IMG/VR virus record: IMGVR_UViG_3300010401_000004
Coordinates: 1 to 64,000 of that record
Length of the DNA: 64,000 nucleotides
Origin: a virus
Reading direction: 5' to 3' (one strand)
Shown here: positions 1-64,000 of the stretch, one piece after another
Layout of the letters: the number at the start of each line of letters is the position of its first letter
Numbering within the stretch: position 1 is the stretch's first letter
Position numbers and translations under genes: made by a program
The notes under the pieces: generated by a model
The model's input: only the letters and a program-made list of their open reading frames with translations
Database searches by the model: none
What the model was told of the DNA's origin: nothing

Positions 1-621
1 ACCTCCCACACTGGTGTACGACACGCCCGCAGTCGTAGTGACTACTGCCGCAGCGATGTCTGCCGTCACCTTCGTGCCTGAGCCGTCCGTATAGCGAAAC
101 TCCACCGCTCCACCATTAGCGTACTGAGTGGACGTAGTAGTCATTTTCAGCGAAACATCCAGAACGCGAGTAGCCTTACCCGATCCCGGCGATGCAATCA
201 ACGATACCGGAGTGCTGTTCATTGCCAAGATGTTCGCAGAGGTCAACGGGATGACTACTGTCTGCACCTGCCCACCGCCCGACGTACTTCCGGCGTTCGA
301 GCAATACCAGATGCCTGATCCGTTTGACTCACACTTAACCAACTGACCCGGAGCGACGGTTGACGTACCGAAAACCGCGTCACCTGATCCAACCGCAATC
401 GTGACCGTGGCGGTTGAAGTAGCGGCGTTCTCCACGAACGTAATTCCCTGTCCACCAGTGCGGTTGGCTAAGACATATCCCGCGTACATGCCGGACGATG
501 CTGGCAAGGTCGCAGTTGCGGGAGCGGTAACGGTGTAAACAGTGAGATCGTCCGTAGTGGCGATGGACGAAGATGTGGTTTTGGCCTGTGTTACGACATT
601 CGCAGTGTTGAATAGACTCAT
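1..621 (-). CDS. probable structural protein, C-terminus beyond the left edge
   Basis: This gene starts at an ATG preceded by a good Shine-Dalgarno sequence (AAGGAGA) and stays open through all 207 codons to the window edge, so only the N-terminal part is seen. The product begins MSLFNTANVVTQAK and is rich in Thr, Ser, Val, Ala and Gly, as expected of a beta-rich phage structural protein; I recognise no named domain. It is the first gene after the coat gene, separated from it by a terminator-like hairpin. Head decoration, head completion or tail roles are all possible from position, and none is shown by sequence. Confidence 0.8.
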   Translation of the reverse strand, partial: MSLFNTANVVTQAKTTSSSIATTDDLTVYTVTAPATATLPASSGMYAGYVLANRTGGQGITFVENAATSTATVTIAVGSGDAVFGTSTVAPGQLVKCESNGSGIWYCSNAGSTSGGGQVQTVVIPLTSANILAMNSTPVSLIASPGSGKATRVLDVSLKMTTTSTQYANGGAVEFRYTDGSGTKVTADIAAAVVTTTAGVSYTSVGG

Positions 622-636
622 GGCATTCTCCTTAGT

Positions 637-671
637 AAAAGTGGGAGGCCACTGTGTCGCGCTGGCCTCCC
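637..671 (-). terminator. terminator-like hairpin after the capsid gene
   Basis: A perfect 9-bp stem (GGGAGGCCA at 643-651 with TGGCCTCCC at 663-671, 11-nt loop) is followed on the minus strand by a T4 run. It lies between the coat gene and the next structural gene. A likely role is partial termination that leaves the coat gene expressed more than the genes after it. Confidence 0.7.
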
Positions 672-686
672 GATAGCGCATCTCAA

Positions 687-1964
687 CTAAAGACCCGAAG
701 TAACTTGCGTGGCCGTGGGCAACTGTGCTCGTTTGATGAACATCGTGGCCCTCGGATAAAGACTCGCCGGATTCGCTTTGAGGCCAATCGCATGTTGCCA
801 GTTGTCCGATCCGGTTCCGTTGGCACCGAGGATCATTCTCATGTCCAGACCGTCTTTGTCATACGGCCCAAATGGCATCATCTCGTAGATACGCATCTGG
901 TCGTTTTGGGCAAAGTAAACCCGATCTTCGTCCATGTCGGCGTCAAGGCAGAAAGTCGTGTCCCCGTCCGTGTACTCCGACTGCACACCCTTCATCGTGT
1001 CGGATGAGGATTCATTTCTCAGATAGTAGCCAAGATTGTAGCCCTGCTTCTTGATGGTGGAATACTGACCCGGAGTGATAAAGGCACTCAAGTGGCCCTT
1101 AGCTTTCGGATCGTTGTTGCGGGTTTGGAGCAGAGCTTTCCCGTTCTCGATAGCAGCGGGAGTCAACAAGGCGTTAGCCAAGTCAACTACCGGGGCGTTG
1201 AGGTCAGGAAAGGCCGACGTGCTCAGTCCTTGAAAAGTTCTGGTCTGGTCTGAAATCAGCCAAGCCAACCCTCTCATCGCCATCTGGTACGCGCCCACGG
1301 TAACGATTGGATCGCCGGAACTGATCGTGCCGGAGCTAAGATTGATCGTACAAGACGAAGTACCGGGAGTTGTTACTGTAAACGTCCCTCGCACTTGAGC
1401 GGTGGAGGTGTTGATGGCCTGATACGTCTGGCCAGCCAACAGCCACATCGTGCCCTTAGTCTGTCCTGCTGTAGTCGCGGCTGCGGTTGTTCCCGCCAAA
1501 GTTTGACTACCCAGAGATGAGATAGTTGACGCGGAGTAAGCCAGCGATCCGGTTCCGTCGCCGTAGAACAACTGGTTAATCATCTTCTGGGCTGCGCGAG
1601 TGTACTGACCCATAATTTGACGATAACCCTGAATGTTGTTCTCGGGGGTGACTTCAAAAGACTGAATTGCCGACCCCTGCCAAACTACGGGAAGCGCGTA
1701 CATCGTGGGATAGACCCACATGCTCACGGTCTGAAGTGGGACGGCAGCATTAAAGTCTGACTGAGAGGGTACATACCACGTATGCCCACCCGGACGCTGC
1801 GAGTAGTAGGGAATACGGATACCCTTCTCACCAAAGGCGGGCTTCTCCGTTCCTTTCTGAAATGCCGACCAACCCGGAGTGTTATTTTCAAACAGATCAC
1901 GGGCTTCTTTCTCGACAGCTTGGCGCTCCAAGTCTGTTAGATTACTAAAAGCTACATTTGCCAT
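687..1964 (-). CDS. probable major capsid protein
   Basis: A 425-residue protein directly downstream of a scaffold-like gene and after the portal, which is the standard place for the coat protein. Its length matches P22-type coat proteins (about 430 residues). N-terminal residues are charged and helical (FSNLTDLERQAVEKEARDLF), followed by aromatic and beta-rich segments. A Thr/Ser-rich central part (about residues 190-225, GTFTVTTPGTSSCTINLSSG) could be an inserted beta domain like the P22 I-domain, but this is inference. The start is supported by AGGAGA just upstream. No catalytic motif is expected or seen. The call rests on context, length and composition. Confidence 0.8.
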   Translation of the reverse strand: MANVAFSNLTDLERQAVEKEARDLFENNTPGWSAFQKGTEKPAFGEKGIRIPYYSQRPGGHTWYVPSQSDFNAAVPLQTVSMWVYPTMYALPVVWQGSAIQSFEVTPENNIQGYRQIMGQYTRAAQKMINQLFYGDGTGSLAYSASTISSLGSQTLAGTTAAATTAGQTKGTMWLLAGQTYQAINTSTAQVRGTFTVTTPGTSSCTINLSSGTISSGDPIVTVGAYQMAMRGLAWLISDQTRTFQGLSTSAFPDLNAPVVDLANALLTPAAIENGKALLQTRNNDPKAKGHLSAFITPGQYSTIKKQGYNLGYYLRNESSSDTMKGVQSEYTDGDTTFCLDADMDEDRVYFAQNDQMRIYEMMPFGPYDKDGLDMRMILGANGTGSDNWQHAIGLKANPASLYPRATMFIKRAQLPTATQVTSGL

Positions 1965-1973
1965 TGTCTTCTC

Positions 1974-3470
1974 CTAATTTTGCGATAACATCGCCCGCAC
2001 TCTTGCATGATGCTCGTCAGCTTCTCGGCTGAAAGGCTGGACTCCTGCTGGAAGATCAAACGGATTGCCGCCAGACTTCGACTGCGCTCCGTTCCCACTT
2101 GGAACCACACGGGCGGTTGCCCCCGCATTACCGTTTCCTTTAACTAAATTCGCAGTTGGCGATGCGAGTTTCAAAGCTATCTGGTTCAGCTTTGCCGTAA
2201 GTAGCTGGCGGGCCTGAGACGCTTCAGACATTGCCTGTCTGGCCCTCATCTGGTCGCCGTACTTCTCATACCTCTTAGCCGCTGCGGTGCGTTCAGCCAA
2301 CCGATTAACGGTCTGGTCAAACGGCACCTGTACCCCCGCTATCGTAGAATCCAAACTCACGCCCATCTTGGCTAGCAAGGGTTCGAGAATGAGCTTTCTC
2401 CCTGCCGGATCGAGAAGCGTATAGAGATTGCTCATCACTCCGGCTTGATAGGATTCGTTGATTAGCGGATCGGAAGAAACGGTTATTTGGGAAGCGAGAC
2501 TTTGTTTGATGGAATTGTAAATCTCAGATGTAACCTGCTCGATTGCCGCAGTTGATTCAGACTGGATTTCACGCTCAAGGGCTTGCTGTTGGGCTTGCTC
2601 CTGAGACTTTTGGTTATTCTCAATCTGCTCACGAAACTTCTGAGCTTCCAACGCCGACTGTGCATTCCGCAGGTTCTCAGCCACATTCAAGCGGTCAACT
2701 TCACTACCACTTTGAAGTAACGTAAGAATGTCTGTTCGGTTTGCCGGAGATAGAGCCTTGAAGGCATCGTGAAACTGCGGGTCAATCTTCGCAAGGTCAT
2801 CAGCACTTACAATTCCGCTTGCGATGCCGAGCGTTCCCTTGTCCAACGCCTGATATTGGGCGATGTTGTCGGGGTTCAGTCCGTGTGATCGGTAGAGATG
2901 CCTGACGAGAGTATCTAACTTCCCGTCTTGACCGGGCACAGGATAGGAAAGCAGGTCGGAGAAGATTTGATCCACCGAACCGGGGCTTTCTGTTTCCAGC
3001 CGCTCAAGAAAAGGTTTAGTTGTGTACTCGTCAGGTTTCCCTTCGACCGGACTGTGAAGCAGAGACACTAATTCATGGTTTGCTAAAGCTACCGATGGAT
3101 CGACTTGCTTCTCAGCAAGAGGCTTCCATGCGTCAAACTGTGATAGTTCCTGCTTCGTTCGCTCGTAAGCTGGCCGCAACTGTGCGAGGGCTTGAGCATA
3201 GGGCACTTTTTGGGCGACCTGCTCTTGCAATTCCTCGATTGTCGGAACGTCCTTTAGCGGATCGTCCCCAGTTGAAGCCGTCTGTTGTTCTGAGTCCGTA
3301 ACGCTGGACTGCGATTCAGAACCGCTCTCCGCAAGCGCATCTGGCGAGGATGCCGTATCCGCAGATACTGTGTCAGGAGAAGACACTACGCCACCACCAC
3401 CTCCGCCTTCTTCACCGTCGCCGAAGCTAAGGGATTGAAGGAAAGATAGTAGATTTAGTTTGATTTTCAT
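1974..3470 (-). CDS. probable scaffold protein
   Basis: A 498-residue protein immediately upstream of the coat gene. It is acidic and strongly helical, with long Gln/Glu/Lys-rich stretches (around residues 270-330) typical of coiled-coil scaffolds, and a charged C-terminus (EADEHHARVRAMLSQN) of the kind that binds coat protein. The N-terminus carries an odd seven-Gly run (GEEGGGGGGG). Scaffolds direct procapsid assembly and leave before or during packaging. No protease fold or catalytic motif is visible, so I do not call a protease fusion. A terminator-like hairpin precedes the gene. Confidence 0.72.
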   Translation of the reverse strand: MKIKLNLLSFLQSLSFGDGEEGGGGGGVVSSPDTVSADTASSPDALAESGSESQSSVTDSEQQTASTGDDPLKDVPTIEELQEQVAQKVPYAQALAQLRPAYERTKQELSQFDAWKPLAEKQVDPSVALANHELVSLLHSPVEGKPDEYTTKPFLERLETESPGSVDQIFSDLLSYPVPGQDGKLDTLVRHLYRSHGLNPDNIAQYQALDKGTLGIASGIVSADDLAKIDPQFHDAFKALSPANRTDILTLLQSGSEVDRLNVAENLRNAQSALEAQKFREQIENNQKSQEQAQQQALEREIQSESTAAIEQVTSEIYNSIKQSLASQITVSSDPLINESYQAGVMSNLYTLLDPAGRKLILEPLLAKMGVSLDSTIAGVQVPFDQTVNRLAERTAAAKRYEKYGDQMRARQAMSEASQARQLLTAKLNQIALKLASPTANLVKGNGNAGATARVVPSGNGAQSKSGGNPFDLPAGVQPFSREADEHHARVRAMLSQN

Positions 3471-3492
3471 ATTTTCTTTTACGACTTAAATG

Positions 3493-3533
3493 AAAAAGTC
3501 GCGTCAAGAGATTCGTAAATCTCCTCACGCGAC
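3493..3533 (-). terminator. rho-independent terminator between the portal/HNH genes and scaffold
   Basis: Two nested perfect stems are visible: GTCGCGT (3498-3504) with ACGCGAC (3527-3533), and inside it GAGATT with AATCTC around a CGTA loop. On the minus strand the hairpin is followed by TTTTTCATTT. This is the classic intrinsic-terminator arrangement and suggests scaffold and coat are expressed as a unit partly separate from the portal. Confidence 0.8.
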
Positions 3534-3565
3534 GCCTCAGTTAAGAGTGGTCAGTATTAAAATTG

Positions 3566-3790
3566 TCAGCCGACTTTCACGGCACTAACAGCGGATAATA
3601 CCTTTATTCCCGATGATTGCGCAATAGTTGTTTTGAACGCACCCTCTCGGCTGAGTCGTTTCCGTAATGCTTCCTGTCTCGTTCCTACATGCCGAAAAAG
3701 GTTCAACGCTTCCTCAGTGGGTAGATTTCTTCCTAGCGTATCAATCACCGCGAGGGCTTTTGCCATCTCAAATTGAGTGGTGGTGTCCAT
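3566..3790 (-). CDS. small protein between HNH endonuclease and scaffold
   Basis: A 74-residue protein of unknown function starting at ATG (MDTTTQFEMAKALAVIDTLG). It is mostly helical, basic in the middle (GTRQEALRKRLSREG), and ends with a small-residue tail. It begins 2 nt after the HNH stop codon, and an intrinsic terminator follows it. Its place in the head operon suggests a virion or assembly role. It may be the original neighbour of the portal gene before the endonuclease entered, which is inference. Confidence 0.65.
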   Translation of the reverse strand: MDTTTQFEMAKALAVIDTLGRNLPTEEALNLFRHVGTRQEALRKRLSREGAFKTTIAQSSGIKVLSAVSAVKVG

Positions 3791-3792
3791 TA

Positions 3793-4614
3793 TCAAATTA
3801 CAAGGTCTGCTGTCTTATGCGGACAAGTTCCGTATATACCCTTCGCGTGGTTACAGTTGTGACAAAGTATCTGAAACCTCTCTGGAAATCCCTCCACTAT
3901 CACGCGGCGTACTAGAAACGGCCCAAACGCACCTTCTTTCTGTCCACCACCGTTTACGTGGTCTATTGCTAAAAACTTGAATTCGTTTTCACCGCAACAG
4001 TTGCACCGCCCTCCATATGTATCTATAACTAACTTTCTGCGTGCGTAACGCCGAGCCGTATTGCGCTCAATGCCGCGCTGTCGGTGAAATTCACAATAAG
4101 CCAGAGCGTTTTCTGTTCGGTTTCTACAGTTTGCACTATACCGACAAAGACCTTGTTCTTTCTTGGCTTCGTTGCGCGCTCGATGCTTATCTAAACAATA
4201 CTGACACGTGGTAAATCCGTCTGCCCGATTGCGCTTATGGCAGTGGCAGCATTTCGCCGCGCGATCCGCGTTGTCATGGTAAGCCACTTCTGCTTTGCGG
4301 CAGTTCTGGCACTTTTTGTAACCAACCAAACGCGGTCGTTTACCGCAGCGAGTGCATAAGCCACTCTGTCGCGCTTGTAAAACGCGCCTTGCTCGTTTCT
4401 GCCGTGCTTTATGCCCGCAGGGGACGCACAGAGTCTGATTTCTGGCACTGAGAACGCCATTGCCGCAACTAAGGCAAAAACTATTGGCTCGAAGATGTGC
4501 ACGCTGAATTCTGTAGCGTTCCAAACAAGGCGCGCAGTAGCGTAACCCTTCTTGCCGCGCCCGCTTTTTACATTTTACGCAAAGGTCATTCTGACTTAAG
4601 ATACTATCGGTCAT
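3793..4614 (-). CDS. free-standing HNH endonuclease with a zinc-finger array
   Basis: A 273-residue protein. The N-terminal 170 residues hold about five repeats of the form C-x2-C, about 11-14 residues, C-x2-C (LCVKC...YCAPC, FCLSC...LCVPC, LCTRC...KCQNC, KCCHC...TCQYC, and a degenerate fifth). The C-terminus is an HNH nuclease of the homing/endonuclease VII type: CNCCGENEFKFLAIDHVNGG, then CHNCNHAKG. The ATG at 4614 is chosen over an in-frame start five codons upstream because GGAGG sits 8 nt before it. It interrupts the portal-to-scaffold order, and a perfect inverted repeat lies just upstream. It probably behaves as a selfish mobile endonuclease, with the fingers reading DNA; the target is unknown. 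Confidence 0.88.
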   Translation of the reverse strand: MTDSILSQNDLCVKCKKRARQEGLRYCAPCLERYRIQRAHLRANSFCLSCGNGVLSARNQTLCVPCGHKARQKRARRVLQARQSGLCTRCGKRPRLVGYKKCQNCRKAEVAYHDNADRAAKCCHCHKRNRADGFTTCQYCLDKHRARNEAKKEQGLCRYSANCRNRTENALAYCEFHRQRGIERNTARRYARRKLVIDTYGGRCNCCGENEFKFLAIDHVNGGGQKEGAFGPFLVRRVIVEGFPERFQILCHNCNHAKGIYGTCPHKTADLVI

Positions 4615-4644
4615 TGCGCTTACCTCCAATAAGCGTTATGGCTA

Positions 4645-4675
4645 GGCCTGAACGGACGCTAAATCCGTTCAGGCC
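4645..4675. repeat. perfect 12-bp inverted repeat between portal and HNH genes
   Basis: GGCCTGAACGGA and its exact complement flank a 7-nt loop, giving a strong hairpin on either strand. No T-run follows it on the minus strand, so it is not a canonical intrinsic terminator. It could slow transcription, protect mRNA ends or mark the boundary of the inserted endonuclease gene. Confidence 0.85.
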
Positions 4676-4681
4676 ATTATA

Positions 4682-7258
4682 TCATTTGCTCTTTCCTTGT
4701 TTGCTCTTAACTTCCATTTTCTTGATCTTAATATCGTGCGCACGTTGGGCGTTGGACTCTTTTGATTCGTGCTGTCTTTGACGTTCAGCCTCTTGCTGCT
4801 GCCCAACTTGCTGCTGCGCGTCTGCTTGCGTTTTCACTAGCGCATCTGGCGATACTTGAGGCTGTTCGGGTTCTGGCTGCATAGATTGCTGCGCCATCGC
4901 GCCGGGGGTCGCAGCGGCAACCTGAATTTGCCCTTGTCCTGCCGCCATTGTGGATTGCTGCTGTACCGCACCCATGAATTGCCCGGCGGCTAGTAGTTCT
5001 ACTGCGAGTCTGAGCGGCATCGGCGCTTGCTGCATTTCATCATGGTCTAAAACTTCACTAAACCAGCGGCCTTTCTGATCAAGATACGGTTCTACCCGAC
5101 TAATCGGTGGTTGAATTGCGGAGATTAACGCGACCGGATCGCTCACCCCCGCATTCATCGCGTCCTTCATCATGTCTAATCGCTTACGACACAAATCAGC
5201 CACATCCTCAAAACTGTCATCGTCTAAATCCACGTCAAAGGTTTGAATGAGATTCGCGGCGAGTTTGGGATCGGCGGCTTTCAACTGAGAATATCCTAAC
5301 CCTCCCTGTGTAATTTGAAACAACGTCGCAAGGTTCTTTCTCTGCGTAAATGGCCCCTTCGGCATCTCGGAATTCGTGACCACTTCACAAATTAAGTCAG
5401 CCTCTAAGTCAGACCCGTACAACTCCACGCCCTGTTGCTCCCCGAACTTCCCGGCAATGTGTAGAAATCGCTTCATCGGGAAATACTTCGGATACTCTTT
5501 CATCGTAATTTCAGCGTTACGTTTTCTGAGTTCTGCTTTCCCTTGAAAGATAGGTTGATTCAATACGTCTGCATTTGACTGGTCAATCTCTGCTGCTGTC
5601 GCCGTAGTGTTCTTTTGAGTGATCCCCGGCTCACCTTGATTGTAGTCCGTGACCCCCGAAGTCTTTTGTCCCACCACGTTAAGCATCTGTTGGTAGTATT
5701 GAACTGCCGCTGCTGGAAACGGGGCTGCTTGAAACTGCCACAGCGCGTCTTTCATTGCTCGGCCTTCGGGGAGTTTAGTCAGGTCAAACGGGATGTTCAT
5801 ATTTGGCGTGCCGATGTACTTTGCTCGCCCTGCTGGCATGATTTGCTTATCTACGCCTATAGCAGGAGTGCCGATAGTGTCATGGTAAGTTGCTTGCTGG
5901 TTTGCGAACCGATTAAATTGCTTTTGAACCTCTACGGAGTCAGCTAATCCCCTCCCCGCTCCCGACAGCCCCTTGATGTACCACACCCCCGATGAGATTT
6001 GAGATTTATGCGTCTCGCCGTACAGACCAAGAATTACCGCCATGCCGTTAAGTCCTACCGCACACAGACCATCAGGGAATACGTCTGACAACTTTCCTTG
6101 TGGTAGCGTCTCACCACCTACGGTTTTCTCATCGCCTTGTAAGTTGATGTCCGCGATGTCATTCGCACTCAGCCACATCTCATCGAATGCAACTCTCTCT
6201 TTGAGGTACTGGCTCATCTCATTCCAATTTCCATGTGCGAACCCTCCAACGGCTTGACCAGCAAAGGCGAGATTTCTCACTTGAGACAGCCCATCCAGCA
6301 TCCCGCTTTCCTGATTACCCGGTTCACCGGGAATCCTCACATTACCTAAGACCCGCTGTAACGCTCCCTTCGTAGTCTCTTGACGGTAAATGAACCATGA
6401 GGACTCTTCCGCGCGTCTCATTAAGTCCCAACGACAGGACGCTAAAGGTAATTGCTCGCAAACAAACTCGCCGCGATCCTCGGTCTTCTGCCCTGAGACA
6501 GATTGAAAGTCATCCGAAGGTGGTTGCTCGACTTGGGCCATCCCTCCACAGTCAGGACAGATTCCAACATTCCCGCCAAAGTTCTCAACGCCTTCGGGGT
6601 TTTGAGCAAAGTCTTGCGCTGGGCCAATCTTCCCACAGTCGGGACATGCCCCAATCCCATCTCCCATTTGGACATTCTTCGTTTCAAACACATCCTGAAT
6701 GATGGACATGGACTTAACAGAGTCGTCATAGCGAATGCGATTGAGGTAAGTTCCGAAAGTCGTTCCTGCTCGGCATTCCTGTCTGTTGTACCACGGCGAA
6801 TAGAATCTGCGATTGTAGTAGTCCCAAACTACCTGCCCGCCCTTAGCAGCGATAGCACATTGGTCAACATTCTTTCCCGGTCGCACGAGGATGTCTGGAT
6901 TTGACCCAACCCACTTAGACTCTAGATTCGCATAGTAATTGTGCATGATGTTCAATGCAGCTTTTTGCGAATTGGAGTTGGATATATTCGCGGTGGGAAT
7001 TATTGACCACGCGCCTGAAATTGGGTTACGAACCGGAAACTGGTCGCCCGCGAAAAAAAGTTCCACCTGAGTTCCAATGTTAAGGATTGATCTCCATGCA
7101 AGAGAATCTTTATTCCAATAGTATTGAAACTTCTTTTTGAGCGCGTCTGTGATTTTGCTGCTTGGGAGTTTGGCCCCGTCGCGGAGATCGATAAGGGGAC
7201 GCAAAGGAGCTAAGTTTGCCGAGGGATTATTTCCAATTGATTGTTGAGGTGCCGCCAT
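4682..7258 (-). CDS. portal protein
   Basis: An 858-residue protein, at the long end for podovirus portals. It is called from its place between large terminase and scaffold/coat, its length, and its composition: a mixed alpha/beta body with YNRRFYSPWYNRQECRAG-type segments and a Gln-rich helical C-terminal tail (about residues 770-858). Portals form the dodecameric vertex ring for DNA packaging and exit. Unusually, residues 205-237 contain two C-x2-C knuckles (CPDCGK and CPDCGG, 25 residues between them), an apparent zinc ribbon inserted in the portal body. The stop codon of the small upstream gene abuts its ATG. The Gln-rich tail resembles P22-type portal barrels. Confidence 0.82.
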   Translation of the reverse strand: MAAPQQSIGNNPSANLAPLRPLIDLRDGAKLPSSKITDALKKKFQYYWNKDSLAWRSILNIGTQVELFFAGDQFPVRNPISGAWSIIPTANISNSNSQKAALNIMHNYYANLESKWVGSNPDILVRPGKNVDQCAIAAKGGQVVWDYYNRRFYSPWYNRQECRAGTTFGTYLNRIRYDDSVKSMSIIQDVFETKNVQMGDGIGACPDCGKIGPAQDFAQNPEGVENFGGNVGICPDCGGMAQVEQPPSDDFQSVSGQKTEDRGEFVCEQLPLASCRWDLMRRAEESSWFIYRQETTKGALQRVLGNVRIPGEPGNQESGMLDGLSQVRNLAFAGQAVGGFAHGNWNEMSQYLKERVAFDEMWLSANDIADINLQGDEKTVGGETLPQGKLSDVFPDGLCAVGLNGMAVILGLYGETHKSQISSGVWYIKGLSGAGRGLADSVEVQKQFNRFANQQATYHDTIGTPAIGVDKQIMPAGRAKYIGTPNMNIPFDLTKLPEGRAMKDALWQFQAAPFPAAAVQYYQQMLNVVGQKTSGVTDYNQGEPGITQKNTTATAAEIDQSNADVLNQPIFQGKAELRKRNAEITMKEYPKYFPMKRFLHIAGKFGEQQGVELYGSDLEADLICEVVTNSEMPKGPFTQRKNLATLFQITQGGLGYSQLKAADPKLAANLIQTFDVDLDDDSFEDVADLCRKRLDMMKDAMNAGVSDPVALISAIQPPISRVEPYLDQKGRWFSEVLDHDEMQQAPMPLRLAVELLAAGQFMGAVQQQSTMAAGQGQIQVAAATPGAMAQQSMQPEPEQPQVSPDALVKTQADAQQQVGQQQEAERQRQHESKESNAQRAHDIKIKKMEVKSKQGKSK

Positions 7259-7399
7259 TTATACCACAGATGAATAGTGCTTACGGCGAACAATGTAGCC
7301 GATTGGCGTTACTCCTCGATAGTAGCGTTCAGTGATAGACCCGCCGTGACGCGCAAACGTCATTACGGGTCGCTTTATTTTAACATAGGGGAACGTCAT
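7259..7399 (-). CDS. small basic protein just upstream of portal
   Basis: A 46-residue ORF that fills the gap before the portal: it starts with MTFPYVKIKRPVMTF and ends with a TAA directly abutting the portal ATG. It is basic and aromatic with no recognised domain. There is no clear ribosome binding site, but the exact abutment and tight packing with its neighbours support a real, coupled gene. Confidence 0.6.
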   Translation of the reverse strand: MTFPYVKIKRPVMTFARHGGSITERYYRGVTPIGYIVRRKHYSSVV

Positions 7400-7404
7400 T
7401 CAGA

Positions 7405-7617
7405 TTAAGTTTTCAGTGCTAGAAAATCCTTTGTCACCTGATTCATGTCAGGCTCTTTCGCGTCCAGCCTATTTGCCCGTTCGGTGGCTATCTCTGCGTC
7501 GGGAAATATCGCCCTTAGCGTGCCAATTAACATCGGAGCAGTAAAGACGGCTTGCTCAACGTACCAATCTGTTTCTATTGGCTTATCTTCGTGTGTGAAG
7601 GTGAAGCGGAAGGCCAT
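7405..7617 (-). CDS. small protein of the head operon
   Basis: A 70-residue protein (MAFRFTFTHEDKPIETDWYVE...) of unknown function. Its ATG overlaps the TAA of the preceding gene (TAATG), so translation is probably coupled. It is mixed alpha/beta, with no Cys, signal peptide or membrane segment. It lies in the run of small genes between large terminase and portal. Confidence 0.7.
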   Translation of the reverse strand: MAFRFTFTHEDKPIETDWYVEQAVFTAPMLIGTLRAIFPDAEIATERANRLDAKEPDMNQVTKDFLALKT

Positions 7618-7826
7618 TACGAAAGATGCTTCTCAGCAATTTCCGCGCCCGTAGCCGTAAGATTATGCCACGGAAACTGATCCAACATTCGATCCGTTAC
7701 GCCTAAAATCAGCCGCGTGTAGTCAAGCGCAACCTCCGGTAATCTGGCCCCAAAGGTATCTCCTGACGCCTGTACCAATTCCACAGCCTTTGTGTAGGCT
7801 TGCTCTACTTCCTCAATTCTCGTCAT
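7617..7826 (-). CDS. small helical protein of the head operon
   Basis: A 69-residue, helical, acidic protein (MTRIEEVEQAYTKAVELVQA...). The ATG at 7826 is preferred over an in-frame alternative eight codons upstream because it begins just after the previous gene's stop. Its stop overlaps the next start. The function is unknown. Confidence 0.7.
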   Translation of the reverse strand: MTRIEEVEQAYTKAVELVQASGDTFGARLPEVALDYTRLILGVTDRMLDQFPWHNLTATGAEIAEKHLS

Positions 7827-7827
7827 T

Positions 7828-8211
7828 TTAATTCTCCTGTTGCAACTCAAACGGCATCGGCAATCCCCTATGATGCCGATCCAGCCAATCCAGCGCCTCT
7901 GACTCTGGTTTCCCTGCGTCTATGGCAAACTGTTGATATGCTCCCCATAGGTCGGGATAGCCAGCCTTGAGACGTTCGTGGTAAGCCTCCTGAGTCTCTT
8001 CTGGCTGGGCTTGGGCCTCTTGCGGCAGTCTCGCGGAAATAGCGTAGTTCTTGTCCTTCGTCGCGGCGTGATCCAGTACGGCCAGATTCAGCACGTCACG
8101 CGCTTTTCGCTCACTCTCAAGCCTTCGCTCTGCTTCCGCAGCACGACGGAGCGCGGCGGATAGCTCACGCTCCAATCGGCGAAGTTCTCTCCTCGAAACG
8201 AAGAAAGGCAT
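7828..8211 (-). CDS. coiled-coil protein of the head operon
   Basis: A 127-residue protein. The first 45 residues are a strong charged coiled coil (RRELRRLERELSAALRRAAE...), followed by a Gln/Glu-rich linker and a compact C-terminal part (WLDRHHRGLPMPFELQQEN). The function is unknown. Position and coiled coil suggest a virion or assembly role. Confidence 0.72.
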   Translation of the reverse strand: MPFFVSRRELRRLERELSAALRRAAEAERRLESERKARDVLNLAVLDHAATKDKNYAISARLPQEAQAQPEETQEAYHERLKAGYPDLWGAYQQFAIDAGKPESEALDWLDRHHRGLPMPFELQQEN

Positions 8212-8562
8212 TTACTCTGGCACAGCTTGAATGATCGAATCCGTGACTGTGGCGTTCGTCAGTTGAACCAAGCCCGTGACGGTTGTCAGTGACAAGACAC
8301 GCGCATCCGTAAAACTGCCGTCATACGTGCCGAGCGTGATTGCCAAGTCGGTGCGGGCTTTCATCGGAACCTGATCCGCGTGGCATGTTGCGTTGTCCAC
8401 GGCGGAAATAAGGCCCGCCACAGTATCGGATGCCGCCACGCTAGAATCCGTAAGCAGGGCATACCCGCTATTAGTCGAAACATTTCCCGCGCTCAAGACG
8501 GTATCGCCAACGAGACGATTCAAAGGAATTGCGTCAGCATGAAGTCCTACAGGTGCAGCCAT
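8212..8562 (-). CDS. beta-rich probable structural protein
   Basis: A 116-residue protein rich in Thr, Val, Ala and Ser (MAAPVGLHADAIPLNRLVGD...), looking like an all-beta virion component. Its start overlaps the stop of the preceding gene (TAATG). No family is recognised; decoration or head-tail joining are possible from context only. Confidence 0.7.
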   Translation of the reverse strand: MAAPVGLHADAIPLNRLVGDTVLSAGNVSTNSGYALLTDSSVAASDTVAGLISAVDNATCHADQVPMKARTDLAITLGTYDGSFTDARVLSLTTVTGLVQLTNATVTDSIIQAVPE

Positions 8563-8975
8563 TAGCTTTTCTCCTTGTTAATTCTCGAAACTGCTTGCTC
8601 AAATTGAGCTAATCGAGTGTCGCCAGACTGCGGCGCACTCCCGTTAATGATTGATTGCGCGTGAGAAAGATATTTCTCTTTGTGCGTAGCAACACAGTGA
8701 TCGAAATCAGGGTCGCTGATGTCCTTCACGCCATCCCACGCGAGACGTGCAATGTCCAACAGGGATAAAGGTACAGATGCTTCCGCTGCAACATCAGGGT
8801 TCTTTTGTTCCGCCGCTTGACGCGACTCGACGTGAGCGCCGTGCACGATTACAGGCGCAGATGGCGATGGCGCGGGAGATAATGCGGGCGCACCTGTGAC
8901 GGTCACTGCCGGCTTACTCGCAGCGTTCTTTACGGGCTGGGCCTCTACAGGTGCTTTAGTTGATTTATTCTTCAT
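8562..8975 (-). CDS. Ala/Pro-rich protein of the head operon
   Basis: A 137-residue protein starting MKNKSTKAPVEAQPVK with AAGGAG 7 nt upstream, which decides this start against a longer in-frame alternative. The N-terminal 60 residues are disordered, low-complexity Ala/Pro/Val; the C-terminal half is helical (LLDIARLAWDGVKDISDPDF) and ends in a charged helix. The function is unknown. It is coupled to the following gene by TAATG. Confidence 0.72.
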   Translation of the reverse strand: MKNKSTKAPVEAQPVKNAASKPAVTVTGAPALSPAPSPSAPVIVHGAHVESRQAAEQKNPDVAAEASVPLSLLDIARLAWDGVKDISDPDFDHCVATHKEKYLSHAQSIINGSAPQSGDTRLAQFEQAVSRINKEKS

Positions 8976-9126
8976 CTTGAAACTCCTTACGAAGTAATCG
9001 GCGCTCAATGTTGACGCCTCCGGTGATCGCAAAGGTTTGCTCAACTGTCTCAACATAGAGAGCCGTGTCAGTGCGTAGAAGCAAACGCATGTCGCGCGAG
9101 ATTATGGTTGGGGCGAATTCGTTCAC
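8965..9126 (-). CDS. small protein with GTG start
   Basis: A 53-residue ORF (VNEFAPTIISRDMRLLLRTD...) whose GTG overlaps the stop of the upstream gene (GTGA) and whose end overlaps the next gene by 11 nt. It bridges an otherwise uncovered stretch with normal-looking protein composition (basic, beta/helix mix, acidic DEE tail). The function is unknown. The start could also be the internal Met at codon 13. Confidence 0.62.
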   Translation of the reverse strand: MNEFAPTIISRDMRLLLRTDTALYVETVEQTFAITGGVNIERRLLRKEFQDEE

Positions 9127-9311
9127 GGTTTCGGGAACCTCGCTTTGTGGCGGAATTTCTTTGGAGCGCTTTCCGGCAACCCCTTTGGACTTTGATGGCC
9201 CAACATCTCACTTGCTTTCGATTTTGTAAGAGAACCTTTCGACCCGATAGAGCCGTGTGCAATTCCTTGAAATAACCGAAACTGAGATTTAGACGTGGCC
9301 TTGTTCGGCAT
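9123..9311 (-). CDS. small basic DUF3008-like protein
   Basis: A 62-residue, very basic protein (SKSQFRLFQGIAHGSIG then HQSPKGLPESAPKK). This composition and the K-x-Q-x-R start pattern resemble small phage proteins of the DUF3008 type often found near structural genes. I am sure it is coding because the next gene is coupled to its stop; the family is a guess. It follows large terminase after a 33-nt spacer. Confidence 0.68.
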   Translation of the reverse strand: MPNKATSKSQFRLFQGIAHGSIGSKGSLTKSKASEMLGHQSPKGLPESAPKKFRHKARFPKP

Positions 9312-9344
9312 CGGGTCTTATATTGCTACCAAAACCTCTGCCCG

Positions 9345-11306
9345 TCAATATGAATCTTCCTGCACCAAATTGCCTGAGTCGTCGAAAATCTGCCACGCCG
9401 CGTTTTGTTGTACCTTCTTTTTAGCTTGGGCCAACTGAAAACTTATCGACATTTCACGCTCAGGGCTGTAGTCGTCCTTCAATGTTTCAGGTCTGTACTT
9501 CTCTGGCGTCACTGCTCGGATTTCTTCTTGCTCCGTCAACGCATCAGCATCCACGCCGAAGGTGGACATCAAGCCTCTCAGGCCATCGACAAAATCATCG
9601 TCGATCTTCTTCTGTCCTGTATTTCGATGCGAGTACAGCGGCATTTCATAACGACACCGAGCTAGACCATCAGCATCTTTCGCGCCGGTAACTCGCAGCT
9701 TCCCGTTGCCGTCTAAATACAATTCCCCCTGGCCATCCGCCACCACAAAGTACATACGAGGCTTACCCATGATTGGCATCCCGGCGTGAGGATGGCCCTT
9801 TGGGTACTTTCTGAATGGATGGGGTTTTTTCTTATCCACTTCCAAGAGATTTTGTATCTGCGGTACACCTGAACCTCTTGCTGCTTTCCATTTCTTATAG
9901 AAGATTTGCAACTCTTCCGGTAAGTCAATCATCAGCGTGTTTTGCACTGAGGACGCTTCGTGAGAGAGTTTTGACTGCTCTATCTGTCTTTCCTCAATCC
10001 TCATGTGTTGTTGAAATAACTTCGTTGCGGCCGCGACCCGTCCGGGACTCACTAACTCCGCTGGGATACTTGGGTCATAGGGAAATTTCGGTAGTACAAC
10101 TTCCCCGATAACAAAGTGAGAATCATCGTGAGGGCAAGTCTTGTCAGGGCGGGTAACGAAGGCTACGGCGGAGGGATGGTCTCTGGTAGTTCCAGTATCG
10201 AAGCCTCGCCCTTTGTGCCATCTCGCCGGAATAAAGAACCCGTTTTCATCCTGCATTTCAACATATGGAAAACCCCGCGCCATCTCAGATCGGGTAATGA
10301 TATGATAAACCTCATCCCACTCTCGAAAGTCTTTATCTTCCCCAACCTTCGTAACGTCCTGCTGGGCTTCACGGTCAAATAAGTCTTTCCCAATCTGGTT
10401 TAGAACTGATTCGCAGTATTCCAACGGAATAGCCGGATCGAACACTTCTCCTGCTGTAATTGTCCATCGTTTCCCACCGTCAGGAAGATCGACCTTCTCC
10501 GCGTCATACCATTTCATTAAAGGATACGGCCCTTTGAAGTCTCTATCTGAAAGCATGTCTGCCCGGTGATCCATTACCATTGCGCAAATCGAGTCTCTAT
10601 GAATCAGGTTTTGTGCAAAAAGAATTGTGGTGTTCGCATATCCCGCAAAGATGATTTCAGATTTTAGTAGTTCCAGGTTCTTCGCAATCACGTCAGGGCT
10701 TTCACCGAGAGAGTCAATGTCATCCAGTACGATGAGATCGAAGCGCGTATCATCCTCTGACTTAAATCCTCGATTAGAACCTTGTAAGGTGATCGGAATA
10801 ATCGTCTGCCCGCCTTCGGTTAGGAGCCGATCCTGTGACCACGAGTTGAAAGCGTTGCGATATTTCTGAACTCGTGGTTTTAAGTGCGGGTAGTCTTGAA
10901 GCAGTTGGGAGTTCTCAAGTTTGCGGCGAATGGAATTAAAGTGTTTAGTAGCTTTGTCGTCCGTACCAGAGACATACCCAATAGACATCTTCCGCTTGCG
11001 AGCGAGTAACATAACAACCAGCGTCTCTGCGGACGTACTCTTACCCACTCCGCGCGGTTCGCACTCAACCCGCGCACGGTAGTAGGTTTCCGGCTGAATG
11101 GCCCAGCCCCAATCCCAATAGTCTTTTTGATAACTGGTAAATGGACGTGAGAAGGGTTTCGGAAAGTATCGTTTAATCCACCCGTCCCATCCGAGAGATT
11201 CCAGCCACTTAGCTTTCATCTCTGGCGGCATAGAGGGCCACAACTCAGCCCACACCTGCTCATGTATCACCTCCGCAAGGATAGGATCATCAAGGATGGA
11301 GGGCAT
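9345..11306 (-). CDS. terL: large terminase subunit
   Basis: A 653-residue packaging motor. The N-terminal ATPase has a Walker A at about residues 84-91 (PRGVGKST) and a Walker B at about 191-198 (LIVLDDID). The C-terminal RNase H-like nuclease begins with GFDTGTT (D370) and has further acidic residues in DDDFVDGLRG near the end. It translocates DNA through the portal and cuts the concatemer. The small subunit lies about 9 kb upstream in transcription order rather than adjacent, an unusual arrangement. The following small gene overlaps no essential motif. Function is certain at family level; headful versus cos cutting cannot be told from sequence. Confidence 0.95.
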   Translation of the reverse strand: MPSILDDPILAEVIHEQVWAELWPSMPPEMKAKWLESLGWDGWIKRYFPKPFSRPFTSYQKDYWDWGWAIQPETYYRARVECEPRGVGKSTSAETLVVMLLARKRKMSIGYVSGTDDKATKHFNSIRRKLENSQLLQDYPHLKPRVQKYRNAFNSWSQDRLLTEGGQTIIPITLQGSNRGFKSEDDTRFDLIVLDDIDSLGESPDVIAKNLELLKSEIIFAGYANTTILFAQNLIHRDSICAMVMDHRADMLSDRDFKGPYPLMKWYDAEKVDLPDGGKRWTITAGEVFDPAIPLEYCESVLNQIGKDLFDREAQQDVTKVGEDKDFREWDEVYHIITRSEMARGFPYVEMQDENGFFIPARWHKGRGFDTGTTRDHPSAVAFVTRPDKTCPHDDSHFVIGEVVLPKFPYDPSIPAELVSPGRVAAATKLFQQHMRIEERQIEQSKLSHEASSVQNTLMIDLPEELQIFYKKWKAARGSGVPQIQNLLEVDKKKPHPFRKYPKGHPHAGMPIMGKPRMYFVVADGQGELYLDGNGKLRVTGAKDADGLARCRYEMPLYSHRNTGQKKIDDDFVDGLRGLMSTFGVDADALTEQEEIRAVTPEKYRPETLKDDYSPEREMSISFQLAQAKKKVQQNAAWQIFDDSGNLVQEDSY

Positions 11307-11308
11307 GA

Positions 11309-11554
11309 CTACGCTCTGCGCATGGCTCTTAGCACGGCACGTTTATTTGGTTGCCGATCATTCCAATCATGCAGATTAGTGTTTCGGGGACATTTAACCA
11401 CTCGCCCTAGAGCGTTATAGGCAAGCCTGAATCTTTCAGTGCTTACCCCTCCCGTGACAGCTTTAATTGCGTCCACGGCGCACATACCCTTCCCGCGCCG
11501 TCCCCAGCGATGACGTGACAGTAAATCCGCAGCGGTTAGGAGATCATCGTTCAT
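11309..11554 (-). CDS. DUF6197-like small protein
   Basis: An 81-residue protein with a W-G-R-R-G-K-G-M-C-A-V-D-A-I pattern (WGRRGKGMCAVDAIKAV) and a basic C-terminus, resembling the small phage DUF6197 family of unknown function. Its stop lies 2 nt before the large terminase start. No activity is inferred. Confidence 0.7.
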   Translation of the reverse strand: MNDDLLTAADLLSRHRWGRRGKGMCAVDAIKAVTGGVSTERFRLAYNALGRVVKCPRNTNLHDWNDRQPNKRAVLRAMRRA

Positions 11555-11832
11555 GCCGTGTCAAATCCTTTGAGCGAAACCGGACTATCATACATCTGAC
11601 TTGCCCGTGGTTTGCGAGGGCGGTTGATGAATGCTGTGCCGAGTTGTCCAATGGCGTCACCCATGCCGCCTTCCTGCGGGGGTTGGGGCGGAACCGGCAT
11701 GTCCATTGGTTGAATGTTTAGCTCAGGCGGTGCGCCGAAGTTCGCGGGAGGTTGTGGAGGTGACGGAAAGTCTGCCATGCCACCTTGATAAGGCGCGAGT
11801 GAAACATCGGTTAAAGGGTTACGTCGGATCAT
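11551..11832 (-). CDS. proline-rich small protein
   Basis: A 93-residue protein dominated by Pro, Gly, Met and Gln (MADFPSPPQPPANFGAPPEL...), probably disordered. It ends with a short basic patch (NRPRKPRASQMYDSP). It overlaps both neighbours by 4 nt. The function is unknown; it may be a linker-like virion protein. Confidence 0.68.
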   Translation of the reverse strand: MIRRNPLTDVSLAPYQGGMADFPSPPQPPANFGAPPELNIQPMDMPVPPQPPQEGGMGDAIGQLGTAFINRPRKPRASQMYDSPVSLKGFDTA

Positions 11833-12032
11833 GCGCGTTTCTCCAGTCCTGCTAACACATAGCGGTAAGACTCGAATCGCTCACCTTGTGGCCCGTACAC
11901 AGTCACAGGTTCTTTATTGTACGGAACGATCATATTTTCAGGCACCTCAGGGCACATCTTGATTGGCGTGTCGAAATAAATCGCATCACCCGTTTCGTGC
12001 CGCTTGCCGCAATAGGGACATCGTTCAATCAT
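11829..12032 (-). CDS. small zinc-knuckle protein
   Basis: A 67-residue protein beginning MIERCPYCGKRHETGD, with a C-x2-C knuckle and a later lone Cys (KMCPEV). It could bind zinc with His11 and Cys27. It is coupled by 4-nt overlaps to both neighbours. The function is unknown. Confidence 0.7.
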   Translation of the reverse strand: MIERCPYCGKRHETGDAIYFDTPIKMCPEVPENMIVPYNKEPVTVYGPQGERFESYRYVLAGLEKRA

Positions 12033-12343
12033 GGATTTCTCCTAATTCTACGCTTCCCGCTTCCTACCTGCATAACGATAATCGTTTGCGCGCATGACGC
12101 CACGCCATCAGGGTTAGATGCCTTCCAGAGAATTGAAGTGTGACCAAGAGGAAAGGGATTAGTCAAAGGCAAGTTGTCGCTCCGCGCTCCGATAACTGTT
12201 AGCGATCCGGAATCATCATGAGCTACGGCGGGGGTGATTATGATTGTCGCGTACCGCTGGTTCTGATCGTTGTAGCGCGTGATGTCGCCGGGGCAAACAA
12301 TGATAGGTTGCGAAAGTGTAAGTAGAATGAGTAGTAGTTTCAT
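12029..12343 (-). CDS. secreted single HYR-domain protein
   Basis: A 104-residue protein with an N-terminal hydrophobic signal-like segment (MKLLLILLTLSQPIIVCPGD). The rest reads as one HYR (immunoglobulin-like) domain: CPGDI near the start, the central SDNLPLTNPFPLGHTSILWK with the family's F-P-x-G-x-T signature, and C-A-Q-T-I-I-V-M near the end; the two Cys fit the domain's conserved pair. HYR domains normally occur in large extracellular adhesion proteins. A lone secreted one next to virion genes is odd and might act at the cell envelope or on the particle. Domain call is by pattern, not search. Confidence 0.72.
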   Translation of the reverse strand: MKLLLILLTLSQPIIVCPGDITRYNDQNQRYATIIITPAVAHDDSGSLTVIGARSDNLPLTNPFPLGHTSILWKASNPDGVASCAQTIIVMQVGSGKRRIRRNP

Positions 12344-12543
12344 TTTCCATCTTCCTGTGGTAGGTCTTCCTGTGGTAGCTCAGTCGCCCACTCTTGCTGA
12401 AACTTGTAAAGCAGTTCTTCGTATCGGCGTACAAGATTTGCCCGATCTGGGTGTTCACTTATCGCTTGTCGAAATGCGCGGTAAGCATCACGCAGTTCAA
12501 ACACCGAATTCGCCCACAGCGCTGGGGTCGATTTTTTACTCAT
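12340..12543 (-). CDS. small helical protein
   Basis: A 67-residue helical protein (MSKKSTPALWANSVFELRDA...). The C-terminus carries a short tandem duplication (LPQEDLPQED) from a 14-bp direct repeat in the DNA, a recent slippage mark. The chosen ATG overlaps the stop of the polyvalent gene. The function is unknown. Confidence 0.7.
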   Translation of the reverse strand: MSKKSTPALWANSVFELRDAYRAFRQAISEHPDRANLVRRYEELLYKFQQEWATELPQEDLPQEDGK

Positions 12544-15500
12544 TGCTGATAACTCCATGCTCTCGGATTCGGCCTCTCTGGCCGTTGTGGACGCTCAGGG
12601 CGCTTTGGGATAGACAGACCGGGTTTGAAGCCATAGCTGATTAGTCTGTCTCTCACTTCCTTCTGTTGCTCTAGTGGTAACAAATCGACCGCAGCCGCTT
12701 TCTCACTGATAATCTTTTTCAACGCTTCCTGCTGTTCAAGCGTTGCGGTCGAGTACACAGTCAGCGCGTCTTTATGGTGTTTCGGATCGTACAAGGGTAG
12801 TCGCTTTACATCTTCTTGCAATCTCATTTGACCACGAGACGATAATATACTCTTTTCTTTCCTATCGTTAATCACGCCTTGCGACTTTAGGGCTGCAAGC
12901 GATTTTGAAACGTCAATTCCTTTTCGTGACTGCGCTCTCAGTTCTGATAATTGTTGGCTTTGATCTATTTCTTCCTGCGTGCGTCCCTCGTCGGGCGACA
13001 TTTGATCGGCAAGGAATTTACGCGCCAACTTCTCCGCTCTCGTTACAGGCTTCTCCGGTGAAGATTGATAGGTCTGCACTCCCACACCAAATAGAGTTGG
13101 AAATGCTTCTGCGATTCCCCTAACTACCCCATCCTGCTTAATCGCCTCTTGAAAATCTTGAAATGGAAGTGGAATGAGCGTTCTAGTTAAGTCTTTTCCG
13201 GCTTCAAACTTCTTTCCTGAAAGCCTATTCTTACCTTCCAGATAATCCCAGCCATACCCAAATCCCGGCGCGGCTTTAGACCGTGCAAAGTCCGCTGCAA
13301 TCTTTCCTTTGTCTGCGCCTTCGTAAGTCTCGCCACCTTTAATTGCTCGACTCATGCGGTACATGAATCTCATTGGTTGTTGTAGTCCTGCCAGCATGTC
13401 GTAACGAGTTTCACCCGCTTTGATTTTCAGGAAATCCGCATCGTCAGGATCGAGATTTACATTAGCGCCCGCTGCTTTCGCTAACGCTAAAGTTGATGCT
13501 ACGCCAAAGAGAAACTTCGCATTGTCCGCCATCTGCAAACGTCTTGCGCCTTTGGGAGTGTTGGCCCATGAACCGGGATTGAACATCTTGTTGAGAAACT
13601 GTACCCGTGAAGCAATTAGACGCGGAGAGAATAAAGCAACGTTCAATGCCGGTGCGGCTTGGTTTCCTTTCGTTCCCAGCGATCCCCTTCCCGTAATGAT
13701 GTTGATGTACTTTGCCTGAGATTTTAAAGCATCATCCAGGTCTTTACCTTTCAATCCCATGTCCTCTAAAGCCTTAGCCTGACTTTCAAAGATTCGCATT
13801 CGCTGAGAATCAAGGAAGGATACAAAGGTTCGTTCTGAGAAGTCTTTAACACCTTTCACGATACGGAGAGGGTTGACTTTCCCTTTTGCTAGCGTGTCTA
13901 TCGCGCTTGACCCTAAATACCCTTCCTCGTGTTTCGACAACTGCGGACTGTCCTTATCAACTCCGGTAAACTCCACCCCTGCTCGCTTGGCCTGATCGAA
14001 TCGCGGACTGTTTTTAATCGCATTCTCTACGTTTGCAAATCCATGTGATGTAAACGCCTTGAGCATATCCACCCCCGCACGCCCAGAGAGAATCGGATGC
14101 TGATAGACACCGATTCCGCCTTGACGCATGACAGCAGAGACATCAGCCATAGACAGCATCGTCTTGGGGATGTTGCCAAATCCCGCAACAGTGTCGGCTA
14201 CTTTCCCTGCTGTGCTTCGATTCGCCCGATACATTTCACGGTCAAACTTTGCTTTGAGTTCATTGACGCCTTTTTGTAGCCGGAAAGTCTCGCGATTGTA
14301 AATCGGTGTTTGCCGTGGATTCTTGGGGGCGTAGTTTCCCGTCGCCATGCGGGATTCCAAATCGGCTTGCTGTTTCAATAGTTGAGTTTGGCGGTTCTTG
14401 TCCCAGCGGCTCAATACATCATCAGGTTGATGAAGCGTGCCGCGAATCAGTTGAGCGATTTCATCTCTGGAAACGTCATAATGGTCTTTAACGGCACCGT
14501 AAACTTCATCCACAAGGGCTTCCGCAGAGTTAATTCCGGCTTTAACCCGATTGCGCGCCATCTTCGCAATAATTGGCGTGAGTTTGCCTTCCGGATCGAT
14601 AGCCGCGAGCAGAGAAGGCTGCACGCCGGAGCGAGTTTCTAGTTTTGCTTGCGCTAATTGTGCTTTCAGCGAGGCGAATTCATCGTCTAATACTGCTTTC
14701 GTCTCTCCCCGGCGTGTTTGACGTTGAATTCTCCCGATCTGCTTCTGAATCTGCGCGGATTTTGCTCTGTCGTTTGCTTCTGTGAGTTGCTGCTCAAGGT
14801 CGGTAATCTTCTGGGCTTGTTGCTCGTATCGGGAGCGCTCATCAGGGGTCAAATCTCGCCCCTTTGCCGCCTTTGCCCTTTGTACTAACGAGACGAGATC
14901 GTAATCCTGGTTAATGGTAAGTTTCTGTGCCGCGAGAGTGCGGCCTTTTTCCGTTCCGCTAGCCTTCGTCGCTCGCGTGATGCGGTCAAATTCCCTCTCT
15001 AGCGCATCTGCTTGAGATCGTTTCGCTTGGATCGTCTCAGCATCAGTCGCGTCACCAATTGCTTTCATTACCTGAGAGTGCTCATTCTTGATTTCCTGCG
15101 CTCGCACAACCAAAGAAGCCGTTTCCTCATCATTCAGTGAGCGGGGTTTGTTAAGCACTTCATCTGCGAGCAGTCCCGCGCGTTCCGGTTTCGCAGCGGC
15201 TAATGATTGCTGCCATCCTTTGCGCTCAGCTTTCGGGAGTTCAGGCAGGTCTAGGGCTTCACGGTCTGCGCCCATTGAGGCTTTCTTCGCTGCCGTCGTG
15301 GCCGGTTCCGGGGTGAAGTAAGGGTCAGGGGGTATCACAGGAGTAGCCGTCACTCCCTCAGCCGCACCTGCCTCTGTGGGTTTAGGCTCTAGTTGAGGGG
15401 AGGTGGCGCGCAAAAGATTCTCCGGCACCCTCGCGCCTTGAGCCTGAGCACGCGCAATCACATCTTCAGGGTTGTGTTTAGCAGATACAGGGCGCTCGAT

Positions 15501-18116
15501 AAGTGAAATCGCGTCCGTGATCGCGCCATCGCGCTTCACAATGATCGCGTCTGCGCCAGTATCTCGGTGAACTGCTTCGGCGGCTTCCTTCAATGTCGAG
15601 GGTGCGCGACCCAAAACTGTTGTCGCTTTCGATATCAGCAACTGTTCAGCGTCGTGGAGGGTTTTTGCCTCAAGTGAGTTTTTGGACGTGAACGGGATTT
15701 CGTGGACTTTGCCAACGAACTGCTCCGACAGATCAGCGGGATCAACTTTCGTTGTGTAGCCCGCTGCCCACTCTGGCTGATTGGTCAACATCGAGCCGGG
15801 GCGCACAGTATCTTGGGCACGCCGTCGCCCGTGATAAAGCACCGTCCCTTCAGGTACAGATACTCCCTGCTCAGGAACTGCGGTAGGAGTGGAAAGAGAG
15901 GGCGTAGATTGCGCTTGCGGTGCGCCCTCTGTCGGCGGAGCTTTTATCGGGGCACTCGTAGCGGATTCTGTCGGTTGCACTATGTCCGACTGTGCGGGTG
16001 GTGTTGCGGCCCCTTGCAAATTGGATGCGATACTTAATTTCGCAACAGCGTGAGGGAAAACTACAACCTGCGGTTCGGCAAAATTCGCCTCGGCAGGAAT
16101 GTCAAGGCCGTCATAACCCTGCCTAACGTATCGATCTTGAATTAACGCCTCGTAATTGAGTGGTAATACGCCGCTTTTGTCCCTGAGACTTTCGATTTCT
16201 TTGTCGAATTCGCTTGCTGTTATCTGTTTAAGGTTGAGATCGCGGTAGGCTACCTTCAGCACTTTTGGCGCACCTGGATTTAGAATTTCACCTGTGTTGA
16301 TATTCTGAAAAGTTCCATCGCCACGCGGTTCCATTGTAGGGCTGTGATAAGACAGATCGGAGAATGTTTTAGCAACGCCGGGATCGCGTGAGATATACAC
16401 GCCGGGGCCGAAATACCCATTAGACGAAGGCTTTAATTCCGTAAGTGCTCCGCGAGGCGTGCCGTGATAAGCGGTTCCGCTTTCCGGTGTTGCGGCCTGA
16501 ACTTGTGTCTGTCTCGCTAGGGTTTCAGCACGGGATTCTGATTTGAATTGACCCTTGCCTTCGCCTCTGATTTTGCGAGGTTGTAAGTCAACGTGCCGGA
16601 CTGATTCAGGCTGAGATAACTGCTCGGCATTGGCGCTAACAATATCTGCCGCATTACCTCGGCGTCCGCTTGTAAGATCGCCCGCTTGAGTGGCGATGGT
16701 ATTCGCTTCACTTTGCGGAGTATTTGCTTGACCTTGCGCAGTACTGCTTTCTGTTCTTGCTGGTTCACTTGCTATCCTTTCTGCTCTGCTTAATTCCGGC
16801 CTCTCAGCACCGCCCGACAACGCAAATAACGCGTTAACTGCGGCATTCTTTCCGTGCGGCTCGTTACCAGCGATCTTGTCAATTATCTCAGTTCCACCGC
16901 CAACCAATCCAGCCTTAGTCAACCTTCGGCCAATCTCGTTCAAAAGTCCCTGCTTCACTGGTAGCGGAATTTCAAATAGCCCGCCAATCGCCGCGCCAAC
17001 GCCCGTCTCCTTGAGTATATCTTTGAACTCCGCATCTCTACCTTCCGCCTCAAGATATGACTGCAATCCAAACGCTACCGGCGCAGGGACACCTAATCTC
17101 GTGAGGATCATTGCTGGAGCACTTGCTATCGCCCCACCGGCGACATCTTGAGCAGTCTGGCTCACGACTCCACGGTTAGCGTCTCGGTCAATAGTCTGCG
17201 TGGCCCGATTAAGCCGATTGGCCGTCTCATTCAGCTTATTAGCCGCACCTTCTGTAACCGCATTTCGTTGAAACGGATCATGCGGGATACTTCGTGCCAA
17301 GCCCGCGCCTTGCTTGAGCAGTCCCGCCGCGCCTTTAGCTGTTATCTCATTCGCGTAATCAACGGCATCAGGGGCGAGAATCGAAGGCGGTAGCAACCCA
17401 GCCGTGCCAATGCGAGTTAACGCTTCCACTGGCCCGCGTAGTGACTGCTTGGCTTCGGTTGCTGACCTAGCTTGCGCTGCACCCGTACCCATCATGTCGC
17501 CGCTTAACTTTGCTTGTTCCTGCGGCGTGAGATCAAATAGCTTGCGGCCAGAAGTCGGTGCTTGCACTCTACGGCGGAGAGGCTTGACGGTGACGGGTGA
17601 GGCAGGCGCTGCTGGTTGCTGTGACGGTTCTGGCTGGTCAAATAAATCCGCCAACGGGTCAACGGGTTTATTCGGTCTTTGTCCGCCCGTAGCTTTCACG
17701 TACTGCGCTGCTGTCATGTTTCCATCTGAGATATTCGGTATCTGCCCGGTGCGCTCATAGTGCTGTTTCGCTCTCGGCCCTCCGAAGTAATAGAGACGCC
17801 TCGAAGTTGGGTCGGCCCCACCCTCAGCAAAGTATCTCAACCCTGCCTCGATATTCTCATCTGGATTCTTGAGATTGTACTGACGCCCTCCCACGGTACG
17901 GACAGAACCGCCTTTTACGTCGGGCATGACTTGACCAAACCCTAACGCGCCTTTTGAACTAGCACGCACGTTGACGTTATGACCAGATTCTATCTGGGTA
18001 GTCTTGAGGTAATCGTCAGCAATGTCAGGGGCAATTTGGGCGCGTTGGGCAATACGCCTTACACGCTCAGAAGGATCGACGGGATCAAACAAATCAGCAA
18101 GGGGATCATCTGGCAT
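12540..18116 (-). CDS. giant polyvalent virion protein: lytic transglycosylase plus two ART-like domains
   Basis: A 1,858-residue protein. Residues about 15-110 are an SLT-type lytic transglycosylase (QIESGHNVNVRASSKGALGF, with the catalytic Glu and following GFGQVMPD). Around 548-695 is an ADP-ribosyltransferase-like domain (AYHGTPRGAL, NGYFGPGVYISRD, QGYDGL, EPQVVVF). A second ART-like start is at about 757-880 (VLYHGRRRAQDTVRPG). Long Pro/Ala/Gln linkers, a coiled-coil region and a C-terminal helical part reminiscent of polyvalent-protein domain LPD38 (SPRLIASRVQFLNKMF) follow. Such proteins are packaged and injected; the SLT would open peptidoglycan and the ART could modify host proteins. 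The ATG at 18116, 2 nt after the previous stop, is preferred to one ten codons upstream. Confidence 0.85.
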   Translation of the reverse strand: MPDDPLADLFDPVDPSERVRRIAQRAQIAPDIADDYLKTTQIESGHNVNVRASSKGALGFGQVMPDVKGGSVRTVGGRQYNLKNPDENIEAGLRYFAEGGADPTSRRLYYFGGPRAKQHYERTGQIPNISDGNMTAAQYVKATGGQRPNKPVDPLADLFDQPEPSQQPAAPASPVTVKPLRRRVQAPTSGRKLFDLTPQEQAKLSGDMMGTGAAQARSATEAKQSLRGPVEALTRIGTAGLLPPSILAPDAVDYANEITAKGAAGLLKQGAGLARSIPHDPFQRNAVTEGAANKLNETANRLNRATQTIDRDANRGVVSQTAQDVAGGAIASAPAMILTRLGVPAPVAFGLQSYLEAEGRDAEFKDILKETGVGAAIGGLFEIPLPVKQGLLNEIGRRLTKAGLVGGGTEIIDKIAGNEPHGKNAAVNALFALSGGAERPELSRAERIASEPARTESSTAQGQANTPQSEANTIATQAGDLTSGRRGNAADIVSANAEQLSQPESVRHVDLQPRKIRGEGKGQFKSESRAETLARQTQVQAATPESGTAYHGTPRGALTELKPSSNGYFGPGVYISRDPGVAKTFSDLSYHSPTMEPRGDGTFQNINTGEILNPGAPKVLKVAYRDLNLKQITASEFDKEIESLRDKSGVLPLNYEALIQDRYVRQGYDGLDIPAEANFAEPQVVVFPHAVAKLSIASNLQGAATPPAQSDIVQPTESATSAPIKAPPTEGAPQAQSTPSLSTPTAVPEQGVSVPEGTVLYHGRRRAQDTVRPGSMLTNQPEWAAGYTTKVDPADLSEQFVGKVHEIPFTSKNSLEAKTLHDAEQLLISKATTVLGRAPSTLKEAAEAVHRDTGADAIIVKRDGAITDAISLIERPVSAKHNPEDVIARAQAQGARVPENLLRATSPQLEPKPTEAGAAEGVTATPVIPPDPYFTPEPATTAAKKASMGADREALDLPELPKAERKGWQQSLAAAKPERAGLLADEVLNKPRSLNDEETASLVVRAQEIKNEHSQVMKAIGDATDAETIQAKRSQADALEREFDRITRATKASGTEKGRTLAAQKLTINQDYDLVSLVQRAKAAKGRDLTPDERSRYEQQAQKITDLEQQLTEANDRAKSAQIQKQIGRIQRQTRRGETKAVLDDEFASLKAQLAQAKLETRSGVQPSLLAAIDPEGKLTPIIAKMARNRVKAGINSAEALVDEVYGAVKDHYDVSRDEIAQLIRGTLHQPDDVLSRWDKNRQTQLLKQQADLESRMATGNYAPKNPRQTPIYNRETFRLQKGVNELKAKFDREMYRANRSTAGKVADTVAGFGNIPKTMLSMADVSAVMRQGGIGVYQHPILSGRAGVDMLKAFTSHGFANVENAIKNSPRFDQAKRAGVEFTGVDKDSPQLSKHEEGYLGSSAIDTLAKGKVNPLRIVKGVKDFSERTFVSFLDSQRMRIFESQAKALEDMGLKGKDLDDALKSQAKYINIITGRGSLGTKGNQAAPALNVALFSPRLIASRVQFLNKMFNPGSWANTPKGARRLQMADNAKFLFGVASTLALAKAAGANVNLDPDDADFLKIKAGETRYDMLAGLQQPMRFMYRMSRAIKGGETYEGADKGKIAADFARSKAAPGFGYGWDYLEGKNRLSGKKFEAGKDLTRTLIPLPFQDFQEAIKQDGVVRGIAEAFPTLFGVGVQTYQSSPEKPVTRAEKLARKFLADQMSPDEGRTQEEIDQSQQLSELRAQSRKGIDVSKSLAALKSQGVINDRKEKSILSSRGQMRLQEDVKRLPLYDPKHHKDALTVYSTATLEQQEALKKIISEKAAAVDLLPLEQQKEVRDRLISYGFKPGLSIPKRPERPQRPERPNPRAWSYQQ

Positions 18117-18117
18117 C

Positions 18118-19335
18118 TCAATAGATAGTAGCACCTTCCTGCTCAAGGTATGCTCTGGCTTGCGCTGCTGTCATGCCTAACCGTCTGGCGGCATCAGGGA
18201 GTTTGGATTTACTGATTCGCTGGCCCGTATAGCGGCCTGGCCTAGCTTTCGGCTTCGCCGCTTCAACATCTCGCTTCGTGCGCAGGTCTGATGCTGCCTT
18301 GTCTGCCGCGTCGGCCTCTGCGCTGAATCGGGTTATGTCTGCTTGATACGTCGCAGACTTGGCCTGATTTCGCAACCCTTCCGCCTTCGTCTCATACTCC
18401 TTGATGCGCTTGTCGTAGTTGCTGATAAGTTGATCTCTATCAACTCCGCGATTCTCTGGCTTTGTAACCGCCTCTGACGCCAGCTCCGGCACTTCCTGCC
18501 ATGTCTGCCCGTTGTCATCGGACTTCAAGGTTACTGTTGAGCCGTCCGCTTTCTTGCGCTCTCGAATGAGTGGAGGCTTAACCGTGCCGCCCCTGGTTTC
18601 CGTGGCTCGATTGTGCCGTGCCGTCTCTTCCATGCGGAATTGCTCACGCGCACTCTGCTCCTGCTGTCTCTGGGCTTCAGCCTTCAACTTCTCCTGCTCA
18701 AGTACCGGTTTCTGTCGAAGGTTCTCTAGCTGCGCCTGTTCTGCCTCTAAACTGATTTCATTCCCTACCTGCTGCCGATGTTGGCCAACACGCGCTTGAG
18801 ACTGTAAGGCGTCAATACTCACCGGGGAAACCCCTCCTACCGTCCCACCCGCAGCACCAGCCGATAGCAACTCAGCCGCACTCGCCCCTGGATGCGTCCG
18901 GGCATACTCACCCATCGCAATGAGCGCACCTTTACCAATAGACTTCAAGCGATCACCTAACCCGTGGTGCATCTTTGGCGGAAGAATCTCGCCATCAATT
19001 ACCTTACTACTCGGGAAGTCTTTCGCGGCTCGCTCGTCTGTTTTCAAGTCCTCAATGGATTTGTCAATGCCTTGTAAGCCTTTGTCCGATCCAAGACGCA
19101 CGCGAATAGGTTTTGGTTTGTACTCAGGCTCAGGAGGCAGTGGGGCTTGGGACATCGCGGCATTCATACTCACAGGCGCAGGCATTCCGCCTTGAGGCTG
19201 GGTCTGTAGCGACTCGGGCCGCATCTGAATGCTTTGATTGATTTGTGGAGGTGGAGATTCTATCGGCTGTGCGCCAGCTCTCATTGCTTCCATCAGGCGC
19301 TTAAGACGAGGGTCGTTAGTGTAGTCGTCAATCAC
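18118..19335 (-). CDS. coiled-coil internal virion/ejection-type protein
   Basis: A 405-residue protein with a Pro/Gln-rich N-terminus, a hydrophobic Ala/Gly-rich stretch (about 130-165, SAAELLSAGAAGGTVGG), long charged coiled coils (about 190-240 and 295-370) and a basic C-terminus (AARRLGMTAAQARAYLEQEG). It directly precedes the polyvalent protein. This composition and pairing fit an internal head/ejection protein; no catalytic motif is seen. The start is a GTG with only a weak ribosome site, so a later Met is possible. Confidence 0.72.
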   Translation of the reverse strand: MIDDYTNDPRLKRLMEAMRAGAQPIESPPPQINQSIQMRPESLQTQPQGGMPAPVSMNAAMSQAPLPPEPEYKPKPIRVRLGSDKGLQGIDKSIEDLKTDERAAKDFPSSKVIDGEILPPKMHHGLGDRLKSIGKGALIAMGEYARTHPGASAAELLSAGAAGGTVGGVSPVSIDALQSQARVGQHRQQVGNEISLEAEQAQLENLRQKPVLEQEKLKAEAQRQQEQSAREQFRMEETARHNRATETRGGTVKPPLIRERKKADGSTVTLKSDDNGQTWQEVPELASEAVTKPENRGVDRDQLISNYDKRIKEYETKAEGLRNQAKSATYQADITRFSAEADAADKAASDLRTKRDVEAAKPKARPGRYTGQRISKSKLPDAARRLGMTAAQARAYLEQEGATIY

Positions 19336-19377
19336 GCACGCATAGTAAACCTGAATTCAGTTTGGTGCAATGGAAAG

Positions 19378-19488
19378 TTAAAACCCGTATTTCCAAATCG
19401 CAACTGTCGCAGCGAGCATCGCAATCCAGAAGAATGGCTCACGAGCGACGGCTAGCGCAAACTCTTTCAAATAAAGCGGCTTTCTCAC
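19378..19488 (-). CDS. 36-residue single-pass membrane protein
   Basis: The GTG start overlaps the stop of the upstream gene (GTGA), with AAGGAG ideally placed before it. The product (VRKPLYLKEFALAVAREPFF, then WIAMLAATVAIWKYGF) has one C-terminal membrane segment of about 15-18 residues. The function is unknown; it could be a small membrane peptide used at entry or lysis. Confidence 0.68.
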   Translation of the reverse strand: MRKPLYLKEFALAVAREPFFWIAMLAATVAIWKYGF

Positions 19489-19781
19489 TTCCGCTCCTTA
19501 GGCTTCAACAGTGGCTTGCGTGGTCTGTGGGTGCTCATCTTCTCCGCAACTCCACGTGACGGCCCTTGCGAAGCTAACGGCTCAGAAAACACATTCACCG
19601 TCGCGCTAACTTTCCCTTGCCGCTCCTCAACCGTGATCATCCCCTTCGGGGCCAACCGCATCTCGCCGAGCAAGTTAGATCGCAGATATTGATTCAACGA
19701 ACGCGGCATAGCCCGCACGGCTTCCCATATATCAGAATCCAGACGGACGGAACCGAGAACTGATTTCTTAATTTCGCTCAT
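19485..19781 (-). CDS. small basic protein
   Basis: A 98-residue protein. The first half (MSEIKKSVLGSVRLDSDIWE, RSLNQYLRSNLLGE) looks like a ribbon-helix-helix style DNA-binding start, and the C-terminus is highly basic (RPRKPLLKPKERK). A regulator or DNA-binding role is an inference. It overlaps its upstream neighbour by 4 nt and is coupled to the membrane peptide gene. Confidence 0.68.
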   Translation of the reverse strand: MSEIKKSVLGSVRLDSDIWEAVRAMPRSLNQYLRSNLLGEMRLAPKGMITVEERQGKVSATVNVFSEPLASQGPSRGVAEKMSTHRPRKPLLKPKERK

Positions 19782-20008
19782 TTCCGTTCGCTCAGAATCG
19801 CTTGGTTCATAAGTTTTAGGCCGCGTTCAATCCGAGCCATCATCTCGGGATCGTCTCCGCATGTAGGGTGTCGAATGCTGACGATTTCGTCCCCGCGCAT
19901 CTCAATACACACGCCGTTTGGGAAAATGTCAGCGAGCGAAATACGGCTGCCTGACAACACAACGTCGTCATAATCCGTCTCGCGTAAAAGGTATTTAGCG
20001 GTTTTCAT
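19778..20008 (-). CDS. small protein of the terminase-proximal operon
   Basis: A 76-residue acidic protein (MKTAKYLLRETDYDDVVLSG...) with two Cys in the middle and a helical C-terminus. No family is recognised. It overlaps the next gene by ATGA. Confidence 0.7.
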   Translation of the reverse strand: MKTAKYLLRETDYDDVVLSGSRISLADIFPNGVCIEMRGDEIVSIRHPTCGDDPEMMARIERGLKLMNQAILSERK

Positions 20009-20022
20009 TGTTCAGATTGGGT

Positions 20023-20181
20023 TCATTTGCTTTTCACGTGTACGTATGGCGGTTGGCGCTTATAAACCTCTGCGTCTTTGTGCTTTTTCGCCTCAACGCG
20101 AGCATCCTTCAATCGATCAAAGTAGGCTTCTCGAATCGTGCCATCTCTAGCGTACCATCTAGCGAAATATGCTAATTTCAT
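20023..20181 (-). CDS. small basic protein
   Basis: A 52-residue ORF (MKLAYFARWYARDGTIREAY...) whose ATG overlaps the stop of the previous gene (ATGA). It is rich in Lys, Arg, Tyr and Ala with a charged helix. Coupling at the start and normal composition support it. The function is unknown. Confidence 0.66.
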   Translation of the reverse strand: MKLAYFARWYARDGTIREAYFDRLKDARVEAKKHKDAEVYKRQPPYVHVKSK

Positions 20182-20423
20182 TGTTCAAATTCCTGTTGGC
20201 AGTGTGAGCAGTAGAGAGATAATTCAACCTCGCATGATGGACAATCGCGTTTATCCCGTTCGTTGTACGCTTTCTGGTAACGATCCAGTTGGAAGATCAG
20301 AAAGTTTACGTCATCGAAAACCTGCCCAGGCGTCAGGTTCAAATCATCTGGCGTAAAGATCGCGAGCCATCGCTTGCGAATCTCCGTCTCGATTTCTTTG
20401 TCTAGCGTTGCTGAAACTGTCAT
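20178..20423 (-). CDS. small protein with C-terminal zinc knuckles
   Basis: An 81-residue protein: a helical first part (LDKEIETEIRKRWLAIF), then RDCPSCEVELSLYCSHCQQE, two C-x2-C knuckles separated by 8 residues that form a probable zinc ribbon. The ATG was chosen over an upstream GTG. It is the first gene after small terminase. The function is unknown. Confidence 0.7.
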   Translation of the reverse strand: MTVSATLDKEIETEIRKRWLAIFTPDDLNLTPGQVFDDVNFLIFQLDRYQKAYNERDKRDCPSCEVELSLYCSHCQQEFEQ

Positions 20424-20467
20424 CACCGTCACAGCGTGCGCAGGTTTTCGGTTGTCATACCGCCCAC

Positions 20468-20519
20468 CGTAACACGGTCACACGTATAACGCAAGCTATT
20501 TCTCGTAACACGTATTACG
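20468..20519. repeat. cluster of CGTAACACG-type 9-mers at the 3' end of the small terminase gene
   Basis: CGTAACACG occurs at 20468-20476 and 20504-20512, a variant CGTATAACG at 20483-20491, and the inverted CGTATTACG at 20511-20519. The last two overlap to make a 16-bp near-palindrome (20504-20519) covering the terminase stop codon. This could be a packaging-recognition (pac/cos) or operator site; sequence alone cannot decide. Confidence 0.5.
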
Positions 20520-21117
20520 ACGCACTCGATCCAGTCTTATCCTCAACCAAAAACACCGCAAATGCGCGATCTGCAAGTAGTTGGGCTTCGGGTTCTGGAA
20601 TGCCGCTCTGCAAACACTTCCCAATGTAGCGTTTACGAAGTGATTCAGCGGAATCGTCACCAGGTAAAACTATCGATTCGGTTTTATCCGTGAAGAGCTT
20701 ATGGTATTTTCCCAAATCCCGTTTCGCCTCGTGGGCGCTGTACAATTCAACCTTTGTAACTTTGCCCGTGTCTTTATCGAAGGCCAGCGACTTGATTAGT
20801 TTAGAGACGCCGCGCTTCTTAGCTTCAACAAGGCTGAATGAGCCATCGTCTTCCAGTACTTGACCAATGTCAGCTTCGGCAAAAGACGACAGCCCGGTTA
20901 AGACTTGATCGGCGGAAAGTATAAACGGCTTGAGGCGTTCGTTGATTGCGGCTTTGATTAAAGGTTTCTGAAGGTTCTCAACGGAAACTGCGTTTAGGGT
21001 CGCGTAGTTACCTTTATACCCGGCCAGTTGAGCAGCGCGAACACCATTTTTAGTTTCGAGGTAGTGTTCGACAAATAGCTTTTGCTTAATCGTAAGATTT
21101 TCAAGACCGGCACTCAC
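20515..21117 (-). CDS. terS: small terminase subunit
   Basis: A 200-residue protein with the Terminase_2-type start: LTIKQKLFVEHYLETKNGVR, then AAQLAGYKG and an N-terminal helix-turn-helix of the family, followed by a helical oligomerisation region and AHEAKRDLGKYHKLFTDK. It recognises the packaging site and recruits the large subunit. The start is a GTG with no Shine-Dalgarno sequence, 9 nt after a likely -10, so translation may be leaderless. It heads the late leftward block, about 9 kb from terL. Confidence 0.88.
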   Translation of the reverse strand: MSAGLENLTIKQKLFVEHYLETKNGVRAAQLAGYKGNYATLNAVSVENLQKPLIKAAINERLKPFILSADQVLTGLSSFAEADIGQVLEDDGSFSLVEAKKRGVSKLIKSLAFDKDTGKVTKVELYSAHEAKRDLGKYHKLFTDKTESIVLPGDDSAESLRKRYIGKCLQSGIPEPEAQLLADRAFAVFLVEDKTGSSAS

Positions 21118-21126
21118 TAGAACTTT

Positions 21127-21156
21127 AATCTACCCTCTCCCTCACTAGATTGGCAA
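21127..21156 (-). promoter_or_regulatory. sigma70-like promoter for the terminase/late block
   Basis: On the minus strand TTGCCA (21156-21151) and TAGATT (21132-21127) are spaced 18 bp. Only 9 nt separate the -10 from the terS GTG, so the mRNA would start at or next to the start codon. Confidence 0.5.
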
Positions 21157-21171
21157 GGGGAAATGTGACGA

Positions 21172-21636
21172 TTAGGTTTGCGTTGCCCATTTCTCAAGTT
21201 CAGGCCACTCGTCATTAAGGGTTTTCGGGATTAACGCGTCAACTCCACGTACTTTAATCTCGGCCAGCCAAGCAAGGTACTGACTCCACGCTTCAAAGCG
21301 AACAATCAGCGCAACGTCAAAGGCGTCAGCCAGCTTCAATAGCGTGCCGATTTGCGGATTGTAACTTGCGACTTCTAGATGTTCTAGTCGATTGATCGTT
21401 GCAAAGCTCACGCCCGCCTTGTCGGCAAGCTCCTCCTGCGTCCAACCACGATCCTCTCGAATCAGCCGAACCTGAGAGCGGATAATCCAACAAAGCGAAG
21501 TGTCTAAGTAGGCATCTCGGAAGTTTTTACCATGCAGGTCAAAGGCAAGCTGCCGCAGATCGATTTCGGCAATCTCCTGAGATACCTGATTGCGAAACTT
21601 TACCCGCTTTGCTTCTCGATTGGGACTCTCTATCAC
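21172..21636 (-). CDS. XRE-family helix-turn-helix regulator
   Basis: A 154-residue protein. Residues about 54-108 are a canonical XRE HTH: IRSQVRLIREDRGWTQEELA, DKAGVSFATINRLE, then IGTLLKLADAFDVALIVRFE. The N-terminal 45 residues and the C-terminal tail (EIKVRGVDALIPKTL) match no domain I know. The start is GTG with AGGAAGG 5-6 nt upstream. Placed just ahead of the small terminase promoter, it may control the late block, which is inference. Confidence 0.82.
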   Translation of the reverse strand: MIESPNREAKRVKFRNQVSQEIAEIDLRQLAFDLHGKNFRDAYLDTSLCWIIRSQVRLIREDRGWTQEELADKAGVSFATINRLEHLEVASYNPQIGTLLKLADAFDVALIVRFEAWSQYLAWLAEIKVRGVDALIPKTLNDEWPELEKWATQT

Positions 21637-21724
21637 TTTACCTTCCTTGATCCAGCCTACTAATGCACGGCGGGTTCCACCTGCTTTCCCTCACCCTTCC
21701 CCCATCGCGCTTCTCTTGCCTTCT

Positions 21725-21886
21725 TTAGACTCTTTTGTGAGGCTGTTTAGCTTCAAGGGGTCTTACGCGCTCGCGGTCATAATACGGTGAATTGCACGAT
21801 GCACAGTTCTTTGGCTTCTCCGTTGACCGGGGCCACCATTTATGACCACAGCGGAGGCAGAGGAGTTGTTTAAGGGTTTGAGTCAT
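21725..21886 (-). CDS. small zinc-ribbon protein
   Basis: A 53-residue protein with the well-known pattern CLRCGHKWWPR then CASCNSPYYDRER, a two-knuckle zinc ribbon common in small phage and archaeal proteins that may bind nucleic acid. The ATG overlaps the stop of the upstream gene (ATGA). The function is unknown. Confidence 0.78.
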   Translation of the reverse strand: MTQTLKQLLCLRCGHKWWPRSTEKPKNCASCNSPYYDRERVRPLEAKQPHKRV

Positions 21887-21981
21887 GCCTCGTCTGACAA
21901 TCCTCTCGCGGCAAGCGTCACAGTGTTGATCCGTTCGAGTTCGTCAAGAACGAGCTTGGCGTGTGTTTGGGTCTTATTCAT
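21883..21981 (-). CDS. 32-residue protein coupled to the zinc-ribbon gene
   Basis: MNKTQTHAKLVLDELERINT followed by a short helical tail. The ATGA overlap with the next gene and a purine-rich upstream region (AAAGGAAGACGAGTCAGG) support translation. The function is unknown. Confidence 0.58.
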   Translation of the reverse strand: MNKTQTHAKLVLDELERINTVTLAARGLSDEA

Positions 21982-21997
21982 CCTGACTCGTCTTCCT

Positions 21998-22186
21998 TTA
22001 TTGACGTTCCGCTTGAAACCGAGCTTCTAGTTCTGTTTCTGATTTGCCTATCGCACATTCTTTGCAAGTCGCCCAGCCGTGCATACACGAATCGCAAATT
22101 TCCTTCTCGCAATCGTAGCAGGGGAAAATCAATGTACTTATCGGATGCGCCTCTTCGCAGTTATCGCAAAGATACCCTCGTTTCAT
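21998..22186 (-). CDS. small double zinc-knuckle protein
   Basis: A 62-residue protein with cross-brace-like Cys spacing: YLCDNCEEAH, CYDCEKEICDSCMHGWATCK, then an acidic helix. At least eight Cys and a His could hold two zinc ions (B-box or RING-like spacing). Family and function are not recognised. Confidence 0.72.
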   Translation of the reverse strand: MKRGYLCDNCEEAHPISTLIFPCYDCEKEICDSCMHGWATCKECAIGKSETELEARFQAERQ

Positions 22187-22205
22187 TAGCTCTTACGCCT
22201 TTCCG

Positions 22206-22511
22206 TTATGGTTTAACGCCTTCACACATTAGCATCAAGCAATCGTGAGTTGCACACCAACGATAAAGCTGCGGCCCGTGGTTCATCGGCTCACCCAAGA
22301 CACACGCGGAGTACGATTCTCGCGGCAATTCGCCTAACTCTTGCTCTGCTTCTGTACGACCTCGCGGTTTAGCGGCAACCTCAATCCGATTACATTCCGC
22401 GTTCACTGCGTTAACAATCTGGTCAGCCGCTTCAGGCGTTGAGCATGTACCAATTCGCTCACCGTCCATGTAAACTTCTGTTCCGCGTCTCTCGTATCTT
22501 AGTAGTTGCAT
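22206..22511 (-). CDS. hypothetical protein
   Basis: A 101-residue protein (MQLLRYERRGTEVYMDGERI...) with an N-terminal beta hairpin and helix (STPEAADQIVNAVNAECNRI) and C-terminal Cys/His residues (YRWCATHDCLMLMC) that might bind metal. It overlaps its upstream neighbour by 13 nt. Confidence 0.7.
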   Translation of the reverse strand: MQLLRYERRGTEVYMDGERIGTCSTPEAADQIVNAVNAECNRIEVAAKPRGRTEAEQELGELPRESYSACVLGEPMNHGPQLYRWCATHDCLMLMCEGVKP

Positions 22512-23038
22512 GATAATCCTTCCGTTTGTTCAGGCTCGGGCGTTACTTGTCTGCCCTCAGCGTTGTAGCCACGTCGCTTAGCTTCGGCCAATAAATCGTT
22601 AAATGGGAACCGTTGCAGCACCGCTGGCCGTGTCCACTCTTCGATAAACGTTGACTCAGGCATTTGACGCAGCTCTTTAGTGTTAGCAGCGCTCAAATTT
22701 AACTTGTGACAATCGCAAGAGCACCGCTTCCAGCCCCCGGTGCGCAATTCGATTTGACCAACACAATCATCGTGATCGTAAGAGTCACACGGCCACAGAT
22801 CGCCCATGTCCCGGTGATGCGGATGATAAGATTTGAGTGCTCGCGTAACCCACTCTTGCTCAGTTGAGATTGAGGACGTTAGCGAACGGAAGCGACTACG
22901 AGCGGCCCCCGCAGCGCAAGCCGGACAAACGCGGCCAAAGTATGCAGCGATGCGCCGAACGCGCGCCTGACCTCGCCCGAAATAATCAACCGGGTTAGAA
23001 GCGTTAAGAGAATGCCCGCAAGTGAATGTGTTTCCCAT
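22499..23038 (-). CDS. Cys-rich hypothetical protein, leaderless start likely
   Basis: A 179-residue protein. The N-terminus has a Cys/His pair set (FTCGHSLNA, VCPACAAGAA), the middle has a second set (CDSYDHDDC, KRCSCDCHKLN), and the C-terminus is helical and acidic. These look like two zinc sites. The ATG lies 7 nt from a strong -10 with no Shine-Dalgarno sequence, so it is probably translated from a leaderless mRNA and heads this small operon. The function is unknown. Confidence 0.75.
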   Translation of the reverse strand: MGNTFTCGHSLNASNPVDYFGRGQARVRRIAAYFGRVCPACAAGAARSRFRSLTSSISTEQEWVTRALKSYHPHHRDMGDLWPCDSYDHDDCVGQIELRTGGWKRCSCDCHKLNLSAANTKELRQMPESTFIEEWTRPAVLQRFPFNDLLAEAKRRGYNAEGRQVTPEPEQTEGLSCNY

Positions 23039-23045
23039 ACCCAGA

Positions 23046-23075
23046 ACTATACGCCAAGCTATATAGACAAGTCAA
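23046..23075 (-). promoter_or_regulatory. strong sigma70-like promoter, leaderless transcript
   Basis: TTGACT (23075-23070) and TATAGT (23051-23046) are spaced 18 bp on the minus strand. The ATG of the next gene begins after only 7 nt, where the transcript should start. Confidence 0.72.
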
Positions 23076-23113
23076 CACCTATTTTGATTTATTTTCAGAT
23101 ACGACCGGTCTGC

Positions 23114-23389
23114 TCACTTCCGCCCCTGAGGGGTGCCCAGAGAGTCGCGCAACTCTTTTACTTTCGGCGTGAGCCATCCACAGCCATTACACCAGTCGCA
23201 AGGGTAAGTACAGCCACAAGGCACGGTGAGCGCAACGCAACAGCCCACAGCAAACTCTCCACCCGCAAGGTCTTGTTTCAACAGCGACACGCGCCATTCA
23301 TCCCGCGCAAGGTGCATCATATTTCCGAAGCCGATTTGCACGCCCAGATTGTGAACTGCTCGCGCCTGTTCTCTATTATTCTCGCTCAT
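23114..23389 (-). CDS. Cys-rich hypothetical protein
   Basis: A 91-residue protein whose middle has six Cys in CCVALTVPCGCTYPCDWCNG, a likely zinc-binding cluster similar to DnaJ-type C-x-C-x-G knuckles. It overlaps the upstream HTH gene by ATGA. The function is unknown. Confidence 0.7.
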   Translation of the reverse strand: MSENNREQARAVHNLGVQIGFGNMMHLARDEWRVSLLKQDLAGGEFAVGCCVALTVPCGCTYPCDWCNGCGWLTPKVKELRDSLGTPQGRK

Positions 23390-23673
23390 TTCACCTTCGG
23401 CCTCCCGCGAGCCTTCTTCCCGTTAGCCTGATTCCGCTTTCCAGCCTCTTGCCGCTTCGGATTGATTGTAAAACTCTGTGCGGCCTTCAAAGGCACCCGA
23501 ACGCTGGGTACGTCGATCTCTACCGTTTGAAGCCTTCCTGCGGCGATTGCAGCCCAAACAGCCTGCCTTGTGACGCCTCGCAGGACAGCAACCTCATTCA
23601 CCCGCAAAGCAATTTTGCCGTTGTGGTGCGCGAATCGAATCTGAGAAACACGATCCTCAGTACCACTAACCAC
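23386..23673 (-). CDS. HTH-containing DNA-binding protein
   Basis: A 95-residue protein. Residues about 22-52 (LRVNEVAVLRGVTRQAVWAA, then IAAGRLQTVEI) read as an excisionase/MerR-like helix-turn-helix, followed by a very basic tail (NGKKARGRPKVK, an AT-hook-like GRPK). The start is a GTG with AAAGG just upstream. It is divergent from a two-gene plus-strand island and may regulate it. Confidence 0.7.
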   Translation of the reverse strand: MVSGTEDRVSQIRFAHHNGKIALRVNEVAVLRGVTRQAVWAAIAAGRLQTVEIDVPSVRVPLKAAQSFTINPKRQEAGKRNQANGKKARGRPKVK

Positions 23674-23698
23674 CTTTTCAGTGAGAGAGGAAATGAGA

Positions 23699-23950
23699 AT
23701 GGAGCCAACAGTAGGGCAAACCGTCAGGCCGCGACTCGGGCCTAAGCCACCGGGAATTAGAAACGCCCGCGAGCTTCATGTAATCACAGAAGTGAAGAAG
23801 CTCGGACTTTGGGATGGCGACTTCAACCAAGACGACGACGGTTATTTCCACAGTCAGACCGAAATCGACAATGAAGGCGGGTACTGGATTAAGACCGATA
23901 AACTACGCGAATGGTATGCGTGGATTTGGTTTCGACCGGAGAAGGGATAG
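23699..23950 (+). CDS. hypothetical protein of a plus-strand island
   Basis: An 83-residue protein (MEPTVGQTVRPRLGPKPPGI...) with acidic and aromatic C-terminal half (WYAWIWFRPEKG). Three starts are possible; this ATG has GAGAGGAA at the best distance. It lies on the opposite strand to the surrounding operon, directly divergent from the HTH gene. The function is unknown. Confidence 0.68.
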   Translation: MEPTVGQTVRPRLGPKPPGIRNARELHVITEVKKLGLWDGDFNQDDDGYFHSQTEIDNEGGYWIKTDKLREWYAWIWFRPEKG

Positions 23951-23953
23951 CTA

Positions 23954-24190
23954 ATGATTAAGGTAACACTCGATTTAACCGCCGAACAAAAGGTGGCAAT
24001 CCAACCGCTGACCGATGCGATGACAGAGGCGATTGGCGGGGTGCTGGGCCAATGTTTTGTTATCCCAACAGACAGCCGCTATGGGCAAGTGGATTTATAT
24101 TATATGACCCGCGAACAGCACGCAATCATTGATGCGGCAATCATAAAAGCACTGAAACTTGAAAGGGGTAACTACGATGCAATATCATGA
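23954..24190 (+). CDS. hypothetical protein of a plus-strand island
   Basis: A 78-residue mixed alpha/beta protein (MIKVTLDLTAEQKVAIQPLT...). It begins 3 nt after the preceding gene, with AAGGG upstream. Its end overlaps by 6 nt the end of the convergent Lar-like gene. The function is unknown. Confidence 0.68.
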   Translation: MIKVTLDLTAEQKVAIQPLTDAMTEAIGGVLGQCFVIPTDSRYGQVDLYYMTREQHAIIDAAIIKALKLERGNYDAIS

Positions 24191-24664
24191 GTTTGAGCCA
24201 ACAACAGTTAATGCCCGTATTCGTCTCTCAGCTTCACGGAGGGCGTCGGCTTGGGCATTGTATTGCGCTGCGGCCCCTAACGTAAACACGTCGCCTTCGC
24301 GCGTTGCTGCCGCTTTCTTCGCCGCCTCTCTCGCCATCTCTGCGCAGATGGAGGCGGGGTTGGGTGGTGCGGGGAGGTTACGAAGCGGCCCCTTGTCCAC
24401 ACCTTCGCCCATTGCGGTTAGTTGCGCGATTAGATGTTTTCGGAAGCCAGGATCGCGTTGCGCCACGTTGTAGACGATCTGTTCCTCTGTCCCTGTTGAA
24501 GCGCGGCGTGACCATGCTTCGATTGCCTTCTCAGGCGAATTGTGAATTGCCGCACAAGTGCTGTTTGTACACGTCACGTAGAAAGCCGCATCCTTGTAAT
24601 TTTGTAGTTTCGCGGGCGCTCCGCAGAACGGACACGGCGGCAGGTGTGGTTTATTGATGCTCAT
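24185..24664 (-). CDS. Lar-like restriction-alleviation family protein
   Basis: A 159-residue protein. Residues 1-55 match the Lar family pattern: LPPCPFCGAPAKLQ, then VTCTNSTCA and KAIEAWSRR. Lar of Rac prophage relieves type I restriction; many phage Lar-like proteins are untested. The remaining 100 residues are helical and charged with no recognised domain, making this longer than typical Lar proteins. The start overlaps the end of the upstream gene by 14 nt. Confidence 0.75.
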   Translation of the reverse strand: MSINKPHLPPCPFCGAPAKLQNYKDAAFYVTCTNSTCAAIHNSPEKAIEAWSRRASTGTEEQIVYNVAQRDPGFRKHLIAQLTAMGEGVDKGPLRNLPAPPNPASICAEMAREAAKKAAATREGDVFTLGAAAQYNAQADALREAERRIRALTVVGSNS

Positions 24665-25913
24665 CAGTTTCTCCAATCGGTTCGCCAACTATCGGGCTAT
24701 CATCTTCCCATAGCCGGATAATTCTATTCGCCTCGGTGAGTTGCTGTTGTAGTGACTTTATTTCTTCGTGCGCGGCGGAGTAACGCGCTGCTAAATGGTC
24801 GATAAACCCGTTCGTCAGCGATCCGCTATTTACGATTGCGTACCTCTCTTTGATTTCTGTTAGTCCTGGCTGCGACGGCCACGGGTCGATGATTTTATCA
24901 TCCGTCACGACCACAAAATGATAACGTGACGAGATCGATGTTGGGCCTTGAGCGATTATCGGTAGCCATGAAGGAACGAAGTCAGGCGGCGACGAGCCAA
25001 ACATGAGCAAGCCGTAACCCATCTCGCTCAACCATTCATCGCAAGCACTGGGCCATGCTTCTTTGTGAGACTCGCAGAAGTCGGGCACGTCCTCATAGCG
25101 TATCCCTGTCACTATTGCGATACAGCAACGTAGGCAGTCGTGATTGTTACGCTGTTCTATTCGCTCGATTTTCGAGATGATTGGGCGTGGAGTGGCTCTA
25201 TCGCGTAGCGCGGCAACCGCAGCAGTACTTGGACAAAGGTTGCGCAGAGTTTCCCATCCCTCATCACCTTCTGCAATATGCTCACACGCCCTGACTCGCT
25301 CCATCTCCTGATCGGCAGATTCCTTCAGGCGCTTCGGACAATTCTGCTCATGGCGATCTCGACACTCTGATTTGAAGCAAACATAGACCGTAGTATTAAG
25401 ATCGATTCGACAATCCGCACAAGCCATGTCTGTCGCGTCACTGCAAATTGAACATACCTTCTCCTGCATTCGCGCCCGTTCAGCACGGAGAGAATCAGCC
25501 AGGGCGGGAATGTCTGCGCGGGCGTGGGCGATGAACTCGTTGTCGCGTTCGGTTAACCCTACGAACGAATCCGCTCCATCCTCGCAAATAAGAGAGGTGG
25601 AATTGCCTCGCGTGCCAACGCAATTTGGAGAGTCCGATTCCCACACCCACGGCCCCGGCGTCGCCGCCTCACACCGCTTTCGTATCTCTTCTAGTTCCTG
25701 CTCTGTTAGTCCCATCCTTCGGCGCGCGCTCTCAATATCTTGCCACTCCAGCTCACCTACAGCACGGGAGGCGTGGGCATCCAGCATTCGGGCCACGTCA
25801 CGGATATTTTCTACGGGCCATTCCTTTGCCTCGCCGTTTCCGTTGACCATCCAGTTATGAAAGAACCGCAGCGACTCGCGGCTTGGTTCTGGCAGTTCTG
25901 TTTCATCAGCCAT
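24651..25913 (-). CDS. Ea22-like protein with C-terminal papain/C39-like domain
   Basis: A 420-residue protein. The N-terminal half has the phage Ea22-like signature (RCEAATPGPW, then DNEFIAHARADIPALADSLR). A Cys-rich zinc segment follows (CSICSDATDMACADC...). The last 160 residues contain NNHDCLRCCIAIVTG, RYHFVVVTDD and IDPWPS, a Cys-His-Asp order like C39/papain-type cysteine peptidases, and end in a short coiled coil. The ATG at 25913 overlaps the previous stop (TAATG) and is preferred to an upstream start 66 codons earlier. The catalytic call is an inference from pattern. Confidence 0.72.
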   Translation of the reverse strand: MADETELPEPSRESLRFFHNWMVNGNGEAKEWPVENIRDVARMLDAHASRAVGELEWQDIESARRRMGLTEQELEEIRKRCEAATPGPWVWESDSPNCVGTRGNSTSLICEDGADSFVGLTERDNEFIAHARADIPALADSLRAERARMQEKVCSICSDATDMACADCRIDLNTTVYVCFKSECRDRHEQNCPKRLKESADQEMERVRACEHIAEGDEGWETLRNLCPSTAAVAALRDRATPRPIISKIERIEQRNNHDCLRCCIAIVTGIRYEDVPDFCESHKEAWPSACDEWLSEMGYGLLMFGSSPPDFVPSWLPIIAQGPTSISSRYHFVVVTDDKIIDPWPSQPGLTEIKERYAIVNSGSLTNGFIDHLAARYSAAHEEIKSLQQQLTEANRIIRLWEDDSPIVGEPIGETDEHQ

Positions 25914-26152
25914 TAGCTTTGATCCTTCCAGCAATCCTCGCATACCGTAAACGTCGTACCGCCCTCTGCCTTTGTTCTCAGCTTGTCGCACTTTAGGCAA
26001 GGATAGATTCTGCCTGTTTCTATTTGCTGAATACAGGTTTGGCAGGTCACGCCAACAGCCGTTCCTACGCTGGAAATATCTTGCGACGTAAATCGATTGC
26101 CAACACCACAAGCGTATTTACCTGTCTCTATTCGATAGTGAACCTTAGCCAT
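25913..26152 (-). CDS. zinc-ribbon hypothetical protein
   Basis: A 79-residue protein with VTCQTCIQQ, YPCLKCDKLR and TVCEDCWKDQ: three C-x2-C knuckles. It is coupled by TAATG to the next gene. The function is unknown. Confidence 0.7.
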   Translation of the reverse strand: MAKVHYRIETGKYACGVGNRFTSQDISSVGTAVGVTCQTCIQQIETGRIYPCLKCDKLRTKAEGGTTFTVCEDCWKDQS

Positions 26153-26512
26153 CTACCTTTCCTCCTTCACGCTCAAGCGCAGCAATGATTTCGTTGGCGG
26201 CTGAATAGGACACTTCTGCGGCCCAACTGCGTGTACCTGCGCGGTCACTGGCCCCCACTCCATAATGCCGCTGTCCATCGACTTTAGCGGCTCCTGTCCC
26301 ACGCTCTCATCCGCTCCTTTTAGACACTTCGGATCGTGAACAAACAAGTCGTACATCACGCCTTCTAGTTCGTGACAGCCTTCCAGCCCGGCGCATTTCG
26401 GCTCCACGCTCTCAGCCGTTGCTTGGGCCGAGGCGGTCTTGTCCGCTCCGCAATCGCATGAACGGATCGCCGGCATGAATATCGCGCACTGAGCAGAATG
26501 CTCATTATTCAC
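26153..26512 (-). CDS. Cys-containing hypothetical protein
   Basis: A 119-residue protein, low in secondary structure, with Cys at SCDCGADK, CAGLEGC and CLKGAD. No domain is recognised. It overlaps the upstream gene by 4 nt. Confidence 0.62.
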   Translation of the reverse strand: MNNEHSAQCAIFMPAIRSCDCGADKTASAQATAESVEPKCAGLEGCHELEGVMYDLFVHDPKCLKGADESVGQEPLKSMDSGIMEWGPVTAQVHAVGPQKCPIQPPTKSLLRLSVKEER

Positions 26513-26754
26513 GCTTGCACCTCACTTTCAATATATTGAGCAACCTCTTCGGCTTGCCATTCAGAGAGTTGCTTGGAGCGCCCGGCTCTCAGCCATGACG
26601 TTATCTCTTTGAGACTGAGTTCCCCGCGCCGAATTCCTTGTATGAAAGGTTCCGCTTTTTGTTCTAGTTTTTCTATTTCGCTGGAGAAAACTGCGGACTC
26701 CGCCACCAGCACTCCATTAGCTCTCGCTCTATTCAACATGTCTTGATGTTTCAT
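26509..26754 (-). CDS. small helical hypothetical protein
   Basis: An 81-residue, mostly helical protein (MKHQDMLNRARANGVLVAES...). A helix-turn-helix-like stretch (GELSLKEITSWLRAGRSKQL) is possible but weak. The first base of its start codon is the last base of the upstream stop. Confidence 0.66.
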   Translation of the reverse strand: MKHQDMLNRARANGVLVAESAVFSSEIEKLEQKAEPFIQGIRRGELSLKEITSWLRAGRSKQLSEWQAEEVAQYIESEVQA

Positions 26755-27026
26755 CAGTAAGCCTCTGGTATTTGATAGTTATCCTTCGCGCATAGATACC
26801 GAACCGGTAGCCCGTAAGTCTTGATGAACCATGCGCGATTCTTTTCGCTTAAAACCTTCCCATTGCGAGCGTGTACGCAGCCGTGGCAGTCACAATCACA
26901 ACGCTTTGGGTCAGGGCAATTCTTATCGTGAGGCAATGTCTCGTAATGAACAGGGTGCCGACCGGGGATTGTCTTGTCGAATCTCTCATGCCTCTCAGGG
27001 CGTGGCTGGTTGTCTTGTTCACTCAT
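26754..27026 (-). CDS. hypothetical protein with Cys/His cluster
   Basis: A 90-residue protein with CPDPKRCDCDCHGCVHARNG, a dense Cys/His cluster that could bind zinc. It overlaps the upstream gene by 4 nt. The function is unknown. Confidence 0.68.
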   Translation of the reverse strand: MSEQDNQPRPERHERFDKTIPGRHPVHYETLPHDKNCPDPKRCDCDCHGCVHARNGKVLSEKNRAWFIKTYGLPVRYLCAKDNYQIPEAY

Positions 27027-27259
27027 GATGATTGCTCCCTAGCTTTCAGCGTGCGTAACGCGCTTTCCCATGCCTGAGAGGACATCGGGCCGCTTCCTAT
27101 TGCGGGTTTGTTAGTTCGCCGCTCTCTGCGCTTCCATGCGCGCTTACAAGTTCCGCACGGTTCGTTTATTTCCTGAGCCACGTAGATGTAAACCCATTCG
27201 CCATCATCATGAGCAAAGGCATTCGGCTCAATAAACAACACTTCTTCCTGTGGACTCAT
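27023..27259 (-). CDS. small hypothetical protein
   Basis: A 78-residue protein with one C-x2-C (EPCGTCKRAWKRRERR) and a basic region. It overlaps both neighbours by 4 nt, the usual coupling in this operon. The function is unknown. Confidence 0.66.
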   Translation of the reverse strand: MSPQEEVLFIEPNAFAHDDGEWVYIYVAQEINEPCGTCKRAWKRRERRTNKPAIGSGPMSSQAWESALRTLKAREQSS

Positions 27260-27483
27260 GATTTACTCCTCACTTCATTAGCTTCAATCTCAATCCCTTC
27301 ACGGGTGAACAGGTTGACCAATCTGGCGTAGATTGATCTCGGTGTTGCTTGGCGTGCACGGCTCATTTCTCGCTTCACTTCTATCAGCACCTTCCTTGCT
27401 AAGTCGGCGCGGGCGCATTCAATGTGAACGGTTGCGCATCCTGTGAAATGTGTGCGGCCATCACGGTTCAGTTGTTCACTCAT
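27256..27483 (-). CDS. small hypothetical protein
   Basis: A 75-residue protein (MSEQLNRDGRTHFTGCATVH...), basic and helical (ADLARKVLIEVKREMSRARQ). No family is recognised. Confidence 0.66.
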   Translation of the reverse strand: MSEQLNRDGRTHFTGCATVHIECARADLARKVLIEVKREMSRARQATPRSIYARLVNLFTREGIEIEANEVRSKS

Positions 27484-27495
27484 TGCTCCTCCAAA

Positions 27496-27744
27496 CTATT
27501 CTGGCACCGCTTCGGCGCGTGCCGAAATCGGGCTGTCAGAGTGAAAGTTAATATCAACACGCTCCTGTCCGGTTCCTAATGCAGACCAGTAGTGACCATC
27601 GTCCATTTGCTCAAGATGAAAAATGCACTCTCCGTTCCGGTTGATGATAATTTCATCAACGGTGCCATCTTCGTTGTAGCGAAGTTCTGTTCCTGCCGGC
27701 GTCTTAATGCGCGGCTGTCTATGCCGCCGTCGATTCTTGCTCAT
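27496..27744 (-). CDS. small hypothetical protein
   Basis: An 82-residue protein with a basic N-terminus (MSKNRRRHRQPRIKTPAG) and an antiparallel-beta look (TELRYNEDGTVDEIIINRNG). It overlaps the upstream gene by 4 nt. The function is unknown. Confidence 0.68.
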   Translation of the reverse strand: MSKNRRRHRQPRIKTPAGTELRYNEDGTVDEIIINRNGECIFHLEQMDDGHYWSALGTGQERVDINFHSDSPISARAEAVPE

Positions 27745-28097
27745 GCTTCACCTACAATCTCTCTCGCGCGGCTGACCCAGCAGGAGCCTCCGTGGATAAT
27801 CTTTCGTTCGCTTCTACCGCGAGACTTACATTCCACGCACTCAACAACTCCGCGACCATAAGCGTAGCCTTCTCGTATCGCCTCACGCAGCACTTCCATT
27901 ACAGGTTCATACTGAGCAGCGATGAGTGCGGCAACTTGGTCAACGAACATCTGATAATCCATTGGACTCTTAACCGCGATAGACAACTCCCCGGCCCGGC
28001 GAGCGTTCGCTATTGCTCTGGCAGCGCGAGCTTCAAAGCTGTCTATCTCGACAGGCTCCCAAGCTCCCGCTGCCTTCCTCGCGATGGTGTCGGTCAT
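27741..28097 (-). CDS. hypothetical protein with C-terminal zinc knuckle
   Basis: A 118-residue helical protein (MTDTIARKAAGAWEPVEIDS...) with VVECVECKSRGRSERKIIHG and a nearby Cys near the end. The start just after the upstream stop is chosen over one 12 codons earlier. The function is unknown. Confidence 0.68.
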   Translation of the reverse strand: MTDTIARKAAGAWEPVEIDSFEARAARAIANARRAGELSIAVKSPMDYQMFVDQVAALIAAQYEPVMEVLREAIREGYAYGRGVVECVECKSRGRSERKIIHGGSCWVSRAREIVGEA

Positions 28098-28101
28098 AGT
28101 T

Positions 28102-28320
28102 TCAGTACCCCTCGAATTCCGGCAGAGCGTCATAGTCAGATTCCTTCATTAGCGACGCCGTAACGGTCAAAGTGATCGGCTCGCCGCGACCAAAGTCGGG
28201 ATCGGCGTATGCTGCCAGTTCTTGCCTAATGTTCTCAAGCAACCCTTCGATGGTGTTTTCCGTTGGGCCACCCATGTTGTTATTATTAAATTTGTACACT
28301 GGAATCATCAGTTCACTCAT
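28102..28320 (-). CDS. small acidic hypothetical protein
   Basis: A 72-residue protein (MSELMIPVYKFNNNNMGGPT...). The ATG overlaps the stop of the small Cys-rich gene upstream (ATGA), with AGAGAGG nearby, and is preferred to a longer in-frame start. The longer reading would give a false signal peptide. The function is unknown. Confidence 0.68.
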   Translation of the reverse strand: MSELMIPVYKFNNNNMGGPTENTIEGLLENIRQELAAYADPDFGRGEPITLTVTASLMKESDYDALPEFEGY

Positions 28321-28463
28321 TGCTGGCTGTCCTCTCTGTTGGGGTCGTCTCGCCGTGCTTGCATGTACGCCACATAGGCTGAGTAGCAACGCGGACAGAG
28401 ATAGAATCGACCCTTGACGCAAACGCAGTAATCAATATGAAAACAATTATCACAGCGATCCAT
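28317..28463 (-). CDS. 48-residue Cys-rich small protein
   Basis: MDRCDNCFHIDYCVCVKGRF, then YLCPRCYSAYVAY: two C-x2-C knuckles plus a C-x-C, a probable zinc ribbon. AAGGGG precedes the ATG and the stop overlaps the next start (ATGA). It fills a gap in the operon. The function is unknown. Confidence 0.72.
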   Translation of the reverse strand: MDRCDNCFHIDYCVCVKGRFYLCPRCYSAYVAYMQARRDDPNREDSQQ

Positions 28464-28498
28464 CACTCACCCCTTCTCTGCGGCGTAGGATGCCGCGC

Positions 28499-28558
28499 TT
28501 ACGGTTGTTCATATTGTGTTTCGTAAATATCTTCGTGTGTGATTCCTTCTGCGATCAT
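28499..28558 (-). CDS. possible 19-residue micro-ORF
   Basis: MIAEGITHEDIYETQYEQP, whose ATG overlaps the stop of the upstream gene (ATGA). Only the coupling supports it; it could equally be untranslated spacer. Confidence 0.3.
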   Translation of the reverse strand: MIAEGITHEDIYETQYEQP

Positions 28559-28971
28559 TCCCAGCGCCATTCGCACATTGTTTTCTCGCGTGACAAGCGG
28601 ATGGTTAATCCACGATCCGATAGGCCGGCAGGAACGCTCTGCAATCGTGACGTTTGTTCTCTCGCTGCTTTAACACGGCCATTCCAAAATGCGATATCGC
28701 CAACAAGTCCTAAATGATTCATTGACGCTTCCTCGATCTCGTTACATATCTCCGCATCTCTCGCTGCTTGATCTGCTCGGGCCTGTGCGAGTAGAGCGTT
28801 GACGCGATCTAAGACTGCGGCTTTGCACCATCCGCCTAAGTCTCGCGGTTTGGCAATGTCGGGAGCCATGAAAGCCCCGTCTTGAATTAACAACAGGCGA
28901 TCCGCCTCTTCACCCGCGCCATTGCGGAATAGATCGTCAACGAATTGTTTTGCGGCTTCTTGGTCGTTCAT
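28555..28971 (-). CDS. hypothetical helical protein
   Basis: A 138-residue helical protein (MNDQEAAKQFVDDLFRNGAG..., then NALLAQARADQAARDAEICN). The ATG at 28971 follows the upstream stop by 10 nt and is preferred to a start inside the exonuclease gene. No family is recognised. Confidence 0.68.
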   Translation of the reverse strand: MNDQEAAKQFVDDLFRNGAGEEADRLLLIQDGAFMAPDIAKPRDLGGWCKAAVLDRVNALLAQARADQAARDAEICNEIEEASMNHLGLVGDIAFWNGRVKAAREQTSRLQSVPAGLSDRGLTIRLSREKTMCEWRWE

Positions 28972-28981
28972 GATTATTGAT

Positions 28982-29470
28982 TTACCTCTCGCCTTGCTGC
29001 ATTCGTGCGAACGCTTCAACATTTCCCATCGCGTCATTGACTGGATTGTGATCGTGATGAGTAACTCTCAGATGTTTCCAGTCCCGTGCTGGTGTAAAGA
29101 AGTTGCCCCGTAGCCCCGCGTAGAAATCTGAGATTCGCCGAGATGAATGCCCAAACGGGTTGCGATTCAAGTGACGCCAAAAGCCATCGTTAATCCACTG
29201 CCAGTCGTATCCGTTATTGTCCGAAACGAACACGTAGGGTGCCTTGAATTGCTGTAGCCATTCCTCGAACTGCTTGAATACGATTGACGGATCAGCAACG
29301 GCTAATTCAGTCGGTAAAGGCACTGCGGGATTCGACGGATCAGGTGAACTCTTCCAGATGACGCCATGAAAAGTCTCGCGGGTCTTGTATTCAACCGCGC
29401 CAAATTCAGTTAGCTTACCTACCGAGGGAGCGCCACCGTAGGCTTCGCAATCTACAAATATCAAACTCAT
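28982..29470 (-). CDS. DEDDh 3'-5' exonuclease (Rv2179c/RNase AS-like)
   Basis: A 162-residue protein with the RNase H-fold exonuclease motifs: Exo I IFVDCEAYGG (D7, E9), Exo II around VSDNNGYDWQWI, and Exo III HHDHNPVNDAMGNVEAF with His and Asp. The last motif is typical of phage 3'-5' exoribonuclease-like proteins (PF16473 type), which trim RNA; a DNA substrate is possible. It lies in the accessory operon rather than with replication genes. Confidence 0.83.
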   Translation of the reverse strand: MSLIFVDCEAYGGAPSVGKLTEFGAVEYKTRETFHGVIWKSSPDPSNPAVPLPTELAVADPSIVFKQFEEWLQQFKAPYVFVSDNNGYDWQWINDGFWRHLNRNPFGHSSRRISDFYAGLRGNFFTPARDWKHLRVTHHDHNPVNDAMGNVEAFARMQQGER

Positions 29471-29474
29471 TGAT

Positions 29475-29873
29475 TTATTTCCCCTCCATAGCTTTATCAG
29501 TAAGAGCTAATGCTTCGCGGAGTGCTAACAGGTTTCCTTCGCTTGGCTCCATCATCGGGCCCCGCTGTAACACCTTGCCGTCAGGTTTGAGCACGGAACA
29601 GTCATCGTGAACCGCTTGCGCTACCTCTCTGAGCGCTTCAAACGCTGCTTCTCTTTCAGGGGAGTAGGCGGCTTTGGCTCCCGCGTCGAATGCGCGATGT
29701 AATCTGTTTTCAAGGTAGACGCGAGTCAGAGTCGGCGGGCAGTTGTACGGATTGGCGGCGTCCTTGCCTACGAGAGACGCTAGCCATTTATCCCATGCTA
29801 TCGCCAGCGGATGCCTCTCCGTTGCTTCCCCGAGTACGCGATCTAATGTTTCGTGGTCTTTGGTGGTGGTCAT
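29475..29873 (-). CDS. hypothetical helical protein
   Basis: A 132-residue protein (MTTTKDHETLDRVLGEATER...), largely helical with an Ea22-like flavour (AFEALREVAQAVHDDC) but no clear domain. It overlaps the upstream gene by 4 nt. Confidence 0.68.
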   Translation of the reverse strand: MTTTKDHETLDRVLGEATERHPLAIAWDKWLASLVGKDAANPYNCPPTLTRVYLENRLHRAFDAGAKAAYSPEREAAFEALREVAQAVHDDCSVLKPDGKVLQRGPMMEPSEGNLLALREALALTDKAMEGK

Positions 29874-30190
29874 CGCACCTTCGCTTTCATATCGAGCTTC
29901 GTGCGGTCGTATAATCCTAGCCGTTCACAAATTCGCATCATCTGATTTGGCGCATTGCGCTTCTCGTTGAATATCAAAGCACCTGCACAGTGGACTGAGT
30001 TTTCGTTAGCAATGTAATCGCCGCTGCCGTCCTCGTCGCTCTCGTCAATGTCCGCCGTCTTGTGGCAGGGAAACTTGCCACTAGCAAACTCTTTGAGGCG
30101 TTGCAAAGTGAATCCGCGTTTCATGTTTGCGGTATTTAGAAACGGGCACATATCGCACGGCGATGTCATGGTGTACTTCAATCTATTCAC
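29870..30190 (-). CDS. DUF6283-like Cys protein
   Basis: A 106-residue protein with SPCDMCPFLNT, KFPCHKT and VHCAGALIFNEK. This C-x2-C-P, P-C-H, C-A-G order is the hallmark of the phage/actinobacterial DUF6283 family, probably metal binding, function unknown. It overlaps its upstream neighbour by 8 nt. Confidence 0.75.
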   Translation of the reverse strand: MNRLKYTMTSPCDMCPFLNTANMKRGFTLQRLKEFASGKFPCHKTADIDESDEDGSGDYIANENSVHCAGALIFNEKRNAPNQMMRICERLGLYDRTKLDMKAKVR

Positions 30191-30593
30191 CTTTCACTGC
30201 CTCGCGTGCAGCAAGACAGATTGCCATTGGTAGCGAAGCATGTTGCGTTCTCCCAAAGTGCTGGTCTGAATTGAGCGTCTTGGGTGAGAACTCAACGTAC
30301 CACTTGTTCACGTTCCGCATTAGAACAACAAACCCCTCCCCTTGCATCTTCTCGACTACCTGCATTGCTGCTGCGATCTCGGATGAGAAGTGCGGGGCGT
30401 TCTCTTCGTTGCCGGATTCTACTTCGGTAAATATTCCCTCTCGAATGTAGTCGCGCGCTCTCGAGTTACTCTCAATCACGGCCGGGCTTAAGAAAAAGAC
30501 GCCAGCACGCCCACGCCAATGCTTCCACCCCATCACCTTCTCAGCTATTTCCGCATCCAGTTCCCGATCAGTCTCTATGGGTTTAGTGGTCAT
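30183..30593 (-). CDS. phage ABA-sandwich domain protein
   Basis: A 136-residue protein. The pattern APHFSSEIAAAMQVVEKMQ, then KWYVEFSP and SLPMAICLAAREA fits the phage ABA sandwich family, small proteins of unknown function common in accessory operons. The start overlaps the stop of a 39-residue ORF (ATGA). Confidence 0.76.
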   Translation of the reverse strand: MTTKPIETDRELDAEIAEKVMGWKHWRGRAGVFFLSPAVIESNSRARDYIREGIFTEVESGNEENAPHFSSEIAAAMQVVEKMQGEGFVVLMRNVNKWYVEFSPKTLNSDQHFGRTQHASLPMAICLAAREAVKGE

Positions 30594-30709
30594 TGGGTGT
30601 CTGCCTCTTTCAGTTCATACGGGAACTCTTTTTCGTGCTCGATGGCTCGTTTGACCATTTGAGGCCGCAGCAAGTCACGCATCTGATCGCCTAGAGTTTC
30701 ACGGCTCAT
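30590..30709 (-). CDS. 39-residue small protein
   Basis: MSRETLGDQMRDLLRPQMVK then a charged helix. GGGAG sits 8 nt before the ATG, and the stop overlaps the ABA-sandwich gene start. The function is unknown. Confidence 0.7.
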   Translation of the reverse strand: MSRETLGDQMRDLLRPQMVKRAIEHEKEFPYELKEADTQ

Positions 30710-30775
30710 TCCTTTTACTCCCTCTCTCCGTAACTCGTCCTGCTAAACCGGGCTATCAGGGTTAGTCATGGCTGC

Positions 30776-30970
30776 TCATTTCTTCCTCGACTTCTTGCGC
30801 GGCCCCATCTTTGTTTCGCGTTTATACCGTCGCGCCTCAGCCATGTCTACCAGCATCACGCCGTGCTCTGTTGATGTCACTAAGGCACCATTTCTTGCGG
30901 CAGTATAAAGGGCGGCTGGGGTGCGCCGAATGCGCCTTGCGGCTATTGGAATAGTTACTCTATCGTCCAT
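30776..30970 (-). CDS. small basic HTH-like protein, leaderless first gene of the left operon
   Basis: A 64-residue protein: TIPIAARRIRRTPAALYTAA, then RNGALVTSTEHGVMLVDMAE, reads as an excisionase-type helix-turn-helix with a very basic tail (MGPRKKSRKK). It is the first gene leftward from the divergent promoter region; the -10 ends 8 nt from the ATG and there is no Shine-Dalgarno sequence, so it is probably leaderless. It may control the divergent early promoters. Confidence 0.74.
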   Translation of the reverse strand: MDDRVTIPIAARRIRRTPAALYTAARNGALVTSTEHGVMLVDMAEARRYKRETKMGPRKKSRKK

Positions 30971-30978
30971 GCCTAAGC

Positions 30979-31007
30979 ACTTTACATTAGCCGTTTTGTT
31001 TTGTCAA
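30979..31007 (-). promoter_or_regulatory. leftward sigma70-like promoter
   Basis: TTGACA (31007-31002) and TAAAGT (30984-30979) are spaced 17 bp. The ATG of the HTH-like gene follows after 8 nt, giving a leaderless transcript. It is back to back with the rightward promoter, with 11 bp between the -35 boxes. Confidence 0.72.
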
Positions 31008-31018
31008 GAGAAAAGTCC

Positions 31019-31047
31019 TTGACTTGTAACTTTGTGCGGGGTAGTAT
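31019..31047 (+). promoter_or_regulatory. rightward early promoter
   Basis: TTGACT (31019-31024) and TAGTAT (31042-31047) are spaced exactly 17 bp. This transcript would carry a leader of about 25 nt with AGGAGAG before the first gene, unlike its leaderless divergent partner. Confidence 0.75.
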
Positions 31048-31078
31048 GCGGGGCGGAATAGGAGAGATTCGTAACGAC

Positions 31079-31372
31079 ATGAACTACGACGAAGATTATC
31101 CACAAGATGGCGAGTGCGGTAAAGATAAATACGACGAGTCCGCGCACCTGATAGGCGAAGAGGTTTTCATCAAGGGGCTCGGTTACATCGTTTGGGACGA
31201 AGCCAACGAACAGGCCGCAAGAGGGTTGGCAGAAGAGATTGAACGGATTAGTCCTGAGCGGCGTGTTGAGGCTCGTGGTGGCGCTGGTCGTATTGCGTCA
31301 CTTGGCGAGCCGTTGCATCAAGCGGGAGATGATCCAACCAAGTGTAAATGGTGCGGCACTGCGTTGAGCTAG
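31079..31372 (+). CDS. acidic early protein with C-terminal Cys
   Basis: A 97-residue acidic protein (MNYDEDYPQDGECGKDKYDE...) ending in KCKWCGTALS, a single C-x2-C knuckle. The ATG downstream of the promoter with AGGAGAG is chosen; a longer in-frame reading would begin upstream of the promoter. The function is unknown. Confidence 0.68.
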   Translation: MNYDEDYPQDGECGKDKYDESAHLIGEEVFIKGLGYIVWDEANEQAARGLAEEIERISPERRVEARGGAGRIASLGEPLHQAGDDPTKCKWCGTALS

Positions 31373-31593
31373 TGAAATACGTGACTTGTACCACACATGA
31401 TCAGCCCTCGCATTGCGCAGATTGCCACTTACGACACAAGGCAATGACGGCCTCCATGAAACCGGGTGAGGCTTTAGACGCGATTATCGACGCCGCTCTG
31501 CGCTATCGCCCGAAGTCTAAAATCAAGAAACCGCGCAAGCGCAAGACGAAGAAGAAACGGAAGCAAAATGAGAAACGGGAGTCAAAGATATAA
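31372..31593 (+). CDS. small very basic protein
   Basis: A GTG overlapping the upstream stop (TAGTG) gives a 73-residue protein (VKYVTCTTHDQPSHCADCHL...) with several Cys/His and a Lys/Arg-rich tail (KPRKRKTKKKRKQNEK), probably nucleic-acid binding. An ATG 24 nt earlier in frame is the alternative start. Confidence 0.62.
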   Translation: MKYVTCTTHDQPSHCADCHLRHKAMTASMKPGEALDAIIDAALRYRPKSKIKKPRKRKTKKKRKQNEKRESKI

Positions 31594-31620
31594 TTCCCAT
31601 AAAGAAATAGGGGTCGAACC

Positions 31621-31869
31621 ATGAAACCCGCCCTTCGCCTAAGCACCGACCCAGAACCCACTGAGGCTGAAATCTATCAAGCAAAGATAGATCAATCTGC
31701 GCGAGAGTGGCGGGGTGAAATGAATCAACCGTGGCAGTCTATAAAACTCTCACCTGAGCGCAAACCATTACTCCACCCTGATGATGTGGTGAGCTATAAG
31801 GTGATCGATGTCTATGTGCCGATGTCGAGATGGCGCAGGGTGTTGCGATGGTGGCGGGGTGTGGAATAA
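31621..31869 (+). CDS. small early protein
   Basis: An 82-residue protein (MKPALRLSTDPEPTEAEIYQ...) ending in a Trp/Arg-rich segment (MSRWRRVLRWWRGVE) that could be amphipathic. AGGGG precedes the start. The function is unknown. Confidence 0.7.
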   Translation: MKPALRLSTDPEPTEAEIYQAKIDQSAREWRGEMNQPWQSIKLSPERKPLLHPDDVVSYKVIDVYVPMSRWRRVLRWWRGVE

Positions 31870-31897
31870 TTTTCTTTCCCTTGCGTCAACTTAGTTG

Positions 31898-31926
31898 TTG
31901 ACTTTTCTGTTTACATCGCTTAGAGT
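31898..31926 (+). promoter_or_regulatory. sigma70-like promoter with leaderless start
   Basis: TTGACT (31898-31903) and TAGAGT (31921-31926) are spaced 17 bp, and the next ATG comes after 8 nt without a Shine-Dalgarno sequence. Confidence 0.62.
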
Positions 31927-31934
31927 GGTTTCCG

Positions 31935-32171
31935 ATGAGTAGACAACGAGAATGGCAGTTGCGGAAAACGGCAAAAGGGCTATGCCGTGCGTGTGGTCAG
32001 AAGGCCGCGACCAGAGAAAACGGCAAGCAGTACGTCCACTGCTTAAAGCACCTTGTTGAAGCCAGAGAGCGATCACGGGCAAAGCTAAAGTGCAAGACGC
32101 GATACGAAACCGGGAGCTACGATCTTGAGCGATTAGCAAAACCACGTAGCCGGAACCAGAAAAAGAAGTGA
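31935..32171 (+). CDS. small basic Cys protein, leaderless start likely
   Basis: A 78-residue basic protein (MSRQREWQLRKTAKGLCRAC) with CRACGQKA and HCLKH, then a Lys/Arg-rich tail (KPRSRNQKKK). It resembles single modules of the zinc-knuckle arrays seen in HNH endonucleases (compare the gene between portal and scaffold), but lacks a nuclease part. Confidence 0.72.
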   Translation: MSRQREWQLRKTAKGLCRACGQKAATRENGKQYVHCLKHLVEARERSRAKLKCKTRYETGSYDLERLAKPRSRNQKKK

Positions 32172-32180
32172 GGGAACGAA

Positions 32181-32516
32181 ATGAAACAACTACTATGTGG
32201 CTGCACTGACTATCGCCCCTGTGAGGAGCACGAACTGGACGATGAAGATCGTTGCGAACTCCGCGAAGGCGAGGATCGGTGTCCTAATCGAGCAACGCAA
32301 CAGGTTGAGGAGCCATATACGCCGGGGCGTTTCACCATGCGAGTGTGTGATAGCTGCGCGAAGTCTCAGATTGAATTTGGCTATCTACCTGTGATCGATC
32401 CGTTTACTCAAGCCGCCGATGAAGCCTGCACCCAACTCGCGGATCAATTTGAGGCAATAGATCGCAAGCACGGCGTCAGCCATGATTATTCTGTATTAAG
32501 AGGAAGGGTCGCGTAA
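32181..32516 (+). CDS. Cys-rich early protein
   Basis: A 111-residue protein with LLCGCTDYRPC, DRCELREGEDRCPNRATQQV and RVCDSCAKSQIE: probably two zinc sites. GAGGGA precedes the ATG. The function is unknown. Confidence 0.72.
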   Translation: MKQLLCGCTDYRPCEEHELDDEDRCELREGEDRCPNRATQQVEEPYTPGRFTMRVCDSCAKSQIEFGYLPVIDPFTQAADEACTQLADQFEAIDRKHGVSHDYSVLRGRVA

Positions 32517-32530
32517 GCGATAGGGGAATT

Positions 32531-32695
32531 ATGAGTGAACAAGAACAAGCATTGCGCGACGGGCTAGACATCGTGCGACAGTTACTAGAAAACCAGCGAC
32601 ACTGTGAAAGATCGTTATGCGCTGGCTGTGAAGATGCGCGCGCAAACGTGCTGATAATGGTCAACGAACTGTTGGAACGTACAAAGACGCCATGA
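32531..32695 (+). CDS. 54-residue early protein
   Basis: MSEQEQALRDGLDIVRQLLE then NQRHCERSLCAGCEDARANV: a helix with three Cys and a His in the middle. The stop overlaps the next start (ATGA). The function is unknown. Confidence 0.65.
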   Translation: MSEQEQALRDGLDIVRQLLENQRHCERSLCAGCEDARANVLIMVNELLERTKTP

Positions 32696-32826
32696 TCGAC
32701 CACCTTCTATCATCACTGCATGAACTACCGGAGAAGCGCATGAAAAAACAAGACGCACTCGACGCCGCGATATTTGTATTCTGCATCATTGTGCTGGTTA
32801 TTGTGTTTAGTCTGGAGCAGCAATGA
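32692..32826 (+). CDS. 44-residue single-pass membrane protein
   Basis: MIDHLLSSLHELPEKRMKKQ followed by a strong membrane segment (AIFVFCIIVLVIVFSLEQQ) at the C-terminus. It is coupled by ATGA on both sides. A later start at an internal Met is possible. The function is unknown. Confidence 0.7.
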   Translation: MIDHLLSSLHELPEKRMKKQDALDAAIFVFCIIVLVIVFSLEQQ

Positions 32827-32948
32827 GCGCCAAATGCATCCACTGTCAAAAGGTATCTCAGGTTAAGCGCGTAAAGCACTCAGCCTGTCCGGCCTGTGGT
32901 ACGTGGAATTCACTGTTTCGAGTGTTGAAGCCTAAGAGGAAGAAATAA
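32823..32948 (+). CDS. 41-residue zinc-ribbon protein
   Basis: MSAKCIHCQKVSQVKRVKHS then ACPACGTWNS and a basic tail. Two C-x2-C knuckles 15 residues apart form a simple zinc ribbon. It overlaps the upstream stop (ATGA). Confidence 0.74.
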   Translation: MSAKCIHCQKVSQVKRVKHSACPACGTWNSLFRVLKPKRKK

Positions 32949-32976
32949 TGTACTACGACAACGGGTGGGAAGAATC

Positions 32977-33138
32977 ATGAAAGATGAGACTTTAATCCTT
33001 GACTTCGATAGCGGGGAAATCAAGCGCAAGCTCATGAGTAAGAGGGATACGCGCCAAAGGAAAGGCTTAACGCGCCCGTGGCACAATAACTGCTACGCGC
33101 GCGAGGCCAATTTGAAATTTCATGTTAAACACATCTAA
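32977..33138 (+). CDS. 53-residue basic protein
   Basis: MKDETLILDFDSGEIKRKLM then a basic region (SKRDTRQRKGLTRPWHNNCY). It is the last plus-strand gene before the iteron-like array. Purine-rich GGTGGGAAG precedes it. The function is unknown; a 10-codon ORF lies just upstream and is not called. Confidence 0.62.
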   Translation: MKDETLILDFDSGEIKRKLMSKRDTRQRKGLTRPWHNNCYAREANLKFHVKHI

Positions 33139-33164
33139 CTCTCTCTCTATAAAGAAGTTAAGTG

Positions 33165-33257
33165 TTAGACAGTGGCACGACAACGCTTGGACAATCGCGG
33201 ACAGTGTTTAACACGCCTGTCCAAAGGTGTCCAACGGGTTGTCTAACGCTTGTCTAG
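33165..33257. repeat. symmetric iteron-like array, candidate replication origin
   Basis: Seven copies of TGTCYAA or close variants lie in 93 bp. Three are inverted (TTAGACA 33165, TTGGACA 33187, CGGACA 33198) and four direct (TGTCCAA 33218, TGTCCAA 33228, TGTCTAA 33240, TGTCTAG 33251). A perfect palindrome GTGTTTAACAC (33204-33214) sits in the centre. Spacings are close to 11 bp or multiples, one helical turn, so a protein would bind one face. The array lies in the convergent gap beside a RepA-like ATPase gene. An origin is the favoured reading; an operator array is the alternative. Confidence 0.7.
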
Positions 33258-33268
33258 GGGTTAAGGCT

Positions 33269-34183
33269 TTAGGTGTCAGCAGTTACGTGGAAATCATCTA
33301 CTACTTTCAAACCGTGACGGTGAGTTCTTTCGTATAGGCCGGGAGAAATGGCGTCTAAAACTTTATTTTTCAGGCACTCAGTGATGACTCTATCACCTGT
33401 TTTGTCACTGACTCCAAAAGCTGAGGCCCACCCTAAAATCTCAGTTCGCATGATTGATGAACCGGCAGCAAGGGACTCAATTTTTAGCTTAATCGCATCA
33501 CGAGGCTTGGCACTATCGAGCGGGACAAGGACGCCTTGCGCGCCGAATACGTAGTGGAAGGCTTCTGCGGCGGCATTGCGAGGCGAGATGTTAACAGCAA
33601 TGTTTCCTGTGCCCTCATCAAGTTGCACGGTGATGATCGTATCCGAGTATGCGCCCCATGCGACCGAGCCTAAGATTAGCTCTCTTGAGTGCTTGAAACT
33701 CTCATCAGTTTTCATTTTGGGCGAGTGAGCGATTCCGAGAATGGTAATGTGACGCGTGGAGCACAAAGTTGCGCTTCGTTTTAGCAGCCCAGCGACTGGG
33801 GCGTAGCTGTTGCCCTTATCACCCGCCAGTGTTTGAAATCCCTCAACCACGAAGAAAACAGAATCAGAATGAATCTTGAGTGAGGCGTCTATTACCGCGT
33901 TAATTGTAATTACACCTTGTAATTCCTCTTGACAGATAACCCGCGTGATCGCACTGCACAGTCCCAACCGTTCTAGCGTTCGATTCACCGATGACCGCGA
34001 GCGATCCAAACTTACATACGAATATGGAACCGGAAAAGATTTATGCCCAAACACATCTCGCCCTTCTTGCCACGCTGCGAGGGTTTGGAAAACAAGGGTT
34101 GTCTTGCCGGAACCAGACGAGCCGCCAAGTAAATGAACCTCGTTCGCCGGGAGGATTCCGTCAACCAAGAATTCAGGGGTCAT
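33269..34183 (-). CDS. RepA-like RecA-fold ATPase/helicase
   Basis: A 304-residue protein with Walker A GGSSGSGKTT (residues 20-29), YVSLDRSRSS, a hydrophobic strand with Glu in the Walker B position (VFFVVEGFQ) and ILGIAHSPKMKTDESF in the H2/H3 position of RepA/AAA_25 hexameric helicases. The C-terminal 90 residues look like a winged helix (SSIMRTEILGWASAFGVSDK). Family members unwind DNA or load at origins. It ends next to the iteron-like array. It is the only candidate replicative helicase in the window; a repair or RecA-like role cannot be excluded. Confidence 0.8.
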   Translation of the reverse strand: MTPEFLVDGILPANEVHLLGGSSGSGKTTLVFQTLAAWQEGRDVFGHKSFPVPYSYVSLDRSRSSVNRTLERLGLCSAITRVICQEELQGVITINAVIDASLKIHSDSVFFVVEGFQTLAGDKGNSYAPVAGLLKRSATLCSTRHITILGIAHSPKMKTDESFKHSRELILGSVAWGAYSDTIITVQLDEGTGNIAVNISPRNAAAEAFHYVFGAQGVLVPLDSAKPRDAIKLKIESLAAGSSIMRTEILGWASAFGVSDKTGDRVITECLKNKVLDAISPGLYERTHRHGLKVVDDFHVTADT

Positions 34184-34359
34184 TTTGATTCTGCGATGGC
34201 AAGTAGCGCGTGAATCTCAGCTATCTTAAGTAGATAAGATAACTCTTTTTCTTTAGACAGCGCATCGAGTGCGTCCATTTCATCGAACACGTCAACCGCG
34301 TTACATAAAGTAAAATCAGATTTTTCGTAGTGAGACTTAGGCGGCTTTTCTTTTTCCAT
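34180..34359 (-). CDS. small acidic helical protein
   Basis: A 59-residue protein (MEKEKPPKSHYEKSDFTLCN...) overlapping the HTH gene upstream and the ATPase gene downstream (ATGA). It may help the ATPase or regulator by position; no domain is seen. A TTG start eight codons earlier is possible. Confidence 0.64.
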   Translation of the reverse strand: MEKEKPPKSHYEKSDFTLCNAVDVFDEMDALDALSKEKELSYLLKIAEIHALLAIAESK

Positions 34360-34522
34360 TTTTGTTTCGCTTGTACCGGTCAATACTGGATTGGCGAATC
34401 GCCAAAGATGTACCCACCTTGACCGCGTTCAGTTCCCCGGCAATAACCAACTGACGAATTCGGCCTTGAGTAAGGTTGAGCAACCTTGCGGCTTCGCTTG
34501 TGGTCAAATATCCAGCAATCAT
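34337..34522 (-). CDS. excisionase/MerR-like helix-turn-helix protein
   Basis: A 61-residue protein: YLTTSEAARLLNLTQGRIRQ, LVIAGELNAVKVGTS, RQSSIDRYKRNKNGK, a textbook HTH_17 with the wing and basic tail. The start at the second Met is chosen because a TAGTAT -10-like box covers the first; no Shine-Dalgarno sequence precedes either. It is divergent from the next plus-strand operon and probably binds the GGCGTTAA sites between them. Confidence 0.8.
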   Translation of the reverse strand: MIAGYLTTSEAARLLNLTQGRIRQLVIAGELNAVKVGTSLAIRQSSIDRYKRNKNGKRKAA

Positions 34523-34543
34523 GGCCGAAAGCATACTATCAGT

Positions 34544-34586
34544 GGCGTTAATCCGTCAAGCCAAAAATAATTAACGCTGGCGTTAA
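34544..34586. promoter_or_regulatory. putative operator: GGCGTTAA half-site and TTAACGC/GCGTTAA palindrome
   Basis: A palindrome with 7-bp arms and 2-bp centre (34571-34586) lies just before the -35 of the rightward promoter, and a further GGCGTTAA half-site (34544-34551) lies over the leftward start region. The HTH gene is adjacent, so autoregulation plus control of the rightward operon is a natural reading. Confidence 0.6.
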
Positions 34587-34594
34587 AATTTTCC

Positions 34595-34624
34595 TTGACA
34601 CCCTGAATCCCCTCATGCTATAAC
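34595..34624 (+). promoter_or_regulatory. rightward promoter for the recombination operon
   Basis: TTGACA (34595-34600) and TATAAC (34619-34624) are spaced 18 bp. The next ATG is 15 nt away without a Shine-Dalgarno sequence, so the leader would be only about 8-9 nt. Confidence 0.68.
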
Positions 34625-34639
34625 ACTTCCCACAAAGCG

Positions 34640-35065
34640 ATGACTACCAACACCACTGACGACATACTCCGCGCTGCACTAAACGCCGCCGCAGATGCCA
34701 CTGACACAATAGCACCGGGACAGGGGGATGCGTTGAGGCGGTTTGCGAGTGAGAAGTGCAGCAACGCCGCACACGTTCTCCTGACCCCGCAGACCTGCAC
34801 CTTCCGCCATGAAGATGACTGGCCGTCATGTCCCGTGTGCGATGGCGGGTTAGCGATCTGTCGAAACTGCGGTAAGTACGAATTGGAGTTAGACGATCCG
34901 GTCTGCCGCGCCAGTCAGGGCGTACATGACGGCGACACATGCATGAGAGGCGGCAATGGCCCCTGTGAGGCTTGCCAGTGGGCGGAGAACGCGAGCAAGC
35001 GCCCCTTCCCTGAGCAATCCACCTACGACCTATCCGAACAGCAAGCAGGGGAGAGTGCAGCATGA
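34640..35065 (+). CDS. Cys-rich early protein
   Basis: A 141-residue protein. After a helical N-terminus (DDILRAALNAAADATDT) come CPVCDGGLAICRNCGKYELE and CEACQWAE, three C-x2-C knuckles suggesting a zinc ribbon. It opens the recombination operon and overlaps the next gene by ATGA. The function is unknown. Confidence 0.72.
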   Translation: MTTNTTDDILRAALNAAADATDTIAPGQGDALRRFASEKCSNAAHVLLTPQTCTFRHEDDWPSCPVCDGGLAICRNCGKYELELDDPVCRASQGVHDGDTCMRGGNGPCEACQWAENASKRPFPEQSTYDLSEQQAGESAA

Positions 35066-35244
35066 GGGTGTGCGTACTCCGTCCCGACCGGCCAGCGGAA
35101 AGTAACGCTGCGCAGGGGATACCGTGTTGCGGGGAGTGTCTGAGTCGCTATGATGCTGAGCGCCGAGACAATCTCAGTTTCCGGGAGCGAGTATTTCTAC
35201 ACGAATTGATTAAGGCGAGTGCGGACAGAGAAGATGGCGAATAA
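35062..35244 (+). CDS. small Cys-containing protein
   Basis: A 60-residue protein with IPCCGECLSRYDAERRDNLS and a helical C-terminus. It overlaps both neighbours. The function is unknown. Confidence 0.66.
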   Translation: MRVCVLRPDRPAESNAAQGIPCCGECLSRYDAERRDNLSFRERVFLHELIKASADREDGE

Positions 35245-36244
35245 GTATTCACATTCCATGCTGGCAATGTATCGGGCTTGCGCTCTCAAGTTCAAGTATC
35301 GCTATGTGGACAAGCTAGTTCCCTTGCAAGCGGAGTCTCGCCACGATGCCGACTTTGGCAATGCGTGGCACGCAGGATTAGCCGCCCTGTACGCTAAGGA
35401 TGGTTCAGTGAAAAAGGCACAGGAGGCTTTTGCCGCCGACTATGCTGAGAAGAGTTACCCCGCAGTGCTGCCTATTCGTTCACAGGGCAAGACTTTTTCC
35501 AACGGCCTTGCCGCCCTTAAAGGTTACGCCTACAAGTGGCGCGAGGAAGATGCACACATGACGGTATTGGAAGTTGAGCAACGGACAGATAGCGAGGCTG
35601 ATAAGACCATCCTGAAACTTGATCTAATCATGCAGGATGATCGTGACGGTCAAATCTATCCGTGGGATCACAAGACAACATCCAGCTACTTAGATAACGA
35701 CTTCTGGAAACGCTATGAGCCAAATTCGCAGGTGCGATTCTACGCCGATTATGCCAAGACTCGATTTGGCGACTGCGGCGGCTTTGTAATCAATGCGGCT
35801 ACCTTCAAGCATCGCAGCCGGGCCTACACGCCCCGGCAAGGGCCACAAAAGGGCATTCAGTTGCCTGCTGGCGACTGGTTTGACTTTGCCCGGCTGGTGT
35901 TGAATCCAAATGCTGATTGCATTCAACTGGAACGTGACAATTTCACTTATTGGACGGCGCGCATTGAAGCCGACAAGTCTAGCGGTCAATGGGGCTACAA
36001 CACTGATTCGTGTCATCAATATGGACGTGAGTGCGAGTATTTCAAACTCTGCTCCGCTGGCTATTCGTGGCCCCGTGACGAGGAACTAATACTTGGCTAC
36101 TACCGGCAAGCCTGTCCAAAGATATTGCCCGAGGGCCGTTGTCAGCTGGATTTGAACCATGAGGGCGATCATGATTCATCTATCGCTGTCGCCCCTGATT
36201 ACACCGTGGAAACAGAAGGAGAAGTTGAATATGCCGTTAGTTGA
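35234..36244 (+). CDS. Cas4/RecB-like PD-(D/E)XK exonuclease with probable Fe-S cluster
   Basis: A 336-residue nuclease. SHSMLAMYRACALKFKYRYV is the usual N-terminal helix of the PDDEXK_1 family. The catalytic part is KLDLIMQDD (D130) and WDHKTT (D145, K147). Four Cys (C16, C260, C267, C273; CHQYGRECEYFKLC at the end) match the split 4Fe-4S arrangement of Cas4 and AddB. It likely resects DNA ends for the Sak4-like partner encoded next. The ATG at 35234 is chosen over one five codons upstream. Confidence 0.86.
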   Translation: MANKYSHSMLAMYRACALKFKYRYVDKLVPLQAESRHDADFGNAWHAGLAALYAKDGSVKKAQEAFAADYAEKSYPAVLPIRSQGKTFSNGLAALKGYAYKWREEDAHMTVLEVEQRTDSEADKTILKLDLIMQDDRDGQIYPWDHKTTSSYLDNDFWKRYEPNSQVRFYADYAKTRFGDCGGFVINAATFKHRSRAYTPRQGPQKGIQLPAGDWFDFARLVLNPNADCIQLERDNFTYWTARIEADKSSGQWGYNTDSCHQYGRECEYFKLCSAGYSWPRDEELILGYYRQACPKILPEGRCQLDLNHEGDHDSSIAVAPDYTVETEGEVEYAVS

Positions 36245-37151
36245 TATGAAAGCAAGGCCGCAATACACCATTTGGCTTAACGGCCCCGCTGGCAGTGGTA
36301 AAACCCGCGCCGCTTTGGGTTTCCCGAAAGTCATGGCCGTGACATTCGATCCAACCGGATTAGATATCATTCATGAACCCGAGAATGCGACACTGCGGGA
36401 AAATCTCATCTGGCATTGCCCTCTCAATGGCATTCCACTTTCAACTGTATTTAAGGTCACAGAGCAACCAGAAGAGGAAAGTCTTTATGGTGCATTAGCT
36501 CTAGCTCGCAAATTGGCAAGCGAAGGCAAAATTGAGACAGTTTTAATTGACGGCTTCACTTATCTTGCAAGTCTCAAGTGGGATCACATTTGCCAAGACG
36601 AGCAAATCGAGACACGCAAAGGCAGGTTAGATACGCAGAAAATGTATGGCCGTCTCAGTGTCTATTTGAATCAGTTTGCACTAAGCAACTTGCTCCCGCT
36701 GGCAACGCGCAACGGGCTTAACGTAATCGTCACTTGCCATGTGCAACGGGAAAGTAAGTCTACGGTTGAGGGTGTAAGCAATCCCAATGATCCTGACTAC
36801 GAGCGCACCAAACGGCAAATCAATCTTGAGTCTGATCTAAATCCACAAGTGATAGGTGGTTTCAGGCAGACCGTAGAAGGGTTGCCGTCCGCTCTGATTT
36901 ACCTCGATCACAAGGTAGAGACAGACACCGAGGGCAAAGAAACGCTTAACTATTATGCTTATTGTCGCAAGACTTTTGTTAAGTCACTTGACTCACAAGT
37001 GAACAGCAAGAATCGCTACGGGTTGCCGACAATTCTGAAACTGACCAACGCAAATTTCTACAAAACGCTACTGAGTAAACTACCTGCAAACGGTAGCCAA
37101 CCGCAACGGGCTGAGGCCCAACCAACCGCTAAAGGAGAAAAAGGAAAATGA
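36231..37151 (+). CDS. Sak4-like AAA_24 recombination ATPase
   Basis: A 306-residue ATPase: Walker A GPAGSGKT (residues 18-25), Walker B VLIDGFTYLA (about 104), IVTCHVQRES as a sensor-like strand. The size and the AAA_24-type start (QYTIWLNGPAGSGKT) fit Sak4 single-strand annealing/RecA-like proteins. Neighbours, a Cas4-like nuclease before and a candidate SSB and RusA after, make a complete recombination set. AAGGAGAA supports this ATG over one 24 codons earlier. Confidence 0.84.
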   Translation: MPLVDMKARPQYTIWLNGPAGSGKTRAALGFPKVMAVTFDPTGLDIIHEPENATLRENLIWHCPLNGIPLSTVFKVTEQPEEESLYGALALARKLASEGKIETVLIDGFTYLASLKWDHICQDEQIETRKGRLDTQKMYGRLSVYLNQFALSNLLPLATRNGLNVIVTCHVQRESKSTVEGVSNPNDPDYERTKRQINLESDLNPQVIGGFRQTVEGLPSALIYLDHKVETDTEGKETLNYYAYCRKTFVKSLDSQVNSKNRYGLPTILKLTNANFYKTLLSKLPANGSQPQRAEAQPTAKGEKGK

Positions 37152-37786
37152 GTTACGCTGAAAACGAAGTTGCAGAAGAAGTGACAGACGACGCCCCGGC
37201 ATGGGTGAAAGAAGGAACCGAATCGGACGATCTGGCCATTGCCGGAGAGGACGTGTCTCAGGCTGAGGCGATGTCCAACGAGGACTATATCGAACCGGCC
37301 AAAGGCGTGACCTTTGAAATTACAAAGGCATTGATAGACACGTTCACGCCTCGCGATAAGGACACGTGGATGAAGCGGTCGCTAAAATTGTATGTGGCCG
37401 TAGACAAGAGCGGCGTGGACGGTAAGGGCCGATACGCTCGCAAGGTTTTCTTCCCTCGCATTTTAGTCCAAGTCAATCGTGATGATTACGATTTCACAAA
37501 AGACTGGTACAAACCGAAATCAGGCGGCGCGTGGGGCGAATATAACGAACTCCTGACGGCACTCGGCTTTCCCAACAATCCAGCCCCGACCAACGATGCG
37601 GCCTTTCGCAAGAGCCTTATCGGTCGCAAGTTCGTCGCCGACATCAGCAAGGACAAGCGACAGGCTTACGATGCCGACAAGGGCAAGTACGTGAAAATTG
37701 ACGGCGAATACGAAAACCATCTGCGCAACCTGAAACCCGTGAAGCTGGCAGCCGCACCGGAAGCCACTGAGGCAGCCGTAGCATAG
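37148..37786 (+). CDS. candidate ssDNA-binding protein
   Basis: A 212-residue protein with an acidic N-terminal tail (about 50 residues), a central mixed region and FVADISKDKRQ... near the end, followed by an Ala/Glu tail. Sak4 operons usually contain an OB-fold ssDNA-binding protein here, often with GRKFVADI-like ends. I see no diagnostic SSB motif, so this rests mainly on context. It overlaps the Sak4-like gene by ATGA. Confidence 0.6.
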   Translation: MSYAENEVAEEVTDDAPAWVKEGTESDDLAIAGEDVSQAEAMSNEDYIEPAKGVTFEITKALIDTFTPRDKDTWMKRSLKLYVAVDKSGVDGKGRYARKVFFPRILVQVNRDDYDFTKDWYKPKSGGAWGEYNELLTALGFPNNPAPTNDAAFRKSLIGRKFVADISKDKRQAYDADKGKYVKIDGEYENHLRNLKPVKLAAAPEATEAAVA

Positions 37787-37799
37787 GCGGAAAGGGGCG

Positions 37800-38219
37800 A
37801 TGGTGGGGTCAAATTCCGTTTCCTTTACCCTGCCATCGCTTCCCGGCTCTTTGAACGTACTCTATGAACTCAACCGGCCTGACAGTGGACTACCGCGCAA
37901 ACGGCTCAAGGCTGAGTGGGCGCTGTGGATTAGTAACATGATGCCCTATGTTCCAGCCTTTCGGGTTCAGGAGAATTCAATCTTGCGGATAGACCGCTGC
38001 TATTACTTGCCGTGGTTTTATCGTAATGGTCACTGGCGCAAAGTGGACGTGGTAAATATGGACGCCTTGTTGTTCAACTTAATCAGCCGCAAAATCGGGA
38101 TAGACGATCTCTACGTGAAGCAGGGCTTTATGGATTCCAGGGACTCTAATAAGAATAAGGTAATTGTAACCCTGACAGAGATCATGGAATCCGAGTGGCA
38201 GCTAGTCCATCAGGACTGA
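37800..38219 (+). CDS. RusA-like Holliday-junction resolvase
   Basis: A 139-residue protein. LPSLPGSLNVLYELNR, then WRKVDVVNMDALLFNLISRK and DDLYVKQGFMDSRDSNKNKV carry the RusA pattern: Asp residues in D-V-x-N-x-D, then a D-x2-Y turn and a final charged strand. RusA dimers resolve Holliday and branched junctions before packaging. AAGGGG precedes the ATG. Confidence 0.85.
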   Translation: MVGSNSVSFTLPSLPGSLNVLYELNRPDSGLPRKRLKAEWALWISNMMPYVPAFRVQENSILRIDRCYYLPWFYRNGHWRKVDVVNMDALLFNLISRKIGIDDLYVKQGFMDSRDSNKNKVIVTLTEIMESEWQLVHQD

Positions 38220-38232
38220 GAGGGGTGGGGTG

Positions 38233-38736
38233 ATGAGAATTGGATACTCAGAGGACGAGGACTATCCGGGCCAGTTTGAGCTTTGGCAGGCGAACTGTCG
38301 GCGCTCACTTCACGGGCGAGCGGGGCAAGAAGCATTGCGCCGACTAGAAGTAGCGTTATTGGCGCTACCTGAGAAGCGGCTAATTGCCGACGCTCTCCAG
38401 AACGCTGAAGGTGAGGTCTGCGCGTTGGGCGCAATGGCATTGCACGAGGGAGTGGCGATGCCACGGGACGAATTCGCCGATGGTGAAGTCTACGGGACTG
38501 AGGACATGGAAGAGTTTGGCGAGAACGAGTTGGGCATTCCGCGCTTGGTCGCATGGAAGATCGTCGAACTGAATGACGAGCAGTTGGGCGGCATGACTCT
38601 TATTACTAACGAAGGCCCATACCGTTGGCCGTCCGAGAAGCCGAAAGGCTGGATTCCCATCACGCCGGAAAGTCGATACGAACAGGTCTTAGCGTGGGTG
38701 CGCAGGCATCTTGACCAAAACAGGACAGTAACTTAG
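38233..38736 (+). CDS. acidic hypothetical protein
   Basis: A 167-residue acidic protein (MRIGYSEDEDYPGQFELWQA...). The C-terminal half (WKIVELNDEQLGGMTLITNE..., YEQVLAWVRRHL) looks like a compact alpha/beta domain. AGGGGTGGGG lies before the ATG; a GTG immediately before it is the alternative. Similar sequences occur as uncharacterised proteins in phages, function unknown. Confidence 0.72.
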   Translation: MRIGYSEDEDYPGQFELWQANCRRSLHGRAGQEALRRLEVALLALPEKRLIADALQNAEGEVCALGAMALHEGVAMPRDEFADGEVYGTEDMEEFGENELGIPRLVAWKIVELNDEQLGGMTLITNEGPYRWPSEKPKGWIPITPESRYEQVLAWVRRHLDQNRTVT

Positions 38737-39277
38737 TTTCACGACACTTACGGGGGCCAGTTGTCGTGGAAGATGGCGGGCGGATCGGATTACGGTTTCA
38801 CCTCCCGTAGCAGGCTCGCTCGCCAGAGATTGGTTCTTTGAAGTTTAAGTTTCACCCTTCGGGGTGAATCAAGTGAGGATTTATCGGACGCGAATCTTCG
38901 GATTCAGTTCGCCTGTTTCGGGCGTCGGCTTGATCGGCGTATAGCCAGCAGGAACTATCCTCCGGTGTCGCAGACCTACGGGCAATATGCTGGCGCGAAA
39001 GCGTGACTGCGGGCCAACCGATTGAGGCGTAAGAGATCGGCGTTGCCGGAAATAACGTGACTCCGGTGCTAACGGTAGCGCGGCGTATTAGGGCAGTGAC
39101 CTATCAACGGTTGCTGTGCGAAAGCGACAAGCGGGCTGTGCGAAAGCCCTGCATGTAGAAACCATGCGCGGGTGAGCGGTGAAACCCCGTCTCAGGAAAC
39201 CGCGTCTCTGCTCTGCGAATAGGCTTGACTTTTTGGCCGTGGGAGAGAAACGGCCACTTTGAAGGGAGTGTCTAGAA
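38737..39277 (+). ncRNA. 541-bp gene-free stretch, candidate large structured RNA
   Basis: No convincing ORF is present, but paired stems are dense: CACGACA with TGTCGTG at the start, TTCACCC-TTCG-GGGTGAA, GAATC-TTCG-GATTC, CCAGCA with TGCTGG, CGCAG with CTGCG, CGC-GAAA-GCG, CCGAT with ATCGG, GTGCTA-ACGG-TAGCGC, GGGCT with AGCCC, GCATG with CATGC, and TGGCCGT with ACGGCCA just before the next gene. Stable TTCG and GAAA tetraloops recur. This is typical of an ornate non-coding RNA of about 400 nt. I do not recognise group I or II intron cores, RNase P, tmRNA, GOLLD or ROOL signatures by eye. It may also act as a long leader of the next gene. Confidence 0.6.
38804..38829 (+). repeat. 26-bp dispersed repeat, copy 1
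   Basis: CCCGTAGCAGGCTCGCTCGC and the next 6 bases match a second copy at 39582-39607 with 2 mismatches in 26. This copy lies at the 5' end of the structured stretch. The two differences are C-to-T. Confidence 0.8.
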
Positions 39278-39514
39278 ATGAGTTGCGGAACAAAACTTGA
39301 CGGACGTTACGGCAGCTACGAGGAACGGGAAGAAATCGTGCGGACGCTTGAAAATGACGGCGAACATTATCTCGCAGACCACGTTCGGCGCGGTGATTGT
39401 CTTGGGGTAATGGATTTGCACCGAGCGGAAGATATTCTTGATCGTCACGGGAAGTCTCGATACTTCGATTATCAAGAAGAGCGGTGTCGATGCCCTGACG
39501 AGGATGACTATTAG
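39278..39514 (+). CDS. acidic hypothetical protein
   Basis: A 78-residue, highly charged protein (MSCGTKLDGRYGSYEEREEI...) with a Cys/Asp-rich end (EERCRCPDEDDY). AGGGAG precedes the ATG. It follows the structured non-coding stretch, which could be its leader. The function is unknown. Confidence 0.68.
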   Translation: MSCGTKLDGRYGSYEEREEIVRTLENDGEHYLADHVRRGDCLGVMDLHRAEDILDRHGKSRYFDYQEERCRCPDEDDY

Positions 39515-39541
39515 TTCTGGCCGATGAACGTCGTGAGGCGT
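39513..39541 (+). repeat. 29-bp perfect direct repeat, copy 1
   Basis: AGTTCTGGCCGATGAACGTC and the next 9 bases are repeated exactly at 39896-39924. This copy is just after a stop codon and seems non-coding; the second lies at the beginning of a TTG-started ORF. Confidence 0.9.
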
Positions 39542-39581
39542 GGAATTCAGTTTCAGGGGAGTAGTAGTGATGGCAAAGTGC

Positions 39582-39607
39582 CCCGTAGCAGGTTCGCTTG
39601 CCAGAGA
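39582..39607 (+). repeat. 26-bp dispersed repeat, copy 2
   Basis: Second copy of the CCCGTAGCAGG repeat. It overlaps a 14-codon ORF with a good ribosome site (AGGGGAG) and the region before the next gene start. Confidence 0.8.
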
Positions 39608-39621
39608 AATTTAGGTTGAAA

Positions 39622-39894
39622 ATGAAGCCAGACTTTTCCAAAGATGAGGCACTTGTGGCGAGCGCGATTTTAGAGGCTCGGCATATTCAGGAATTTATCT
39701 GGAGCGATCAATCACTGTCCCGCAAGTCATTTGACCCTGAGTCTTGGCGGATTGTATTTCAAAAACGGGTGGATGCCATCGCGGCAGTCAATCTCGCTTC
39801 GCCAAGCGCGAAGGTGGAGTTAAGGAAGCGGCTCTTACAGCAAGCCGCGCTTTCCATTAAAGCTCTGGTAGTGATTCTGAGGGAGGATATTTGA
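39622..39894 (+). CDS. hypothetical helical protein
   Basis: A 90-residue helical protein (MKPDFSKDEALVASAILEAR...). The ATG is preferred to a TTG eight codons upstream that would overlap the repeat. The stop overlaps the next TTG start (TTGA). The function is unknown. Confidence 0.7.
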   Translation: MKPDFSKDEALVASAILEARHIQEFIWSDQSLSRKSFDPESWRIVFQKRVDAIAAVNLASPSAKVELRKRLLQQAALSIKALVVILREDI

Positions 39895-40127
39895 AAGTTC
39901 TGGCCGATGAACGTCGTGAGGCGTTGTGGGGTGTAAGTCAAACAGCGTCCCGCTACTCGTTAAAGAGACATCGGCCTACCAAGATATATGAAATTCAGAA
40001 CGGAAGGCCGAGCATGAAAAAATGCCCTGCTCCGCTTCGGCGGCGAAAACTCGGGACGTGCTTAGCGGGCAACTGCGGCAGGCGGCAGATCTTCCGTTTA
40101 ATTTTGCGGGACGGTCAGCATCCGTAA
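39891..40127 (+). CDS. small basic protein with TTG start
   Basis: A 78-residue basic ORF whose TTG overlaps the upstream stop and is preceded by GGGAGG. Its first codons come from the 29-bp repeat. The second half, from an internal ATG at 40014, is Cys-containing (KKCPAPLRRRKLGTCLAGNC) and may be the true gene on its own. Confidence is moderate at best. Confidence 0.5.
   Translation: MKVLADERREALWGVSQTASRYSLKRHRPTKIYEIQNGRPSMKKCPAPLRRRKLGTCLAGNCGRRQIFRLILRDGQHP
39896..39924 (+). repeat. 29-bp perfect direct repeat, copy 2
   Basis: Exact copy of the 39513-39541 repeat, read here as K-V-L-A-D-E-R-R-E-A at the start of the TTG-started ORF. The two copies bracket one gene. Confidence 0.9.
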
Positions 40128-40149
40128 GGACTGACAAGGCGAAACAAAA

Positions 40150-40365
40150 ATGACGGCACTTGTCGTAACTCTTCAGCTAATCAATTCGGGCAGCGGTGAG
40201 AACCCTCGCGCCACGATCTCAGTTGAGTACGGAACTTTTGATCTCGAATCGGATCGCGGCTGGATCGAGAGGACGCTAAAGTGCTGGGCCGATCAGCTTG
40301 CGGTCGATCTCAACATGCGAAACCGCGCACGGTTGCCAGTTCAGTTTGAAGAAAAGGAACTCTAA
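40150..40365 (+). CDS. hypothetical early protein
   Basis: A 71-residue protein (MTALVVTLQLINSGSGENPR...) with a beta-rich start and a helical, acidic end. No family is recognised. Confidence 0.68.
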   Translation: MTALVVTLQLINSGSGENPRATISVEYGTFDLESDRGWIERTLKCWADQLAVDLNMRNRARLPVQFEEKEL

Positions 40366-40376
40366 AGGAAAGCGGC

Positions 40377-40601
40377 ATGGCAATAGCAATCTTAAAAGAT
40401 CAACGCGAGCGCGCAAAGGCTGAGGGTAAGTTTCTGTTTCAGGTGTCTCTTGATGCTCGTTACGTCCCTCAAGAATTGAAAGAGAAATTCAAGGGCAAGG
40501 TTTTTATGGGTAAATGGGAAATGACTGGCCCAATGTCCGCAGAGGACGCGGTGAAGGTGTGGCGATTGTTTCAGAAGTTAACTGCACACAAGAAGATTTA
40601 G
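40377..40601 (+). CDS. hypothetical early protein
   Basis: A 74-residue basic protein (MAIAILKDQRERAKAEGKFL...) ending in a helical segment (EDAVKVWRLFQKLTAHKKI). AAAGGAAAG precedes the ATG. The function is unknown. Confidence 0.7.
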   Translation: MAIAILKDQRERAKAEGKFLFQVSLDARYVPQELKEKFKGKVFMGKWEMTGPMSAEDAVKVWRLFQKLTAHKKI

Positions 40602-40640
40602 CGCCACGCGGGTCGCGCATTCAATACTCAAGGGAGAGCG

Positions 40641-40883
40641 ATGGCAAGTCTTTTTGAAGAGTGGAAATCGTATCGCCAGCGGGTTATTCCGCCGACCGCG
40701 CCAGATGTTCAGGTTGTAGAAAGCAAGCGAGCGTTCTACGGCGGCGCATTCTGCTTGTTCAATTTAATGACGCGAACGGTATCAGTAGGCGATGAAGTAA
40801 GCGGCGCTGATATGGAATTCATGGAAAGCATTGACCGCGAGTTCAAGGAGTTCTATCTGCGAATGGAGGAAGGCAAAGAATGA
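40641..40883 (+). CDS. hypothetical early protein
   Basis: An 80-residue protein (MASLFEEWKSYRQRVIPPTA...). AAGGGAGAG precedes the ATG, and the stop overlaps the next start (ATGA). The function is unknown. Confidence 0.7.
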   Translation: MASLFEEWKSYRQRVIPPTAPDVQVVESKRAFYGGAFCLFNLMTRTVSVGDEVSGADMEFMESIDREFKEFYLRMEEGKE

Positions 40884-41176
40884 GCGACGTTAATTGTCAA
40901 GCAGTTGAAAGACCGTGGGGCCGGAAAGAGCGACTGGCGTTCTGGTTGTTTCCGAAAGATTACAAGGCATTGCCGCAAGCACCGTTCACACACAAGGACG
41001 TGCTTACCACTCGGATCATTTGCCACTTTGGAATTATCGACAGGCTGAGGATTCTAGTCTCAGGACGCACGTTTGTCGAGGCGCGAACGGTCTGTGAAAA
41101 CGAAGTCGGAGATTGTAAGACGGCAAGCACGGTATTCGTTCTCTCGCCGTGGGATAAGGACAGCTATCATGGCTGA
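40880..41176 (+). CDS. hypothetical early protein with strand-helix pattern
   Basis: A 98-residue protein (MSDVNCQAVERPWGRKERLA...) with a central GIIDRLRILVSGRTFVEART segment. It could be a small phage membrane-associated or regulatory protein; no family is recognised. It overlaps both neighbours. Confidence 0.68.
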   Translation: MSDVNCQAVERPWGRKERLAFWLFPKDYKALPQAPFTHKDVLTTRIICHFGIIDRLRILVSGRTFVEARTVCENEVGDCKTASTVFVLSPWDKDSYHG

Positions 41177-41402
41177 ATCAGACTTGGGCATGGTAATCGC
41201 ATCGAACAATCTTGACGCCGATAGGCGGGTAGCGAGGCGGAACGAACGCATGGACGAAATTTGGGAACAGCACAATTCCAAAGTCAACACAATCATCGGC
41301 AAGTTAACGATGGCTCGCGGCATTCCTATCGTAAAAGAGGCGCACCAAGACTTGATTGATTTTGCGATTTGGTTTGACGAACAAATGGACGGAGCGGAAT
41401 AG
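41169..41402 (+). CDS. hypothetical helical protein
   Basis: A 77-residue helical protein (MAESDLGMVIASNNLDADRR...). The ATG with AAGGA 9 nt upstream is chosen; an upstream in-frame extension would overlap the previous gene entirely. The function is unknown. Confidence 0.7.
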   Translation: MAESDLGMVIASNNLDADRRVARRNERMDEIWEQHNSKVNTIIGKLTMARGIPIVKEAHQDLIDFAIWFDEQMDGAE

Positions 41403-41446
41403 TTATCGAATCTAACCTCTCCCTTGAGCCAGTTCTTTAACAAGTT

Positions 41447-41520
41447 TGCGCGGCAAGCGAACTCGCGGAACCTTAGCCGGGTTCTGAGTTGTCAACACCG
41501 TGGCTCGGGACTGCCGCGCA
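41447..41520 (+). ncRNA. small structured RNA element or hairpin
   Basis: A perfect 9-bp stem, TGCGCGGCA (41447-41455) with TGCCGCGCA (41512-41520), encloses smaller hairpins such as GAACC with GGTTC. It lies in the gene-free 41403-41713 stretch directly before the larger paired element. It is not a terminator, since no T-run follows. Confidence 0.55.
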
Positions 41521-41529
41521 TCTAATCTC

Positions 41530-41686
41530 GTTCTGTTGGGGAGTGGCGGCGTGGACGGTGACACAGCCTAACTCCAAATCCTGTGAGGCTCTTGGGTAAC
41601 AGGTAGGGCCAACTTAGAAGAAAAGAGCACCCAATGAGAGTAACCCTGAGAGCGCGGTTCGATTCCGGCCCGCTTCCCGACAGAAC
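41530..41686 (+). ncRNA. structured RNA closed by a 17-bp stem
   Basis: GTTCTGTTGGGGAGTGG (41530-41546) pairs with CCGCTTCCCGACAGAAC (41670-41686): 14 Watson-Crick and 3 G-U pairs closing a 157-nt domain. Inside are CCTGT with ACAGG, GGCTCT with AGGGCC (arranged as a possible pseudoknot), and the competing TTGGGT with ACCCAA. A tRNA T-arm-like GGTTCGATTCC sits near the 3' side, but its stem has only 3 of 5 pairs and no proper D or anticodon arm is seen, so it is not a normal tRNA. The next gene starts 27 nt later, so a cis-regulatory leader is also possible. Confidence 0.62.
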
Positions 41687-41713
41687 GGGGTGATATTTGA
41701 AAGGAGAATACCG

Positions 41714-41836
41714 ATGATTGAATACCATTGTGAAGATTGTGACTTTGAAACTGACGACGCGGCAGCGGCAGAGAGCCATACCCGCCTAACTGATCACTCA
41801 GTAGAAGATGTTGAGGTTCCCGAGCCTACAGATTGA
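41714..41836 (+). CDS. 40-residue C2H2-like zinc-finger protein
   Basis: MIEYHCEDCDFETDDAAAAE then SHTRLTDHSV and an acidic tail. The spacing C-x2-C-x12-H-x5-H is that of a single C2H2 finger, as in small haloarchaeal and phage proteins. AAAGGAG precedes the ATG. It directly follows the structured RNA element. Confidence 0.75.
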   Translation: MIEYHCEDCDFETDDAAAAESHTRLTDHSVEDVEVPEPTD

Positions 41837-42179
41837 TATTTGAAAATATGCCGCCAGTGGAGCAGATAGACATGCTGTTTGAAGTTTAACCTTCGAGCAG
41901 ATAAGTTGGAACGCTCGTGAAATCCTGATCCCGCTGATTCAATTCAGCAAGCGGCTCCAGTTTCAAGGGCTGGAAATCCTAAGGAAGGAAAATCGGAGGA
42001 GAAGTGAGAGAAGTAGACAATCTGGCCCTTGAATTCAAATCGACTGTTGCGGGTTACAAGTTTCCCGCAGCGCAAGGGAGCGGTTGCGAAGGCTTCGCCG
42101 CCGGTCGGGCCGTTCCCTTTTAACCCTGTCCGGGGTACTTACGTCTCTGAGGCGGCGGCTGGGAATTGAAGGTGATTAA
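41837..42179 (+). other. 343-bp gene-poor stretch with stable hairpins
   Basis: Hairpins include GCTGA with TCAGC, TGCGGG with CCCGCA, and the long terminator-like hairpin annotated separately. A GTG ORF of 39 codons with GGAGGAG before it (42004-42123, VREVDNLALEFKSTVAGYKF...) is possible, but its end is built from the hairpin, so I do not call it. A TTTGAAGTTTAA string near 41878 recurs in the 38.8-kb structured stretch. Confidence 0.5.
42074..42121 (+). terminator. terminator or attenuator-like hairpin
   Basis: AAGGGAGCGG pairs with CCGTTCCCTT over 10 bp (one G-T), with an inner GCGAA-GGC-TTCGC hairpin, followed by TTTT. More plus-strand genes follow after 58 bp, so it may be a partial terminator or attenuator dividing the early operon. 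Confidence 0.65.
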
Positions 42180-42392
42180 ATGAATACGCCAAACTTAGAG
42201 CAAGCGATCAAGGCGGGTGATAGGGTTCGGGTTGAGTTTTGGCCGATGAAAGATGATCTGCTTGGCACCGTCCTTTACATCCCGACTCAACCCGGCGATT
42301 CATGGATCGTCTGCACGGAAGATCGATTGTTTTACATACAACACTTTGCCGCGATTTCAAAACTGGTGAAAAGATTTCCTGAGACGTTGTAA
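42180..42392 (+). CDS. hypothetical early protein
   Basis: A 70-residue protein (MNTPNLEQAIKAGDRVRVEF...) with a small beta-barrel look (GDRVRVEFWPMKDDLLGTVL). GAAGGTGA precedes the ATG. The function is unknown. Confidence 0.72.
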   Translation: MNTPNLEQAIKAGDRVRVEFWPMKDDLLGTVLYIPTQPGDSWIVCTEDRLFYIQHFAAISKLVKRFPETL

Positions 42393-42404
42393 GGACGGAG
42401 AGCA

Positions 42405-42863
42405 ATGGAAAGACTAACAAGTGATGTAAGCCATGAGTGGCACGTTGCGATAAACAAATTCAGCACTGAAAAAGTTGATACTTCTGACTGGCCGCACTTC
42501 ATGTATGAGGCAAAATCCGTTGCTGACGAGGTTCCGCGTATGGCCTCAATGTTCAAGCAGGAGCGTGAAGGCAGACTAAGACAGTCGCATCAACAGTGTT
42601 CGCATTCCGCGCCCGAACCCGTAGCCGACAATCATCTTTCTTGTGCGCTTGGTAAGCGTTGCTCAGAATGTCCATACTTGATAGCGCTCGATAACGCCAA
42701 GCTGTCACCCGAACAAATTGACGCCGCGAAAGCGTGGACATGCGCAACGCACATTCTGATGAACGGCGGTGATGCGGCAATGGAAGGCTATTTACTAACC
42801 GAAGATGACAAGATGTTCTGGCAGAAAACTTATCAGGGAATGGCAATGTCGGATTCGGGCTAA
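42405..42863 (+). CDS. hypothetical protein with Cys cluster
   Basis: A 152-residue protein (MERLTSDVSHEWHVAINKFS...). The middle has LSCALGKRCSECPYLIALDN, and a later WTCATHILMNG, Cys/His residues that may bind metal. GGAG precedes the ATG. The function is unknown. Confidence 0.72.
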   Translation: MERLTSDVSHEWHVAINKFSTEKVDTSDWPHFMYEAKSVADEVPRMASMFKQEREGRLRQSHQQCSHSAPEPVADNHLSCALGKRCSECPYLIALDNAKLSPEQIDAAKAWTCATHILMNGGDAAMEGYLLTEDDKMFWQKTYQGMAMSDSG

Positions 42864-42960
42864 CTTTCGCCTTCACCGGCGGAACCGAGAAGGGGTAAAG
42901 CTCTAGCCGAGCCGCGGCAGACGCTAACTTTATCTCTTCTTTTGGAACGAAAGGACAATA

Positions 42961-43308
42961 ATGGGACTACCAGCCGTTAAGTTTGAGGCGCAACTGCACC
43001 TTGTTGAATGTTGGGCTTGCCAGATGATGTTTGGCGTAACCAGCTACTTTGAAAGTAGGCGGCGGGAAGATCACCAGACATTCTATTGCCCCGCTGGTCA
43101 TGGACAAGTTTGGGCCGCCGAAACCGATTTGGAAAAGGAACGCCGCAAATCGCAGATGCTTGCCGATCAGGTTCGCATGGAACGTGAGGAGCGGTTGAAA
43201 GTCGAGCGTAAACTAAAGCGCGTTCATAACGGCACCTGTCCGCATTGCAATCGGTCGTTTGCGAACTTGGCGCGACACATGAAATCTAAGCATGAGAAAG
43301 GGAAGTAA
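42961..43308 (+). CDS. phage zinc-finger protein
   Basis: A 115-residue protein. The N-terminus has VECWACQMMFGV and FYCPAGHGQVW; a coiled coil (about 60-90) follows; the C-terminus is a C2H2 finger, TCPHCNRSFANLARHMKSKH. This finger-plus-coil architecture is seen in small phage proteins of unknown role, probably nucleic-acid binding. The stop overlaps the next start (TAATG). Confidence 0.78.
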   Translation: MGLPAVKFEAQLHLVECWACQMMFGVTSYFESRRREDHQTFYCPAGHGQVWAAETDLEKERRKSQMLADQVRMEREERLKVERKLKRVHNGTCPHCNRSFANLARHMKSKHEKGK

Positions 43309-43508
43309 TGGCTAAGAAAATCTCCGCAGTACAACGTCTCGTTACCTTCGCAATGGAAGTAAGCGAGGAAGAGTTAAATCAAGTGTTGGAAGTGCTGGCC
43401 GCGATTAAGGCGAGCAGGTTTCCAGTGAAGAAGGGAACAAGGACTCGAAAGGCGGATAAGAGATCGCCCGCGTTACAAGCAGCGATTGACGACGCTAATA
43501 ACGGGTGA
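43308..43508 (+). CDS. small basic protein
   Basis: A 66-residue protein (MAKKISAVQRLVTFAMEVSE...), helical, with a basic linker (KKGTRTRKADKRSPALQ). It is coupled to the zinc-finger gene. The function is unknown. Confidence 0.7.
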   Translation: MAKKISAVQRLVTFAMEVSEEELNQVLEVLAAIKASRFPVKKGTRTRKADKRSPALQAAIDDANNG

Positions 43509-43534
43509 CGAATAGCACCATGAAAGGGTTGAAT

Positions 43535-43786
43535 ATGATTGATCCAAAAGAACTCGCAACTAACGCGCTGACAGGGCATTGGCCTCCGCATTATGGAGTG
43601 ACGAATAATACCGAGAGGATCGAGTTGCTGGCGCGGGAGTTGGAGAAGTTAGCTGACGAAGCGGTTGACGCCGATGCGCTAACAGAACGCGCCGATGATG
43701 CCGAGGAGAATTTAGCCGAAGCCGACGACGAACTAAAAGAGCGCAAAACCTGCACGACCTGCGATCTATGCGAGGAGCACAAATGA
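43535..43786 (+). CDS. coiled-coil protein with C-terminal Cys knuckle
   Basis: An 83-residue protein (MIDPKELATNALTGHWPPHY...) whose middle is an acidic coiled coil (IELLARELEKLADEAVDADA...) and whose end is TCTTCDLCEEHK. AAGGG lies 6 nt before this ATG. It overlaps the sliding-clamp gene by ATGA. Confidence 0.68.
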   Translation: MIDPKELATNALTGHWPPHYGVTNNTERIELLARELEKLADEAVDADALTERADDAEENLAEADDELKERKTCTTCDLCEEHK

Positions 43787-44868
43787 GCCTCACCATTCCC
43801 GCTAAAGACCTGTCCGCTGCGTTGTCTCTTGTTCTATCCGCCACGGAGCGTAAAGGGACGATTCCGATACTGAGCTATGTACTAGTTGAGGGAAGTAAGG
43901 GTGTAGTCAAGCTCACCGCTACGGACATTGACTCTACCTTGCAAACCGAACTGACGGCAGAATGTGACGACTTCGCATGGTGCGTGCCAGGGGCGAAGTT
44001 AGCGGCGCTCGTTCAACTTATCTCTGGGGACATCAACCTAATCGAATCCAAGGGCCGCATCCTCGCCAAATCGGGCCACACTGAGCACCGCTTACCCTTC
44101 CAGCCACGTGAAGCGTTCCCGGCGATAGAGAGCGCCCCGAATCGATTAGGAAGCCTTAGCGGGCCTCTATTCGCGCAATTACTCCTTACAGCTTTGATAG
44201 CCACAGAGACAAACCCCGACGGCCCCGGCTGGTGGCTGAATCTTGAACTAATCGCAAAGGATGGGAAGTTGACCGTTACCGGATGCTCGAATGCGAGGGT
44301 GTCGAGTGTGGCGGTGGATTTCTCCGGGGAATTCGAGGCGAACATTCCGTTGAGAGCATCACGGATACTCGCTACGTTCGCTGAGACGGCAGAGTCAGTA
44401 GAGATCGCGTGTTCTAATAATCTGTTAAGTCTCTATTCCTCCACTGGCGCGGCACATTCTCGGTTGTCTAACTTGAAAATGGCTGAGTGGAGAATTTTAG
44501 TTAGCCCTGCATATGAATATGCCATTGAACTCAATCCTGAGACTGTTTTACCTCCACTGAAACGCGCTCTCTTGGCTTCGGACTCCGGTGCGGTGAGTAT
44601 CAGTCTAAGTAAATCAGAAGCCATCCTAACCGCCACGGACAACGACGCCCAGCGGGAAGGACGAGAGATCGCGTCAATCACTTCTAATCTAAATGGCTCT
44701 ACTTACGATCTCCGTCTTATGGGTGAACAAGTGGTGGATTACTTGAAACTCTGTAAGTCATCCGTAGTCTGGCAGATCAATGCAAACAATTCCGCCATGA
44801 TGTTTCGGTTGAAAGAGAACGCAGACTTTCAGTGGGACTACATTCAGACGACGTTGAGAGTGAGATAA
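43783..44868 (+). CDS. dnaN: DnaN-like DNA polymerase III sliding clamp
   Basis: A 361-residue protein, close to the 366 of E. coli beta clamp, with the same three-domain rhythm. MSLTIPAKDLSAALSLVLSA, then RKGTIPILSYVLVEG and LTATDIDSTLQTE is the conserved N-terminal domain start (T-x-P-I-L-x-x-V, TATD). Later ATDNDAQREGREI echoes the third domain, and the end (TTLRVR) takes the place of the usual P-M-R-L/V tail. The clamp encircles DNA and tethers polymerase and mismatch-repair partners. A phage-borne beta clamp with no polymerase in the window suggests capture of the host replisome. The ATG overlapping the preceding gene is chosen over one five codons earlier. Confidence 0.88.
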   Translation: MSLTIPAKDLSAALSLVLSATERKGTIPILSYVLVEGSKGVVKLTATDIDSTLQTELTAECDDFAWCVPGAKLAALVQLISGDINLIESKGRILAKSGHTEHRLPFQPREAFPAIESAPNRLGSLSGPLFAQLLLTALIATETNPDGPGWWLNLELIAKDGKLTVTGCSNARVSSVAVDFSGEFEANIPLRASRILATFAETAESVEIACSNNLLSLYSSTGAAHSRLSNLKMAEWRILVSPAYEYAIELNPETVLPPLKRALLASDSGAVSISLSKSEAILTATDNDAQREGREIASITSNLNGSTYDLRLMGEQVVDYLKLCKSSVVWQINANNSAMMFRLKENADFQWDYIQTTLRVR

Positions 44869-44871
44869 GGT

Positions 44872-45582
44872 ATGAAGCCGTATTATGAGGCTGAGGGAAT
44901 GGTGATTTATCACGGGGATTGCCGCGAGATTTTACCCGAACTGCCGAAGGTGGATTTAGTGCTGACCGATCCGCCTTATGGAATTTGTGTTGTGCAACGC
45001 ACCTATCGCAACAAGAAAAGCAAGCCAGGGCGAGCGTTGGCCCACAAACGGTTCTATGATGAAAGCCATGAGTGGGACAACCAGCCGCCTGAAGAGGTTG
45101 TTATTAACGCAACGTGCAATGCTGCGGTACGTGCAATAGTTTGGGGTGGAAATTATTTTAACTTACCTCCATCTAAATGTTGGCTTGTTTGGGACAAGAT
45201 AAACGGTTCAAATGATTTTGCTGACTGTGAATTAGCGTGGACTAATCTTGATAAGGCTGTGCGAAAGTTTGCTTATATGTGGAATGGAATGCTGCAAGGG
45301 AACATGAAAACCAAAGAGAGACGAACTCACCCTACCCAAAAACCAGTACCGCTAATGATATGGTGCCTGACTCTCGTGCCAACCGCCCAAACCATCCTCG
45401 ACCCCTTCATGGGCAGCGGCACAACCTTAATCGCCGCCAAGCAACTCAACCGTAAAGCTATCGGTATTGAGATTGAAGAAAAGTATTGTGAGATCGCAGC
45501 GCGGCGATTAGACGATACGGCGGTATTGTTTCAACCTGCACCGCGAGCGTCGGAAGAGCCGATTGATTTATTCGCGTCATGA
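44872..45582 (+). CDS. orphan DNA methyltransferase (beta class)
   Basis: A 236-residue enzyme with motif IV DPPYGI (about residue 34) before motif I DPFMGSGTTLIAAKQL (about 182), the beta-class order, plus HPTQKP. It transfers methyl from SAM to N6-adenine or N4-cytosine; DPPY favours adenine. No endonuclease partner is adjacent, so it probably protects the phage genome from restriction or marks it. The target site cannot be read. Confidence 0.92.
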   Translation: MKPYYEAEGMVIYHGDCREILPELPKVDLVLTDPPYGICVVQRTYRNKKSKPGRALAHKRFYDESHEWDNQPPEEVVINATCNAAVRAIVWGGNYFNLPPSKCWLVWDKINGSNDFADCELAWTNLDKAVRKFAYMWNGMLQGNMKTKERRTHPTQKPVPLMIWCLTLVPTAQTILDPFMGSGTTLIAAKQLNRKAIGIEIEEKYCEIAARRLDDTAVLFQPAPRASEEPIDLFAS

Positions 45583-45650
45583 CAATCATCATCCACCCTC
45601 AGATATGGCCCTGCACAAACGGCAAGCGGTTGGGACGAGGTAAACCATGA
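45579..45650 (+). CDS. possible 23-residue micro-ORF
   Basis: MTIIIHPQIWPCTNGKRLGR then GKP, coupled by ATGA to both the methyltransferase and the DUF4406 gene. The double coupling is suggestive, but there is no other support. Confidence 0.4.
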   Translation: MTIIIHPQIWPCTNGKRLGRGKP

Positions 45651-45949
45651 GATTATATGTATCCGGCCCAATGACGGGCCGCATTGAGCTTAACTACCCG
45701 GCCTTCACTCAGGCCGCGCAATTACTCCGTGACGCTGGTTACGAAGTAGTTAGTCCGCATGAACTCAACCCGCAAGATGCTGAGTCATGGATTGAATGCA
45801 TGAAGGTTGATATCCGCGCACTGCTTGACTGCGAAGGCGTGGCGACTTTAACGGGCCATGAGAAGTCAAAAGGCGCAACGCTGGAAAATACCATCGCCGC
45901 TGCTATGGGGATGGAAATCAAATCGCTGGCTGACTGGCTAGAGCGGTAG
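45647..45949 (+). CDS. DUF4406 protein (nucleoside deoxyribosyltransferase-like)
   Basis: A 100-residue protein with RLYVSGPMTG, NYPAFTQAAQLLRDAGYEVV, SPHELNP and KSKGATLENTIAAAMGM, which is the DUF4406 family. Its fold resembles nucleoside 2-deoxyribosyltransferases, so a role in nucleotide metabolism is possible but not shown. It is the last plus-strand early gene; the next genes converge on it. Confidence 0.85.
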   Translation: MRLYVSGPMTGRIELNYPAFTQAAQLLRDAGYEVVSPHELNPQDAESWIECMKVDIRALLDCEGVATLTGHEKSKGATLENTIAAAMGMEIKSLADWLER

Positions 45950-45964
45950 AGTGCTACTTACGAA

Positions 45965-46219
45965 CTAATCCGGGTCAGTGTGGCGATCGTCAATCTTCCG
46001 CTTCCGCCGAAACGCCGCTTTGACTTCACCTAGCACCGCACTCAAATCCCTACTTCTCCATGCGCCGTTCAATTCTCTAACTTTAGCCGGAACGGTACTT
46101 GGAAACCGAATGTAGTAGTAACCATGCGCCGCCCAAAGTTTCGTGCGATTCTCGATTGCGTCGCCACAGATTGATAGAATACGAGCGCGTAGCCATGCAA
46201 GAGTTTCAGTTGGTTTCAT
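45965..46219 (-). CDS. hypothetical protein at the end of the lysis operon
   Basis: An 84-residue basic protein (MKPTETLAWLRARILSICGD...) ending KRKIDDRHTDPD. It converges with the DUF4406 gene. In the 198 bp before it I see short coupled minus-strand ORFs (one ends ...VRLGEGPA without a clear start, then MIGCRHRIKTITGEI) that I do not call. The function is unknown. Confidence 0.62.
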   Translation of the reverse strand: MKPTETLAWLRARILSICGDAIENRTKLWAAHGYYYIRFPSTVPAKVRELNGAWRSRDLSAVLGEVKAAFRRKRKIDDRHTDPD

Positions 46220-46417
46220 ATTTCACCCGTTATTGTTTTTATCCGGTGGCGGCACCCAATCATGCCGGGCCTTCGCCGAGTCGTACCAGAATTTTGACTA
46301 CTCGCTGCACCGACTTCAAATCTTTTCCTGCGTCAACCTGCGCTCGCAACCAGTCTCTTACGCAACGAGGAGGGCGCTCAACAGGTTTGGGTTTGGACTT
46401 CACAGTATGGGCAGCCC

Positions 46418-47317
46418 TTACGGTCGTGCAATGCTGCTTCTGAAAGTCTGCTGCGCCGGTGCTCGCAGTTTCGGCTCAACCGTGGCTGATACCTGGAAGA
46501 TTGTATTCAGCATTTGGCGGAACTCTAGCGCGGCCTGACTTCCCTTTACTCCCGGCGTCATCATTGCCCAGCTATCTTTTGAGAAAAGTAAGTTGTTTGG
46601 AAAGCCGATCAAGATAGTTGCCTCTCCGCCTGCCGGAATCTCAAATCCTGCTCCACCAGCAAACTGCTGAAGCCGCTGTTGCTGTTCGCCGCTGCGATCA
46701 GGGAACAGTGCCCCAAGCGCCGGGCCTAGCGTCCCACCAGCCAGCGCCACACCAGTCGGCCCATCCCGGCCAGCCAAGCGAGGAAAGGCGGTGATCGCTG
46801 CCGTGCTGATAGACAATACGAAGTAGAAGGCTCGTGTCAGTTTCGCCCGTTTACTATTTTCTTGATGCGTCTGCATGATGGCTTGAAGTTCCGCAGGTGA
46901 GATCGGATTGATTGCACCACCAGCGAACTTGAAATACCGACTCGCAAGCGCATGACACGCCGCAAAATCAAAACCAGGGATCGCCAGTGCCGCATCGTCG
47001 CATTGACCCGGATTTGGGTAGCCCCACAACCGCCTTACATTGACTCCGACTACTTCCGGCGCTGAGGTCTGAGCAACGACAGTGACACGAAAGAATGTGA
47101 CCTGATCCTTGAGGCCGTCGAACATCTTTAATTCGTCGTAGGACACAAGGGTTGGAGCAATCACTTGAATGTCGTTTGGCCCAAGCATCCCTTGTGACGG
47201 CGGGGCCGCTTCCACAATCGGAATAGACAAGTCAGGCGGCGTAGGCTTAGGCCGCTGCGCTTCAATAGGCATTGCAGCCGCTACTAGAATCAACGAGAGG
47301 AAGATTTTAGACAACAT
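46418..47317 (-). CDS. secreted/membrane protein of the lysis region
   Basis: A 299-residue protein starting with a clear signal peptide (MLSKIFLSLILVAAAMPIEA), which favours this ATG; it overlaps the stop of the previous gene (TGATG). There is a Pro-rich linker, a beta-rich first half (VTFFRVTVVAQTSAPEVVGV), then hydrophobic stretches (FYFVLSISTAAITAF; GVALAGGTLGPALGALF) that may span a membrane, and a beta-rich C-terminus. No family is recognised. Its position with holin and amidase suggests envelope action. Confidence 0.72.
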   Translation of the reverse strand: MLSKIFLSLILVAAAMPIEAQRPKPTPPDLSIPIVEAAPPSQGMLGPNDIQVIAPTLVSYDELKMFDGLKDQVTFFRVTVVAQTSAPEVVGVNVRRLWGYPNPGQCDDAALAIPGFDFAACHALASRYFKFAGGAINPISPAELQAIMQTHQENSKRAKLTRAFYFVLSISTAAITAFPRLAGRDGPTGVALAGGTLGPALGALFPDRSGEQQQRLQQFAGGAGFEIPAGGEATILIGFPNNLLFSKDSWAMMTPGVKGSQAALEFRQMLNTIFQVSATVEPKLRAPAQQTFRSSIARP

Positions 47318-47553
47318 CACTTGACACCTTTCTGAGATTTGCAACTTTGCAACTTACCATCCTTCAACCTAACCCGCTGCCCGACTCTCACCTTACAGAA
47401 CTTACTTCGCGGGAACCGATGCGCTCCACACTGTACCGTGTTTCGTTCGATGCGAGTCACGCGGCAGGTCTGTGAGTGGGCGGGCACGCTCAGGGTAAGC
47501 AGGAACGCTATTAAATGAAGGTGCGCCAGTACCTTTTTCTTCTTAGCTGCCAT
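47317..47553 (-). CDS. small secreted Cys protein
   Basis: A 78-residue protein with a basic start and signal peptide (MAAKKKKVLAHLHLIAFLLT, then LSVPAHSQTC) and four Cys in a basic mature part. The Cys right after the signal could be lipidated only if a lipobox is present, and I see none. It is translationally coupled to the next gene. Confidence 0.7.
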   Translation of the reverse strand: MAAKKKKVLAHLHLIAFLLTLSVPAHSQTCRVTRIERNTVQCGAHRFPRSKFCKVRVGQRVRLKDGKLQSCKSQKGVK

Positions 47554-47635
47554 ATTCAGTTTCCTTCTTGCCTCTTCTTAGCGGCTCTTGTGTTTCGTAG
47601 CAAAATAGTTACTGGCTGCCTGACGCACCGCAAAC

Positions 47636-47911
47636 TTAATCCCAATCCTTAATATACCATCGCCCGCCTCGTTGTCTGACATAAGGCGCGACGATACTCA
47701 TAGCTTCCTTCGGAGTCTTGCCTTCTTGGAAACATACTATTCTCAACCACTCAGACCAACTTTCATCGTACTTGGGAATTCTGATGTTGTACTCCTTGAA
47801 GGCTATTATCTTCACTTGCGCAAACCAGACGTGAAAGTCCTTTGGATTAGACTGTCCCAAGCTGATGGTTGGGAAAACAAGCAATAGGAAGATGGCAAGT
47901 TTGAGTTTCAT
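47636..47911 (-). CDS. small secreted protein
   Basis: A 91-residue protein with a signal peptide (MKLKLAIFLLLVFPTISLGQ) and an aromatic, mixed mature part (WFAQVKIIAFKEYNI; YVRQRGGRWYIKDWD). It follows the holin gene directly. The function is unknown; an envelope role is likely. Confidence 0.74.
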   Translation of the reverse strand: MKLKLAIFLLLVFPTISLGQSNPKDFHVWFAQVKIIAFKEYNIRIPKYDESWSEWLRIVCFQEGKTPKEAMSIVAPYVRQRGGRWYIKDWD

Positions 47912-47912
47912 T

Positions 47913-48209
47913 CTAGACCTTGCCTACGCCCGCCTCAACAGCACTTGCCAACTTCGCGGGCATTGTAGGACTGGCGATCTCTGCCTCAGACTTCGCGGGC
48001 ATTCCCAAAGCGGCGATCACCTTATTGTACAGGCCATACTTGTTGATAACTGACCAGACGATCATCACGCCTACGACGCCAGCGGCCATCAACAGTTCTG
48101 CGCCCTGGTTCTCAGTAACCCAGCCATGCGCGACCAGAAACACGATGATGCCTTGCAGAGCGTGGCGAATGATGCCTGCCAAGATTTCCTTGAATCGTTC
48201 TTTGTCCAT
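47913..48209 (-). CDS. holin-like membrane protein
   Basis: A 98-residue protein with two membrane segments (about 15-30, LQGIIVFLVAHGWV, and 38-56, AELLMAAGVVGVMIVWSV), a charged N-terminus and a soluble C-terminus. This is the usual plan of small class II phage holins (Pam3-gp28-like). It lies between the amidase/HNH genes and secreted proteins, consistent with timing lysis. Function is inferred from topology and position. Confidence 0.75.
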   Translation of the reverse strand: MDKERFKEILAGIIRHALQGIIVFLVAHGWVTENQGAELLMAAGVVGVMIVWSVINKYGLYNKVIAALGMPAKSEAEIASPTMPAKLASAVEAGVGKV

Positions 48210-48252
48210 TAGTGGCCTCCATAGAGAGTGAAAAATTGTTCAAATCGCGGTA

Positions 48253-49035
48253 TCAGTGTGTCCCACAGATCTCCATCGTTGCAGCGGCAATGTCTCCGTC
48301 GGTTTCCGTGAACACTTGCCGCGTTCTCGCAAGCAGTCGTGCAAGTCGCCCTTTACCTAGCTGAAACTCCTTCGCGATGTTAAGTCGAGGTTGCCGCTGT
48401 CCTGCTGCCCATACAATCTGACATATCTCAACGATTGAGATATCACGGTTCTTTGCGGACAGTTCTGCCATCCCTAAATCTTTCTTCGAGAGATTGCAAG
48501 CAGGATGGGCAGGTTGAACGTTATCGTAAGTATGCGAACCGCCCTTACTAACGGGAACTATATGATCTAAGTGCCACTTAGCGGGATCGACGGGTGTTTT
48601 GCAGATACCACATATTCCGTGCGCCGCCTCTAGCACTCTATTCCTGTCGATTAGCTCCGCCGGAAGATTTGCAACGCGCGCACGTCGTAACGGGTTATGC
48701 CCGCTCTCGCGATGACATCGTTTGCAATGTTTCCATCCGTCCTTATCCAGATAGGTATTCGCCCTGTCAAAAAGGTGGCCATGTTTGCAGTGCGTAACGC
48801 GACGGCAAACATGTTCAAATGCCTCACGTTTGTATTGCCCACACTCAAGACATCGCTCAAGTTGGACATCTGCGATTGGTGCCGACTCAAGATGGGTATA
48901 GGTACGGCCTCGTAATGCCGACGCAATCGCCTGCTTAGTTACGCGATGCTCATTGGCCAACTCATCGTAGGTAACGCCACCCGCTCGATATCGGTCACGC
49001 ATCTCTGCAACTAGACTGTTGGACAACTTACCCAT
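48253..49035 (-). CDS. HNH endonuclease with flanking helix-turn-helix domains
   Basis: A 260-residue protein. Residues 1-48 hold an HTH (LVAEMRDRYRAGGVTYDELA, VTKQAIASAL); then a zinc segment (RCLECGQYK...THCKHGHLFD...HCKRCHRE); a classic HNH at 139-182 (GICGICKT, HLDHIVPVSKGGSH, DNVQPAHPACNLSK); and a second HTH-like end (NIAKEFQLGKGRLARLLART). It may be a homing endonuclease in the lysis operon or a nuclease that cuts at packaging. The ATG overlapping the upstream stop is chosen. Confidence 0.88.
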   Translation of the reverse strand: MGKLSNSLVAEMRDRYRAGGVTYDELANEHRVTKQAIASALRGRTYTHLESAPIADVQLERCLECGQYKREAFEHVCRRVTHCKHGHLFDRANTYLDKDGWKHCKRCHRESGHNPLRRARVANLPAELIDRNRVLEAAHGICGICKTPVDPAKWHLDHIVPVSKGGSHTYDNVQPAHPACNLSKKDLGMAELSAKNRDISIVEICQIVWAAGQRQPRLNIAKEFQLGKGRLARLLARTRQVFTETDGDIAAATMEICGTH

Positions 49036-49609
49036 AAGACTCAAAAAACTTGGCAAAGTAATCAATGAGCGAGTCGTACAAATCACCACGCTTGACCTGC
49101 TTCGTTGGTCCAGTGTACATCACGGCCCTGAATCTGTCTGTACCTTGCTTCGATAACAGTTTGCGCGCAGCGAGTCGGCCACTTGAGAATGGATCGTTGT
49201 TCGATACGGCCGGCTTCCCGTCGGCATCGTAAAAGACAGTGCCCCAAACATCCGCCCAAGCAAGCCCGTCCATCGTGAATTCTTTCGCCGCAACGGAGCG
49301 CATCGTCCACAAGAAATTCATTTGAAAAGTCGCCAAATCCCACGACTTCATTTTCATCTCTGTGAAGTCCCACCAAACGAGCGCCTTATCGTTGCCGTTG
49401 GTGTTTGGGACTGACCGCAGATTGAACGACGCCTCGCAAAGATGCGTGAAGCTAATCAGCGCCGACGAAATCTTCTCAGCCCTTGCGATTTGCAAATGAA
49501 GATCGGCAGCTTCTTGTGAAATAGGCGGACGGCCATTTGGCGACAAGGTTGTTATCGCAGTCAGCGCCTCATTAATCCCGCTTGATGCTATCGCTTCATC
49601 AAAGGTCAT
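49028..49609 (-). CDS. hypothetical protein next to the amidase
   Basis: A 193-residue alpha/beta protein (MTFDEAIASSGINEALTAIT...) with Trp-rich middle segments (ALVWWDFTEMKMKSWDLATF). The start overlaps the amidase stop (ATGA). No family is recognised; it may be part of the lysis set. Confidence 0.7.
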   Translation of the reverse strand: MTFDEAIASSGINEALTAITTLSPNGRPPISQEAADLHLQIARAEKISSALISFTHLCEASFNLRSVPNTNGNDKALVWWDFTEMKMKSWDLATFQMNFLWTMRSVAAKEFTMDGLAWADVWGTVFYDADGKPAVSNNDPFSSGRLAARKLLSKQGTDRFRAVMYTGPTKQVKRGDLYDSLIDYFAKFFESYG

Positions 49610-50169
49610 TCAGCTTTCCGCTTATCGAGGTAGTAGCCGACTAGAAGTAGAAATCGGTTTTTGGGATAGTTGACGCCAGGATCGGTATGTCCCGTGCTGG
49701 GATAAGCCTTCTGTATTTCGGCGTGGCTGGTAATCCCTTTGGCCCCGGCCTTTATCTCAGCCGCAGTCAGCCACACCACAGGAATATCAAACTTGAGGCA
49801 GAGTTGTGCAGTAATCTTTGTACAGTTGTCGATGACCTGCATTGAGTACCCGTCGCCCCATTCGAGGGCCGTCTGAGCCGCTTTTCCGCATTGCTCGATA
49901 TGTACGCCATCTTGGTTCGCTCCGATGGCCCCAGCGGCAGTGTCAGAGTCCTTGACGCATTGAATGATTTCTCTGTCGTCAACGACGTAGTGACTAGAGC
50001 CTTTCCGTGGCGGATTCTGGAAGTATGTGGCAATGGCCCGCGCGCCGCCTTCTACCTCAAGGCTCTCCGTACTATGCACGACTATTAGCCTGACTTGTTT
50101 GGCGCGACCCTTGATCTGGTACTTGGCGGGAATATACTCGAAATTATCTGTGTCTCGCATCCCCGCCAT
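49606..50169 (-). CDS. N-acetylmuramoyl-L-alanine amidase endolysin
   Basis: A 187-residue Amidase_2/PGRP-type enzyme. IVVHSTES (H32) is the first zinc ligand; ITSHAEIQKAYPSTGHTDPG supplies the remaining ligands (H149 and the HTDPG segment), and SSHYVVDDREIIQCV is the conserved substrate strand. It cuts between MurNAc and the stem peptide to lyse the cell. The ATG with GAGGG about 7 nt upstream is preferred to a longer in-frame start. There is no signal peptide, so release depends on the holin. Confidence 0.88.
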   Translation of the reverse strand: MAGMRDTDNFEYIPAKYQIKGRAKQVRLIVVHSTESLEVEGGARAIATYFQNPPRKGSSHYVVDDREIIQCVKDSDTAAGAIGANQDGVHIEQCGKAAQTALEWGDGYSMQVIDNCTKITAQLCLKFDIPVVWLTAAEIKAGAKGITSHAEIQKAYPSTGHTDPGVNYPKNRFLLLVGYYLDKRKAE

Positions 50170-50318
50170 TCTAACGCCCTCGCATGGTGAAGCGCAAGGG
50201 AATTCTACAGTTCTCGAATTCATGAAATATATTTATTTTCAGTGGCGATTTGCTTAGTGTTTCCGTGAACCGAGAGGCAGAAATGGCCTGTTCTGCTTAT
50301 GAGGCCACTTGACAGCCG

Positions 50319-50327
50319 TGTTATAAT
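50319..50327 (+). promoter_or_regulatory. extended -10 promoter
   Basis: TGTTATAAT, a consensus -10 with the extended TG element, starts the plus-strand island. A TTGACA nearby (50308-50314 region) is only 7 bp away and cannot be its -35. Transcription would start about 15-20 nt before the first gene. Confidence 0.6.
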
Positions 50328-50350
50328 GTACATGAAAGTGAGAACAGCAC

Positions 50351-50644
50351 ATGACAGACCTTAACAAACGAGTAGTCAGAATCACAGGCGCAAGACGGCA
50401 CGAGAAGTCACGCACCCGTGCAGTCATCCTGAGTCTTGAGCCGCCCGCGTCGGTAGGCGTGAGGCTTCAAGGGACGCGACAGACGTATCGACTTGAAGGC
50501 GAGTCGATTTATGAATTAGCGGTACGGCATCACGAGGCGCAGATCGAGAAACGCGCCAAGCGAATCGCTAAGGACGAACTTAAACCCATGCGGAGCGCCA
50601 GAGCAAAGGCCCGCAAAGAGATGGCAAAGGAGTTGAAAGCATGA
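50351..50644 (+). CDS. small basic protein
   Basis: A 97-residue protein: an N-terminal beta-rich part (RVVRITGARRHEKSRTRAVI, VGVRLQGTRQTYRLEGE) and a long basic helix (EKRAKRIAKDELKPMRSARA). It is coupled by ATGA to the metalloprotease gene. The function is unknown. Confidence 0.72.
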   Translation: MTDLNKRVVRITGARRHEKSRTRAVILSLEPPASVGVRLQGTRQTYRLEGESIYELAVRHHEAQIEKRAKRIAKDELKPMRSARAKARKEMAKELKA

Positions 50645-51117
50645 AGACCATAGGCGGACGTGAACGAGACAGCCAGAAATCTAAAGTGTACGGATGGGAA
50701 GCAAGACTGCAACTACCTGACACTGCGAATAAAAAGCTAACACTGAAAGAATGCGCGCAGATGGTCAAGCGTGTCTATAGGCTTTATGATCAGCCCGCGC
50801 CTCGTGTAGTTGACGGGCGGGGAACACGCAACGCCCACGGCTCACCGTGGCGAGTGAGTCTTCCTCGTTGGGCACGCACAGGTCGCGTGGTACTTCATGA
50901 AGCTGCACACGGGCTAACTAAAATCTACTGCCCCGGCAAGGCTGCACACGGCCCTGAGTTTGTAGCCATCTTCGCGGAGTTACTGAACATCTTCTACGGC
51001 GTCTCCCTGTTCTACCTTGAAGGGGAATCTATCAAGAGTCGCGTGAGCATGGCGATCGCATCGTACAAACCCGAACACGTGAAAGCGAGAAGTAATGTTA
51101 CTACCAAAAGGAATTAG
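50641..51117 (+). CDS. SprT-like zinc metalloprotease
   Basis: A 158-residue protein with VVLHEAAHGLT (H86, E87, H90) and, 12 residues on, AAHGPEFVAIFAELL with H103 as third ligand, the HExxH plus H-G-x-E-F layout of SprT/Wss1-like and related phage minigluzincins. Such proteases cut proteins crosslinked to DNA or cell-wall-linked proteins; the substrate here is unknown. It lacks the C-terminal zinc ribbon of full SprT. Confidence 0.78.
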   Translation: MKTIGGRERDSQKSKVYGWEARLQLPDTANKKLTLKECAQMVKRVYRLYDQPAPRVVDGRGTRNAHGSPWRVSLPRWARTGRVVLHEAAHGLTKIYCPGKAAHGPEFVAIFAELLNIFYGVSLFYLEGESIKSRVSMAIASYKPEHVKARSNVTTKRN

Positions 51118-51355
51118 AACAGACCGTGCATTCTGCGTTCACTGCGGCGGCAAAGGCTGGCTCCCCACACCTGAATCACTGCGGGCTGAACGGGTTAAGG
51201 CCGGACTGTCTCTAACTGCGGTCGCAAAGGAAATGGGGATTGCAAAGTCTCGACTATCATCACTAGAAACCGGGCGCTGGGACTGGAATGCTGATCTCGT
51301 GAATAACTTCCGCACAGCGGTAGCCAAGCTAAAGCAAGCTATACGCCTCGCATGA
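51095..51355 (+). CDS. XRE regulator with N-terminal zinc knuckle
   Basis: An 86-residue protein: FCVHCGGKGW at the N-terminus, then an XRE helix-turn-helix (LRAERVKAGLSLTAVAKEMG, IAKSRLSSLETGRW). It overlaps the metalloprotease gene by 23 nt. The pair may act together. Confidence 0.8.
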   Translation: MLLPKGIRTDRAFCVHCGGKGWLPTPESLRAERVKAGLSLTAVAKEMGIAKSRLSSLETGRWDWNADLVNNFRTAVAKLKQAIRLA

Positions 51356-51414
51356 GGCATTGCAACATAAATCGCGGGACTGCCGTCAGGGTGACTCTTG
51401 GCGGCTTTCTGGTG

Positions 51415-51423
51415 TGATATAAT
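51415..51423 (+). promoter_or_regulatory. extended -10 promoter with leaderless start
   Basis: TGATATAAT is a consensus extended -10; the ATG of the HNH gene follows after only 7 nt and there is no Shine-Dalgarno sequence. Confidence 0.62.
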
Positions 51424-51430
51424 TTCAAAA

Positions 51431-52159
51431 ATGGCAGACTTGGGATGGATAGATAATCAGGGCCAGTTAAGGCCGCGCGATTGGGAAGAACACTGTAAAT
51501 ACTTCCGCAAAATACCCGCGCCTCAAGGATGGGAGCATAAGCCGCAGACATGGGCCGAGTATTGTCGCATGGTTGTCGCCGCGCCTGATTGGCCAACTAC
51601 TCAGCGGCTAATGGAGCAGTACCACGACGCATTCGAGCTGAACTCCCTATCACCTGTTTACCCTCAAGCCCAAAAGCAGCCCAAGCTGCCTCCTGTGCCT
51701 CGCGCAGTGTACGATCCGCCTCGTGAGAGTCAGACCGTGCTGCGTACTAAGCGCCGCCGACTTCTTCAAATGAAGCCGCATTGTTTTTGGTGTGGTTGTC
51801 TTGTTGTGGAAACATTAAACGAGATACCGAACAAGGCGACTATTGACCATCTCTATTCACGACACCATCCATACAGGACACGACGCCACAGCGAGGCGCA
51901 CGCGGTTTTACACGTACTCGCTTGCTATGCTTGTAATCAGAGTCGGGCTATGTGTGAATTGAAAGGAATACCCTTCATTCCTCGATTGGCGGAGCGGTTA
52001 GAAATTGCCCGATTAGCTTGCGCGGTAAACCCTGTCGATGTTGCCATCCCTGAATCACGGCACTTTGTAAGGCGAAGGGGCGCTCCCGTGCACCCTCGTC
52101 GCGTACTTTGCACAATCGAAGAGGCCATTGCTTTCGCGCAAGAAAACCCTTCACGCTAG
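51431..52159 (+). CDS. HNH endonuclease
   Basis: A 242-residue protein. The nuclease part is CFWCGCLV (C118, C121), ATIDHLYSRHHP with the DH pair, and LACYACNQSRA (C165, C168, N169). The N-terminal 90 residues contain Trp-rich, possibly DNA-binding repeats (WAEYCRMVVAAPDWPTTQRL). It has its own extended -10 promoter and probably a leaderless mRNA, so it looks like an autonomous, recently placed endonuclease gene. Confidence 0.85.
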   Translation: MADLGWIDNQGQLRPRDWEEHCKYFRKIPAPQGWEHKPQTWAEYCRMVVAAPDWPTTQRLMEQYHDAFELNSLSPVYPQAQKQPKLPPVPRAVYDPPRESQTVLRTKRRRLLQMKPHCFWCGCLVVETLNEIPNKATIDHLYSRHHPYRTRRHSEAHAVLHVLACYACNQSRAMCELKGIPFIPRLAERLEIARLACAVNPVDVAIPESRHFVRRRGAPVHPRRVLCTIEEAIAFAQENPSR

Positions 52160-52164
52160 CCCCA

Positions 52165-52210
52165 CCCCTCTCACGCTGCTGGATTAGTAGGGCCGGTCTG
52201 CTGTGAGGGG
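52165..52210. terminator. weak hairpin between convergent operons
   Basis: CTCAC (52170-52174) pairs with GTGAG (52203-52207), extended by CCC/GGG past a bulged T. It sits between converging genes, a usual place for a bidirectional terminator, but no T-run is clear. Confidence 0.4.
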
Positions 52211-52215
52211 AAGGC

Positions 52216-52470
52216 TTACGATAGACACTTCGGCCACGGCCCGTGATAGCCCATGCCTTCAAGCACGGCGCGTTGGAATTCGTAGGCCGCATCCTCTGCG
52301 ATGATTAGCTTGGCGATGATGTTCTGAGGCTGGTTGAGGTTCCCGCCTTTATCGAGGAAGCGTTCGATGCCTTCACAGGTAACTTCAAATAACTTGGCAA
52401 CTGAATCGCCGTCGATGATGATTTTTGTTTGACACCCGAGGTCACATATAGGGGGATTACCGTTAGGCAT
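52216..52470 (-). CDS. hypothetical protein
   Basis: An 84-residue protein (MPNGNPPICDLGCQTKIIID...) with Cys at the start and a helical body. AGGAGAT precedes the ATG. The function is unknown; it is the last gene of the fibre/membrane operon. Confidence 0.72.
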   Translation of the reverse strand: MPNGNPPICDLGCQTKIIIDGDSVAKLFEVTCEGIERFLDKGGNLNQPQNIIAKLIIAEDAAYEFQRAVLEGMGYHGPWPKCLS

Positions 52471-52473
52471 GGA

Positions 52474-52866
52474 TTATCTCCTTTTGGGTTCCTTGTCTTG
52501 CTCTCGCTGGGTTTGAAGTCGAATTAACTTCTCACGATCATCGTGAATATAAACTTCATGCTGCCCGATCTTTTCTTGCAGGTCGTGGATGGCCGCACGT
52601 TGATCGGCGTCACGCAAAAGAATCGTTGTGCTGAGATTTGAGACTTGAACCTCAAGAGCGATTACGAAGCTGAGAACGGCCCCGCCAATGACTACCAGGA
52701 TGGCGAGCAGCGGATACGGCAAAAACACGCCCTTAGCTTGCTGTGCTACCATTTGCTCCTCCGCTCGCGGCATAAACCAGCGATGCCATAAATTTTGCAT
52801 GGGTTCATCCGGTCTTGTCTCTGGTAGCCGATGGAGTACGTGTACATTCGTAAGTGGTTGACTCAT
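52474..52866 (-). CDS. membrane protein with coiled coil
   Basis: A 130-residue protein: soluble N-terminus, one membrane segment (about 50-70, LLAILVVIGGAVLSFVIALE) and a C-terminal coiled coil (about 85-125, DLQEKIGQHEVYIHDDREKL). This resembles an inner-membrane spanin or an accessory holin; neither can be fixed from sequence. Confidence 0.72.
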   Translation of the reverse strand: MSQPLTNVHVLHRLPETRPDEPMQNLWHRWFMPRAEEQMVAQQAKGVFLPYPLLAILVVIGGAVLSFVIALEVQVSNLSTTILLRDADQRAAIHDLQEKIGQHEVYIHDDREKLIRLQTQREQDKEPKRR

Positions 52867-52924
52867 GCGAACAGTTTCAATCTAGTGAATCCTTGTTTGG
52901 TGACGGTTCACTTCTCGTTTGATT

Positions 52925-53122
52925 TCATTTCCCGATAGGGAAGCCCCAGACCTCCCAGCCGATCAGAAACAACAGAAACCACAGTAGCAGATGCCCGCCA
53001 AAGGGTCGATAGTTTGCCGGCGTCCAGTTCACCCAGCCTCCGAACACCAGCCAGATCAGCATCAGAATCCAGAAGACGATCCCGATTGATAGCGTCCCAC
53101 CACTTGCAAATAGAAATACCAT
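52925..53122 (-). CDS. small two-pass membrane protein
   Basis: A 65-residue, very hydrophobic, Trp-rich protein with two membrane segments (GIVFWILMLIWLVFGGWV; LLLWFLLFLIGWEVWGF). AGGAGG supports this ATG over one 13 codons earlier. It could be a second holin; position with the coiled-coil membrane proteins fits a lysis or entry role. Confidence 0.74.
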   Translation of the reverse strand: MVFLFASGGTLSIGIVFWILMLIWLVFGGWVNWTPANYRPFGGHLLLWFLLFLIGWEVWGFPIGK

Positions 53123-53132
53123 AGTGTCCCTC

Positions 53133-53804
53133 CTACCTCTTACTAACGTACAGAACAACACCAGCTAAAACGATTCCTTCGGTTGTCAAAAAGCCTAGCA
53201 CGGCGATCACGGCAGCGATGATAAACCACAGACTCTTTGCGCCTTCGGTCTTACCTCCCATGTTAGTCAGCGCCACAATCAACTTCTTTTGATCTTCACG
53301 CATTTCAATGAGCATTGGATCGGCTACTGCCTGCTTTCCCGCGTCTTCATAGCGGGCCTTTTCCAGAGCCGCCATCCTGTTATTATTTTCCCGATCACGG
53401 GCCGCGTCTCGCTCGGCCAAAGCTGACGCGGTATCCCTCAGCACGGCTCTAATATCGTTTGCGGTAGTTTCGGCTGCTCGCGCCACCAGATCAACGGCGG
53501 CTTGAGTCCGAGCAGCCTCTGTGAGCCGGGCCATCTCATCATTGGCGCGAAATGCTGCCAGCTTGTCCTGCTCCATCTGGTGAACTGTAGCGTCGTGGCG
53601 CTGATGAACATCTGCAAGTTTCTCAATCCACTTGACCGTTTCTCTGACTACCCTAATCTCCGCATCGACATAGCGGTCGCGCATTGTGTTGAGCGCGTCG
53701 GCAGATTCCTTGTTCGCTTGAACGAGGGCAATAACATTAGCAGTCGGATCGATCACGGGCGCGCCCGTCGCATCCACCCCTAACCCTGTAGCCTTCCCAC
53801 TCAT
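53133..53804 (-). CDS. coiled-coil protein with C-terminal membrane anchor
   Basis: A 223-residue protein, mostly coiled coil (about 30-170, AARDRENNNRMAALEKARYE...), with one or two hydrophobic segments at the end (SLWFIIAAVIAVLGFLTTEG, IVLAGVVLYV). The function is unknown; a membrane-tethered rod suggests an envelope or lysis part. Confidence 0.74.
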   Translation of the reverse strand: MSGKATGLGVDATGAPVIDPTANVIALVQANKESADALNTMRDRYVDAEIRVVRETVKWIEKLADVHQRHDATVHQMEQDKLAAFRANDEMARLTEAARTQAAVDLVARAAETTANDIRAVLRDTASALAERDAARDRENNNRMAALEKARYEDAGKQAVADPMLIEMREDQKKLIVALTNMGGKTEGAKSLWFIIAAVIAVLGFLTTEGIVLAGVVLYVSKR

Positions 53805-53840
53805 TCGACATTATCACCCCTGTCTGTGTGATGCCGCACA

Positions 53841-54041
53841 TTAGTTACTCGCATCCGATTCGGGCGGCTTTTGCGCCTCAATTATCGCTTTTGCCAACTC
53901 AATCGCGCCTTCAAGTCTCAACAGGTTCATTTCTCCCTGCATCATAGATTGTTTAGCTTGGTTCAAAAAGTCCACCTGCTGCGCTCGTTGCGCCTCAAGG
54001 TTTTCAAGTCGCTTCTCAAGTGTTAGCTCTTCTTCAGGCAT
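53841..54041 (-). CDS. small coiled-coil protein
   Basis: A 66-residue protein dominated by a coiled coil (LTLEKRLENLEAQRAQQVDF...). It follows the largest fibre gene by 10 nt and might be a fibre chaperone or trimerisation helper by position only. Confidence 0.7.
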   Translation of the reverse strand: MPEEELTLEKRLENLEAQRAQQVDFLNQAKQSMMQGEMNLLRLEGAIELAKAIIEAQKPPESDASN

Positions 54042-54051
54042 AAATTATCCT

Positions 54052-57000
54052 TTAAGCTAGATTTGTCGTGCGAGCTACTTCCAGCCACGCGCTTCCCGTT
54101 GAAATAAAAAGTATCGAACTAAAGTGTGACGCTGTCGTGGCCTGTGTTCCCGATGTTTTGAAACTAGCCGCGAAAGTAACCGTGACCGTGCCCGAAGCGT
54201 CGGCAGTTGTTTCGAGTAGCAACAAATCACCTGCCGTCCCCGCTGCGCTCGGTGTCCAAGTTGAAGTCCCACTCGTAGTGAACGATACCGCAAGCACTTG
54301 ATTCGAGTTGGTAACGTCAATAGTCATCGCGTTGGAGTACGTTTGACCGGTCTTTGGAGCGATATTCAATTTCCCTAAAGTCGGAATGGCGGTGTTGCCG
54401 ACGTTGAGCGAGATCGCCGTCGCTACTCCTCCGCTGGTGACGTTGAACTGCTCAGCCGAACCTACGGAGAACGCCACCGTGGGAGCTACATTACCCCCCA
54501 CTACAAATCGTCCGTTGGTGAAAAAGCTGCCGATGAGGTTTGGCCCGGTGCTGTCATACCAGCTTTGCACGGTAGCATTGCCCGCGTAGGCCGTAACCGC
54601 TAGAGTCCCGCCAGACGTATTCACGCTGCCCATGCGGATTGTGCCGTCGTAGGCAATTTTCATGCGCTCCACCGGGCCAACTGTGGTGGGGGTAGTGGCG
54701 AAAGTCAGCGAACCTTGACCAAGCGCGCCATCATTGTAGCCGCAGATGTATCCAACACGATGGTCAACACCGGCCATTGCTCGGTTGTAAAAGGCTAACA
54801 GCCCAGTCCGCGCAATCGTGTTGGTGATAGATGCCCCAACCTCGACATAGCCCGGCGCGCCTGCGCCACCATCCACGAATAGCGTTCGCCCCTGCGCATC
54901 GTCCGTGACGCTTAGAGCAGTCAGTCCGATACCTACGTTGCCAAGATTGTCGAGATAGACGCGAGTGTCTAATGCGGAGTTAGTCGTCGGAGCCTGAGTA
55001 GCGAGAAATGAGCCGTCCGCTATATTAAACGTGTAGGTAGTGTCAGTGTTGTTGTTGACTACGGGGCTGGCAGCGACGAGAAAGTACGTTGACCCTCCCG
55101 CTGCGGTAGCGTAGATATTCCGTCCTGTAACAAGAGTATTTGTGGTGTATTGGTCAGAGCCGGTTGGGATAGTAATAGTGATTTTCGTGTGCGCGGCGTC
55201 CGCTGTGACAGTATTCGATACCGGACTCGCGTCTGTTTCGCCTCCCGCCGTCACGTAAGTCATCTTGAAACTATGAGTCCCCGCTGTGACTACACCCGTC
55301 GCATCCGCAACCAGGGAGGCGGAGAGAGCGGCAGGCGCAAGAAGTAGTGCTTGCAGATTTAACGATCCATTACTCGCCTTTGTCCATCGGCTGAAATTGA
55401 CCGACGATCCTCTCAGGTCGATAGGCTCAGTGAAAATTACCTGAGCGCCATTGTCCGTAATACTGCTGTTGCCGATAGCGGTCGAAGATGTGGCCTTTGG
55501 AACGAGATTCGTTGTAAGCCCACTTAACCCGCCCGCCGGCGACCACGACCCGTCACCTTTAAGCGAATCACTGGCACTCCCAGACAGTTTTGGCAGATAA
55601 CCATGTTTCAGCGTTGAAGAGTTGTTGGTTGTGATGTCCGAAAACGAAATGTTGGCCTCGGTAGGCTGCGCTTTGCTGATTACTCCGTTAGTGGAAATGG
55701 CAGTCAGAAAGTTGTTTGAGGCTCCCGCGTCAGCTTGCACCAGTGTCGCATTCGCATTCGGGAACGTATAGAAGCGATCAGCCGTCAGCGGCCCGCCGTC
55801 AACAGGGCTCGCCGTGAAGTCACAGATAATCTGCCGCGTGAATCCATCTGATTGAGTCCACGAGAGACGACCATACGTGCCCAGCGGTCGATAGCTGTAG
55901 AGGCGGATGCTGCCGTTGCCGATTGTGGAGAGGGCTGTTGCGGACTGAGCAGTTGATTCGAGGAAGCCTGCGCCAGCGGAGCCGGTGGTAGAGATACTTT
56001 TCGTTCGCAACTGCTGTGTGAACGTCCCAATCTGAGTCTCATCAATCGTAAGAGCTAACGTTTGAACTGAAGGCGTCGCATCGGTAGAAGTGTAAAACTT
56101 CATCTGCGATGGCGCGCGGGTCGCTGCTATCGTTCCCGTAGAGTCCACCCGAATAGAGGCCGATTGGATGAATCCGCTTCCTGTGTATGCTTGGAAATTC
56201 AGCATTCCTACCGTGTCGCCGGTAACAATCGTCGTTGCCGCTGAGGGAGTTCCACGGGCACGGTTAAGATTTACTAAGGCCGCATTTGATCCTGCTATCC
56301 CAGTTCCAAACCAAGCAGAGGTTATACCTGAATCAACGAGATTCTTTGAACTCGCTACCACGAGATCTGCGTTAAGTAATGTCGATGTAATCGTGTTCGT
56401 GTAAGGCGATCCCACAACTAACTTATGGTTTGTATAGTCCCATGTGAAGGTTGAATCGTTACCGTCTAATTTGCCCGTCGAGTCTTTATAGAAAACGACC
56501 CCACCTTGCTGGCTCCATGTTCCCGTTCCTGTGCCGCCGTAGGTCACAGGCAGCGGAGTGGCTAGCGACGGAACCGCTGGATCGTTCGCACCCAAAGCAA
56601 TGGGTGCAGAGGCGGACGCGGGCGCAACGGAAAGTTTCACCACTCCAAGATTTGTAGTAGAGGCGTAATCATTTTTCCCTACCGCAAGCGGATGCGTAGT
56701 GGACGCGGCAGCGACTGAGAGATAGGTAATACCCTTAACTGTTGGACTGGCGTTGTTATTTGTCGTTAGCGTATTGAAGTAGGCTTGAACTTGCGCGCTA
56801 GTCCAGTACACGGCGGGCGGGTTAACGATGATCGACGCTTCGTTCTCTATCGTTAACTGCTCAAAGGTAATCACCCCACCGGGATACCCATCCTCTGCGG
56901 GAATGAACCAGTTAGTGAATAGGAAGTCTTTAGCTGTATTCCCTGAGAAGAACCTTGCCGAGACTTGAATGCTTTGCGGGGTGGCGATTTGCGCGTCTAA

Positions 57001-57210
57001 GGTGGTGAAAATATCTTCCGCGTTAACTGTAATTACATTAGACGTGATGGAACAATCGAATGAAATGTAGAAATCAGTCGGGCCGGGAAGGACGGTGTTA
57101 CCGTTTACGTCGAGAAATTCCTGCGAGTACCACAGACGGAGAGTTAGAGGCGGAGAGTCCCGCAGCCTCGTAGTCGGATAAACCTGAAATGATGATAACG
57201 TGAGCGCCAT
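54052..57210 (-). CDS. tail fibre protein
   Basis: A 1,052-residue protein, Ser/Thr/Gly/Ala-rich and beta-rich. It has an N-terminal virion-binding-like domain (about 1-150, MALTLSSFQVYPTTRLRD...), fibre repeats (TTNLGVVKLSVAPASASAPI, LPVTYGGTGTGTW), long beta regions, and a C-terminal domain of about 105 residues (GKLNIAPKTGQTYS...WLEVARTTNLA). That C-terminal domain is shared with the fibre-type protein encoded at 57.9-58.9 kb. The YGGTGTG pattern is typical of phage fibres. No spike hydrolase or chaperone site is seen. Confidence 0.85.
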   Translation of the reverse strand: MALTLSSFQVYPTTRLRDSPPLTLRLWYSQEFLDVNGNTVLPGPTDFYISFDCSITSNVITVNAEDIFTTLDAQIATPQSIQVSARFFSGNTAKDFLFTNWFIPAEDGYPGGVITFEQLTIENEASIIVNPPAVYWTSAQVQAYFNTLTTNNNASPTVKGITYLSVAAASTTHPLAVGKNDYASTTNLGVVKLSVAPASASAPIALGANDPAVPSLATPLPVTYGGTGTGTWSQQGGVVFYKDSTGKLDGNDSTFTWDYTNHKLVVGSPYTNTITSTLLNADLVVASSKNLVDSGITSAWFGTGIAGSNAALVNLNRARGTPSAATTIVTGDTVGMLNFQAYTGSGFIQSASIRVDSTGTIAATRAPSQMKFYTSTDATPSVQTLALTIDETQIGTFTQQLRTKSISTTGSAGAGFLESTAQSATALSTIGNGSIRLYSYRPLGTYGRLSWTQSDGFTRQIICDFTASPVDGGPLTADRFYTFPNANATLVQADAGASNNFLTAISTNGVISKAQPTEANISFSDITTNNSSTLKHGYLPKLSGSASDSLKGDGSWSPAGGLSGLTTNLVPKATSSTAIGNSSITDNGAQVIFTEPIDLRGSSVNFSRWTKASNGSLNLQALLLAPAALSASLVADATGVVTAGTHSFKMTYVTAGGETDASPVSNTVTADAAHTKITITIPTGSDQYTTNTLVTGRNIYATAAGGSTYFLVAASPVVNNNTDTTYTFNIADGSFLATQAPTTNSALDTRVYLDNLGNVGIGLTALSVTDDAQGRTLFVDGGAGAPGYVEVGASITNTIARTGLLAFYNRAMAGVDHRVGYICGYNDGALGQGSLTFATTPTTVGPVERMKIAYDGTIRMGSVNTSGGTLAVTAYAGNATVQSWYDSTGPNLIGSFFTNGRFVVGGNVAPTVAFSVGSAEQFNVTSGGVATAISLNVGNTAIPTLGKLNIAPKTGQTYSNAMTIDVTNSNQVLAVSFTTSGTSTWTPSAAGTAGDLLLLETTADASGTVTVTFAASFKTSGTQATTASHFSSILFISTGSAWLEVARTTNLA

Positions 57211-57215
57211 TCATT

Positions 57216-57542
57216 TTACGGGATAAACCGAGCAAAGATAGTGGCGACACATGTGCTGCCTGAATGATTATAGATGTACATCTGGCTTATCGGGATCGTA
57301 TCAGACAACGCCCCAACGGCGGTCTGAACCACAGGAGTAGTTATAGCCACTAACGCCCCGTCCGTATTGGTTACAGTAGAAGCCCATCCCCAGTAGGTAG
57401 CCGTGGAGCAGGTAACACTAAGATAGGTACACGATCCTGTCGGCTGAAATCCCGCGGCTTGAATCAAAGAGAGAACCGACACCGCCGTTGCGTCGTTAGT
57501 GATCGAGTCATTACCGGCAAAGAATGGATATTGCTGGGCCAT
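57216..57542 (-). CDS. small beta-rich virion protein
   Basis: A 108-residue beta-rich protein (MAQQYPFFAGNDSITNDATA...) of the fibre cluster with no named domain. It lies 5 nt before the large fibre gene and may be an attachment or tip protein. Confidence 0.72.
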   Translation of the reverse strand: MAQQYPFFAGNDSITNDATAVSVLSLIQAAGFQPTGSCTYLSVTCSTATYWGWASTVTNTDGALVAITTPVVQTAVGALSDTIPISQMYIYNHSGSTCVATIFARFIP

Positions 57543-57551
57543 CGTGCCTCC

Positions 57552-57878
57552 TTAGATTCCAATCGCCCCAATGATTACCCATAGTGACGCACCGGCCACG
57601 CGAGTACATACCGCTGTAGGGCCGGTATCTCCGATTCGGTAAGTATTCCCATTGGCTAGAATCGTGCAAGATGCGCGCTGGGTGGCTCCATCAATTGACG
57701 TGATGTACACGGGCGAATTTGAGTTCGCGTCCAACGTAATCGCCAACGAACCCGCGCCGCAAATTACGAGGTTGTCAGTTGGCAAAACCGTGTATGCCCC
57801 AGTCGGTTTAGCCACCGTTGCGGTCGCGGCTTGCAGGTTATCAAAGACTGGAACCTCTGATGCTTTATTCGATGCCAT
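57552..57878 (-). CDS. small beta-rich virion protein
   Basis: A 108-residue protein (MASNKASEVPVFDNLQAATA...) with an alternating beta pattern (TVLPTDNLVICGAGSLAITL) like single modules found in phage fibres. It is nearly the same length as its neighbour but not obviously similar. The function is inferred from context. Confidence 0.72.
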   Translation of the reverse strand: MASNKASEVPVFDNLQAATATVAKPTGAYTVLPTDNLVICGAGSLAITLDANSNSPVYITSIDGATQRASCTILANGNTYRIGDTGPTAVCTRVAGASLWVIIGAIGI

Positions 57879-57887
57879 AATGTCTCC

Positions 57888-58928
57888 TTACGCTAAGGCA
57901 GTCGTGCGAAACAGTTCACACCAAATCGTGCCATTACTCATGAACGCAATAGTGCTGTGCGTGCTTAGAGTCGTTGCTTGCGTGCCTAAGCTGTGGAACG
58001 TGGAAGCGAAAGTAGTGGTGACTGTGCCACTCGCGTCCGCGTTCTGGGTAATGAATAGCAAATCACCCGCCGTGCCCGCCGCTGATGGGGTCATAGTACA
58101 GGTTGCCGACGTGCCATTCGCCACCGCGATAATGTGATTGGAAATTGTCACGTCAATGGTCATTGACGAACTGTAGGTGTCGTTGGTCTTGGGAAGAATT
58201 CCCAGCTTACCAGCCGCAGCTACCGTCAGAGACGTAGCCGAAGCAACGCCTAAACTTGGCGTTACCAGCGCGGGGCTATTACTCAGCACCACCGCCACCG
58301 TTCCCGTGCTGGCCGTGACGCCCGTTCCGCCCTGAGCTACCGCTACAGTATTGAGTGCAGCGGAGAGAATCTTTCCTGCGGAGTCAGTTAAGGTTGTTGG
58401 CCCTGTGCCTGCGGTCAACCCCCCACCTGTCGTGGTAGCTGCAACAGCAACCGACCCTGACGTAGCGCCCGAAAGCGTGATGCTCTGAGTGCCCGCAATC
58501 GCCCCTGTAGTGTCGGCAATCGTAACAGTGGAATTCTGGCCCACTTTACCTGTAGTGCCGTCAAACCGAACTATTGCATTATCAGTTGAGGATGCTGGGC
58601 CTTCAAAATCTCCCGTGCCACTGCGGTCAAACCCTGAGACGCCAAACCACACGCCTGACTGACTTAGTTGGCAAATCACCGCGTCATATTGCGACGGCAA
58701 AGAGAAACTAAATGTCCCATCACTTACTAATACCGCATTAGCGGATGAATCAGTCTTCTCAACAATGATTTGATAAAACGCACCATCCCCCGGAGAGATT
58801 GGCAGCGCGGCGGTAAACGCTCCCGCAGTGGCATCGCAAAAAGCGTGATCAGTGTCAAGATTGATATTCCCGGCAGCAGTTAGTGTCTGCTCGACTAGCT
58901 GGCGGCTGATTGATCCAATGGCGCTCAT
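57888..58928 (-). CDS. fibre-type protein sharing its C-terminus with the large fibre
   Basis: A 346-residue beta-rich protein: an N-terminal part (MSAIGSISRQLVEQTLTAAG...), a central repeat region (GPTTLTDSAGKILSAALNTV, AQGGTGVTASTG) and a C-terminal domain of about 105 residues (GKLGILPKTNDTYSSSMTID...RTTALA). That domain is clearly homologous to the end of the 1,052-residue fibre. The shared end probably is the receptor-binding or trimer cap domain. Confidence 0.8.
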   Translation of the reverse strand: MSAIGSISRQLVEQTLTAAGNINLDTDHAFCDATAGAFTAALPISPGDGAFYQIIVEKTDSSANAVLVSDGTFSFSLPSQYDAVICQLSQSGVWFGVSGFDRSGTGDFEGPASSTDNAIVRFDGTTGKVGQNSTVTIADTTGAIAGTQSITLSGATSGSVAVAATTTGGGLTAGTGPTTLTDSAGKILSAALNTVAVAQGGTGVTASTGTVAVVLSNSPALVTPSLGVASATSLTVAAAGKLGILPKTNDTYSSSMTIDVTISNHIIAVANGTSATCTMTPSAAGTAGDLLFITQNADASGTVTTTFASTFHSLGTQATTLSTHSTIAFMSNGTIWCELFRTTALA

Positions 58929-58939
58929 AATAGTTCTCC

Positions 58940-59512
58940 TTAGTTGAAGCCGAAGCGTTCCTGAAATGTCTCTACAGGTAAAGCCGGAAGATTCCCCGGC
59001 TTCACATCGTCACAGTATGGCTGGTATGGAATGCTGTACTCATCAATAAGATTGAATACATCTCTATCTGAGAGATCGTACAAAGGCGCAACCATGCGAG
59101 TCGGGCCTAGCTGAAATTCTCGTTCAAATACCTTCTTCACCAACGGATGTGAATCAGTTTTCCGATACCCGAAAAAGGTGTAGTCAAAGTCGTAGTGGAA
59201 TTGAGGCGTGGTCACGTATCCTACTGGTTTTCCGTTTTCTGAAACGTCTCGCAACATTGGGAGTCTCGCATTCCCAATAGCGTACTCTGACACTACGGTA
59301 TCTTTCACTCGATACCTGATTGCCGGAGCATAAGACATCACATCTAATTCCCATTCACGAATAATCTTCTCTACGAATGGATCGAGTTCATCGTAGAAGT
59401 GAAGGATTGGAATTGGTCTGATGTCCATAATCATCTTGAGTAGTACAAGACTCTCTTTCCCAAACGAGCAGAGTAGAACCGGGTTCTTAGCTTTTAAGAG
59501 AATGTCTCTCAC
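58940..59512 (-). CDS. PAPS-reductase/ATP-pyrophosphatase-like protein
   Basis: A 190-residue protein with PP-loop-like CSFGKESLVLL near the N-terminus (PVLLCSFGKES), ILHFYDEL, and a later FFGYRKTDSHP, patterns of the PAPS reductase/adenine nucleotide alpha-hydrolase family. It lacks the C-terminal catalytic Cys motif of true PAPS reductases (ECGLH), so sulfonucleotide reduction is unlikely as seen; a modified-base or other adenylation role is possible. It lies inside the fibre gene block. Confidence 0.78.
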   Translation of the reverse strand: MRDILLKAKNPVLLCSFGKESLVLLKMIMDIRPIPILHFYDELDPFVEKIIREWELDVMSYAPAIRYRVKDTVVSEYAIGNARLPMLRDVSENGKPVGYVTTPQFHYDFDYTFFGYRKTDSHPLVKKVFEREFQLGPTRMVAPLYDLSDRDVFNLIDEYSIPYQPYCDDVKPGNLPALPVETFQERFGFN

Positions 59513-60246
59513 ATTAAGGCCGCTCCGCCGATTTGCGCCCCTGCTCCGATAATCTGCCCCAACAAATCCACCTGTTGAACTGTCGTACCCGATCCCGTAG
59601 CTGACCCAGCGCTTGTCCCTTCACTCGTTCCTGCCGACCCGCTTAAAGTCGTACCACTACTCGTTCCCCCTGACGTGCCTGACGACGTTCCAGTAGAGGT
59701 TCCAACTTGGTTCCCGGTCGTTGTTCCCGTGCTCGTTCCTGTCGTTCCCGTTCCTACTAAATGGGGAGCGGTCAGATTCGCCAATGTTCCTAGTTGTCCG
59801 GCTCGTTGCTGATTCGCATCATAAAACGCCCCTCGATAAGCTTGAGACTCATCCTGATTGATGTTTCGCTCTCCTGCGCGCTGAATAGCCTCCTGCATCG
59901 CCGGAGTAGCGTACCCCCCTAACGGATTTATGAAAGATGATCTTAGTTTATTTCTCGCATTTCCAGCTTGAGACGCGATACCCGGATCGATCTGCGGTCT
60001 CCACCCTCTTAGAGCTTTAATATCTTCCGTGTCAGGAGCGGTCAGGAAGTCGTAGGTGTTTTGATTATTAAACCCCTGATTGCTTGTTTGGTTATTAGTC
60101 TGATTGAATCCACCCGTGTTTTGCGTGTTGAAGGTGTTTTCGTTTTGAGTGTTAAAGGCTGAATTGTTCAGCGTATTAAAGGCAGAATTATTACTCGCAT
60201 TCTGTGTCTGCTGAGTGTTCTGAGTTGTAGTGTTGTGTCGTGGCAT
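59509..60246 (-). CDS. low-complexity Asn/Gln- and Gly/Thr/Ser-rich virion protein
   Basis: A 245-residue protein. The first 65 residues are N/Q/T/F repeats (SNNSAFNTLNNSAFNTQNEN...), the middle is a more normal helical stretch (about 75-155), and the end is a G/T/S tandem-repeat tract (GTSTGTTTGNQVGTSTG...). It has no Shine-Dalgarno sequence and starts right after a terminator-like hairpin and T-run. It may be a flexible virion tether; the PP-loop gene is coupled to it by ATGA. Confidence 0.66.
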   Translation of the reverse strand: MPRHNTTTQNTQQTQNASNNSAFNTLNNSAFNTQNENTFNTQNTGGFNQTNNQTSNQGFNNQNTYDFLTAPDTEDIKALRGWRPQIDPGIASQAGNARNKLRSSFINPLGGYATPAMQEAIQRAGERNINQDESQAYRGAFYDANQQRAGQLGTLANLTAPHLVGTGTTGTSTGTTTGNQVGTSTGTSSGTSGGTSSGTTLSGSAGTSEGTSAGSATGSGTTVQQVDLLGQIIGAGAQIGGAALM

Positions 60247-60247
60247 A

Positions 60248-60288
60248 AGAAAAACGCCGCGAGAAAGGGTTTAACCTTCCCACGGCGC
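60248..60288 (-). terminator. intrinsic terminator before the low-complexity gene
   Basis: On the minus strand a stem with CGCCG/CGGCG outer pairing (60255-60259 with 60283-60287) and an AAGG/CCTT inner part is followed by TTTTTCTT. It ends 2 nt before the ATG of the next gene. Confidence 0.65.
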
Positions 60289-60308
60289 TCTGAATTTCAG
60301 ATGGCCTT

Positions 60309-60809
60309 CTACGCTGCTTTCAACGCGGCGACTATATCACGAGTCATGTTCATTCGTCGCCACTCAATTACTCGGCCTCGATACATGCCTTTAATCAGCC
60401 GCAGGCCGTCTTCACGAAACCCAAGTGTGCCACAGAGGCGACGGGTTGGCAAGTTCTTTTTGGCTACCCAGACAAAGAGTTCTTGAGTGCCTAAATCCTC
60501 GAATGCGCGATCCCTTAGAGCGAGACAATGGGTGACGACCGTTCCTGCATTGCAACGCGGCCTCGCCATGAAATCCACTTCCATTCGCCCCTTTGCCCTG
60601 AGGATGAACATCACGAGTGCGATAAGCTCCCCGTCGAACACTCCAAACGTCGCCCGACTCTCTTCTTTTGCACTTTCAATGAAGTCCTCAAACGTCGGCG
60701 GCCCGAATACTCGATCTGACTCCTTAAACCAGCGCGGACTATTCACTACCCATAAATGAGCGTCAACGAAATGGTTTCTATCTTGAATTGGATCGAGTCG
60801 GCGGATCAT
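60309..60809 (-). CDS. GNAT-family acetyltransferase-like protein
   Basis: A 166-residue protein with a GNAT layout: ATFGVFDGELIALVMFILRA, VDFMARPRCNAGTVV and NLPTRRLCGTLGFREDGLRL, the last resembling the acetyl-CoA-binding A-x-R-L-C-x-x-L-G-F segment. GNAT enzymes transfer acyl groups to amines; the target here is unknown. Placement with virion genes suggests modification of a structural or host surface protein, which is inference. Confidence 0.76.
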   Translation of the reverse strand: MIRRLDPIQDRNHFVDAHLWVVNSPRWFKESDRVFGPPTFEDFIESAKEESRATFGVFDGELIALVMFILRAKGRMEVDFMARPRCNAGTVVTHCLALRDRAFEDLGTQELFVWVAKKNLPTRRLCGTLGFREDGLRLIKGMYRGRVIEWRRMNMTRDIVAALKAA

Positions 60810-60832
60810 GAAGTAATAACTTGATTTCCCCT

Positions 60833-61156
60833 TTACAATCCCAGCGTCCGGCAGCGTTCGTAAAATGTCCCGCCATCCGCAAGGAAGGTTAAGATTGCCC
60901 GCTTGCTCAAAGTTCCGACGATAGTCCCGATTCCCGATAGTCCAGTGCCGAGTGTCAACGTCCGGGGCAATACTCCGTCGTTCAAAACAATCAAAGTCAA
61001 TTCCTGTCCGTCAACCGGCGTCCCGGAAATGTTTAGCGTTGTGGTTTGGGCAATCGTCCATCTTGCTTGAGTGTGCTGGACTGTAGGGTCTATCGCCAGA
61101 GTGACGCTTGTGCCCGGACTTAAGTCGAGAATAGAACGCCCGCCGATGTTCGACAT
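60833..61156 (-). CDS. beta-rich fibre-associated protein
   Basis: A 107-residue protein (MSNIGGRSILDLSPGTSVTL...) with alternating hydrophobic residues typical of phage beta-structured fibre or tip modules. The start overlaps the upstream stop (TAATG), which excludes the longer in-frame start 25 codons earlier. Confidence 0.72.
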   Translation of the reverse strand: MSNIGGRSILDLSPGTSVTLAIDPTVQHTQARWTIAQTTTLNISGTPVDGQELTLIVLNDGVLPRTLTLGTGLSGIGTIVGTLSKRAILTFLADGGTFYERCRTLGL

Positions 61157-61365
61157 TATGCCGCGCCCCTCTTTGTCAGGGTCGTGACGTGGCCGTCTGA
61201 TCTGCGGTACTTGAGTTCGCCGAATTCGCAATAGAGCAATCCCTTGTGCTCCATAATCAAAGTCTCTTCTTCGCCCTGAGGCGGAGGGAATAATAAGGTT
61301 TCAGTGCCTTCGTCATCGCGATACTTGATCGCGCCCTTTGCGTCCCTGAAGAGTCCTGCTATCAA
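61156..61365 (-). CDS. small beta protein with TTG start
   Basis: A 69-residue protein (LIAGLFRDAKGAIKYRDDEG...). A perfect Shine-Dalgarno sequence (GGAGGTGAT) lies just before the TTG, which overlaps the upstream stop (TTGA), so the unusual start is well supported. It has short antiparallel strands (EGTETLLFPP; GLLYCEFGELKYRRSDGHVT). The function is unknown. Confidence 0.74.
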   Translation of the reverse strand: MIAGLFRDAKGAIKYRDDEGTETLLFPPPQGEEETLIMEHKGLLYCEFGELKYRRSDGHVTTLTKRGAA

Positions 61366-63095
61366 TTTATCACCTCCGTGTATTCATGAACGAAATCAGT
61401 CCCGAAGTGGTTGTCTAAAAACTTAACCAGTCTCTCCATGTCCACCCTTAGCCTTCGACCTTTGTAATTTACTTCATCGTGAATCCATTGACCATCTTTA
61501 TCGTGGGGCGACAATAAGGTTATGTTGCCCGACGAGTCGCAAACTTTCATCTCGCCAGCCGCGACAAAGAAGCACGCCGCATTAGTCAGCGTTCCCGCTG
61601 GGGCTGTGCCGTTTGCGATAACAAGTTGATTCGTCCCTTCTGTGGTGCCACGTGTTGCGGTTGTGCCAATCTTAAAACTGCCCACTTCAGTAAACCGAAA
61701 CTTCTCCGCACTCCCACCTGTGGCAATTTTAATTATCCCGCCCGCAGAATCCACCATCAAGGTGAAAGCTGAGGACGCATACATGTACGAATCGTTCGCG
61801 GCTAGTGCCCCATAGGCACTTGTGGTTGAACTGTACTGGCCGAGATAGAAGGTGTAGGTGTCGCTTCCGACGAAGAATCTGCTTTGCGCTGATGCCCCGG
61901 CAGTAGTATTGCGGATCGCTAACTCAGTTGCGGCGTTCTGGTCTTTGCGAAACTCAGCCAGATACCCCGGCGTAGCTGTTCCGAACCCCACCCGATTATT
62001 TGCAAGGTCAAGAACCATGAGCGATCCACTCGCACCGGCTGATTCTCTGAAATTCGCAATGTTGGCATCTACCGCTATTGTGAGCGATTTAGCACTAGCG
62101 GTTGTGTCAGTGAAAACAAGTGATGGCGCAGTATTCGAGATCGTCTGATTCGCCGTGAAGACATTTGCCGTCCCTAATCCCGCGAGCGTGTCCGTGATGA
62201 TCGGGAAGGTGTAGGTCTTAGTTGCCGTACCTGAGAATGTATAACCCGCATAAGCCGGAGCAGTCGCAACACCACCTGAGAGCAATGGTTGGCCCGCCGC
62301 GACATCTGCGAGTTTAGAGAGTGCCGTTGCCCCTGAGGCATAGAGAAGATCACCTACAGCGTAAGATGCTATTCCCGTACCGCCATTTGCTGCCGGAAGT
62401 GCCGTACCGGATAAAGTGACAGCTAACGTTCCGCTGGTGGTAATTGGATTGCCTGAGATGCTTAGAAACGCCGGGACGGACATATCCACACTTGTCACCG
62501 ATCCGCCACTAGACGCAGCCCATGATGTAATACCCGTTCCGTCCGTTCTTAAGACATACCCACTCGTACCGGCGCTTGTTGGTAAGGTAAGCGTCCATGT
62601 CCCCGCCGCCGCTGCGGGTTGAACCGTGACCTTCCCTGATGTATTGCCGGAAAGTGAAAGGACGCCAAGTGTTGTCCCGGCTAGACCTAAACTTAAAAGT
62701 TCGCCAGGGCTGGCAGTGCTAATGCCTACGCGATTATTCGTAAGGTCTAAGGCCAGTAAGGAGCCTGATGCTCCGGCTGATTCCCGAAGATTGGCAACAT
62801 TCGCATCCGTGATAATGGTTAACGACTTCGCGGAGGCTGTTGTGTCAGTGAGAGTTAAAGACGGTGATGCGCCAGACAGCACGACATCTTCCGGCAAAGA
62901 CAAGGTGACGGTCGATCCGGCACTCACAACTGTAACTTGACTTGTTGTGCCCGCTATCGTAATCGCCGGCCCGAGCAGTCCGTTGACGCTGACTATCGCC
63001 GTGCCGGTTACAGGGATATTCGACGGTGGTAACGCCCCCTTATTCTGGTATTGAAGATACACATAATCAGGGTCAATGTTGAGATGGCTTTTCAT
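61362..63095 (-). CDS. fibre-type protein with internal duplication
   Basis: A 577-residue beta-rich protein. Two copies of a segment of about 60 residues are visible: SPSLTLTDTTASAKSLTII... with ESAGASGSLLALDLTNNRVG, and APSLVFTDTTASAKSLTIAV... with ESAGASGSLMVLDLANNRVG. Between them is a fibre repeat region (GTALPAANGGTGIASYAVGD). The C-terminal 60 residues (HDKDGQWIHDEVNYKGRRLR...) form a compact end. The repeat and composition mark a tail fibre or baseplate spike stem. Confidence 0.82.
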   Translation of the reverse strand: MKSHLNIDPDYVYLQYQNKGALPPSNIPVTGTAIVSVNGLLGPAITIAGTTSQVTVVSAGSTVTLSLPEDVVLSGASPSLTLTDTTASAKSLTIITDANVANLRESAGASGSLLALDLTNNRVGISTASPGELLSLGLAGTTLGVLSLSGNTSGKVTVQPAAAAGTWTLTLPTSAGTSGYVLRTDGTGITSWAASSGGSVTSVDMSVPAFLSISGNPITTSGTLAVTLSGTALPAANGGTGIASYAVGDLLYASGATALSKLADVAAGQPLLSGGVATAPAYAGYTFSGTATKTYTFPIITDTLAGLGTANVFTANQTISNTAPSLVFTDTTASAKSLTIAVDANIANFRESAGASGSLMVLDLANNRVGFGTATPGYLAEFRKDQNAATELAIRNTTAGASAQSRFFVGSDTYTFYLGQYSSTTSAYGALAANDSYMYASSAFTLMVDSAGGIIKIATGGSAEKFRFTEVGSFKIGTTATRGTTEGTNQLVIANGTAPAGTLTNAACFFVAAGEMKVCDSSGNITLLSPHDKDGQWIHDEVNYKGRRLRVDMERLVKFLDNHFGTDFVHEYTEVIN

Positions 63096-64000
63096 TCCCT
63101 GACTCCCTGACTGGCGCTTTGAATAACAATTTCATGAAGCTGGTCTATTGAACCAGAGAGTTCGTTGTACACCCCTTCAACTCTTAGCGTTGACTGAGCA
63201 AGGTTAGGGCAATTTACAAGTAACTGCTTAGACTGAGTAACTGTTGTGCTGGAGGGGACTGTGACTGAGCCGGTAAGACTACTTGAGTTTCCATCCTCCA
63301 ACGCTGTGACTGGAATTGACTCTCCGGATTGTGCTCCAAACACTCCCACCGATCCGCCAATACTGCTCATTGTAACTCTTACTCTTTTGACTACATGCGA
63401 CCGCAATTCATCGTCATAGTCACTGAACGGTGGAGCAACGAACCAGTGGATTCCAAGTGAATTGTCGGTAACGTCAAACCCCGCCGTAGCAATGGAAACT
63501 ATATCTCCGCTGAATCTTCCACCCTCCAAGAAATACAACATATTGCCTATAGTCGCTGCCGAGGTAACAATCATGTCCTTTTGAGTGTTGGTCAGCGTCA
63601 CTTGCCCGATCCAGTCATTCTGTCTCAATCCGAATAATAAAATCTTTGTCGTCCAGAACCCGTCATCATTCAGTGAATCCGCAGAGTGAAAGTAACACAC
63701 GGCATTATTCTGCGGGTCGTAAGCTACCAGAACATGGCCCGGGTTCCAGGTATCGGTTATTTCTGAGACCTTTGCCGCGAAATCGAATTCCTCTGTTCCT
63801 GAAACGCCTTGCGGAGTAGAGCGCGCTGGGCCTTGCACTGAATGACCATAGAGAGTGTCATTAACAAAAACTAACTGATTCGCATTCGCAAAACCAACCG
63901 ACCAGAAGGGTTGAATCAATACTGGAACCGTATCGTCATTTGTCCCTTGCGCGATCTCAAGATGGTTCGTAGTGAGTAAGTAGATTCTCCCTGCGGCTGA
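63092..64000 (-). CDS. beta-rich virion protein, N-terminus beyond the right edge
   Basis: The frame is open from the window edge (first codons read S-A-A-G-R-I-Y-L-L) to a stop that overlaps the next gene (ATGA), so about 302 C-terminal residues are seen. Repeating strands (QLVFVNDTLYGHSVQG, VLVAYDPQNNAVCYF, GNMLYFLEGG) suggest a beta-propeller like phage stabilisation/tail hub proteins (P22 gp10-like). That family is an inference. No apparent similarity to the partial gene at the left edge. Confidence 0.75.
   Translation of the reverse strand, partial: SAAGRIYLLTTNHLEIAQGTNDDTVPVLIQPFWSVGFANANQLVFVNDTLYGHSVQGPARSTPQGVSGTEEFDFAAKVSEITDTWNPGHVLVAYDPQNNAVCYFHSADSLNDDGFWTTKILLFGLRQNDWIGQVTLTNTQKDMIVTSAATIGNMLYFLEGGRFSGDIVSIATAGFDVTDNSLGIHWFVAPPFSDYDDELRSHVVKRVRVTMSSIGGSVGVFGAQSGESIPVTALEDGNSSSLTGSVTVPSSTTVTQSKQLLVNCPNLAQSTLRVEGVYNELSGSIDQLHEIVIQSASQGVRE

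Follow-up and report, generated by a model that had tools for sequence, protein, structure and literature searches.

The heptamer array at 33165-33257 is very likely the replication origin of the phage. This reading is well supported, as the array is unique in the genome, is kept together with a neighboring ATPase gene, is absent where another initiator sits, and is built on a heptamer that recurs in other initiator genes. The window, i.e., the whole stretch of 64,000 nucleotides that was analyzed, is part of an IMG/VR phage record of 70,830 bp. The region from 33096 to 33268 probably represents the origin and, together with the upstream HTH_17-ATPase operon, would form one exchangeable initiation module in which the ATPase may initiate via its winged helix.

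The initial annotation described seven TGTCYAA-type heptamers, three inverted and then four direct, beside a perfect palindrome. This arrangement was confirmed: three heptamers point leftward and four rightward, with the 11 bp palindrome GTGTTTAACAC between both sets. Five of the seven heptamers were exact and two were imperfect (TGTCCGC and TGTCTAG). The array consisted of the following elements:

33165-33171, minus strand: iteron 1, TGTCTAA, exact copy; layout kept in the relative G001
33187-33193, minus strand: iteron 2, TGTCCAA, exact copy
33197-33203, minus strand: iteron 3, degenerate TGTCCGC by sequence; an inverted copy abuts the palindrome in G001 too
33204-33214, no strand: perfect palindrome GTGTTTAACAC, single occurrence in the genome, identical in G001
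33218-33224, plus strand: iteron 4, TGTCCAA, exact copy
33228-33234, plus strand: iteron 5, TGTCCAA, exact copy
33240-33246, plus strand: iteron 6, TGTCTAA, exact copy
33251-33257, plus strand: iteron 7, degenerate TGTCTAG by sequence

The start-to-start distances of the heptamers were 22, 10, 21, 10, 12, and 11 bp, which corrects the 22, 11, 20, 10, 12, and 11 bp given initially; with these spacings the proposed helical phase holds roughly. The array had also been called symmetric: the palindrome parts the inverted from the direct copies but lies off the exact center. TGTCYAA occurred 23 times in the window versus 13.5 expected, and 5 of the 23 copies were inside 82 bp of the array. Elsewhere in the window the heptamer was present as scattered single copies, near chance level. 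Clustering was further analyzed by scanning all 7-mers with one two-fold degenerate position across the whole 70.8-kb genome. Five occurrences of one such 7-mer within 93 bp were found at the array and nowhere else in the genome, nor in any of the shuffled genomes (n = 20). Given this unique clustering in the genome and its absence from the 20 shuffles, the array is not a product of chance.

A terminase search retrieved four structural relatives. The relative G001 (IMGVR_UViG_3300028146_000010) encodes an ATPase with 68-69% identity to that of the window and carries an array of the same layout immediately 3' of the ATPase gene (47673-47774), with inverted TTGGACA copies, the identical GTGTTTAACAC and four direct copies. 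Beyond the ATPase and the array, the early genes of the window and G001 have almost nothing in common. In both loci the palindrome sits within a common 16-mer, GTGTTAAACACTGTCC, and an AT-rich stretch, AATTTCAAATT and CGCGCGCG follow at the same spacing. Read in the ATPase orientation, the palindrome comes first in both, then the AT-rich stretch, then AATTTCAAATTG and finally CGCGCGCG, and the distances between them differ little from one phage to the other. The words common to the two non-coding regions were 16, 12, and 9 to 11 bases long; in random 400-bp pairs (n = 300) the longest common word was usually 8-11. The conserved non-coding region of the window and G001 extends beyond the array. 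The elements that flank the array in the window were as follows:

33096-33103, no strand: CGCGCGCG element, sole copy in the window's genome; its side relative to the array does not differ between the three loci that carry the module (window, G001 and L033, see below)
33109-33160, no strand: AT-rich candidate unwinding element, distal to the ATPase gene
33109-33119: AATTTGAAATT, inside the AT-rich stretch, collinear in G001
33123-33132: second TGTTAAACAC, inside the AT-rich stretch, collinear in G001
33259-33265, minus strand: CTTAACC element at the ATPase-proximal edge, within CTTAACCCCT, which is common to L033

Each of the three loci has an AT-rich stretch distal to the ATPase gene. When 40-bp sites were ranked by AT-richness, it was among the top dozen in the window's genome, second in L033 and outside the top dozen in G001. 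CGCGCGCG was the outermost element of the putative origin region in the window (33096-33103), G001 (47603-47610) and L033 (11100-11109). A 57-aa plus-strand ORF (32965-33138) overlaps two conserved non-coding blocks and probably does not represent a gene, in which case the gap would be nearer to 320 bp. This gap had been regarded as the only convergent one; other convergent junctions are present in the window at about 46.0-46.4 kb and at 52.2 kb. The cumulative GC skew has its minimum at ∼31 kb, near the array, but this minimum is confounded by gene direction, which turns there, and is not counted as evidence. DnaA boxes were rejected: the window contains two, as many as chance would give, and the closer one is 2 kb from the array. 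A single perfect DnaA-box consensus, TTATCCACA, is located at 31096-31104, about 2 kb from the array.

The structural relatives G002 and G004 have the terminase and other structural genes in common with the window, but neither the ATPase nor the array was found in them. Their early regions encode replication-initiation proteins (phrog_270, E 4e-6, and phrog_1408, E 3e-18). The initiator gene of G002 (L021:1495-2235) contains the internal repeat CAACGTCC four times, and that of G004 (L028:10128-11006) contains GGGTGWATCC three times in 30 bp; these internal repeats are probably the origins of the respective phages. As G002 and G004 carry initiator genes with internal repeats in their early regions, the ATPase-array unit occupies the replication-initiation slot. 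At the sequence level, the array is conserved with the ATPase and absent where another initiator fills this slot.

The genes of the module and a further replication gene of the phage were as follows:

33269-34183, minus strand: RepA/DnaB-like AAA_25 ATPase of 304 aa, putative initiator-helicase, with a RecA-fold core and a C-terminal winged helix (about residues 227-286)
34180-34383, minus strand: 67-aa gene between the HTH_17 and ATPase genes, not conserved
34337-34534, minus strand: HTH_17 (excisionase-family) DNA-binding protein, putative autorepressor or co-binder, conserved in G001 and L033
34546-34586, no strand: TTAACG repeats, a candidate operator at the HTH_17-ATPase operon promoter; CGTTAA at the same place in G001
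43768-44868, plus strand: DNA polymerase III beta (sliding clamp) homologue, PF00712

The ATPase matched AAA_25 (PF13481) with 46.5 bits in the window and with 59 and 47.4 bits in its relatives (Pfam curated cut-off 27), and PHROGs matches tie it to primase/helicases. Searches of Pfam, PHROGs and NCBIfam returned no O/DnaD-type domain, and Pfam returned AAA_25 instead of an SF3, D5 or DUF927-type helicase core. An AlphaFold2 model was built from three sequences (mean pLDDT 66), in which the core was usable and some loops were poor. The fold of this model matched DnaB (Z 10.5), RadA (Z 10.3) and RSF1010 RepA (Z 9.8), the last without a RepA match at the sequence level. As KaiC aligned about as well as these three, the modeled fold is RecA-like with no single family singled out. 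Residues 222-304, when modeled alone, gave a winged helix with a pLDDT of about 93 in its core; Foldseek with this part alone returned general winged-helix matches, none at E below 0.001. The predicted protein is an ATPase/helicase core with a C-terminal DNA-binding winged helix. A PDB sequence search with the ATPase gave matches at the level of Walker A, with no link to a proven helicase and no RepA match, and the acidic position of Walker B is Glu (VVEG) instead of Asp in all three ATPase sequences. On account of this Glu and the missing PDB link, helicase activity is assigned from the fold and stays putative. In place of the 67-aa gene, G001 has a GIY-YIG-like ORF (judged by eye) and L033 has nothing.

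The third locus, L033 (IMGVR_UViG_3300036852_000135), encodes an ATPase of 52-55% identity and has the same order as the window, with an HTH_17 gene, the ATPase gene and an array directly 3' of the latter. In L033 the repeat word is TTTGCAA; a stretch of 110 bp contains six exact copies, and further partial ones are present. CTTAACC is present at both edges of this array, followed by the AT-rich stretch and by CGCGCGCGTAGCAG, a 14-mer common to the window. The architecture of the module is constant while the repeat word changes between window/G001 and L033; a change of word under constant architecture is usual for initiator-origin pairs. The array, a putative origin in each case, was directly 3' of the ATPase gene in three of three loci. 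These loci, of which L033 is distant, were the only carriers of the module found. No relatives of the ATPase were found in GenBank phages, PLSDB plasmids or GTDB genome contigs, and the IMG/VR match L036 was rejected as a member of the module (21% identity, a longer primase-helicase-like protein, no adjacent array in the sequence read).

The change of the repeat bears on which protein binds the array. The recognition helix of the ATPase winged helix reads KTGDR in the window and G001, where the heptamer is TGTCYAA, and RTCDA in L033, where it is TTTGCAA, while that of the HTH_17 protein reads RIRQL in all three loci. The change in recognition helix tracks the change in repeat, which hints, from three sequences, that the ATPase and not the HTH_17 protein reads the array. 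Alternatively, the array may be an origin at which the HTH_17 protein, or else some unrecognized phage or host protein, occupies the iterons, with the ATPase as a separate, recruited helicase. Such a division of labor exists in RSF1010, where the oriV-binding RepC and the helicase RepA are separate products of an operon that also encodes an autoregulated repressor (PMC2200642). In the module, the HTH_17 protein is, next to the ATPase, the second conserved DNA-binding protein. We consider this IncQ-like arrangement unlikely, because the HTH_17 protein has its own candidate operator, TTAACG, which is unlike the heptamer, because its recognition helix is hardly altered between loci with wholly different heptamers, and because no third conserved gene was found in the module in the window, G001 or L033.

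A regulatory role of the array, either as a set of repressor operators or as a bidirectional terminator or insulator between the convergent genes, appears improbable. The array adjoins the 3' ends of both flanking genes, a location that speaks against such a role. Promoter or terminator function was rejected as the scans were at or below chance, with no terminator at the array and one 9-of-12 promoter-like match, within chance. The inverted copies would permit folding of the region into a long hairpin, but the hairpin energies in the window and L033 were explained by the iterons themselves, and that in G001 was somewhat better (7 of 300). The hairpin was rejected as a functional element, the one in the window being no stronger than the iterons alone give. 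A terminator would, moreover, need neither 150 bp of conserved sequence nor tracking with the ATPase. What favors a regulatory role is this capacity for hairpin folding and the occurrence of TGTCYAA triplets in Hsp20, Clp and GroEL promoters of other phage contigs.

The distribution of the heptamer in other phages was surveyed by scanning IMG/VR for three TGTCYAA at 9-13 bp, which resulted in at least 120 loci in a redundant sample. Among the matches listed, the array was inside an O-like, DnaD-like or replisome-organiser gene in 52 of 120, and the TGTCCAA arrays of these initiator genes were always exactly 11-11 bp; 26 further triplets among the matches listed were in other ORFs and 42 were intergenic, some of them in chaperone promoters. 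The TGTCCAAC iteron with its 11-bp period was present inside O-like, DnaD-like and replisome-organiser genes of IMG/VR L055, L064, L075 and others. The survey suggests that several phage initiator families may read one word, TGTCCAAC. In Salmonella phage L, gene 18 contains repeats of TGTCCAACGGA, which have been proposed as the likely origin (PMC8022706). The TGTCTAA triplets of the other phage contigs precede GroEL or occupy the space that separates divergently oriented Hsp20 and Clp-type genes. Intergenic triplets with an 11-12 bp period were located in heat-shock promoters at L045:5450-5479, L088:6534-6563, L145:2904-2933 and L110:4559-4587, and a common regulator of phage chaperone genes is suggested behind them. 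Because it also occurs in promoters of phage heat-shock genes, TGTCYAA alone is not diagnostic of an origin. The heptamer not being specific, the argument for an origin rests on the location and company of the array and not on the word.

It is very improbable that the array serves another DNA transaction, be it as an integrase attachment site with arm sites and the HTH_17 protein as excisionase, as a partition site or as a packaging site. Repeated arm sites are typical of attachment sites and the HTH_17 protein matched the excisionase-family model TIGR01764, but no match to a tyrosine integrase (PF00589) was obtained in any of six records, and no partition genes were seen beside the array. The conserved partner of the array is a helicase-like ATPase, and the replaced modules elsewhere carry replication initiators, which both argue against this group of functions.

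With the array taken as the origin, several ATPase molecules would bind the heptamers via their C-terminal winged helix and form RecA-fold rings that flank the palindrome on its left and right. The ATPase would then melt the AT-rich stretch and load itself as the replicative helicase, or help to load one. Replication would then pass to the primase and polymerase III of the host, which the phage sliding clamp may join. The TTAACG sites (34546-34586) are probably where the HTH_17 protein represses the operon; this protein may also touch the TTAAC-type sites in the origin. That the ATPase is an iteron-binding initiator-helicase has close to an even chance in our estimation. More tentatively, and at slightly less than even chance, a RecA-fold (RepA/DnaB-type) helicase may have acquired an iteron-binding winged helix and may load itself at inverted iterons behind its own gene, with repeat and winged helix changing together, in convergence with the SaPI, P4 and pRN1 initiators. 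The earlier idea of an iteron origin that recruits the host replisome was supported, as the array tracks the ATPase and a profile search of the phage genome gave no match to DnaB_C or to a family-A polymerase. These negative matches agree with reliance on the host replisome, although the phage encodes a sliding-clamp homologue. On these grounds the phage presumably depends on polymerase III of the host, and may supply its own clamp. The clamp homologue is carried by a phage without a recognized polymerase, and a distant homologue is also present in G004.

The module was compared with known systems. In SaPIs, the C-terminal domain of Rep recognizes iterons directly downstream of its own gene, and Cch2 of SCCmec is alike; as in the window, the helicase-like protein carries its DNA-binding domain at the C terminus, and the short-iteron origin, a putative one in the window, lies directly 3' of its gene (PMC7581432). 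The helicases of SaPI Rep and Cch2 are DUF927 or D5-like, whereas the core in the window is a RecA-fold AAA_25; further, the element is a tailed phage and not an island, and no primase was recognized in its module. The pRN1 replicon resembles the module in having a small repressor gene, a replication protein with a C-terminal winged helix (ORF904) and, 3' of the gene for this protein, an essential element some 100 bp long; P4 alpha likewise uses a winged helix to bind the repeats of its origin (PMC4234260). Unlike the ATPase, P4 alpha and ORF904 each combine a primase with a helicase from a different family, which is SF3 in pRN1, and the pRN1 origin is a stem-loop without iterons, whereas the window has iterons and a 304-aa RecA-fold ATPase without a primase domain. 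By analogy, the module would work like the SaPI Rep, P4 alpha and pRN1 systems, but it is not filed with them because of its RecA-fold core and the lack of a recognized primase. Origins of the phage L gene 18, lambda O and DnaD types use practically the same iteron, TGTCCAAC with an 11-bp period (PMC8022706), but their repeats are inside the initiator gene and in one direction, while those of the window are intergenic and inverted around a palindrome; no O/DnaD-type gene was found beside the array. RSF1010 (IncQ) likewise has a RepA-like RecA-fold ATPase, a small autoregulated repressor in the operon and an iteron origin (PMC2200642). It differs in that neither a separate RepC-like iteron binder nor a RepB primase was recognized in the window, where the winged helix is fused to the ATPase. 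Another early phage gene product related to RepA/AAA_25, gp46 of the lactococcal phage F13, unwinds DNA 5'-3' (PMC8965321). The initial annotation knew of no described phage origin with this layout, a view that is narrowed by the repeat origins directly 3' of a helicase gene in SaPIs (PMC7581432) and by the heptamer being a known iteron in phage L (PMC8022706).

The survey showed that TGTCCAA recurs in the origins of phages with unrelated initiators. As a rule, it takes separate initiators and loaders to place DnaB-fold hexameric helicases on DNA. If the proposed mechanism is true, a 304-aa protein combining a DnaB fold with origin binding, and with its origin less than 200 bp from its gene, would provide a very compact model of ring recruitment to duplex DNA. 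The three loci, with their two different iterons, would offer a direct test of specificity by domain swap.
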